From positions 9,522 to 44,418 of the forward strand of contig JBBFLF010000020.1 of NCBI GenBank assembly GCA_037481655.1: a stretch of 34,897 nt of DNA, written 5' to 3'. Origin of the DNA: Desulfobaccales bacterium (GTDB lineage: Bacteria > Desulfobacterota > Desulfobaccia > Desulfobaccales > 0-14-0-80-60-11). Shown here piece after piece: positions 1 to 34,897 of the stretch (position 1 is the stretch's first letter; each line of letters opens with the position of its first letter). The position numbers and the translations under genes are program-made. The notes under the pieces were generated by a model that worked only from the letters and a program-made list of their open reading frames with translations, had not been told where the DNA came from and did not search any database.

Positions 1-88
1 CCCCACCCCCCATATGGGGTGGGGGGTGAGGGCGTGGGAGAGGGGGCAGGGGCCCCCGGTCCCTGGCCCCCTCGCCCACTCTCCCGCC
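1..88 (-). repeat. Three-hairpin intergenic repeat, copy A (cut by window edge)
   Basis: This is a minus-oriented copy of the G/C-rich repeat described for copy C. The palindromic centre (CCCC..CATATGGGG) lies at about 1-26 and the long hairpin (arms like GGGAGAGGGGGC and GCCCACTCTCCC) at about 36-86. The third hairpin lies beyond the left edge. The long hairpin begins a few bases after the stop codon of the minus-strand gene ending at 92, so the copy reads in the same direction as that gene. Confidence 0.8.
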
Positions 89-91
89 TTC

Positions 92-445
92 TCATTGCAC
101 CGGGCCGGCGTCCTCCTCGAACTTCAGGGCCTCCCCCCGGCCGGTGGCGTCCATGAGCCGGTTCCAGATGTCCCTGAGGTCCTGGATGGCCTGCTTGACG
201 TCCAGAATGACCCCGAAAGCCCGGAGTTGCCCCAGGCAGTAATACAGCTCGTTGAGGAGGCGGATCTGGGTGATGCCCACCACCTGCTCCTCGGCCTCGG
301 GGCCCAGCCGGCGCCAGTCCACCTGCTCCAGCTCGGAGAGCTCCCGGGCGATCTCCTCCGCCAGGCCGGTGAGGAGGGCTTCGTAGGATCCGGGGCCGGC
401 CCACTCGAGGCGGCGGCCCCGGCTGAGGAAGATGGGGTGGGCCAT
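92..445 (-). CDS. Hypothetical protein coupled to PurH domain
   Basis: This gene encodes 117 residues that I do not recognise. The ATG at 445 overlaps the stop codon of the upstream IMP cyclohydrolase gene by one base (TGATG), which implies translational coupling and one operon. The protein is mostly helical in appearance and acidic. Its middle (residues about 20-95) is rich in Leu, Glu and Gln, it contains the segment LLNELYYCLGQLRAFG, and it lacks a signal peptide or obvious membrane segment. The C-terminus is short and acidic (FEEDAGPVQ). The position after a purine-biosynthesis gene is the only functional hint, and I assign no role. An in-frame upstream start at 466 would add seven residues inside the purH end and is less likely. 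Confidence 0.75.
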   Translation of the reverse strand: MAHPIFLSRGRRLEWAGPGSYEALLTGLAEEIARELSELEQVDWRRLGPEAEEQVVGITQIRLLNELYYCLGQLRAFGVILDVKQAIQDLRDIWNRLMDATGRGEALKFEEDAGPVQ

Positions 446-1041
446 CAGCAGGCCAGCTTGTCCCACAGGTACTGGGCGATGGCGGCGTCGTAGCGGGAGG
501 TGAGCTCGAAGACCTTGCGGGCCAGCCGGAAGCGGGTGGCCAGGTTGGTGTTGCCGTGGGCCTTCATCTCCTTCAGCACTTCCGGGTAATCCGCCGGATC
601 CACCACCACCGTCACCGCGGTGTAGTTCTTGGCCGCCGCCCTGAGAAGCGTGGGCCCGCCGATGTCGATATTTTCGATGGCGTCCTCCAGGGTGCAGCCG
701 GGCCGGGCCACGGCCTGCTCGAACTGATAGAGGTTCACCACCACCAGGTCAATGGGCTCAATGCCGTGGGCCCGCATCTGCTCCAGGTGCTCGGGCCGGT
801 CCCGGCGCCCCAGGATGCCGCCGTGAATTTTGGGGTGCAGGGTCTTCACCCGGCCGTCCAGCATCTCCGGAAAGCCGGTGTAATCCGAGACCTCCACCAC
901 GGGAATGCCGTTATCCCGGAGCAGCTTGGCGGTGCCGCCGGTGGAGAGGATCTCCACCCCCAGGGCGGCCACCCCCTGAGCAAACTCGGCCAGCCCGCTT
1001 TTGTCCGTGACACTCATCAACGCCCGGCGGATGCGTTCCAT
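445..1041 (-). CDS. purH: IMP cyclohydrolase (stand-alone N-terminal PurH domain)
   Basis: This gene encodes 198 residues that match only the N-terminal, MGS-like IMP cyclohydrolase domain of bifunctional PurH. The domain closes FAICAR to IMP, the last step of de novo purine synthesis. Visible family features are [11 protein letters not shown] at the start, the STGGTAKLL loop, [24 protein letters not shown] and the block [17 protein letters not shown]. The protein stops cleanly after the domain (DAAIAQYL) where full-length PurH, about 520 residues, continues into AICAR transformylase. No transformylase lies downstream; a small unknown gene follows. This looks like a genuine split form rather than a truncation, because the ending is tidy and coupled to the next gene. 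The start at 1041 has an AAGGAGG box five bases upstream. The formyl-transfer step must be encoded elsewhere. Confidence 0.93.
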
Positions 1042-1089
1042 GCCGTCCTCCTTGCCTTGCGTGTGGTTAATGTCCTACTACAGCCAATG

Positions 1090-1222
1090 GGGAAAAGCAA
1101 GGGCAAGGGGGAGGCCACGGACCGCTGGCTCCTCCCCCTCCCCGCACTTCTTCTCTACGCTATATGGGGGGTGGGGAGGGAAGTCTGGGAAGAGGGCCAG
1201 GAAGCCGCTGGTCTCCCCGCTT
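1090..1222 (+). repeat. Three-hairpin intergenic repeat, copy B (degenerate)
   Basis: This is a diverged plus-oriented copy. The long hairpin is weakened (arms around CAAGGGGGAGG and CCTCCCCCTCCCC), but the centre TATATGGGGGGTGGGGAGG and the following GTCTGGGAAGAGGGCC are clearly related to the other copies. It is the only recognisable full-length copy not placed after a gene end. It sits between the divergent purH and oxidoreductase genes. Confidence 0.6.
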
Positions 1223-1252
1223 TTTCAATTATTTTTGTAATGGTCCGCACCG

Positions 1253-1258
1253 TATAAA
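1253..1258 (+). promoter_or_regulatory. Possible -10 box for the oxidoreductase-ferredoxin pair
   Basis: TATAAA lies 40 bases before the oxidoreductase start, downstream of an AT-rich run (1221-1240). No convincing -35 hexamer is found at 16-18 bases, so this is a weak call based on the -10 match and the local drop in GC. Confidence 0.3.
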
Positions 1259-1298
1259 TCTCTTTTCTTTTTTCTTGCGGCTGCAGTAGAATGGGCTC

Positions 1299-2549
1299 AT
1301 GAGGTTTGTGATCATCGGCACCAGCGCTGCAGGACTGGCCGGGGCCGAGACCGCCCGCCGCTTCGCCCCGCAGGCCACCATCACCCTGATCAGCGACGAG
1401 AGCCACCTGCCCTATAGCCGGCCCCTCCTCACCTATCTTTTGGGCGGGGAGACCACCCGGGAAAAGCTCTTCCTCCGCTCGCCGGAGTACTTCCGGGACT
1501 GGGGCTTTGAAGCCCTTTTGGGAACTCCCGTCACCCGGGTCGATCCCCAAGCCCATGAGGTGCACCTGGCCGACGGCCGGGCCATCCCGTACGATCGCCT
1601 CCTCATCGCTTCCGGGGCCAACCCCCGGATGCCCCGGATTCCCGGCCTGGAGCTGGAGGGGGTCTTCACCCTGCGCCATCTGGCCGATGCCGAACGGCTG
1701 GAGCGGCATCTTGCCAAGGCCCGGCGGGTGACGGTGGTGGGCGCCGGCGCGGTGGGCCTCAAGGCCGCGGACGCCTTGAGCCATCGGGGCCTTAAGGTGG
1801 ACCTGCTGGCCCGGGGGGCTCAACCCCTCTCCAAGGTCCTGGACCCGGTGAGCGCCCGGCTGCTGATGGAGGCCCTCCAGCGGCTGGGCATCACCCTGCA
1901 CCTGCACTCCTGGCCCACCGCGGTGGTGGGGGCAGGCGGCCGGGTTACCGCCCTGGCCTTGAATGACGGCCGGGAGCTCCCCACCGAGGCGGTGATTTTC
2001 TCGGTGGGGGTGGCACCCCGGGTGGAATTCCTGGCCGGCACGGAGCTTTCCGGCCCGGACGGCATCCCGGTCAACGAGTTGATGGGGACGGCGGATCCGG
2101 ACATCTTCGCCGCCGGGGATTGCGTGCTTCCCCGGCATCTGATCACCGGGGAGCCGGCGGCCTTTCACATCTGGCCGGCGGCGGTGGCCCAGGGGGAGGT
2201 GGCGGGCGCCAACCTGGCCGGCGCGGGCCGCCGCTACGACGGCATCCTCCCCATGAACAGCCTCTCCCTCACCGGTTGCCGCATCATCACCGGGGGCCAT
2301 CTGCAGCCCAATACCCCGGAGGGGGAGGTCTTTGAGGAGCTGGATGCCAAAACCGGCCGTTTCAAGCGCCTGGTCTTCGATCAGGGCCGGCTGGTAGGGG
2401 CCACCCTGGTGGGGGAGGTGCGCCACGCCGGCATCTATTTCCAGCTCATTGCCCAAAAGATTCCGGTGAAGGAGCTGCCCTGCGACCCCCGCTCGCCGGA
2501 GTTTCACCCCGGGCGGCTGTGGGCCCGGCCTCTCCCCGGGGCAGCCTGA
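1299..2549 (+). CDS. FAD/NAD(P)-dependent oxidoreductase (nitrite reductase/NADH oxidase-like)
   Basis: This gene encodes 416 residues of the pyridine nucleotide-disulphide oxidoreductase superfamily. The N-terminus MRFVIIGTSAAGLAGAE is an FAD-binding Rossmann motif. PYSRPLLTYLL and LLIASGANPRMP are typical of NADH oxidase, rubredoxin reductase and assimilatory nitrite reductase flavoproteins. VTVVGAGAVGLKAADAL at about residues 143-160 is the NAD(P)H motif, and ADPDIFAAGDC is the second FAD motif. There is no redox CxxxxC pair, so it is not a disulphide reductase. A ferredoxin gene follows 52 bases later on the same strand, so the pair probably moves electrons between NAD(P)H and ferredoxin. 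Similar flavoproteins (called FNOR) accompany CooF in carbon monoxide dehydrogenase clusters. No CODH gene is in this window, so the physiological partner is open. Confidence 0.9.
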   Translation: MRFVIIGTSAAGLAGAETARRFAPQATITLISDESHLPYSRPLLTYLLGGETTREKLFLRSPEYFRDWGFEALLGTPVTRVDPQAHEVHLADGRAIPYDRLLIASGANPRMPRIPGLELEGVFTLRHLADAERLERHLAKARRVTVVGAGAVGLKAADALSHRGLKVDLLARGAQPLSKVLDPVSARLLMEALQRLGITLHLHSWPTAVVGAGGRVTALALNDGRELPTEAVIFSVGVAPRVEFLAGTELSGPDGIPVNELMGTADPDIFAAGDCVLPRHLITGEPAAFHIWPAAVAQGEVAGANLAGAGRRYDGILPMNSLSLTGCRIITGGHLQPNTPEGEVFEELDAKTGRFKRLVFDQGRLVGATLVGEVRHAGIYFQLIAQKIPVKELPCDPRSPEFHPGRLWARPLPGAA

Positions 2550-2601
2550 GGGTGGGCGAGGCCAGGGGACTTCGCAGGGCAGGTACATCAGGAGGCGAAC
2601 C

Positions 2602-3183
2602 ATGAAAACCGTCATTGTGCGGCCGGAGCGCTGCGTGGGCTGCCTGCAGTGCCGGCTGGCCTGCGCCGTGGAGCATTCCCAGACCAAGGAGCTTGTGGCC
2701 GCCCTGGGGGAGGCCTGGCGGCCTGTGGCCCGCATCGCTGTCTATCCCGGCGGCGTGCATCTTTCTTTTCCCAACAAGTGCCGCCACTGCGACCCGGCCC
2801 CCTGCCAGGCGGTGTGCATCGCCGGGGCCATCAGCCGCAATCCGGCCCGGGGCACCACCGACATTGACCCGGCCCGCTGCATCAACTGCGGCATGTGCGC
2901 CATGGCCTGCCCCTTCGGGGTGCTCACCTACGCCCCGACTCCCAAGGCCCCGGAGCGCCGGGCCGTGGCCTTGAAATGCGACCACTGCCCGGACCGGCAG
3001 GCCCAGGGTCTTCCCCCCGCCTGCGTGGAGGCCTGCAAGGTGGGGGCCTTGAGCTGGGGGGAGCCCGCTCAGGAGATGGCCGCCAAGGGGCGTTCGCTCG
3101 CCCAGGCATACTTCGCCGCCTCCCGAGGGGTGGCGGAGAGCCCCGAGCCGGAGATGATCCGCCTCTGGCGCCAGCTGGGGTAA
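2602..3183 (+). CDS. 4Fe-4S ferredoxin, CooF/HycB-like electron-transfer subunit
   Basis: This gene encodes 193 residues with sixteen cysteines in four groups, enough for four [4Fe-4S] clusters as in CooF, HycB and DmsB relatives. The first group is C11, C14, C17 and C21. The others are CRHCDPAPCQAVC (residues about 60-72), CINCGMCAMACP (about 93-104), and CDHC plus the later CVEAC (about 126-145). There is no Tat or Sec signal, so the protein is predicted cytoplasmic. AGGAGG lies six bases before the ATG. It follows the flavoprotein gene closely and probably passes electrons to or from it. Subfamily (CooF or another HycB-type subunit) cannot be settled from motifs alone, and no catalytic molybdopterin or CODH subunit is adjacent. 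Confidence 0.9.
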   Translation: MKTVIVRPERCVGCLQCRLACAVEHSQTKELVAALGEAWRPVARIAVYPGGVHLSFPNKCRHCDPAPCQAVCIAGAISRNPARGTTDIDPARCINCGMCAMACPFGVLTYAPTPKAPERRAVALKCDHCPDRQAQGLPPACVEACKVGALSWGEPAQEMAAKGRSLAQAYFAASRGVAESPEPEMIRLWRQLG

Positions 3184-3188
3184 TGGGG

Positions 3189-3194
3189 TATAAT
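3189..3194 (+). promoter_or_regulatory. Consensus -10 box upstream of candidate RNA
   Basis: A perfect TATAAT lies just after the ferredoxin stop codon. The -35 region (around 3165-3171) falls within coding sequence and does not match TTGACA, so activity would need an activator or a tolerant polymerase. If used, transcription would start near 3201. Confidence 0.4.
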
Positions 3195-3418
3195 GGCGGC
3201 ATCACTTTTGGGGTGCGGCAGGGGTGAAGGGCAAGGGCCGCCGCTTCGCTTCTCGCCTCCCGAAGCCAGCCGCGGCGCGCCGTAAAAGCCCGCCGCCCGT
3301 GAGGTGAATTTCCGCTGCTACCAACGCCCGCGAGGCGTTCGGCCATCGGCCCCCGGCGGCAGGCATGCGCCGGCCTGCCGGGGAGGCCGAAATCTCGGGA
3401 GGAAGGAGGTACCGCTGC

Positions 3419-3451
3419 ATGACACAAAACCAACCGAGGTGTACCGGGTAG
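3419..3451 (+). CDS. Possible ten-residue peptide (MTQNQPRCTG)
   Basis: An ATG is preceded by AAGGAGGT at 3403-3410, exactly complementary to the 16S rRNA 3' end and spaced 8 bases from the start. The reading frame stops after ten codons. Such a strong ribosome site before a very short frame would suit a leader peptide or a protein-binding RNA site. The peptide matches no leader type I know: it is not a run of one amino acid. The stem at 3346-3390 lies just upstream. This is tentative. Confidence 0.3.
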   Translation: MTQNQPRCTG

Positions 3452-3565
3452 GACGCGGTATCGTGAACCGGCAGCCGCCGCCGAATCCGGCTTCCTCGCA
3501 AAGCCGATGAGCGGCCGCCGGTGGGGATGAGCTTTCATCCGCATGCCCAAACGTCATCGGGACAG

Positions 3566-3595
3566 CCGGCGGGTACTCCCCCGCCGGTTGTTTGT
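3566..3595 (+). terminator. Intrinsic terminator of the candidate RNA
   Basis: CCGGCGGG (3566-3573) pairs with CCCGCCGG (3580-3587) around a six-base loop and is followed by TTGTTTGT. It lies 70 bases upstream of the rne promoter and so would insulate rne from upstream transcription. Confidence 0.7.
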
Positions 3596-3666
3596 ACCGG
3601 CAAATCTCCTCTGCCCTCCTCTATTTCCTGAGGCCGGCCTCCGTTGTCGTCCGGAGGAAACAATCC

Positions 3667-3695
3667 TTGACATTTGGCGGCAAAAATGCTACAAA
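3667..3695 (+). promoter_or_regulatory. Sigma-70-type promoter of rne
   Basis: A perfect TTGACA (3667-3672) is followed by a 17-base spacer and TACAAA (3690-3695). Transcription would begin near 3702, giving a leader of about 195 bases before the rne start at 3898. The first part of that leader (3700-3738) is strongly A/T-rich in an otherwise G/C-rich region. Confidence 0.65.
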
Positions 3696-3849
3696 CCAAG
3701 GATAAGATATTAAAAATAATGAAAAATTTTTCCAGAGGGGATATGCCGGCCGACGCGCAGCCAGCCCCTGACTTCCGCCTCCCGTCTCCTCCCGCCCCCG
3801 TTTCCATGACCCTTTTGCCTGCCCTGACCATCAAGGAGCCTTCTCACCG

Positions 3850-3874
3850 CCGCGGCGTGCAGAACACGCCGCGG
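3850..3874 (+). promoter_or_regulatory. Stable hairpin in the rne leader
   Basis: CCGCGGCGTG (3850-3859) and CACGCCGCGG (3865-3874) form a perfect 10-bp stem with a five-base loop, ending 23 bases before the rne start. In E. coli, hairpins in the rne leader let RNase E regulate its own mRNA. The similar placement here suggests, but does not prove, feedback control. Confidence 0.5.
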
Positions 3875-3897
3875 GGAGCTGCCGTCCCGGGGGACTC

Positions 3898-5604
3898 ATG
3901 AGCCCGGCCCGCAAGATGCTCATCAATGCCGCCGACCCGGAAGAGTTCCGGGTGGCCATCCTGGAGGAGGGGGTCCTGGTGGATTTCGCCCTGGAGGCCT
4001 CCCAGCGGGAATCCACCAAGGGCAACATCTACAAAGGCGTGGTGGCCAACATCGAACCCAGCCTGCAGGCCGCCTTCGTCAACTATGGCGGGGCCCGTCA
4101 CGGCTTTCTGCCCCTGTCGGAGGTCCATCCCGATTACTACCAGCAGAAAGCCCCGGACAAGGGCAAAATCCGCATCCAGCAGGCCCTGCGCAAAGGGCAG
4201 GAGCTCATTGTCCAGGTGGTGAAGGAGGAGAGCGCCTCCAAAGGGGCCTATCTCACCACCTACATCTCCCTGCCCGGCCGTTATCTGGTGCTGTTGGTGA
4301 AGCAGAGCCACCTGGGCATCTCCCGCAAGATCGAAAAGGAGGAGGAGCGCCAGCGCCTCAAGGAGCTGGCCCAGCAGCTGGGCTTGCCCCCGGACATGGG
4401 GCTCATTGTGCGCACCGTGGGCACCGAGGGCGGCAAACGCAATCTGGCCAAGGACCTGCAATATCTCCTCAAGCTGTGGGCCGACATCCAGGAGGCGGCC
4501 AAACAGCCGGCGCCCTGCCTGCTGCACAAGGACCTGGACCTCATCACCCGCACGGTGAGGGATTATTTCACCACCGACGTCAAGACCATCCTGGTGGACG
4601 ACAAAGAGGTCTATCAGCAGCTCAAGGATTTCCTCAAGGTCATCGCCCCCCACCAGGTGTCGGTGCTCAAGCTCTACCAGGACAAGCGGCCGCTCTTTGA
4701 GCGCTATCAGATCGAGGATCAGATCGAGCGCCTCTATGCTGAGCGGGTGCCGCTGAAATCCGGGGGCTCCATCGTCATCAACCAGACGGAGGCCCTGGTG
4801 GCCATTGATGTGAATTCCGGCCGCTGCCTGGGGCAAAAAGAGCTGGAAGAGACGGCCTTCAAGACCAACCTGGAGGCGGCCGAAGAGATCGCCCGGCAAC
4901 TGCGCCTGCGGGACCTGGGGGGCCTCATTGTCATTGACTTCATCGACATGCGGGACAAAAAGCACGCCAAGGAGGTGGAGCGGGCCCTGCGCCAGGCCCT
5001 CAAAAGCGACAAGGCCCGGGTCACCGTGGGCCACCTCTCCAAGTTCGGCCTGCTGGAGCTCTCCCGCCAGCGCATCAAACCGGCGGCGGAGCTCACCGCC
5101 TTTGTGCCCTGCAGCGCCTGTCAGGGAAAAGGCCGGGTGCGCTCGGTGCCCTCCCTGGCGGTGAGCCTGCTCCGGCAGCTCAGCCGGGATCTGCCGGCCC
5201 AGCCGCTCCAGGAGGTGCGCATCACCGCGCCCGAGGAGGTGGCCACCTTCCTCCTCAACCACAAGCGCCGGGAGCTGGTGGCCCTGGAGGAGGAGCACCA
5301 TCTGCGCCTGGTCATCACCCCCCGGCATGGCGGCTCCCTGGATGAGATCCAGGTGGACTACCTGAAGCGGGAGGGGCCGGAACCACCGGCTCCCAAAGGG
5401 GAGCGGCCCGAAGAAGCCCCGGAGAAGGCGGCGGGGGAGGAGGCGCCTGAGACCCCGCCCGCCCCCAAGGCCCGCAAGAGTTCCCGGCGCCGCCGCCGCA
5501 GAAGCGATAAAAAGGAGCAGAAAAGTGCGCAGCCATCTGATGAAAGCGGGATTGGAGAAGTACCCCCACCGCTCCCTGCTGAAAGCCATGGGGCTGACGG
5601 ATGA
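3898..5604 (+). CDS. rne: Ribonuclease E/G family endoribonuclease
   Basis: This gene encodes 568 residues of the RNase E/G family, which cleaves single-stranded A/U-rich RNA in mRNA decay and rRNA maturation. The S1-like domain lies at about residues 38-125. The catalytic DNase I-like part carries VAIDVNSGR (D304) and LIVIDFIDM (D347), equivalent to the metal-binding aspartates of RNase E. The Zn-link appears as CSACQGKG (C405, C408; usual form CPRC). After about residue 495 comes a Pro/Glu-rich stretch and a basic cluster, [14 protein letters not shown], a likely RNA- or partner-binding tail. The tail is far shorter than the scaffold domain of E. coli RNase E, so the protein is intermediate between RNase G and RNase E. 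The last 80 bases overlap the ilvD start in another frame. The ribosome-binding site is weak, and the leader has its own promoter and hairpin. Confidence 0.93.
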
Positions 5605-7183
5605 GGAGATTGACCGGCCCCTCATCGGCATTGCCAATTCCTTCAACGAACTGATTCCCGGCCACATCCACCTGGACAAGATCACCCAGGCGGTGGCCGC
5701 GGGTGTGCGCCTGGCCGGGGGAACACCCCTGCAGTTCGGGGTCATCGGGGTGTGCGACGGCCTGGCCATGCACCACGAAGGCATGAAATACTCCCTGGCC
5801 TCCCGGGAGCTCATCGCCGACTCCATCGAGATCATGGCCATGGCCCATCCCTTTGACGGCCTGGTATTGGTGGCCAACTGCGACAAGATCGTGCCGGGCA
5901 TGCTCATGGCGGCCCTGCGGCTGAATATCCCTGCGATTCTGGTGAGCGGCGGGCCCATGCTGGCGGGCCGCTTCCAGGGTCGGGAGGTGGACCTTATCAG
6001 CGTCTTTGAGGGCGTGGGCCAGGTGAAGGCCGGGCGGCTCACGGAAGCGGAGCTGGCGGAGCTGGCGGAGTGCGCCTGCCCGGGTTGCGGCTCCTGCGCC
6101 GGCATGTTCACCGCCAACTCCATGAACTGCCTGTCGGAGGCCATCGGCCTGGCCCTGCCGGGAAACGGCACCATCCCGGCCATCTCCGCCGCCCGTTACC
6201 GGCTGGCCAAACGGGCGGGGCTCACGGTCATGGAGCTGGTGGAAAAAAACCTCACCCCCCGGGACATCGCCACCCGGGCGGCCTTTGAAAACGCCATCGC
6301 GGTGGACATGGCCCTGGGTTGCTCCACCAACACCGTGCTGCACGTGCCGGCTATCGCCCATGAGGCGGAAATTGAGCTGCCCCTTTCCCTCTTCAATGAG
6401 ATCAGCGCCCGCACTCCGCACCTGGCGCACCTGAGCCCCAGCGGGACCCATCACCTGGAGGACCTGGACGCCGCCGGTGGGGTGCCGGCGGTGCTGAAGC
6501 AGCTTGTGGACGCCGGCCTGGCCTCTGGTGCCCCCCTCACCTGCACCGGCAAAACCGTGGCGGAAAACCTGGCCAAGGTCTCGGTCAGGGATCCGGAGGT
6601 CATCCGGCCCCTCAGCCGGCCTTACCATAAGGAGGGTGGGATCGCCATTCTTTATGGCAATTTGGCCCCCGAGGGCGGGGTGGTGAAGCAGTCGGCGGTG
6701 GCCCCGGACATGCTGGTGAACGAAGGCACCGCCCGGGTCTTTGAGAGCGAGGAGGCGGCCACCCAGGCCATCCTGGGCGGGGCCATCAAGCCCGGGGACA
6801 TCGTGGTCATCCGCTATGAAGGCCCCAAAGGCGGGCCCGGCATGCGGGAGATGCTCACCCCCACCAGCGCCATTGCCGGCATGGGCCTGGACAAAGAAGT
6901 GGCGCTTTTGACCGACGGCCGCTTTAGCGGCGGCACCAGGGGCGCGGCCATCGGGCACATCTCCCCGGAGGCGGCCGAAGGCGGGCCCATCGCCCTGGTT
7001 CAGGAAGGGGACCGCATCCGCATCGATATCCCGGCCAAGACCCTGACCCTCATGGTGGACGAGGCCGAGCTCTCCCGGCGCCGGGCCGCCTGGCGGGCGC
7101 CCGCCCCCAAGATCAGCCACGGCTATCTGGCCCGCTACGCCCGGCTGGTGAGCTCCGGCAGCACCGGGGCCATCTGCCGCTAA
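5525..7183 (+). CDS. ilvD: Dihydroxy-acid dehydratase
   Basis: This gene encodes 552 residues of IlvD, which dehydrates 2,3-dihydroxy-acids in valine, leucine and isoleucine synthesis using an Fe-S cluster. Signatures are [10 protein letters not shown] (C119), [17 protein letters not shown] (residues about 185-201) and [10 protein letters not shown] near the end. The early loop reads [13 protein letters not shown], with Gly where [2Fe-2S]-type enzymes have Cys. In this it resembles E. coli IlvD, which holds an oxygen-sensitive [4Fe-4S] cluster; that cluster type is inferred. The GTG start at 5525 has AAGGAG seven bases upstream and gives the usual N-terminus [19 protein letters not shown]. 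It lies inside the 3' end of rne, an 80-base overlap that suggests coupled translation. An ATG at 5540 is an alternative start. No other ilv or leu gene is nearby. Confidence 0.96.
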
Positions 7184-7460
7184 CGGGGTCGGCATCGGGG
7201 GCAAAAAGTGCGGGTTTAATCCGAACCTGGACCGTGTTCCCCAGTTATCGACACAGCCTGTCGGGCACATGGGAGCGTGAGACAAAAAGCCTGGGGCCTG
7301 TCGAGGGCGAGGCGATCCCATGAAGATAAAACTTGCAGGCATCTTGAGAAGTTAAGGCAGTTGTCGACGGCCCGCGGCCCTTTATTGAACACCATCACTT
7401 CTTTTCTGACTGATTGACAGACAACAGGCAGGCAAACTTCGCACGCAGGGGATAGCGACC

Positions 7461-11025
<3,565 letters not shown>

Positions 11026-11049
11026 CATGAAAAGGGCAAATTAAGTTGC

Positions 11050-11182
11050 GGGAGAGGGGGCCAGGGGACGCAGTCCTCTGCCCCCTCTCCCAAACCCTCA
11101 CCCCCCAACCCCATAAAGGGGGTGGGGAGGGGAGTCTGAGGGGAGGGCGGGGGGTCCACCGATCCCCCGGCCCTCCCCTCAG
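11050..11182 (+). repeat. Three-hairpin intergenic repeat, copy C (reference copy)
   Basis: This 133-bp element has three parts. Hairpin 1 (11050-11091) has arms GGGAGAGGGGGC and GCCCCCTCTCCC around a variable loop. The centre (about 11103-11130) pairs C-rich and G-rich runs around CCATA. Hairpin 3 (about 11139-11182) has arms CTGAGGGGAGGGC and GGCCCTCCCCTCAG. There is no U-tract, so it is not a textbook intrinsic terminator. It lies 25 bases after gyrB in the same orientation. Closely related copies are at 1, 14108, 14376, 22036, 34588 and 34842, with weaker ones elsewhere. Confidence 0.92.
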
Positions 11183-11272
11183 AGAACGAAGTGTAAGGAA
11201 GGCAGGGGGGCCGCGTAGAGCTTTGGCCCCTCCTAATTTCCCCCAGTCAAATCTGAGAAAGGAGCGCACGCC

Positions 11273-11737
11273 ATGGCTGCCCAACGGAAAGCGAAGTTCA
11301 AGATCTATGTGACCCGCCGGGAGATGCTCTATGTGGGCGACCAGCCGGATCATACCCTGATGCTCACGGAAATGGAGGGGGAACCCCTGGAGTACAGCCC
11401 CGGGGTGGCCGGCGAATTCGTCTCCCGCCGCAGCGTCGGCTTCCATGACCGCATTAAGGGGGAAGGCCCCATGCAGGGCTATGCCGTGACCCATTACGAG
11501 TACGGTGCGGTCTTCTCCCGCTTTGAGGGCGAGCGCAAGGCCGGGGTCACCTCCGGCACCTGGCGGGCCTACAAGGGCACCGGCAAACTGGCGGGCATCA
11601 CCGGCACCGGCACCTTCACGGTCAAGCCCTCGGACCGGCCCAACGAGTACATCCTGGAGATGGAGGGCACCTACGATCTCTCCGGCGCCGGAGAGCCGGC
11701 TCCCGCAGCGGGTCATGGGCATGGCCATGGGCATTGA
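11273..11737 (+). CDS. Hypothetical small beta-barrel-like protein with His-rich tail
   Basis: This gene encodes 154 residues and has no signal peptide or membrane segment. The middle is rich in Gly, Thr and aromatic residues, with alternating strands such as TSGTWRAYKGTGKLAGITG, reminiscent of allene-oxide-cyclase or dirigent-like beta-barrels. That resemblance is my reading of the pattern, not a confirmed family. The C-terminus GHGHGHGH is a possible metal-binding tail. AAAGGAG lies eight bases upstream of the ATG. The next gene begins 17 bases later and encodes a zinc-ribbon protein; its Shine-Dalgarno overlaps this stop codon, so the two are likely cotranscribed. Function is unknown. Confidence 0.75.
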   Translation: MAAQRKAKFKIYVTRREMLYVGDQPDHTLMLTEMEGEPLEYSPGVAGEFVSRRSVGFHDRIKGEGPMQGYAVTHYEYGAVFSRFEGERKAGVTSGTWRAYKGTGKLAGITGTGTFTVKPSDRPNEYILEMEGTYDLSGAGEPAPAAGHGHGHGH

Positions 11738-11754
11738 GGAGGTGAGGTGACGTG

Positions 11755-12108
11755 ATGCAGTGTGAGCGCTGCGGCAGCGCCTGCGAGCCCGAGGAGCTCC
11801 GGGAGCGGGCCGGGCAGAAACTCTGCGAGGATTGCTTCATCGACCTCGCCGGCGAGGTGAAGACCTGCGACCCCTGGGCGGTGCACCTGGCCAAGAGCGA
11901 CAAGGGCCGGGGGGCCATGAGCCTCACGCCCCTGCAGGAGCGCCTCTACGAGCTGGTGAAATCCCAGCGGGAGATCTCCATCCCCGAGGCCTGCCGGCAC
12001 CTGGGGCTGGAGGAAGCGGCCCTGCGCCGGGAGTTTGCCACCCTGCGGCATCTGGAGCTGCTGAGGGCCACCAAGCGGGGCACCGAAGTGCTTCTCACCC
12101 TCTTCTGA
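11755..12108 (+). CDS. Zinc-ribbon/winged-helix-like protein
   Basis: This gene encodes 117 residues from the ATG at 11755; a GTG three bases earlier is also possible. The N-terminus has two CxxC pairs, CERC near residue 3 and CEDC near residue 24, spaced like a small zinc ribbon. A further Cys sits in VKTCDPW. The C-terminal half (residues about 55-117), with LTPLQERLYELVKSQREIS and LEEAALRREFATLRHLELL, looks like a winged helix-turn-helix. The combination suggests a DNA-binding or regulatory protein, but no known family is certain. GGAGGT before the start overlaps the preceding stop codon, indicating an operon with the His-tailed protein. Confidence 0.75.
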   Translation: MQCERCGSACEPEELRERAGQKLCEDCFIDLAGEVKTCDPWAVHLAKSDKGRGAMSLTPLQERLYELVKSQREISIPEACRHLGLEEAALRREFATLRHLELLRATKRGTEVLLTLF

Positions 12109-12114
12109 GGCGGC

Positions 12115-12240
12115 ACGGGAGGGCCAGGGGAAGCAGTCACATCGCCACCCTCGCTGATATTGCTCTCCTGCTCGCTTCCGGAGGGTCGGACCTGGGGGAG
12201 GAGGTGGGGGGCCGCCGGCTCCTGACCCCTCCCCTCCTTA
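12115..12240 (+). repeat. Decayed copy of the three-hairpin repeat
   Basis: After the stop at 12108 the sequence GGGAGGGCCAGGGG recalls hairpin 1. A later block (about 12194-12237, ending CCCCTCCCCTCC) recalls hairpin 3. The palindromic centre is not recognisable. It has the same orientation as the preceding gene. This is a low-confidence relic and also forms the leader of the sigma factor gene. Confidence 0.35.
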
Positions 12241-12247
12241 TTTCATC

Positions 12248-12802
12248 ATGGACACAGCTCCTCAGGACCTGGATTATGCCCTCCTTAGGCGGGTGGCCAA
12301 GGGGGAAGAGGCGGCGCTGGCCGAGCTCTTCCGGCGCCATCAGGGGCGGCTTTTCCAGGTGGCCTACCGGCTGCTGAAGGATTACCAGGAGGCGGAGGAC
12401 GCCCTGCAGGAGGTGATGCTCAAGGTCTATCAGCATGCCGCCTCCTTTGAGCCCCGGGCCCCGGTGGCGGCCTGGCTGGCCCGCATCACCGCCAACCACT
12501 GCTTAAACCGCCTGCGGGGGCGGGTGCCGCTGGCGTCCCTGGATGAGGAGGGCCCACCCCTGACCCAGGATCCCGGCCCTGATCCTTTGCAGGCCCTGGA
12601 GGAGGCGGATCTCTCCCGGCGCCTGGAGGAGCTGCTGGACGTCCTGCCGGAAAACCAGCGCCGGGCCTTGGTTTTGAAGCAGTTCGGCGGCCTCTCCTAC
12701 GCGGAGATCGGCGAAGTCCTGGGAGTGAGCCCCCAGGCGGTGGACGGCCTCATCAAACGGGCCCGGCAGAGCTTAAGAAAGGCATTGGCGGATTACCTGT
12801 GA
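12248..12802 (+). CDS. RNA polymerase sigma factor, ECF (sigma-70) subfamily
   Basis: This gene encodes 184 residues of an ECF-type sigma factor. Region 2 (residues about 22-90) contains LFRRHQGRLFQVAYRLLKD and the DALQEVMLKVYQ helix with DAxQ/DxF-like spacing. Region 4 (about 125-180) contains LPENQRRALVLKQFGGLSYAEIGEVLG and a helix-turn-helix, SPQAVDGLIKRARQSLRK. The linker is acidic and Pro-rich. No anti-sigma factor gene lies on either side: downstream is an FtsX-like permease and upstream the zinc-ribbon protein. No clear Shine-Dalgarno precedes the ATG at 12248, so translation may be weak or the start may differ. The regulated genes cannot be told from this window. Confidence 0.92.
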   Translation: MDTAPQDLDYALLRRVAKGEEAALAELFRRHQGRLFQVAYRLLKDYQEAEDALQEVMLKVYQHAASFEPRAPVAAWLARITANHCLNRLRGRVPLASLDEEGPPLTQDPGPDPLQALEEADLSRRLEELLDVLPENQRRALVLKQFGGLSYAEIGEVLGVSPQAVDGLIKRARQSLRKALADYL

Positions 12803-12828
12803 AGGGAAACCGGCCCAAATAAAAGGTT

Positions 12829-12869
12829 GGGGGAGAGGGGTCGGGAAGAGGGGCAGGGGGCCATGCTCC
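12829..12869 (+). repeat. Fragment resembling hairpin 1 of the repeat
   Basis: GGGGGAGAGGGG begins 26 bases after the sigma factor stop and is followed by a GGGGGCC..GGCC inner stem. It resembles only the first part of the repeat and lacks the centre and hairpin 3. The gap 12803-12939 otherwise shows nothing clear. Confidence 0.3.
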
Positions 12870-12939
12870 CTGGCCATTTCTTCAGGCATGGCTTTGAAAG
12901 CCTGAGGCTTTGACATGTTAATCTCCTGAGCACTGCGCC

Positions 12940-14106
12940 ATGGCCATTCCCTTGTCCTACAGCTACCGCAATCTCTTGGCCCGGCGGCTCACCAGCTTCC
13001 TCACCGCCGCGGGGATGGCCCTGGTGGTCTTTGTCTTTGCCGCCGCCCTGATGCTCACCGAGGGCCTCAGGCGCACCCTGGTGGCCACCGGCTCCCGGGA
13101 CAATGCCGTCATCCTGCGGGCCGGAAGCGAAACCGAGGTGCAAAGCGTCATCGACCGCTCCCAGGCGGCCATCATTCTGGCGAGCCCGGAGATCGCCCAC
13201 GCCGCCGACGGTCGGTTGGGGGCGGCGGAGGCCATCGTCCTCATCAATCTGCCCAAGCGCCTCACGGGCCGACCGGCCAATATCATGATCCGGGGGGCCG
13301 AGCTCCCGGCGTCCCTGGCGGTGCGCCGGGAGGTGCGACTGAAGGAGGGGCGTTGGTTCCGGCCGGGCAGCAACGAGCTGGTGGTGGGCCAGCAGGTGGC
13401 GGAACGCTTCCAGAACGCCGCCCTGGGAGGCGTCCTGCGCTTCGCCATGCGGGACTGGCAGGTGGTGGGGGTGTTTGATGCCGGCAACACCGGCTTTGCC
13501 TCGGAGATCTGGGGGGATCGGGAGCAGCTCCTGCAAGCCTTCCGGCGCACCGCCTTCTCCAGCGTCATCGTGCGCCTGCGCCAGTCCGGAGATTTTGAAG
13601 CTCTCAAAGCCCGGCTGGAGGCCGACCCCCGCCTGCCGGTACAGGTCCGGCGGGAGGTGGAGTTCTATGAAGCCCAGTCCCGGCGGCTGGCGGACTTCAT
13701 CCGGCTCCTGGGTCTGGTGCTCACCGGCATCTTCGGGCTGGGCGCGGTCCTGGGGGCCATGGTCACCATGTATGCCCAGGTGGGCACCCGGGTGAGCGAA
13801 ATCGGCACGCTCCGGGCCTTGGGCTTTCTGCGCCGGGACATCCTCCTGGCCTTCCTGGTGGAGTCCGCCCTCCTGGGCCTGGCGGGCTGGCTGTTGGGCC
13901 TTCTGCCAGCCAGCCTGCTTAACTTTTATACCTTGTCCACGGTCAACTGGGCCAGCTTCGCGGAACTCACCTTCCGTTTCAGCCTCACCGGCGCCATCGT
14001 GCTCAAGAGCCTGGCCTTTGGGGTGGGGATGGGGCTTTTGGGGGGACTCTTGCCCGCCATCAAGGCCGCCCGCCTGCCCCTCATCGAGGCCCTGCGGGCG
14101 CAATAA
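12940..14106 (+). CDS. ABC transporter permease, FtsX/MacB family
   Basis: This gene encodes 388 residues with the layout of a MacB/LolC-type permease. There is one membrane helix near residues 18-42, a periplasmic domain of about 200 residues, and a C-terminal FtsX domain with three helices at about 247-275, 300-330 and 348-378. The sequence EIGTLRALGFLRRDIL is the typical FtsX coupling region, and it ends IKAARLPLIEALRAQ. Such proteins transmit ATP-driven movement to the periplasm for lipoprotein or export functions rather than forming a classic channel. No ATPase or membrane-fusion partner gene is adjacent, so it must pair with proteins encoded elsewhere. No strong Shine-Dalgarno precedes the ATG at 12940. 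A repeat copy starts two bases after the stop. Confidence 0.88.
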   Translation: MAIPLSYSYRNLLARRLTSFLTAAGMALVVFVFAAALMLTEGLRRTLVATGSRDNAVILRAGSETEVQSVIDRSQAAIILASPEIAHAADGRLGAAEAIVLINLPKRLTGRPANIMIRGAELPASLAVRREVRLKEGRWFRPGSNELVVGQQVAERFQNAALGGVLRFAMRDWQVVGVFDAGNTGFASEIWGDREQLLQAFRRTAFSSVIVRLRQSGDFEALKARLEADPRLPVQVRREVEFYEAQSRRLADFIRLLGLVLTGIFGLGAVLGAMVTMYAQVGTRVSEIGTLRALGFLRRDILLAFLVESALLGLAGWLLGLLPASLLNFYTLSTVNWASFAELTFRFSLTGAIVLKSLAFGVGMGLLGGLLPAIKAARLPLIEALRAQ

Positions 14107-14107
14107 C

Positions 14108-14238
14108 GGGAGAGGGGGCCAGGGACCGTGGGCCCCTGCCCCCTCTCGCGAACCCTCTCCCCCCACCCCGTATGGGGGGTGGGGAGGGGAGTCTGAGGGG
14201 AGGGCGGGGGGCCTGTGGTCCCCCGGCCCGCCCCTCAG
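14108..14238 (+). repeat. Three-hairpin intergenic repeat, copy F (first of tandem pair)
   Basis: This is a full copy with all three hairpins, starting immediately after the permease stop codon and in the same orientation. Hairpin 1 loop bases differ from copy C while the arms are kept. The 137 bases between this copy and the next (14239-14375) hold no recognisable gene. Confidence 0.9.
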
Positions 14239-14375
14239 GGAGACGATGAGCCGGGGGCGCGCGTCGGATGGATATGGTCCAAGGGGTCCACACCTTGCCC
14301 GCAATTCATCAATTTACCCCAGAGGGATGCTGAAGCTGGCGGAGGGGAATGAACGCCTTCCTGGCGGGGGTTTTC

Positions 14376-14504
14376 GGGAAGGGGGCCGGGAACCGGTGGC
14401 CCCTGCCCCCTCTCCCGGGCCCTCACCCCCCACCCCGTATGGGGGTGGGGAGGGGAGCCTGAGGGGAGGGCGGGGGGCCTGTGGTCCCCCGGCCCTCCCC
14501 TCAG
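14376..14504 (+). repeat. Three-hairpin intergenic repeat, copy G (second of tandem pair)
   Basis: This full copy has the same orientation as copy F. Its hairpin 3 is nearly identical to that of copy F. It ends two bases before the stop codon of the convergent minus-strand gene at 14507, so it lies between two converging transcripts. Confidence 0.9.
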
Positions 14505-14506
14505 CA

Positions 14507-15082
14507 TCATGGCGCCCCCTGGCGCCGGTAGCCCGGGGGAAGCTCAAAGAGGCGGTCCGGCGGCGGCTCCTCCCGGATGTTCAGATATTCCACGGCAATC
14601 TGCTTTTCCGGGCAGGTCATCTTCACGGGCCAGCCCAACTTGGGGGAAATCCAGTAGAATTGCTTCAGGGCCCCCCGCTCGCCTCCCGGGAGGAGCACCT
14701 CGTATTTCTCCGTCTCCAGGCCCGCCACGGTCTCCTGGCCCACTTTGCGCCGGTTCAGGGCCTCTGTGGGGATATGCAGGAATTGCCCAGGCAGGCGGGT
14801 GCTGAGGCGCAGGGGAATCTCCGTGTAGGTGCGCTCCTGAGGGAGAAGGACCCACAAGACCTTCTTGTCCCGGCGCACGATGGTGACAGTATGGCCTTCG
14901 GCGTCCAAAAACTCGTGGCGCATCTTGTCGCCTTTGATGAAGATCTGCCCCCGGGTGGTGGCGGAGCCGTCTTTCAGGACCATATGGGCGGAGAATTCCG
15001 CCGCCCGCACGATGCCGGGGTCCAACTGCCCCGGCAGGGCCGCCAGCACGAGAATCGCAGGTAAGGCGCGCCATTTATTCAT
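14507..15082 (-). CDS. Secreted LolA-like/DUF4412-like periplasmic protein
   Basis: This gene encodes 191 residues from the ATG at 15082, chosen because GGAGGT lies seven bases upstream. In-frame starts at 15088 and 15091 are too close to that site. A Sec signal peptide is visible: MNKWRALP, a hydrophobic core ILVLAALPG, and a probable cut near VRAAEF. The mature part has strand-rich repeats such as DKMRHEFLDAEGHTVTIVRR and VLWVLLPQERTYTEIPL, the pattern of the LolA/LppX half-barrel fold that binds lipid or lipoprotein. LolA itself is not a secure assignment; DUF4412 is similar. It lies 66 bases after the FmdE-like gene on the same strand. Confidence 0.75.
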   Translation of the reverse strand: MNKWRALPAILVLAALPGQLDPGIVRAAEFSAHMVLKDGSATTRGQIFIKGDKMRHEFLDAEGHTVTIVRRDKKVLWVLLPQERTYTEIPLRLSTRLPGQFLHIPTEALNRRKVGQETVAGLETEKYEVLLPGGERGALKQFYWISPKLGWPVKMTCPEKQIAVEYLNIREEPPPDRLFELPPGYRRQGAP

Positions 15083-15148
15083 CGCCATCACCTCCGCTGC
15101 CTTTTCTCCCCCCTTTCCCCCGTCTTGCCGGGTTGATCGGCTGCGGTT

Positions 15149-15853
15149 TTACTGCTCCTCCCCCAGCATGATCCCCTGGCCGGTGAGCATGGGCACCGGC
15201 CGGCCGGCGCAGGCCAGGCAGGTGGGCCGGCCCTCCACCTCCACCACCCGGGAGGCCATGACCCCTTCCCCGCAGCGGTGGCAGATCACGGTCTGAAAGA
15301 TTCGGGCATAAGCCGGAGCCGCCAGGGTCAACGGCGTGATCCGGAGCTGGCTGTCCAACGGTGCGGTGAGCTCCCGCCGGGCCATGGCCTCCCAGACGTG
15401 CTGGAAACGGTGCTCCTCTTCCGGGGTGGCCTGGCGCTGGGCCACCACTTTCTCAAACAACGGACCGGCGGCTGGGTATTTCTCAAAGAGATGTTCCCGG
15501 TAATCGGCCCTGACCACCAGACGCACCGCCCGGCCGTCCCGGCGGCGGATGACGGTCACTGCGGTTTTGCCCAGATCCTTGAAAATCAGGGCGTTGTTGC
15601 CGAAGGTGCAGCCGGTCACCGCCTGGATGCCGTCGGTGAAGCAGTTGTTGCACTCCACCACCGCCACGATCTCCTCCATGCCGGTGTTGGGGTCCTCCAG
15701 GTACTTCATGGCATAGTGGCCGGCTTTGACTCCCAGGGTGACCATGGGGCACAGATGGCCGTGCAGGGCCTGGGCGTGATGGAGCAGGCCCTGGAGATTG
15801 TCGCTTCGGATCATGGCCTCGATGGCCTTGCGGGCTTCGCCGAATTCATGCAT
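15149..15853 (-). CDS. FmdE-domain protein with C-terminal zinc ribbon
   Basis: This gene encodes 234 residues. The N-terminal two-thirds is an FmdE domain, named from the formylmethanofuran dehydrogenase operon of methanogens. It shows LHGHLCPMVTLGVKAG, then VECNNCFTDGIQAVTGCTFGNN and a strand pair ending TAVTVIRRRDG. The C-terminus has a zinc ribbon, CHRCGEG...CLAC (residues about 199-222). FmdE proteins occur in many anaerobes without the dehydrogenase, and their role is not established; a link to molybdenum or tungsten enzymes has been suggested. No such enzyme is here. The ATG at 15853 has AAAGGA upstream; longer in-frame extensions run into a promoter region and are not protein-like. 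Confidence 0.88.
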   Translation of the reverse strand: MHEFGEARKAIEAMIRSDNLQGLLHHAQALHGHLCPMVTLGVKAGHYAMKYLEDPNTGMEEIVAVVECNNCFTDGIQAVTGCTFGNNALIFKDLGKTAVTVIRRRDGRAVRLVVRADYREHLFEKYPAAGPLFEKVVAQRQATPEEEHRFQHVWEAMARRELTAPLDSQLRITPLTLAAPAYARIFQTVICHRCGEGVMASRVVEVEGRPTCLACAGRPVPMLTGQGIMLGEEQ

Positions 15854-15888
15854 GGCGGCATCCTTTCTGCCGATAGCTGATTTCCCTG

Positions 15889-15917
15889 CTTGTACATTAT
15901 TTTGCCAAAAATGTCGA
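15889..15917 (-). promoter_or_regulatory. Possible promoter of the FmdE-like gene
   Basis: Read on the minus strand, TCGACA (15917-15912) and TACAAG (15894-15889) are separated by 17 bases, about 36 bases before the start codon. The surrounding sequence is A/T-rich compared with its neighbours. Confidence 0.45.
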
Positions 15918-15923
15918 ATGCTC

Positions 15924-15952
15924 TTGTCATCTTGACCGGCTTTGGATACCTT
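15924..15952 (+). promoter_or_regulatory. Possible promoter of the exonuclease gene
   Basis: TTGTCA (15924-15929) and TACCTT (15947-15952) are 17 bases apart. Transcription would begin near 15959, which favours the ATG at 15999 over an upstream TTG at 15942 as the exonuclease start. Confidence 0.35.
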
Positions 15953-15998
15953 CCACTCAGGTGAAACCGACAAACGACAGGGAGGCCGTCCGACGCCC

Positions 15999-16514
15999 AT
16001 GGAAGTGGAACTGCACCCGGGGTCAGTCTTTGTGGCCCTGGATTTTGAGACCGCGGACCACGGCTGGGACAGCGCCTGCGCTCTGGCCCTGGTGCGGGTG
16101 GAAGGGGGGGAGGTGACCGCCCGGCGTTTCTGCCTCATCCGGCCGCCCCGGCGTCACTTCCGTTTTTCCTACCTGCACGGCATCACCTGGGAGGATGTGG
16201 CCGGCCAACCCCATTTCGGCGAGCTCTGGCCCGAGCTGGCACCCCTCCTTCAGGGGGCGCATTTCCTGGCGGCCCACAACGCCAGCTTCGACCGGGGGGT
16301 ATTGACGGCCTGCTGCCGCCTGTATGGCTTAAGACCGCCGGCTTTGCCTTTCCTGTGCACCGTGCAACTGGCCCGCCGCACCTGGAAGCTCTACCCCACC
16401 CGACTTCCCCATGTCTGCCAATTTCTCGGCATCCCCCTGAATCATCACGACGCCGCCTCCGACGCCGAGGCCTGCGCCCGCATCGTCATTGCCGCCCTGA
16501 AGGCCCGGCGCTGA
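15999..16514 (+). CDS. DnaQ-like 3'-5' exonuclease (DEDDh family)
   Basis: This gene encodes 171 residues of the DEDDh exonuclease fold found in DNA polymerase III epsilon and related proofreading or RNA-trimming enzymes. Exo I is FVALDFETADHG (D15, E17). Exo II lies around FLAAHNASFDRGVL. Exo III is HHDAASDAEACARI, which supplies the catalytic His and Asp. It contains only the nuclease domain, without a GIY-YIG or helicase extension, so substrate cannot be predicted and it need not be the replicative subunit. GGGAGG lies 14 bases before the ATG, longer than ideal. The gene converges with the metallopeptidase gene, leaving 20 bases between stops. Confidence 0.9.
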   Translation: MEVELHPGSVFVALDFETADHGWDSACALALVRVEGGEVTARRFCLIRPPRRHFRFSYLHGITWEDVAGQPHFGELWPELAPLLQGAHFLAAHNASFDRGVLTACCRLYGLRPPALPFLCTVQLARRTWKLYPTRLPHVCQFLGIPLNHHDAASDAEACARIVIAALKARR

Positions 16515-16534
16515 GGCCGCCCCGTCACAGTCCC

Positions 16535-17260
16535 TCAGGAAGCCTCGAGCTCGAGGCGCCACCTGAGAAAGGGCGCCGCCTCGGTGTTCAGGCGCCGCCG
16601 CCTTGCTGGCCAGTCCGGGAGGGTCTCCCCCAGTTTGGCCCAAAAGCGGGGCGGGTGACCCGGAACCTGGAGGTGGGTCAGCTCATGCACCACCACATAG
16701 TCCACCAGCTCCGGGGGAAGCAGGATGAGGCGCCAGTGGAAGCGCAAAAGCCCCTGGGCCGGACGGCATTCCCCCCAGCGGCTCTGCCAGTCCCGCAGCT
16801 CCACCGCCGCCACCGTCAGCCCCAGGCGGGGGGCAAAGTGATCCACCCGGGCTTGAAGATCCGCGGCCGCCTTCTCCCAATACCAGCTCACCAGGTACGG
16901 CCAGGGGTCGGCGCCGGCCGGCAGGCGCACGTGCAGTCGGTCCCCTGAGAGAGCCGCGGCGGGCGGCTGGCCCGGTTCCAGGTGCACTGGCAAAGCTTGT
17001 CCCAGATAATAGGCGCAGCCCGGGATGACGTCTGCCCAAGCAGCCTGACGGGCCGCCACCTTGCGGGCCAGCCACTCCCGGTGGCGGACCAGGGCCTGGC
17101 GGACGGCAGTTTCACTGGTGCCGGCCGGGGCATGGACCACCACCTCGCCGCTGAGGGTGACGGCCAGGGCCAGGCGGCGCCGCCGGCGGCTATACCGCAC
17201 GGTATAAGGAAAAGCCGAGGTTGAGGCGGGTTCCTGGGAAAATTTCTTTTTAGAGGGCAT
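16535..17260 (-). CDS. YgjP-like/DUF45 metal-dependent hydrolase (SprT-like)
   Basis: This gene encodes 241 residues from the ATG at 17260. The zinc site is VVHELTHLQVPGHPPRFW (H192, E193, H196, and the conserved His at 202). The motif SRWGEC (usually SRWGSC) precedes it, as in the YgjP/DUF45 family of zinc metallopeptidases. The N-terminal part (YTVRYSRRRRRLALAV) matches the basic beta-strand opening of the family. Substrates of these proteins are not well defined; some are encoded next to restriction genes, but here the neighbours are an exonuclease and a transporter. An upstream in-frame ATG at 17353 would add 31 residues overlapping the livK promoter and is less likely. The ribosome site is weak. 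Confidence 0.88.
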   Translation of the reverse strand: MPSKKKFSQEPASTSAFPYTVRYSRRRRRLALAVTLSGEVVVHAPAGTSETAVRQALVRHREWLARKVAARQAAWADVIPGCAYYLGQALPVHLEPGQPPAAALSGDRLHVRLPAGADPWPYLVSWYWEKAAADLQARVDHFAPRLGLTVAAVELRDWQSRWGECRPAQGLLRFHWRLILLPPELVDYVVVHELTHLQVPGHPPRFWAKLGETLPDWPARRRRLNTEAAPFLRWRLELEAS

Positions 17261-17296
17261 TTTTTCCAGAAAAACGGCGCTGCATGGCGGCAGGGG

Positions 17297-17325
17297 TTGA
17301 AATTTTCCCGCAAGCCGTGCATAAT
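17297..17325 (+). promoter_or_regulatory. Sigma-70-type promoter of the liv operon
   Basis: TTGAAA (17297-17302), a 17-base spacer, and CATAAT (17320-17325) each match consensus at five of six bases. The start would be near 17332, giving a leader of about 54 bases before livK. It lies in the divergent gap with the metallopeptidase gene. Confidence 0.65.
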
Positions 17326-17385
17326 AATGCGACTTCGGGCCCTGGGCCTCCATGAGGGGACCATTTCAGCACCACGGAGGATGAG

Positions 17386-18633
17386 ATGCGCAGACTCCTG
17401 TTTCTCCTCGGCGCGTTGACAGTGACGGCTCTTCTGGCCGGCGGCATGGCCGGGGCGGCCACCAAAAACGTGGTCATCGGCTTCACCGCCTCACAGACCG
17501 GCAAACTGAATGTGGAGGCCATCCGCCAGATCAACGGCCTCAATCTCTGGATTGAGCAGGTGAATGAGGCCGGCGGCGTGAAGCTCCCGGACGGCACCGT
17601 GCTCAAGTTCCAGGCGAAATTCTATGACGACGAGAGCAAAAAGGAACGGGTGCAGGAACTTTACACCAAACTGATCAACCAGGACAAGGCGGATTTCCTC
17701 ATCAGTCCCTACTCCAGCGGCCTGGCGGACGCCGCCGCGGTCATCGCCCAGCAGTACAACCGCATCCTCATCTCCGCCGGGGCTGCCTCGGATTCCACCT
17801 ACAAAAAGGGTTACACCCTCATCTTCCAGGTCTACACCCCGGCCAGCCGCTATCTCACCGGCGCCCTGGACCTCCTGGCCAAGATGGACCCGGCCGCCAA
17901 AAAGCTGGCCATCATCCATGAAAAGGACAAGTTCTCCACCGACGTGGTGGAGGCTCTGAAGAAGTACGCCGAGGGCAAGGGCTATCAGGTGGGACTCTAT
18001 GAGGGCTATGAGCCCGGCACCACCGATTTTGCCCCCTTCATCAACAAGATCCCCGCCGGCACCGACGCCATTTTGGGGGGCGGCCACTTCGCCGATACCA
18101 GCACCTTCGCCAAACAGCTGCATGAGAAGGGCATCAAGGCCAAGATGGTGGCCCTGCTCGTGGCCCCGCCGGAACCGAAATTCGCCGAGCTGGGGGAGGC
18201 CGCGGTGGGGGTCATCGGCCCCAGCCAGTGGGAGCCCCTGGCCACCACCTACAACAAAGACACGGCCCAGAAGCTGAACCTGCCCTTCGTGGGCCCCTCG
18301 GTGGAGGAGTTCAACAAGGCTTATCAGGCCAAGTATAAGGAAACCCCCTCGTATCACAGCGCCGGCGGCTATGTGGCCGGGCTGCTGCTGGGCGAGGCCA
18401 TCAAGCAGGCGGGGTCCACGGACACCGCCAAGGTGAAGGAGGCCCTGGACAAGATGGACCTCCTCACTTTTTATGGCCGCCTCAAATTTGATACCGCCAA
18501 GGACCACGGTCTGCAGATCGGCCATGAAATGATCTACACCCAGTGGCAGAAAGACGCCCAGGGAAAGCTGGTGAATCAGATCGTCTGGCCCGAGGCCTTC
18601 AGGACTGCCGAGGCCAAACTCTATCGGCAATAA
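17386..18633 (+). CDS. livK: Branched-chain amino acid ABC transporter substrate-binding protein
   Basis: This gene encodes 415 residues of a periplasmic type I binding protein (LivK/Peripla_BP_6). The signal peptide MRRLLFLLGALTVTALLAGG ends near AGAATKN. The mature protein starts VVIGFTASQTGKLNVEAIRQINGLNLWIEQVNEAGG, the usual opening of the family. LISPYSSGLADAAAVIAQQYN and KLAIIHEKDKFSTDVVEALKKYAEG follow the two-lobe pattern. CGGAGG lies five bases before the ATG. It heads a five-gene operon. The ligand is probably a branched-chain amino acid, but homologues in this group also bind amides, urea or aromatic acids, so the substrate is an inference from the family. Confidence 0.92.
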   Translation: MRRLLFLLGALTVTALLAGGMAGAATKNVVIGFTASQTGKLNVEAIRQINGLNLWIEQVNEAGGVKLPDGTVLKFQAKFYDDESKKERVQELYTKLINQDKADFLISPYSSGLADAAAVIAQQYNRILISAGAASDSTYKKGYTLIFQVYTPASRYLTGALDLLAKMDPAAKKLAIIHEKDKFSTDVVEALKKYAEGKGYQVGLYEGYEPGTTDFAPFINKIPAGTDAILGGGHFADTSTFAKQLHEKGIKAKMVALLVAPPEPKFAELGEAAVGVIGPSQWEPLATTYNKDTAQKLNLPFVGPSVEEFNKAYQAKYKETPSYHSAGGYVAGLLLGEAIKQAGSTDTAKVKEALDKMDLLTFYGRLKFDTAKDHGLQIGHEMIYTQWQKDAQGKLVNQIVWPEAFRTAEAKLYRQ

Positions 18634-18693
18634 TTCCCCTGAGGCCGGCCGTCAGCCACGCCCTGCCGGCGGCCGGCCCCCTCGAGGTTTCTC

Positions 18694-19551
18694 GTGTTCG
18701 GGCAACTCCTCTCCTCGCTCACGGACGGCCTGCTTCTGGGCTTTGTTTACGGTTTGGCGGCCATGGGCCTCTCCCTCATCTGGGGGGTGATGACGGTCAT
18801 CAATCTGGCCCACGGGCCGGTCATCGCCCTGGGGATGTTCACCGCCTACCTGCTTTTCACCCAGGCGGGAGTCAACCCCTACCTGGCCTTGCTGCCGGTG
18901 GCCGTTTTGGGGATGGTCATGGGGCTGGTGATTTACGGCGTGGCGGTGCACCGGGTCCTTAACGCCCCCCACCTTTCCACTCTCTTGGCCACCTTTGCGG
19001 TGAACATGATCATCATCGGCGTGGGCACCGCGGTCTTCACCACCTCGCCCCACAACATCGACTACTCCCTGGGATCCTTCAGCGCCGGCCCCCTCACCGT
19101 GCCCTTCACCCGGGTGGTGGCAGCCCTGGCGGCCATGGCGGCCACGGCGCTCTTGTATCTTTTCCTCTACTTCACCCGGCCGGGGAAGGCCATCCGGGCG
19201 GTGGCCAACAACCGCATGGCCGCGGAGCTCATGGGCATCTCCTCCACCACCATGCTGGCCCTGAGCTTCGGGCTGGGGACGCTGTTGGCCTGCCTGGCGG
19301 GGGGGCTGATTGCCACCTTCTTCCCCTTCACCATCCTAAGCGGCGGCCCCTATGAGCTGAAAAGCTTCGTCATCTGCGTGTTGGGCGGCCTGGGCAACCC
19401 CCTGGGGGCGCTCCTGGGCGGCCTGCTTCTGGGGGGCCTGGAGGGCCTGGTGCCGGCCTTCATGCCGGTGAGCTGGGTGCCGGTGGTGGAATTCGGGCTC
19501 TTTGTGCTGGTGCTGCTGGTGCGGCCCCAGGGACTGTTGGGGGCCAAGTGA
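18694..19551 (+). CDS. livH: Branched-chain amino acid ABC transporter permease
   Basis: This gene encodes 285 residues of an inner-membrane permease with about eight hydrophobic helices. The opening LLSSLTDGLLLGFVYGLAAMGLSLIWGVMTVINLAHG is characteristic of LivH. FTRPGKAIRAVANNRMAAELMGI is the cytoplasmic coupling loop that meets the ATPase. The end, VPVVEFGLFVLVLLVRPQGLLG, is also typical. The start is GTG at 18694 with GAGG eight bases upstream. The preceding gap is 60 bases. The stop codon overlaps the livM start. Confidence 0.93.
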   Translation: MFGQLLSSLTDGLLLGFVYGLAAMGLSLIWGVMTVINLAHGPVIALGMFTAYLLFTQAGVNPYLALLPVAVLGMVMGLVIYGVAVHRVLNAPHLSTLLATFAVNMIIIGVGTAVFTTSPHNIDYSLGSFSAGPLTVPFTRVVAALAAMAATALLYLFLYFTRPGKAIRAVANNRMAAELMGISSTTMLALSFGLGTLLACLAGGLIATFFPFTILSGGPYELKSFVICVLGGLGNPLGALLGGLLLGGLEGLVPAFMPVSWVPVVEFGLFVLVLLVRPQGLLGAK

Positions 19552-20519
19552 TGCGTCCCTGGGCCCGCCTCGGCTTCTGGCTGCCCCTGGCGGCGGTCTT
19601 CGTCTGGGGCCTGGTGGTCCTCCTCATCGGCGAGGACACGCTGCGGGAGACCACCTTCACCCTGATGATGTTCGTGGGCATGGCCTCCAGCCTCAATATC
19701 CTTTTGGGCTATACCGGCTACGTCAGTTTCGGCCACATCGTCTTTTTCGGGCTAGGGGGCTATTTCGGTTTCTATCTCTTAAGCCAGCAGGGCCTCTGGC
19801 TTTTGCCCGCGGCGGTGGGAGGCGGGCTCCTCTCTGGGGTGCTGGCGGGGCTTTTGGGCCTGGCGGTGCTCCGCCTGAGGGGGGCCTACTTCGCCCTGGC
19901 CACCATCGGCATCAACGAAGCGGCGAGGGCCTTTGTCAGCAACTTCGGCCCCTTCGGCGGGGCCACCGGGCTCTTTGTCAATTTCCAGGCCTACCAGGCG
20001 TATGGCGGCGCCGGCCCGGCTTTGTGGACCACCTTCACGTATCTCTGGCTGGTGACCCTGGCGGTGCTCCTGGTGAGCGCCCTGGTGCAGGGCTCCCGCT
20101 TCGGGCTGGGGCTGATGGCCATTCGGGAGGACGAGGACGCCGCCATGGTCATGGGGGTGGCCGCACCCCGGGCCAAGACCATCGCCTTCATGCTCTCCGC
20201 CTTCTTCCCGGGCATCATCGGCACCCTGTATTTCTTCAAAAATGGCAACGTGGAGCCGGGGGACGCCTTCCAGCTGCACATGTCCATCGAGGCTTTGGTG
20301 ATGATCATGCTGGGGGGCCAGGGCACGGTGGCGGGGCCGGCTTTGGGCGCGGTGGTCTATCAGGGCTTGCGGGGCTATCTCCTCACCAGCCCCCTTTTCA
20401 AGAGCCTGCATCTGGCCATGGCCGGGCTTTTCCTGCTCCTCATCGTGCTCTTTGTGCCCGCGGGCGCGGTGGGGTGGCTCCGGCATCGCTTTCCCCGCCT
20501 GCGGAAGGTGCTGACATGA
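19551..20519 (+). CDS. livM: Branched-chain amino acid ABC transporter permease
   Basis: This gene encodes 322 residues of the second permease, with about nine hydrophobic segments. MASSLNILLGYTGYVSFGHIVFFGLGGYFGF is the LivM-type signature, and FGLGLMAIREDEDAAMVMGV is the coupling loop. The ATG at 19551 shares one base with the livH stop (TGATG); a GTG three bases earlier is an alternative start. The stop codon overlaps livG by ATGA. These overlaps imply coupled translation along the operon. It pairs with LivH to form the membrane channel. Confidence 0.93.
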   Translation: MRPWARLGFWLPLAAVFVWGLVVLLIGEDTLRETTFTLMMFVGMASSLNILLGYTGYVSFGHIVFFGLGGYFGFYLLSQQGLWLLPAAVGGGLLSGVLAGLLGLAVLRLRGAYFALATIGINEAARAFVSNFGPFGGATGLFVNFQAYQAYGGAGPALWTTFTYLWLVTLAVLLVSALVQGSRFGLGLMAIREDEDAAMVMGVAAPRAKTIAFMLSAFFPGIIGTLYFFKNGNVEPGDAFQLHMSIEALVMIMLGGQGTVAGPALGAVVYQGLRGYLLTSPLFKSLHLAMAGLFLLLIVLFVPAGAVGWLRHRFPRLRKVLT

Positions 20520-21259
20520 TCCTCCAGGTGCAAAACGTCACCAAGCGCTTCGGGGGCCTGCAGGCCCTGACGGATGTCACCTTCGACCTGAAGGAAAGGG
20601 AGATCCTGGGCCTCATCGGGCCCAACGGCGCCGGCAAGACCACCTTGTTCAATGTGTTAAACGGCGTCTTTGCCCCGGACAGGGGCCGGGTGATCTTCCG
20701 GGGGGAGGACATCACCGGGCTTCCCCCCTATGAGGTGGCCCGGCGGGGCATTGCCCGGGCCTACCAGGTGGTGCGGCCCCTAAATGAGCTCACCGTGCGG
20801 GAGAACGTCATGGTGGGGGCCTGCTACGGCCGGGAGGCCCTCTCCCTGGAGGCCGCCGCCCGGGTGGCCGATGAGGTCCTGGGCATGGTGGGGCTGCAGG
20901 ATCGGGCCGAGCAGTTGGCCGGCAGCCTCAATGTGGCCCAGAAAAAGCGCCTGGAGATGGCCCGGGCCTTGGGCTCCCGGCCCTATCTGCTCCTCCTGGA
21001 TGAGGTGCTGGCGGGCCTCAACCCCTCGGAGATCGCCGCCATGCTGGACACCATCCATGCCATCCGGGAATCCGGGGTGACCATCCTCATGATCGAGCAC
21101 GTCATGCAGGCGGTGATGAGCGTCTCGGACCGGGTCATCGTGTTGGATTACGGCCAGCTCATCGCCGAGGGCACCCCCGAGGAGGTGGTGAACAATCCCC
21201 AGGTGATCGAGGCCTACCTGGGGGACCCGCAGATGACCGCTCGACTGATGGGAGAGTGA
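20516..21259 (+). CDS. livG: Branched-chain amino acid ABC transporter ATPase (LivG-type)
   Basis: This gene encodes 247 residues of an ABC ATPase. Walker A is GPNGAGKTT (residues about 35-43) and Walker B is YLLLLDEVLAGL. The switch His lies in MIEHVMQAV. The C-terminal part carries the short LivG-like extension. The ABC signature reads LNVAQKKRLEMARAL where most ABC proteins have LSGGQ; LivG-type ATPases often vary here, so this is unusual but not disabling. The ATG overlaps the livM stop (ATGA). It forms a heterodimeric motor with LivF. Confidence 0.93.
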   Translation: MILQVQNVTKRFGGLQALTDVTFDLKEREILGLIGPNGAGKTTLFNVLNGVFAPDRGRVIFRGEDITGLPPYEVARRGIARAYQVVRPLNELTVRENVMVGACYGREALSLEAAARVADEVLGMVGLQDRAEQLAGSLNVAQKKRLEMARALGSRPYLLLLDEVLAGLNPSEIAAMLDTIHAIRESGVTILMIEHVMQAVMSVSDRVIVLDYGQLIAEGTPEEVVNNPQVIEAYLGDPQMTARLMGE

Positions 21260-21303
21260 AGCCGCCGGGCGGCAGAAAATTTGGGACCGGACACAGGGAT
21301 ACC

Positions 21304-22020
21304 ATGGCATTGCTGGAAGTGACGGACCTGGCATCGGGATACGGGGAGGTGCAGATCCTCTGGGGGGCCTCCCTGAAGCTGGAGCGGGGCCAGCTCACCA
21401 CCCTGGTGGGCAGCAACGGGGTGGGCAAGACCACCTTGCTCCGCACCGTGATGGGGCTGTTGCGCCCCTGGCAGGGAAGCGTGGTCTTCGACGGCCAGGA
21501 TCTCACCCGGGCCCCGGCCCACACCCGGGCCAAGGCCGGGCTGGTGTTGGTCCCCGAGGGCCGGCAGCTCTTCACCGACATGACGGTCTTGGAGAACCTG
21601 GAGATGGGGGCCTTCTCGCCCCGGGCCCGGGCCCATTTCCAGGAAAACCTGGACAAGGTCTTCGCCCTCTTCCCCCGGCTGGCGGAGCGCCGCACCCAGA
21701 AATCCGGGCTGATGAGCGGCGGCGAGCAGCAGATGCTGGCGGTGGCCCGGGGGCTCATGGCCCAGCCGGAGCTCCTCATCATCGACGAGCTCTCCTTGGG
21801 CCTCTCCCCCTTGTTGGCCCTGACCCTGTTTGAATCCCTCACCCAGCTCAAGAAATCGGGCCTCACCATGCTCCTGGTGGAGCAGAACGTCAGCATGGCC
21901 CTGGCGGTGAGCGATTATGCCTACGTCATGGCGGAGGGCCGGGTGGTGATGGAAGGGGAAGCCCGGACCCTCCTCAAGAATGACGACATCCGCCGCACTT
22001 ACCTGGGGGTGGCCCACTGA
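21304..22020 (+). CDS. livF: Branched-chain amino acid ABC transporter ATPase (LivF-type)
   Basis: This gene encodes 238 residues of the second ATPase. Walker A is GSNGVGKTT, the signature is MSGGEQQMLAVARGL and Walker B is LLIIDELSLGL. VLVPEGRQLFTDMTVLENLEMG is typical of LivF. The ATG at 21304 gives the usual opening MALLEVTDLASGYG. A GTG at 21256 overlapping the livG stop would add 16 residues with no family match, so it is less likely, although it would fit the overlapping style of the operon. It is the last gene of the transporter unit. A three-hairpin repeat starts 16 bases after the stop. Confidence 0.93.
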   Translation: MALLEVTDLASGYGEVQILWGASLKLERGQLTTLVGSNGVGKTTLLRTVMGLLRPWQGSVVFDGQDLTRAPAHTRAKAGLVLVPEGRQLFTDMTVLENLEMGAFSPRARAHFQENLDKVFALFPRLAERRTQKSGLMSGGEQQMLAVARGLMAQPELLIIDELSLGLSPLLALTLFESLTQLKKSGLTMLLVEQNVSMALAVSDYAYVMAEGRVVMEGEARTLLKNDDIRRTYLGVAH

Positions 22021-22035
22021 AAGATAGGAGATTCC

Positions 22036-22166
22036 GGGAGAGGGGGCCAGGGGTCGTGGATTCCTGCCCCCTCTCCCAGTCCCTCTCCCCCCACCCCATA
22101 TGGGGGGTAAGGAAGGGAGTCTGGGGGGAGGACGGGAGGCCTTAGGTCCCCCGGGCCTCCCCTCAG
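22036..22166 (+). repeat. Three-hairpin intergenic repeat, copy H
   Basis: This full copy lies just after livF in the same orientation. The centre reads CCCCATATGGGGGG and the element ends GGGCCTCCCCTCAG. Hairpin 3 carries several differences from the other copies. An ordinary intrinsic terminator follows 54 bases later. Confidence 0.88.
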
Positions 22167-22219
22167 ATGAGATGAGAAATCGAGCCAGCTGGCTTAATTT
22201 TTGCTACAATAACCGCCAA

Positions 22220-22250
22220 GGCTGGGGAATCCCGCCCCGGCTTTTTGTTT
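22220..22250 (+). terminator. Intrinsic terminator after the liv operon
   Basis: GCTGGGG (22221-22227) and CCCCGGC (22235-22241) pair with one G-U and are followed by TTTTTGTTT. It lies downstream of repeat copy H and 60 bases before the next gene. A TACAAT hexamer at 22205-22210, without a good -35, lies just before it, so a promoter-attenuator arrangement for the next gene is also possible. Confidence 0.55.
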
Positions 22251-22310
22251 CCCGGGGCAGGCGGCAGCCTTAAGCAAGACGTAAAACCAGCCGTTACATG
22301 AGGTGGGAGC

Positions 22311-22742
22311 ATGACAGTAGCGGAACCCGGCGCCCCGCCCGCCGTCCAGACCTTCCGGCCCTGCGGGCGGGCCTTTTACCTGTACTACATCGCCATGTTC
22401 CTCTGCTTCGTGGGGCCGGTGATCAACCCCGAGGTGGGCCTGCCGGTGTGGCTGGGGTGGCTTTTGGGGGCCATCCTGGTGGCCGCGGTGCTTTACCAGA
22501 TGAATCAGGAATACCAGATCACCCCCACCGGCGTGCGCAAGGTCATCAAATGGCCCGCCGCGGTCCAGGAGATCCCCTGGAAGCATCTGGGGGAGGTGAA
22601 GGTGATGCGGGGCTTCACCCAGACCATGCTGCGGGTGGGCAATCTGCGCTTTGATGACACCTCCGGCGGCCCGCCGCTTTTCTGGTTCGGCCTGAGCGAC
22701 CCCAAAGCCGTCAAGGAGGCGGTGGAGGCGAGGCGGCCATGA
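22311..22742 (+). CDS. Small membrane protein with PH-like domain
   Basis: This gene encodes 143 residues. Two hydrophobic segments (residues about 22-38 and 44-62) are followed by YQITPTGVRKVIKWPAAVQEIPWKHLGEVKVMRG. That is the pattern of bacterial PH (bPH2/DUF304-like) proteins, in which a membrane hairpin is followed by a small beta-sandwich. A family search is needed to confirm it. Function is unknown. GAGGTGGGAG precedes the ATG. The stop overlaps the next start by ATGA, so the two membrane proteins are probably made together. Confidence 0.75.
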   Translation: MTVAEPGAPPAVQTFRPCGRAFYLYYIAMFLCFVGPVINPEVGLPVWLGWLLGAILVAAVLYQMNQEYQITPTGVRKVIKWPAAVQEIPWKHLGEVKVMRGFTQTMLRVGNLRFDDTSGGPPLFWFGLSDPKAVKEAVEARRP

Positions 22743-23389
22743 GCCTTCCCCCGGCGGACGCGGCGCTGACCCTGACCCCGGCGGCGGACCTGCCCTGGGA
22801 AGACCCGGAGCTGCACCGGCTGCCGGCCTTGCTGCGCACGGTGTGGGCTTTCCTGCGCCATCCGGGCCCGAGCTTTCGGGCCATGCACCCGGCAGGGGTG
22901 GGCCCGGCGGTGGTTTTTGGGCTTTTGACCGGCACCTTCGGCATGGCCGCGGCCCTCTACAGCCAGCTCCTCATGTCCCTGTCCCTGGACCTGCCCATGC
23001 TGAGATGGACCGGCGCCGAATTCTCCTGGCCCGTCCTCCTTTCTCTGCAGGTGTTTCTGCCTCTGTTGGTGTTCATCGGGCTGGTCCTGGGGAGCCTCTC
23101 CCTCTACCTGGTGACCCTACCTTGGCGCCGGCCGGGGCTGGGGGCGGCTTTTCGGGTGACGGGCTATGCCCAGGCGGGGTTGGTGACCGGCCTCATCCCG
23201 GTGGTGGGGGGGATGCTGGCATTGAGTATCAGCCTCTATCTCCGGGTCCGGGGGGTGCAGGAGGTCTTCCACCTGCCGGGCTGGCGGGCCTGGTTGGCGG
23301 TGGCCGCCGCCCTGCTGGTGGAGAGTCTCTTTCTGGTGCTGGGACTGGTGCTGCTGTTGGTGCCGCTGGCGTATCTGGCCCTCCGCTGA
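22739..23389 (+). CDS. Yip1-family membrane protein
   Basis: This gene encodes 216 residues with four to five hydrophobic helices (about 55-78, 95-122, 140-165 and 180-212). LPALLRTVWAFLRHPGPSFRAM near residues 28-50, followed by helices and FRVTGYAQAGLVTGLIPVVGG, is the usual Yip1 (DUF1282-like) layout. Bacterial members have no settled function. It is translationally coupled to the PH-like protein, and a joint role in the envelope is an inference. The 131-base gap to the convergent response regulator gene shows nothing clear. Confidence 0.8.
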   Translation: MSLPPADAALTLTPAADLPWEDPELHRLPALLRTVWAFLRHPGPSFRAMHPAGVGPAVVFGLLTGTFGMAAALYSQLLMSLSLDLPMLRWTGAEFSWPVLLSLQVFLPLLVFIGLVLGSLSLYLVTLPWRRPGLGAAFRVTGYAQAGLVTGLIPVVGGMLALSISLYLRVRGVQEVFHLPGWRAWLAVAAALLVESLFLVLGLVLLLVPLAYLALR

Positions 23390-23520
23390 GCCCGGCACCG
23401 GAAATCGGGCTGGCTTCTGAAGCGGCCTCCTCGCAACTGGCGGCTGGGAGGAAAAGAAAGGAAGGCCGGAGACCTCAGGAGAAAACTTACCGGGATGGCC
23501 GAACAGCCCCGCCCTTGACC

Positions 23521-23874
23521 TCAATCCTTAAGATACCGCTTCACCGTGGCCCTGAGGTCCTCCAGATCCGACGACTTCACCAGGTATTCATCCGAGGCCC
23601 AGGTGGCGAAATCCTGCTTGTACTCGCCGTAGGCGGTGCTCAGGACCACCGGCAGGTTGGGGTGGCGCTCCTTGATCTGCCGGAGGGCCTCAATGCCGTC
23701 CATCTCCGGCATCTTGATGTCGAGAATCACCAGGTCCAAGGGCACCTTCTCCACAATCTCCAGGGCTTCCCGGCCATTGCTGGCGGTATAGACTTCGTAG
23801 CCTTCCTCCTTCAGCTCCTCGCTGTACAAGAGGCGGATGGCCATTTCGTCGTCGGCAACCAGGATTTTCTTCAT
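23521..23874 (-). CDS. Single-domain response regulator (CheY-like)
   Basis: This gene encodes 117 residues consisting only of a receiver domain. The acidic pocket is D8 and D9, the phospho-acceptor is D52 (LVILDIKMPEMDG), the switch residue is T80 (LSTAY) and the conserved lysine is K100 (YLVKSSD). No output domain follows, so it must act by protein contact or as a phosphate relay. Its ATG at 23874 overlaps the histidine kinase stop codon by one base (TGATG), which marks the kinase as the likely partner. Confidence 0.95.
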   Translation of the reverse strand: MKKILVADDEMAIRLLYSEELKEEGYEVYTASNGREALEIVEKVPLDLVILDIKMPEMDGIEALRQIKERHPNLPVVLSTAYGEYKQDFATWASDEYLVKSSDLEDLRATVKRYLKD

Positions 23875-26222
23875 CACCTACCTCCGGTGGGCACATGCAG
23901 GGCTCCGGCCGGCGCCGCCTGGCGGCCGGCGTCCTTCACCAGACAATATTTGGCGATGGGCAGGGTGACGATGAAGGTCACTCCTTTGCCCAGCTCATTT
24001 TTCACCTCAATCTGACCGTAGTGCCGGGAGACGATGCGCTGGGCGATGGACAGGCCCAGACCGGTGCCGTAATCCTTGGTGGAGAAGAAGGGGTTGAAGA
24101 TATTGTGCAACACCTCCAGGGGGATGCCGCCGCCGGTGTCGCTCACTGCCGCCGCGGCATACAGGCCGTCCTCCCGTTCCACCGGATACGTGCGGATGGT
24201 GAGGGTGCCGCCCTGGCTCATGGCCTGGCGGGCGTTCTGGAACAGGTTGTAAAATACCTGCTTGAGCTGGCGGTCGTCGCAGTGCAGCCGGGGCAACGGC
24301 GCCAGTTCCTTCACCACCTTGATGTTGTGGGCGTCCAGGTCACGCTGCACCAGGACCAGGGTGTCCTCGATGATCTGATCCAGGTCGTGATCCCCGAAGT
24401 AGCTCAGGTTCTCCCCGGTGAAGTCCAGGATCTCCTTCAGGAGTTTCTCCAGCCGGGAGACCTCCTCCTGGATGACCTCCACATAGCCCCTGAGGGGCGA
24501 GTCTTTCTCCACCAGCTTGCCGATGCGCCGGGCAAAGCCGCCGATGGACACCAGGGGGTTTCGGATTTCGTGGGCCATGCCGGAGGCCAGGCTGCTTAGG
24601 GCCGCCAGGCGGTCGGATTCCAGCATGCGCTCCCGGATGAGCATCAGTTCCCGGTTGTTGGCCTCGATGGTGGAATAGAGGCGGGCGTTTTCCAGGACCA
24701 GGGCGGCCTGGGTGGCCAGCATCTGGAGCACGTGCAGGGGCTCGGGCTCCAGGGGCCGGCCGGAGGCCTGGTTGTCCACCAGGATGACCCCGGTGGCCCG
24801 GTCTTTCACCACCAACGGCGCAATGAAGTATTCCTGGGCGTCCAGGGCTGCGGGGGTGCTCGTCTCCTTTTGGTGGATGTGGAAGGCGCGCTGCTGCAGC
24901 ACCGCCAGGGCCAGGGAGCCGCAATCGGGCCGGAGCGGGATCTGCCAGTCCGCCACCGGCAGGGGGTGGCTGAGCGGCCGGGCCAAGGCCTCGGAGAGGC
25001 TGATCTCCTCCTTGTCCTCCGGCAGGCGTTGGGCCCCTTTGACGCCGTGCAGGGTCTGGCTGGCCTCGTCCACCATGAGGACCACCGCCCGGTCGAAGCC
25101 CAGGCCCTGGGGGTGAATGAGGCCCTGGAGGAGGATCTCCAGCAAGCGGTCCCGGTTGACGGTGGTGAGGAGGGCCCGGGAGATCTCCTGCAGAGCGGTG
25201 AGGTTGTGCACCATACGCTCATTGCGCTCCGCCAGGGACTCCACCTGCTGGTAGGTGAGGGCGTTCTCCAGGGCGTTGACGATGAGCCCGGCCATGGTGA
25301 AGAGGAGCTGCCGGTTTTCCGGGTCGAAGGGCTGGAATTCCCCCTCCGGGGTGATCTTGTCAAAGACGCACAGGGTCCCTTCCAGCTGGCCCTTGAAGGT
25401 GAGGGGCACGATGAGGTAATAATGCGTGCGGCCTTCCGCATCCAGGGTCTGGCCCTGGAGGAAAGGCGGCTCCATCGTGGCCCCGGGCGCCGGCGCCGGC
25501 ATGATGGGACAGAGCTGGGCCGGCGGCACCTGGCCGTACTGGGAGGAGACCTTGGTCTGACCGGTGGCCCGGTCCACGATATGCAGGGCCGCCCCCCGGG
25601 CGGTGATCACCTTGGCGGTGGTGGAGACCACCCGCTCCAGGAGCTCGTCCAGCTCCATGGTGGCGCTCAGGGCCTTGCCCACCTCAAAGAGCACGGAGAG
25701 CTCAGCAATGCGCTTCTTGGAGTCCTCCTGCAGGAGGGCCTGGCGCACCGTGCTGGCCAGCATCAGGGTGACCAGATGGATGGTCTGGCGCTCGGCAGGC
25801 CCGAAGGTGCGCTCCCGGTGGTCCGCCAGGAGGAGCACCCCATAGAGGAAATTATCATCCGCCACCGGGAAGGCGGCCAGGGTTTGATACTCCGGCAGGA
25901 GGCGTTCCAGGCCGGCGTTGGCGGCCACCACCCCCTCCTGGTAGCGGTAGGCCAGCTTCACCTGGCGGGCGGCGGCGGCCTGCCCCACCACCCCCTGCCC
26001 CAGTCGGAACTCCAGGCGCCCGGCGGCGGGCACCGGCCCCTGGCTGCTCACCTGGAGGCTCAGCACCTCCTTGCTCTTGTCCAGGCCGAAGTAGAGGGCT
26101 AGGTCCACCCTTAGGTGCCGGGCCAGGAGGTGCACCAGGTTGCTGAGCCGTTCCCCGAAACTGATGGTGGAGGTGCTGATCTCCACCATCTGGGTGAGGA
26201 ATGCGGTGCGCTCCGACGCCAT
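23874..26222 (-). CDS. Sensor histidine kinase with three GAF domains
   Basis: This gene encodes 782 residues of a soluble kinase without membrane helices. Three GAF-like domains lie at about residues 18-160, 190-325 and 355-510. They are joined by helical linkers (LTYQQVESLAERNERMVHNL, ENARLYSTIEANNRELMLIRERM). The HisKA domain has H551 in MAHEIRNPLVSIGGF. The ATPase part has the N-box NLFQNARQAM, DTGGGIP and GTGLGLSIAQRI. Such GAF repeats usually sense small molecules or redox cofactors in the cytoplasm; the ligand is unknown. No conserved cysteine cluster or haem motif stands out. It begins seven bases before the end of the glgA stop region, with AAGGCGG as its ribosome site, so it is cotranscribed with glycogen synthase. 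Confidence 0.94.
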   Translation of the reverse strand: MASERTAFLTQMVEISTSTISFGERLSNLVHLLARHLRVDLALYFGLDKSKEVLSLQVSSQGPVPAAGRLEFRLGQGVVGQAAAARQVKLAYRYQEGVVAANAGLERLLPEYQTLAAFPVADDNFLYGVLLLADHRERTFGPAERQTIHLVTLMLASTVRQALLQEDSKKRIAELSVLFEVGKALSATMELDELLERVVSTTAKVITARGAALHIVDRATGQTKVSSQYGQVPPAQLCPIMPAPAPGATMEPPFLQGQTLDAEGRTHYYLIVPLTFKGQLEGTLCVFDKITPEGEFQPFDPENRQLLFTMAGLIVNALENALTYQQVESLAERNERMVHNLTALQEISRALLTTVNRDRLLEILLQGLIHPQGLGFDRAVVLMVDEASQTLHGVKGAQRLPEDKEEISLSEALARPLSHPLPVADWQIPLRPDCGSLALAVLQQRAFHIHQKETSTPAALDAQEYFIAPLVVKDRATGVILVDNQASGRPLEPEPLHVLQMLATQAALVLENARLYSTIEANNRELMLIRERMLESDRLAALSSLASGMAHEIRNPLVSIGGFARRIGKLVEKDSPLRGYVEVIQEEVSRLEKLLKEILDFTGENLSYFGDHDLDQIIEDTLVLVQRDLDAHNIKVVKELAPLPRLHCDDRQLKQVFYNLFQNARQAMSQGGTLTIRTYPVEREDGLYAAAAVSDTGGGIPLEVLHNIFNPFFSTKDYGTGLGLSIAQRIVSRHYGQIEVKNELGKGVTFIVTLPIAKYCLVKDAGRQAAPAGALHVPTGGR

Positions 26223-26228
26223 ACCGCC

Positions 26229-27698
26229 TTACCCGCCCAGGGCCTGGCGGCGTTTGTCCTGCGCCAGGCGATAGAGGTCTTCGTATTGAGGGGCCACCCG
26301 ATCCCAGGAGAAATCCAGGGCCATGTTGCGGCGCATCAGGGCCTGCCAGGCCGGCCGGTCCGCATAGAGGGCCAGCGCCTGGCGGATGGCTCCCAGGAAG
26401 GCCTCCGGGGTGTAATCGTGGAACTTGAAGCCGCTCCCTTCGCCGGTCTCCGGGTTATAGGCGGTGATGGTCTCCTCCAGGCCGCCGGTGGCCCTGACCA
26501 CCGGGATGGTGCCGTAGCGCAGACAGTAGAGCTGGTCCAGACCGCAGGGCTCATAACGGGAGGGCATGAGAAAGATGTCAGCGCCGGCGATGATCTGATG
26601 CGCCATCGCCTCGGAAAATTCCAGGGACAGCCCGAAGCGCCCGCTGAACTTCAGGGCCTGCTCCTGCAAGATGTACTGATGGCGCTCCTCTCCGGTGCCC
26701 TGCAAGACCAGGCCCACCTCCAGACGGAAGAGCTCCTCCAGGATGGCCTCCAACAGGTCAATGCCCTTGCGCTCGTAAAGGCGGGTGGTGAGGCCGAACA
26801 GGGGGGCCTCCAGGGGCAGGGTGAGGCCGAAATGCTTGAGCAGCGCCTCCTTGCAGCGCTCCTTGCCGCTTAAGTCCTCCGGGGAGTATGGGGCCGGGAG
26901 GAAGGGATCCCGGGCCGGGTCCCAGCGTTCGTAATCCACCCCCACCACGATGCCGAAGAGGTCCTGGGCCCGCTCCTGAAAGACGCCTTCCAGCCCGAAG
27001 CCCTGCTCCGGGGTGAGGATCTCCTCCCGGTATTTGTGGCTCACGGTGCTTAAGAGGTCGGCGAAGACCAGGCCGCCCTTCATCAGATTGATGCGGCCGA
27101 AGAACTCCAGGGCCTTGGGGGAGAGGAGCTCCCAGCCCAGGCCGGTGAGGGGCAGGTCAAAGGCGGAGAAGATGCCCTGGAAGCCCACGTTGTGGACGGT
27201 ATAAACGATGGGCAGGCGCTGCAGCCGGGGGCGTTCCCGGTAGAGGGTGCGGCAGTAGACCGGCACCAGGCCGCTTTGCCATTCGTGGCAATGGCAGACG
27301 TCCAGCTCCAGCTCCAGGGCCTCCACCATCTCCACCACTGCCCGGCTGAAGAAGATGAAGCGCTCGGCGTTGTCCTCGAAATCCCCGTAGGCCGTGCCGT
27401 AGAGGCCGTCCCGGTTGTAGAGGGCATCCTGGCCGATGAAATAGAAGTGCACCCCCGAGGGCAGCCGGGTCTCATAGATGTCGGCGGACAGGGTTTTGAA
27501 GGACAAAGGAATGGGCAGGCTTTTCCCGGTAAAGGTGAGGGGGTGGCCCGATTCCCGCACCTGGCGGTAGAGCGGCAGGACCACCGCTACCTGGTGCCCC
27601 CGGCGCACCAGGGAGTGGGACAGGGCGGAGATGACTTCCGCCAGACCGCCGCTGCGGGCGAAGGGATTGGCTTCGGGGGTGACCATCAGGATGCGCAT
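26229..27698 (-). CDS. glgA: Glycogen synthase
   Basis: This gene encodes 489 residues of a GT5-family glycogen/starch synthase that adds glucose from a nucleotide sugar to a glucan chain. It opens MRILMVTPEANPFARSGGLAEV. The usual KTGGL lysine that contacts the substrate is replaced by Arg (RSGGL), a notable change. Other family marks are HCHEWQSGLVPVY, VYTVHNVGFQG, VSHKYREEI and, near the end, MPSRYEPCGLDQLYCLRYGTIPVVRATGGLEETI, with the catalytic Glu in RYEPCG. AAAGGA lies eight bases upstream. It follows galT by 19 bases and precedes the kinase gene, suggesting a sugar-storage operon with its own two-component system. Confidence 0.94.
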   Translation of the reverse strand: MRILMVTPEANPFARSGGLAEVISALSHSLVRRGHQVAVVLPLYRQVRESGHPLTFTGKSLPIPLSFKTLSADIYETRLPSGVHFYFIGQDALYNRDGLYGTAYGDFEDNAERFIFFSRAVVEMVEALELELDVCHCHEWQSGLVPVYCRTLYRERPRLQRLPIVYTVHNVGFQGIFSAFDLPLTGLGWELLSPKALEFFGRINLMKGGLVFADLLSTVSHKYREEILTPEQGFGLEGVFQERAQDLFGIVVGVDYERWDPARDPFLPAPYSPEDLSGKERCKEALLKHFGLTLPLEAPLFGLTTRLYERKGIDLLEAILEELFRLEVGLVLQGTGEERHQYILQEQALKFSGRFGLSLEFSEAMAHQIIAGADIFLMPSRYEPCGLDQLYCLRYGTIPVVRATGGLEETITAYNPETGEGSGFKFHDYTPEAFLGAIRQALALYADRPAWQALMRRNMALDFSWDRVAPQYEDLYRLAQDKRRQALGG

Positions 27699-27717
27699 GG
27701 GGGCCGTCCTTTCGGGA

Positions 27718-28716
27718 TTACCAGTGCACTTCCCTCAGATAGGTGGCGGCATCCTCCGGCGGGGTAGGGTTGATGAAGAACCCGGAGCCCCACTCAAAGC
27801 CGGCCATCAACGTCAGCTTGGGCATGATCTCAAAATGCCAGTGATAATGGGGAATGGCGGGCTCCCGCACCGGGGCGGTGTGCAGGATGAAGTTATAAGG
27901 GGCGCCGCGCAGCGCGGTGTGCAATCTTTTGAGGGTCGTGGAGAAAATGGCCGCCAGTTGTGCCAGCGAGCCCTCCTGCAGCTCCACATAGGATGAATGA
28001 TGGGTCTTGGGGAGGATCCAGACCTCAAAGGGGGAGCGGGGGGCAAAGGGGCAGAGGGCCACAAACTCCTCGTTCTCCTCCACCACCCGGATGCCCTGCT
28101 GCAGCTCCTGGCGGATCATGTCGCAAAAAACGCAGCGCTCCTTCCAGTTATAGTAAAACTTGCTGCCGTTGAGCTCCTCCATGACCAGCTCCGGGACGAT
28201 GGGGAGGCTGATGAGCTGGCTGTGGCTGTGCTCCAGGGAGGCGCCGGCGGCCCGGCCCTGATTTTTGAAGACCAGCACATAGCGCATGCGGGGGTCCTCC
28301 CCCAGGCTGCGGATGCGCTCCCGGTAGGCCTTCAGGACCAGGATGAAGTGCTCCACCGGCAGGGTGGCCAGATTGAGGCGATGATCCGGGCTCTCGATGA
28401 TGACCTCGTGGGTGCCGATGCCGTTCATCTTGTCGAACATGCCCTCGCCTTGACGGTCGGGCTCCCCTTGCAGGATGAGGGCGGGAAACTTGTTGTTCAC
28501 CACCCGCAGCTGCCAGCCCGGGGTATTGGGCTGGGTGTTGGGGTCCCGGAAGGCGAAGATCTCGGGCGGCGTGGTGTGTTCGTTGCCGGGGCAAAAAGGG
28601 CAGAAGCCCCCCTTCACCACCTCCTCCTCCACCACGAAATCATGGGGCCGTTTGCCTCGCTCGGTGGCGATGATCACCCAGCGGCCGATGATGGGATCTT
28701 TGCGCAACTCCGGCAT
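27718..28716 (-). CDS. galT: Galactose-1-phosphate uridylyltransferase family protein
   Basis: This gene encodes 332 residues of the GalT branch of the HIT superfamily. GalT exchanges sugar phosphates between UDP-glucose and galactose-1-phosphate through a uridylyl-histidine. The active site is GASLEHSHSQ (H163, H165, Q167; usual form HPHxQ), with Ser where many GalT proteins have Pro. Zinc ligands are CPFCPGNE (C39, C42), and there is a second pair, CVFC. HYHWHFEIMP near residue 300 is also conserved. Homologues without other Leloir genes may act on ADP-glucose or another nucleotide sugar, and the neighbouring glgA makes that plausible here. The ATG at 28716 has GAGG eight bases upstream. 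Confidence 0.9.
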   Translation of the reverse strand: MPELRKDPIIGRWVIIATERGKRPHDFVVEEEVVKGGFCPFCPGNEHTTPPEIFAFRDPNTQPNTPGWQLRVVNNKFPALILQGEPDRQGEGMFDKMNGIGTHEVIIESPDHRLNLATLPVEHFILVLKAYRERIRSLGEDPRMRYVLVFKNQGRAAGASLEHSHSQLISLPIVPELVMEELNGSKFYYNWKERCVFCDMIRQELQQGIRVVEENEEFVALCPFAPRSPFEVWILPKTHHSSYVELQEGSLAQLAAIFSTTLKRLHTALRGAPYNFILHTAPVREPAIPHYHWHFEIMPKLTLMAGFEWGSGFFINPTPPEDAATYLREVHW

Positions 28717-29107
28717 GACGCCGCCTCACTTGTGCTCTGGGTCAGGGCCACCCTCAGCTCCGGCCGCGGCCCTTCACTTCCCGGTGGGTGAGGCCCCGTG
28801 GCCCCTGCACCCGACCCCGATGGAGCCGGGAAGGTTATTGAGGGAAGGGCCGGGGAGGCGGTGGCTTCCCGCCCTCTCCGCCCCGGTCAGCTTGAGGCCA
28901 CAGCCCCGATTTTCCAAATAATATAAGGAGTTGGGGGAGTGGAGCGGGGTGGAAACCGGAAGCCGTGGCCCCATGCCCCTGCTCCCCCAAGCTTTGGGCA
29001 CCCGTCTCAGTATATCCCCCCAGGGGGAAGTTGCAAGGCATTTGGCCGGTTACCGGAGCTGAGGGGCCCGCCTCCCCGGCCCCGCCGGCCGTGGCCCCCA
29101 TGTCTCC
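28717..29107 (-). other. Gene-free G/C-rich stretch with decayed repeat
   Basis: These 391 bases hold no credible gene. Two stable hairpins read like a diverged, minus-oriented three-hairpin repeat. One is at 28931-28990 (arms TTGGGGGAG and CTCCCCCAA) and resembles hairpin 1. One at about 28840-28884 (around AGGGAAGGGCCGGGG) resembles hairpin 3. Between them is an A/T-rich patch (28911-28927). They follow the minus-strand DUF2905 gene and precede galT, so the direction fits the other copies. A galT promoter may lie in the A/T patch, but no good hexamer pair is visible. Confidence 0.45.
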
Positions 29108-29320
29108 CTAGCGCCTGAGCAGATACAGCAGCAGGGTCAAAATTACACTCAGCAGGATGCTGGTGCCCAAAGGAAAATAAAAGGTGAAGTTGCCCCGGCG
29201 CCAGACGATGTCGCCGGGCAGCTTCCCCAGCCAGGGGATTTTGGGGGCCGCCAGGAGCACTACGCCCACCAGCGCCAGGATGACGCCGGTGAGGATGAGA
29301 AAGCGTCCCAGCTCCGTCAT
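29108..29320 (-). CDS. DUF2905-family small membrane protein
   Basis: This gene encodes 70 residues with two membrane helices (about 6-25 and 50-68). The linker PWLGKLPGDIVWRRGNFTFYFPLGTSILLS matches the conserved DUF2905 core: PGD, R-x-N-x-x-x-Y-x-P-L. Function is unknown. The ATG at 29320 has GGGAGGAG directly upstream and GAGGTGAG at a better distance. It lies 152 bases after the HIT gene on the same strand. Confidence 0.88.
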   Translation of the reverse strand: MTELGRFLILTGVILALVGVVLLAAPKIPWLGKLPGDIVWRRGNFTFYFPLGTSILLSVILTLLLYLLRR

Positions 29321-29465
29321 CTCCTCCCTCACCTCCTCTCGGCCGGCCGGCCGGATATCTTGAGAGGGTTCAAGGTATTTTGGTCTCCCACCCCACGTAT
29401 CCCCAGGTGCACCGTTTCCCCGGGAAGCGGTGCCATGTCTTCCGAGGTGGCGCCGGCCCCGGTTC

Positions 29466-29483
29466 CCCCAGTTTACTGGGGGG
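29466..29483 (-). terminator. Hairpin enclosing the HIT gene stop codon
   Basis: On the minus strand CCCCCAG and CTGGGGG form a 7-bp stem whose four-base loop TAAA contains the HIT stop codon. There is no U-tract, so termination is uncertain. It could instead protect the mRNA end or modulate release. Confidence 0.4.
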
Positions 29484-29895
29484 ATGAGGCCAGGGCCTCC
29501 CGCAGTCTTTGGCCCACCTTCTCCATGTCCCCGGGGAGATAGCGCCCCTGGGGGAAGAAGTGCAGGCCGTCGCTCAAAAAGCGGGGGATGACATGCAGAT
29601 GGGCATGAAACACCACCTGGCCGGCGGCCTCGAAGTTGTTCATGCCGATATTGAAACCCCGGGCAAAGAGGGCCTGCCTTAAGCCCTCCGCCACCCGGCG
29701 GCAGACCCGGCCCATTTCCAGCCACAGGTCGTCCGGGAGGTCCAGCAAGGTCTCGTAATGCGCCTTGGGAATCACCAGGGTATGGCCGTAGTGCACCGGG
29801 GCAATGTCCAGGAAGGCCAGCACCCGGTCGGTCTCCCAGACCCGGACGCAGGGCTCGCGGCCGGCGGCGATGCGGCAGAAGATGCAGTCCGGCAT
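29473..29895 (-). CDS. HIT-family nucleotide hydrolase
   Basis: This gene encodes 140 residues of the histidine triad family (Hint/Fhit-like), which hydrolyses nucleotide-phosphate linkages in dinucleotides or AMP conjugates. The triad is HAHLHV (H97, H99, H101). The N-terminal CIFCRI (C4, C7) is the usual CxxC, here probably with the later zinc-binding histidines. NIGMNNFEAAGQVVFHAH and DIAPVHYGHTLVIPK are typical. AAGGGGG precedes the ATG, overlapping the end of queD. The exact substrate cannot be read from sequence. Confidence 0.94.
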   Translation of the reverse strand: MPDCIFCRIAAGREPCVRVWETDRVLAFLDIAPVHYGHTLVIPKAHYETLLDLPDDLWLEMGRVCRRVAEGLRQALFARGFNIGMNNFEAAGQVVFHAHLHVIPRFLSDGLHFFPQGRYLPGDMEKVGQRLREALASSPQ

Positions 29896-29907
29896 GGAGC
29901 CCCCTTC

Positions 29908-30279
29908 TCACTCCGGCAGGTAGGTGGCGCAGGCGGTCTCCGACTCCCAGACGCTCACCCGGCTCACCCGCACGTCCTTACCGTTGAGGCGGCCCTGCAG
30001 TTGTTCGGCCAGATAGCGGGCGATGTTCTCCGAGGAGGGGTTCTGGGTCCGGAAGGCCGGGTGCTCATTCAGGTAGGTGTGGTCCAGCTCCTCCAGCACC
30101 TCCTTGGTCATGGCCTTGAGCACCCCGAAATCCAGGACCAGGCCCGCCTCGTCCAGTCGGCTGCCGCTGACCTGCACCTCCACCTTCCAGTTGTGGCCGT
30201 GGAGGGCCTCGCATTTGCCGTAAAAATTCTCCAGCCGGTGGGCGGCAGAGAAGTGGGTGATGATTTTCAGTTCGTACAT
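29908..30279 (-). CDS. queD: 6-carboxy-tetrahydropterin synthase (QueD/PTPS family)
   Basis: This gene encodes 123 residues of the 6-pyruvoyl/6-carboxy-tetrahydropterin synthase family. QueD acts early in the queuosine (7-deazaguanine) pathway. Zinc ligands H14, H27 and H29 (SAAHRL, HGHN) and the catalytic C23 are present, along with LDFGVLK and ELDHTYLNE. The C-terminal WESETACATY holds the conserved Glu that binds the pterin. The length is normal. No queC, queE or queF is adjacent, and a PTPS of other specificity cannot be excluded. The start lies four bases after the stop of the coiled-coil gene. Confidence 0.92.
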   Translation of the reverse strand: MYELKIITHFSAAHRLENFYGKCEALHGHNWKVEVQVSGSRLDEAGLVLDFGVLKAMTKEVLEELDHTYLNEHPAFRTQNPSSENIARYLAEQLQGRLNGKDVRVSRVSVWESETACATYLPE

Positions 30280-30283
30280 GGGC

Positions 30284-30493
30284 TCAGGAACGCCCTCCTT
30301 TCACCTGGCGCAGGCGGTTTTCCATCCGGCTGATGAGGGTTTTCAGGTCGGCCTGCAGACCGGCCAGATCCCGGTGGCGCTTGGCGTCGATGCGCTTCAA
30401 CTCCTCCAGCCAGAATTCCAGCAAGGCCCGCTCCCGCTTCTGCAATTCCTCTTCCACTTTCTGCTGCAACTGTCGGATAAGGGCCGGGTCCAT
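30284..30493 (-). CDS. Small coiled-coil hypothetical protein
   Basis: This gene encodes 69 residues that are almost entirely helical with heptad-like spacing (LIRQLQQKVEEELQKRERAL, LAGLQADLKTLISRMENRL) and highly charged. GGAGG lies five bases before the ATG, and the stop is four bases before queD, so it is a real gene by context. There is no signal peptide or membrane segment. I do not recognise the family. Confidence 0.72.
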   Translation of the reverse strand: MDPALIRQLQQKVEEELQKRERALLEFWLEELKRIDAKRHRDLAGLQADLKTLISRMENRLRQVKGGRS

Positions 30494-30564
30494 GCACGCC
30501 TCCGGGTTCGGGCAAGTTGGTTAATTCTTTACCATAAACCGGCGGGGCGCACCAGGGGAGGGGC

Positions 30565-31197
30565 TCAGAACTGCCGGATGGGCCAGTGCCGCTTTTGGGC
30601 CAACCGGCGCAGGCGCCGGCGGGGGTTGACGGCCACCGGATGGCCCACCAGCTCCAGGAGCGGCAGGTCGCTCAGGTGATCGCCGTAGGCATAGGAGCGG
30701 GCCAGGTCCAGACCGTGGCGGCGGGCCAGCTCCTGCACCAGGATGGCTTTGTTCCGGCCCCGAGGGTGCAGTCCCCGGATCTCTCCGGTGAAGCGGCCGC
30801 CGTTTTCCACCAGCTCGGTGGCGATGAGCCACTCGGCCCCGGCCAGCTCCTTCAGTGGCCTCAGGAGGAAAATCAGGGAGCCGGTGAGGAGGATCACCAC
30901 GTGGCCCGCGGCCTGATGCTCCCGCAGGCAGGCCAAACCCACGGGACTGAGCCGGGGCAGGATCTGCTCCCGGAAACATTCCTCCGCCCGGGGGAGCACC
31001 CCTTCCACCCTTTGCCCCGCCAGGTAGGATTTGTTGCGATGCCGCTCCGCCGGCGACAGGGCCAGGCGGGCCAGATAGGCCAGGGCGGTTCCGGGGGAGA
31101 GCAGACCGCAGCTCAGCAGATGCCGGAAGAAGAGGCGCTCGGTGTGCCCCTTGACCAGCGTGCGGTCCACGTCGAAGATGGCTGCCACTCGGGCCAT
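30565..31197 (-). CDS. HAD-superfamily IB phosphatase
   Basis: This gene encodes 210 residues. Motif I is FDVDRTL (D9 nucleophile, D11), motif II is LLTGS (T105), motif III is K150 and motif IV is GDHLSDLPLL (D173, D177). The helical cap between residues 15 and 90 and the HAEE-like region fit subfamily IB, which includes SerB and the phosphatidylglycerophosphatase PgpC. The gene follows a CDP-alcohol phosphatidyltransferase gene by 62 bases on the same strand. A lipid-phosphate phosphatase role is therefore an attractive inference, but a SerB-like role is also possible. AGGGA lies six bases upstream. Confidence 0.9.
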   Translation of the reverse strand: MARVAAIFDVDRTLVKGHTERLFFRHLLSCGLLSPGTALAYLARLALSPAERHRNKSYLAGQRVEGVLPRAEECFREQILPRLSPVGLACLREHQAAGHVVILLTGSLIFLLRPLKELAGAEWLIATELVENGGRFTGEIRGLHPRGRNKAILVQELARRHGLDLARSYAYGDHLSDLPLLELVGHPVAVNPRRRLRRLAQKRHWPIRQF

Positions 31198-31259
31198 GGG
31201 TGTTCCCTGCTGGGCTCCCCCTGCTCACCGGGCCGGTTGCGCTCGGTAGGTCACCGGGG

Positions 31260-31865
31260 TCAGGTGGTCTCTTGGTGGAAAAAGATGCGGCCGTCCAGGA
31301 GCACCGGCACCCCCCGGAGGATACACAACCCCGTGCTTATGAGAATAAGTCCAAAATTGACCGGCTGCAAGGCTGACACGGCGGCGGGATCATGGAAACT
31401 CAGGGCATGCGTCAGCCACAGAAAGCTGAAGGTCACCCCTTTGGCCAGGCCGTAAAAGGCCCGCATGAAGCGGGAGGCCACCAGAAAGCGCCCCAGGGCG
31501 GAGTGCATCATGGCAAAGCCGGGCTTGCCCCGGGCCAGGGCCACGCCCCGGATGCCGTCCACCACAAAGGAGCGGATGAGAAAGATCACCGGCACCGCCA
31601 AAGGCACCATCCCCAAGGTGAGGAAGGCCACCCAGAGGATGTTTTCCACCGCCCGGTCCAGGGCCACATCCAGGACCGCCCCCAATTCCGTCACTTCCCG
31701 GCGCCGGCGGGCCACATAGCCGTCCACCCAGTCCAGGAGAAAGAGCAGGATCAGGAGGGCCAGTCCCGCCAGTTGCCAGCCGAAGGAGGGCACCCCGAAC
31801 AGCAGGGCCAAAAGCAGGAGCAACAGCGGCAGTCGGGCCAGAGTAATGAGATTCGCCAGAGACAT
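31260..31865 (-). CDS. CDP-alcohol phosphatidyltransferase (PgsA-like)
   Basis: This gene encodes 201 residues of an integral membrane enzyme that transfers a phosphatidyl or similar group from a CDP-linked donor to an alcohol. The catalytic motif is complete: D-W-V-D-G-Y-V-A-R, eight residues, G-A-V-L-D-V-A-L-D (residues about 45-70). About six hydrophobic helices are visible. PgsA is the usual reading for a protein of this size opening MSLANLITLARLPLL, but phosphatidylserine or inositol synthases share the motif. The ATG at 31865 is preferred over an upstream in-frame start at 31910, which adds non-family sequence. It heads a minus-strand run of six genes. Confidence 0.9.
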   Translation of the reverse strand: MSLANLITLARLPLLLLLLALLFGVPSFGWQLAGLALLILLFLLDWVDGYVARRRREVTELGAVLDVALDRAVENILWVAFLTLGMVPLAVPVIFLIRSFVVDGIRGVALARGKPGFAMMHSALGRFLVASRFMRAFYGLAKGVTFSFLWLTHALSFHDPAAVSALQPVNFGLILISTGLCILRGVPVLLDGRIFFHQETT

Positions 31866-32196
31866 GCAGCCAGAAACGACATGATCGCCCGCCCGGTCCG
31901 GGCCGGGCACGGGACACGCCCCTTCCCCCAGGGGTTTCAGATTTCCGGTGATTGAAAAACAAGGGCGCGCATTTCCTGGGTGGCGAGCGGGGAGAGCCTC
32001 CAGCCGGCACCCTTGGCCCCTGCCTCTCTGAGGGCAACGCCCTCACCTTATCAGAAACCTCCGGCCCATGCCAGGGAATAACGCCGGGAGAGGGCCTCTT
32101 CACCTTTTCCGGGCGGGGGATTTATGCTAAGGTGAACCAGCAAGATTGACGGCCGGCAGGGGACACCCACCCCTGCTTCAGGCACGAGGTCGCCTC
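31866..32196. promoter_or_regulatory. Divergent intergenic region
   Basis: These 331 bases separate the minus-strand lipid operon from the plus-strand pseudokinase-purC operon. On the plus side TTCACC, an 18-base gap and TATGCT (about 32124-32129) form a weak possible promoter. A G/C hairpin (GCCCGG..CCGGGC) lies around 31890-31910. The short A/T patch at about 31940-31962 may serve the minus side, but no good hexamer pair is seen. No gene is evident here. Confidence 0.35.
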
Positions 32197-33690
32197 ATGC
32201 ACACCCCGACGGGAAACCGCCCGGCACCTGCCAGTCTCGGGCCCCGCTACGCCCTGCTCAGGCTCCTGCGGGAGGAGCCCTGGGGGGACGTCTGGCTGGC
32301 CCAGGACCGTTTTCTCCATGTGGAGGTGGCGGTGAAGTTCATGCCCCGAGAGGCCCCGGAATTCGAGCTGGCCCGGGACTTCCTCATGGAGGAGGGCCGC
32401 CTGGCCTTCCGCCTGCGCCATCCCCGGATCCTGGCAGGGTTTTACGCCGGCGAAATCGAGGAGGGGGTCTTTCTCATCCTGGAGCCCTTCGCCGGGGAGA
32501 GCCTGCTTGCCCGGCTCACCCGCCTGCCCCGGGTCGGCCTCAGCCAGGCGCTGCACCTCCTGGAGCAGGCCGGCCAGGCCCTGGCCGCGGCCCACGCCCA
32601 GGGAATCGTGCATCAGGGGCTCACCCCGGTGAGCGTGCTGGTGGAGGGCGAGCGCCTCAAGGTGGCCAATTTCGCCTTTCCGCCCCGCCAGGAGGATGAT
32701 CTCAGCCATCTGGAGCTCAAGGCCTACGTGGCGCCGGAGGTGCTCCGGGGCGAGGAGGTGACCCCGGCGGCCAATATCTTCTCTTTGGGGGTGCTGGGCT
32801 TCCGCCTCACTGTGGGCAGTCTCCCGTATCCCCTGACCTTCGATGAGCCCTTCCCCTACCGCCTGGAGATGCCGCCCGCGGATCTGGGGGAGTTGCCGGT
32901 GGCCTTGCAGAACCTGTTCCTGCGCTGCCTGGCGCCGGCCCCGGAGGACCGCCTGGCCGACGGGGAGGCCTTTCTGAACGCCCTGGCCCAGGCCCGGGAG
33001 CTGTGGCGGGCTGCCCCCCGGGAGGAACGCCACGCCTGGGAGACCGCCGAGGACCGGGCCACGGCGGTTACCGGGGCCCGCAAACTCTGGGAGGAGGGGG
33101 CGGCCTGGGGCCGGCGGTTGCGCGAGGGTCTGACGCCTCTGGCTGACCGGGCCCGCCAGGCTCCCCGGCGGCTGTGGTATGGCGCCGGACTGGCTCTCCT
33201 GGTATTCCTGCTCTTGTGGGGGGGCTCCCGCCTGCTGTGGACCAGCCGCCCGGCAGCCCCGCCGCCGCCGGAGGCGCCCGCAGTGCCCGTGAGGCCGCCG
33301 GAGGTGGCGGGGCCGCCCCGGGGTGCGTCCCCGGCAGGGCGCCCCCCGGAGACGTCGCCTGCCCCGGCGCCGGCGCCGCCCGCCACGACGCAGGCTCCGG
33401 CCGGGGCCGCCCGGGAGGAAAAGTTTATCCTTCTCGTGGCCAGCTACACTAAGTACGAGCAGGCCCGGGCCCTGGCGGACAAGCTCAAGGCCCGTCAGCT
33501 GCCGGCCAAGGTGATGCGCACCACCCCGGGAGGCAAGCCCATGTTCCAGGTGCGGCTGGGGCCGTATGCCCAGCGGACCCAGGCGGAGGAGGCCGCCCGG
33601 AAACTCAAGGCCGAGGGCTTCACCCCCAAGCTGGCCCGACTCAAACCCGAGGCGGCAGGGAATCCCCCTGCCGGGAGAAGCAGACGATGA
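32197..33690 (+). CDS. Membrane pseudokinase with C-terminal SPOR domain
   Basis: This gene encodes 497 residues. The first 270 follow a Ser/Thr kinase fold: a glycine-poor loop, VAVKFM (K47), [24 protein letters not shown] and [18 protein letters not shown]. The catalytic loop reads HQGLTPVSV instead of HRDLKPxN, and DFG is replaced by NFA (158-160), so both catalytic acids are gone. The F-helix Asp is also Asn (N193). This predicts a pseudokinase. A membrane helix (about 327-344), a Pro/Ala-rich linker (about 350-405) and a SPOR domain (about 406-482: [29 protein letters not shown]) follow. SPOR domains bind denuded peptidoglycan at division sites, so the kinase-like part would be cytoplasmic. 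GAGGT precedes the ATG. The stop overlaps purC (ATGA). Confidence 0.85.
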
Positions 33691-34574
33691 GCGTGGTATT
33701 TCAGACCGATTTTCCGGACATCGGCCCCCGCCACCAGGGCAAGGTCCGGGACATTTACGATTTGGGGGACACCCTGCTTCTGGTGGCCACCGACCGCATC
33801 TCCGCCTTTGACGTGGTCATGGCGGATCCCATCCCCGACAAGGGCCGCATCCTCACCCGGCTGTCCGCTTTCTGGTTCCGGCACCTGGCCGACGTGGTGG
33901 AAAATCACCTCCTCAGCCTGGCAGTGGAGGAGTTCCCCCCCGCCTGTCGGCCCTACCGGGAGATCCTGGCCGGCCGGAGCATGCTGGTGAAAAAATGCCG
34001 GCCCCTCCCCATCGAATGTATCGTCCGGGGGTATCTGGCGGGCTCGGGCTGGGCGGAATACAAGAAACAGGGTACCGTCTGCGGTCTGGCTTTGCCCCCG
34101 GGTTTAAGGGAGTCCGAACGCCTGCCGGAGCCCATTTTCACCCCCTCCACCAAGGCTACCACCGGCCACGACGAAAACATCCCCTTTGAGGAAGCCGCCC
34201 GCCTCGTGGGCCGGGAGCTGGCCGAAGAGGTGCGGCGCCTGAGCCTGGAGTTGTATCGCCGGGCCAGCGCCTGGGCCGAACCCCGGGGCATCATCCTGGC
34301 GGATACCAAGTTTGAATTCGGTCTGCTGGACGGCCGTCTCCTCCTCATCGACGAGGTCCTCACCCCCGATTCCTCCCGCTTCTGGCCCAAAGAGGACTAC
34401 GAGCCGGGCCGGCCCCAGAAGAGCTACGACAAGCAGTATCTACGGGACTACCTGGAATCCCTGGGCTGGAACAAACAACCGCCGCCCCCGCCCCTGCCCC
34501 CTGAGGTCATCACCCAGACCCGGGCCAAATACCTCCAGGCCTTAAAAGCCCTCACCGGCGAAGAGCTGGATTGA
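33687..34574 (+). CDS. purC: Phosphoribosylaminoimidazole-succinocarboxamide synthase
   Basis: This gene encodes 295 residues of SAICAR synthetase, which joins CAIR and aspartate using ATP in purine synthesis. Family marks are [27 protein letters not shown] at the start, [40 protein letters not shown] and [12 protein letters not shown]. The length fits the longer, yeast-like form rather than the 237-residue E. coli form. The ATG shares ATGA with the preceding pseudokinase-SPOR gene, so the two are coupled, an unexpected pairing. Two copies of the three-hairpin repeat follow. Confidence 0.96.
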
Positions 34575-34587
34575 GCCTGCTACTCTT

Positions 34588-34717
34588 GGGGAGGGGGCCA
34601 GGGGCCGAGGGCCCCTGCCCCCTCCCCAAACCCCTCCCCCAACCCCATATAGGGGGGTGGGGAGGGGGAGTCTGAGGGGAGGGCGGGGGGCCAGTGGTCC
34701 CCCGGCCCTCCCCTCAG
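34588..34717 (+). repeat. Three-hairpin intergenic repeat, copy I (first of tandem pair)
   Basis: This full copy starts 14 bases after purC in the same orientation. Hairpin 1 has arms GGGGAGGGGGCCAGGGGCC and GGCCCCTGCCCCCTCCCC. The centre has CCCCATATAGGGGGG. It ends GGCCCTCCCCTCAG. Confidence 0.9.
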
Positions 34718-34771
34718 GGGCTCTAGTTGTGGGTTTGGCCGCCAGGAAAGCGCTCCATCATCCCGGGCAAA

Positions 34772-34805
34772 GGAGCAGTAAAAAGCCTCAGGAGGAAACT
34801 GCTCC
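34772..34805. repeat. Inverted repeat between tandem repeat copies
   Basis: GGAGCAGT (34772-34779) and ACTGCTCC (34798-34805) form an 8-bp stem around an 18-base loop. It lies in the 124-base spacer between copies I and J. No gene is visible in this spacer. Confidence 0.4.
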
Positions 34806-34841
34806 GTTCATTTAGGTGAGCTTGTCTGCAAAAAGGTTTTC

Positions 34842-34897
34842 GGGGGAGGGGGCCAGGGGCCGAGGGCCCCTGCCCCCTCCCCAAACCCCTCCCCCAA
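34842..34897 (+). repeat. Three-hairpin intergenic repeat, copy J (cut by window edge)
   Basis: Hairpin 1 is identical in both arms and loop to copy I, and the start of the C-rich centre follows before the window ends. The orientation is the same as copy I. Confidence 0.85.

Follow-up and report, generated by a model that had tools for sequence, protein, structure and literature searches.

A long-stemmed, bulged REPIN-like repeat family located behind genes of Desulfobaccales

Introduction

A non-coding element of 132 bases recurs between the genes of a 34,897-nucleotide stretch of Desulfobaccales DNA (hereafter the window), one of its copies standing directly behind gyrB. An earlier note, made from the letters alone, had described an intergenic family of three-hairpin repeats with structure apparently under selection, no coding capacity, no visible transposase and no recognized class name; it called for a copy count, for stem covariation and taxonomic spread to be determined, and for a comparison with Rfam and with REP, BIME and MITE families. 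What kind of element is this, how did it spread, and why are its copies kept?

The window corresponds to G000:C20:9522-44418 of the 2.87-Mb draft genome of a sulfate-reducer-type bacterium (G000, estimated completeness 100%). The closest named relatives of an ABC-transporter protein encoded in it come from Desulfobacca/Desulfobaccales and from unclassified Deltaproteobacteria draft genomes. The neighbouring dnaN and gyrB genes occupy positions 7461-11025, an adjacency suggesting that the window may be near the replication origin. Directly 3' of gyrB, positions 11273-11737 encode a 154-aa protein with no Pfam match; its gene follows gyrB in the relatives inspected as well, one of them in the sister family, and represents a conserved unknown gene.

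Census of the element

A covariance model recovered 5 full, 2 edge-cut and 4 decayed copies in the window (Table 1), among them every site of the earlier note, and repeat finding returned an identical set of clear copies. The sites are thus real, but their strands and borders needed revision: the copies at 1-78, near 12814 and near 28985 lie on the minus strand, and the feet of the element extend 1-2 bases further out. G001, a sister genome, has an intact single unit at the site where the window carries its diverged copy of full length.

Table 1. Coordinates of element copies, their parts and variants (window positions unless a genome, contig or locus is named).
Feature	Position	Strand	Support
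Full copy including paired feet, behind gyrB (stop at 11025)	11048..11185	+	covariance model, 136 bits
Hairpin 1 of gyrB copy; invariant bulged C at 11061/11062	11050..11091	+	alignment, fold
Middle palindrome of gyrB copy: unit-1 C-rich arm paired with unit-2 G-rich arm	11097..11134	+	fold
Hairpin 3 of gyrB copy (inverted unit); bulged G at 11169/11170	11135..11183	+	alignment, fold
Full copy, begins at stop codon of FtsX/MacB-type permease gene	14107..14239	+	125 bits
Full copy, the later of two in a convergent spacer	14374..14505	+	109 bits
Full copy, 15 bp after the end of an ABC gene for branched-chain amino-acid transport	22035..22167	+	124 bits
Full copy, 11 bp behind purC-like gene	34586..34718	+	121 bits
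Copy cut by window end, sequence equal to start of copy at 34586	34842..34897	+	51 bits
Copy cut by window start (unit 1 and arms)	1..78	-	67 bits (1-77)
Diverged full-length copy	1100..1228	+	38 bits
Decayed copy, strand uncertain	12114..12236		26 bits (12121-12236), or 21 on other strand
Decayed copy (unit 1)	12798..12884	-	26 bits
Decayed copy	28836..28986	-	28 bits (28839-28986)
Long-centre variants	G000:C1 1596-1779; L054 2997-3186; L139; G006 matches (~185 bp)
Composite-repeat stretches with single units, G001	L181, L210-L213, L184, L218-L220
Tandem duplications of element and flank	G000:C9:121729-122468; C1:81336-81756; C5:57247-57604

BLAST with a single copy as query gave more than 40 full-length matches (40 of 319 candidates scored). 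A profile search of an 820-kb sample of G000 (contigs C1, C3-C6 and C20, each in part) returned 109 matches, 68 of them full length and 42 of those 68 strong, which amounts to about 83 full copies per Mb. Extrapolation to the genome gives roughly 380 elements, of which 240 would be full-length and 150 strong. All 109 matches fall outside called genes; the family is therefore extragenic, as REP/REPIN membership demands. In this bacterium and its order, perhaps a couple of hundred genes carry an element right after their stop codon.

Anatomy of the element

When the consensus, GGGAGAGGGGGCCAGGGGTCGTGGNCCCCTGCCCCCTCTCCCANACCCTCTCCCCCAACCCCATAAAGGGGGTGGGGAGGGGAGTNTGAGGGGAGGGCGGGGGAGCCACNGCTCCCCCGGCCCTCCCCTCA, is folded, hairpin 1 is followed by a middle palindrome and then by hairpin 3. 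The RNA fold of the gyrB copy reaches -113 kcal/mol (z = -8.2), and another copy folded as DNA gives z = -9.3; neither value is a chance effect of G+C-rich composition. Both strands fold, at about -90 to -113 kcal/mol, and the covariance model matches every copy on the reverse strand as well, with 56-82 bits. When hairpin 1 and its C-rich arm are set against hairpin 3 and its arm in reverse complement, 49 of 71 columns align, with a score of 58.5 (shuffled mean 25.7, shuffled maximum 50). The reverse-strand matches and this alignment identify the element as an inverted doublet of one unit of about 64 nt, composed of a long hairpin (17-20 bp stem with one conserved bulged base) and a C-rich arm. 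The three-hairpin order described earlier is indeed conserved, but the hairpins are not independent: there are two inverted units, plus a palindrome formed by their pairing arms.

Units also occur alone. Outside full elements, the 820-kb sample holds 39 unit matches, including a few cut copies or units from loosened doublets, and single units predominate in the sister species G001. Single units of G001 are embedded in another composite repeat, TGAAAAAGGTTATTCGGG ... GGGATGTGGCTTCGCC. In long-centre variants, the two units are separated by an extra palindrome (e.g. ATCGAGGCCTTGGCCTCGAT) or by a further hairpin. Elsewhere, an element together with its flank has been tandemly duplicated, resembling tandem BIME amplification, with periods of 304 bp (three times), 288 bp (twice) and 229 bp (twice).

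A single split element was seen in the 820-kb sample: at G000:C3:34380-35306, an A+T-richer segment of 925 bp lies exactly between the two halves, and the centre of the element may thus be an insertion point. The segment holds one reading frame, alpha/beta-hydrolase-like as judged by eye. Such an arrangement, along with the short, non-coding, inverted-repeat build, might be expected of a MITE, in which the two hairpins would be the ends of a DDE-type transposon reduced by internal deletion. We consider this origin most improbable, given that, whatever boundary offset is chosen, a target-site duplication of at least 4 bp accompanies no more than 2 of 37 copies, and that the frame enclosed in this one split element appears to code for a hydrolase-like protein rather than a transposase.

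Structural constraint

The consensus structure has 42 pairs, and over 45 copies these are 96.8% paired. Counted on these paralogous copies of one genome, 15 pairs have changed on both sides, yielding 71 such cells against 17 in shuffles (none of 500 as high), and covariation in partner-slid controls lies far below that observed. The most variable pairs are those adjacent to the loops and at the feet, and pairing is kept there nonetheless. Flank base -2 at the foot of hairpin 1 is paired in 38 of 56 copies, where 19 would be expected; for flank base -1 at the foot of hairpin 3 the count is 29 of 40 (11.8 expected). None of 2000 shuffles is as high in either case. Stem covariation is therefore strong and reaches 1-2 nt beyond the element into its flanks. 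This supports the selection on structure claimed earlier, with the reservation that template-switch correction of palindromes could account for part of the pattern.

Hairpin 1 has the same bulged C in all 45 copies, and the pair adjoining it alternates between C-G and T-A. Such a fixed bulge next to pairs that covary suggests that the element may be recognized by a protein.

Position relative to genes and transcript ends

Gene borders were taken from a simple codon-usage caller, for which stop codons are reliable and starts approximate. Within codirectional spacers of G000, strong copies lie at a median of 7 bp from the upstream stop and 44 bp from the downstream start, the stop being the closer end for 28 of 31 copies; in convergent spacers the median distance to the nearer stop is 3 bp. 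Placement was compared with uniform placement in the same spacers, with two species pooled and 30 bp left for the downstream ribosome site in codirectional ones. At most 10 bp from a stop lie 18 of 21 convergent copies (11.6 under uniform placement, 0/5000 simulations) and 31 of 50 codirectional copies (22.8 under uniform placement, P = 0.0004). Random positions, which the earlier note held would speak against its reading, are thus not what is found. The element is enriched between convergent genes and depleted in spacers between divergent ones, and it shows no preferred orientation, 27 copies running with the gene and 23 against it.

Such positions raise the possibility that the element is maintained by the host at mRNA 3' ends, as a bidirectional three-hairpin structure that would replace U-tract terminators and serve to end, insulate or protect transcripts. 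Since both strands fold alike, at the energies given above, it could function in either orientation; proximity to stop codons and enrichment between convergent genes fit this role. U-tract hairpins within 200 nt are rare at element-bearing gene ends (3/51, against 83/363 at others, P = 0.003), but this deficit is confounded, the element itself occupying most of the 200 nt searched. No T-run follows the element core, which leaves it without the U-tract that follows the hairpin of an intrinsic terminator; the majority of gene ends have no copy, and the lack of orientation bias also weighs against a dedicated 3'-end element. We regard maintenance by the host for this purpose as rather unlikely, a judgment that also takes account of the distribution described below.

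Distribution and descent

At an E-value of 1e-5, 21 of 59 genomes (G000 included among those searched) possess the element, all of them from two families of one order; elsewhere in the phylum, 30 genomes of other families yielded no match at the same threshold. In other genera, including one copy in the second family, the best copies retain the same full-length consensus. The element was found neither in viral contigs by pattern search nor in plasmids by distant search.

G000 and G002, with a median protein identity of 92%, share 118 spacers between orthologous neighbours, of which 11 contain the element in both, 7 in G000 only, none in G002 only and 100 in neither (P = 3e-11); the element is thus shared with G002 at 11 of 18 G000 sites and at 0 of 100 spacers lacking it. 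The corresponding numbers for the more distant G001 are 2, 8, 0 and 32. Some orthologous pairs have locus-specific variants in common, e.g. C5:130148 and C1:1596, and these, by their shared sequence, clearly indicate vertical descent. One pair, C6:2306 and G002 C3:70935, has the same flanks and aligns far better inverted (187 vs 114), which by this alignment is an inversion in place. No new insertion appears in 160 orthologous spacers, nor was a clean empty site seen when G000 spacers were compared with those of G001 and G002, as alignment between these species fails in the spacers and is confined to coding DNA.

Descent is accompanied by decay. Several near-consensus copies of G000 have badly decayed orthologues in G002 (e.g. 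118 vs 20 bits, 122 vs 32), which fits either refreshment by conversion or locus-specific retention in G000. Strong full copies at ancestral positions thus seem to stay near the consensus in one species and decay in the other, which pure neutral survival does not predict. For an mRNA 3'-end element maintained by the host, a consensus retained in two families of the order would be expected, but the free decay of orthologous copies in G002 and the wide variation in copy number among related genomes would not.

Search for a mobilizing enzyme

The earlier statement that no transposase is visible extends to the whole genome: Y1_Tnp (RAYT, IS200/IS605) is absent from G000, G001 and G002, with controls detected, and from the copy-rich G011 and G023. 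Conversely, Y1_Tnp is present in G016, G024 and G025, which lack the element. At the best 12 Y1_Tnp loci of relatives, flanks of up to about 1.5 kb per side hold no element. Elements and weak or fair Y1 matches occur together in four genomes (G006, G010, G003 and G005), a co-occurrence that may reflect a past link. The Y2_Tnp profile gave no matches, though its controls also stayed silent. An IS110-type transposase was considered as a partner and rejected, as it was found only in G025, a genome without the element.

Within 18-bp flanks on both sides of 37 copies, the GTAG/CTAC tag occurs 4 times and the CGTC/GACG tag 2 times. The doublet anatomy, the bulged hairpins and the extragenic 3' position, all as in REPINs (PMC3116915, PMC8266576), together with Y1_Tnp genes in many family members, would be in line with a true REP/REPIN moved by a RAYT (TnpA-REP) since lost from the genus. 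Such an origin is very unlikely in our estimation, for the ends lack a GTAG/CGTC tag, none of the 12 Y1 loci inspected has the element, and the copy-rich G000, G002, G011 and G023 are devoid of Y1_Tnp, the converse holding for G016, G024 and G025.

Rfam yielded nothing above the gathering score in the window, and permissive searches gave weak matches, mostly to GC-rich microRNA models. A literature search for repeats in Desulfobacca returned nothing relevant. That the element matches no catalogued family therefore stands for Rfam, and the absence of a class name holds less fully, as REP, BIME and REPIN offer a recognizable analogy.

Proposed origin and retention

We consider it probable that the element is an old, structure-selected REPIN-like family, whose enzyme has been lost or is other than Y1/RAYT, and which possibly provides an RNA structure at 3' ends. 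As single-stranded DNA or RNA, it would form a bulged hairpin on either side of a central palindrome. Past spread would have proceeded by copying of the folded single strand, recognized through its bulged hairpin, by an enzyme presumed not to be a Y1/RAYT transposase in this genus. Copies would then have survived where they are harmless, immediately after genes and away from promoters. Transcription would turn them into highly stable structures at mRNA 3' ends, and this may contribute to the retention of some copies; a role in 3'-end RNA would be plausible.

A bolder alternative is a 3'-end system specific to the order: a bidirectional three-hairpin element with an obligatory bulge, at which a dedicated non-RAYT protein, binding RNA or single-stranded DNA, marks or terminates ends, refreshed towards the consensus in each genome and capable of being flipped in place. 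We hold this to be unlikely.

Dependence on RAYT transposases is generally assumed for REPINs. In a lineage devoid of Y1_Tnp, a REPIN-like family that is large, old and under structural constraint would either need another hairpin-recognizing enzyme or show how such families persist after enzyme loss. Gene-end sites throughout the order, an invariant bulge and covarying feet make both ideas testable, and the covariance model and consensus should be useful for annotating the poorly studied genomes of Desulfobaccales.

Comparison with known repeat classes

The hairpins behind stop codons resemble intrinsic (Rho-independent) terminators in being stable and placed right after the stop, but the element has no U-tract, forms three hairpins, belongs to a conserved repeat family and is unbiased in orientation. 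Closer likenesses are found among palindromic repeats. The comparison with REP, BIME and MITE families yields the inverted doublet of REP/REPIN, seen in the reverse-strand matches, the unit alignment and the folds, and an extragenic location, without tag, RAYT or the target duplication of MITEs. REP units span 20-40 nt with stems of 5-13 bp (PMC3733652), a range exceeded by the present unit of about 64 nt with its singly bulged stem of 17-20 bp. The element works in the manner of a REPIN/BIME, but membership in REP/REPIN fails on tag, transposase and unit size.

BIMEs, the paired REPs of E. coli, share with the element inverted units, a conserved bulge, location at gene 3' ends and occasional tandem arrays that include the flank; the element differs in sequence, has units two to three times longer and lacks GTAG. 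CGTC-tagged palindromic repeats (PMC3733652) are likewise mostly inverted dimers, located mainly 3' of coding regions and without a dedicated transposase, but their stems measure 8-9 bp and the element has no CGTC motif. REPINs, described in Pseudomonas fluorescens and others (PMC3116915), have in common with it a pair of inverted imperfect palindromes, a pairing spacer, extragenic location, compensatory changes and solo units as remnants, and their 'clover' form resembles the three-hairpin fold; the element departs from them in its missing tag tetranucleotide, the absence of RAYT from the genus, its stem and unit lengths and its occurrence in Desulfobaccales. By analogy with REP/BIME/REPIN (PMC3116915, PMC3733652) the class would be recognizable, with key defining features missing, and we file the element as an old REPIN-like family of Desulfobaccales, RAYT-independent, bulged and long-stemmed, whose inheritance is mostly vertical.
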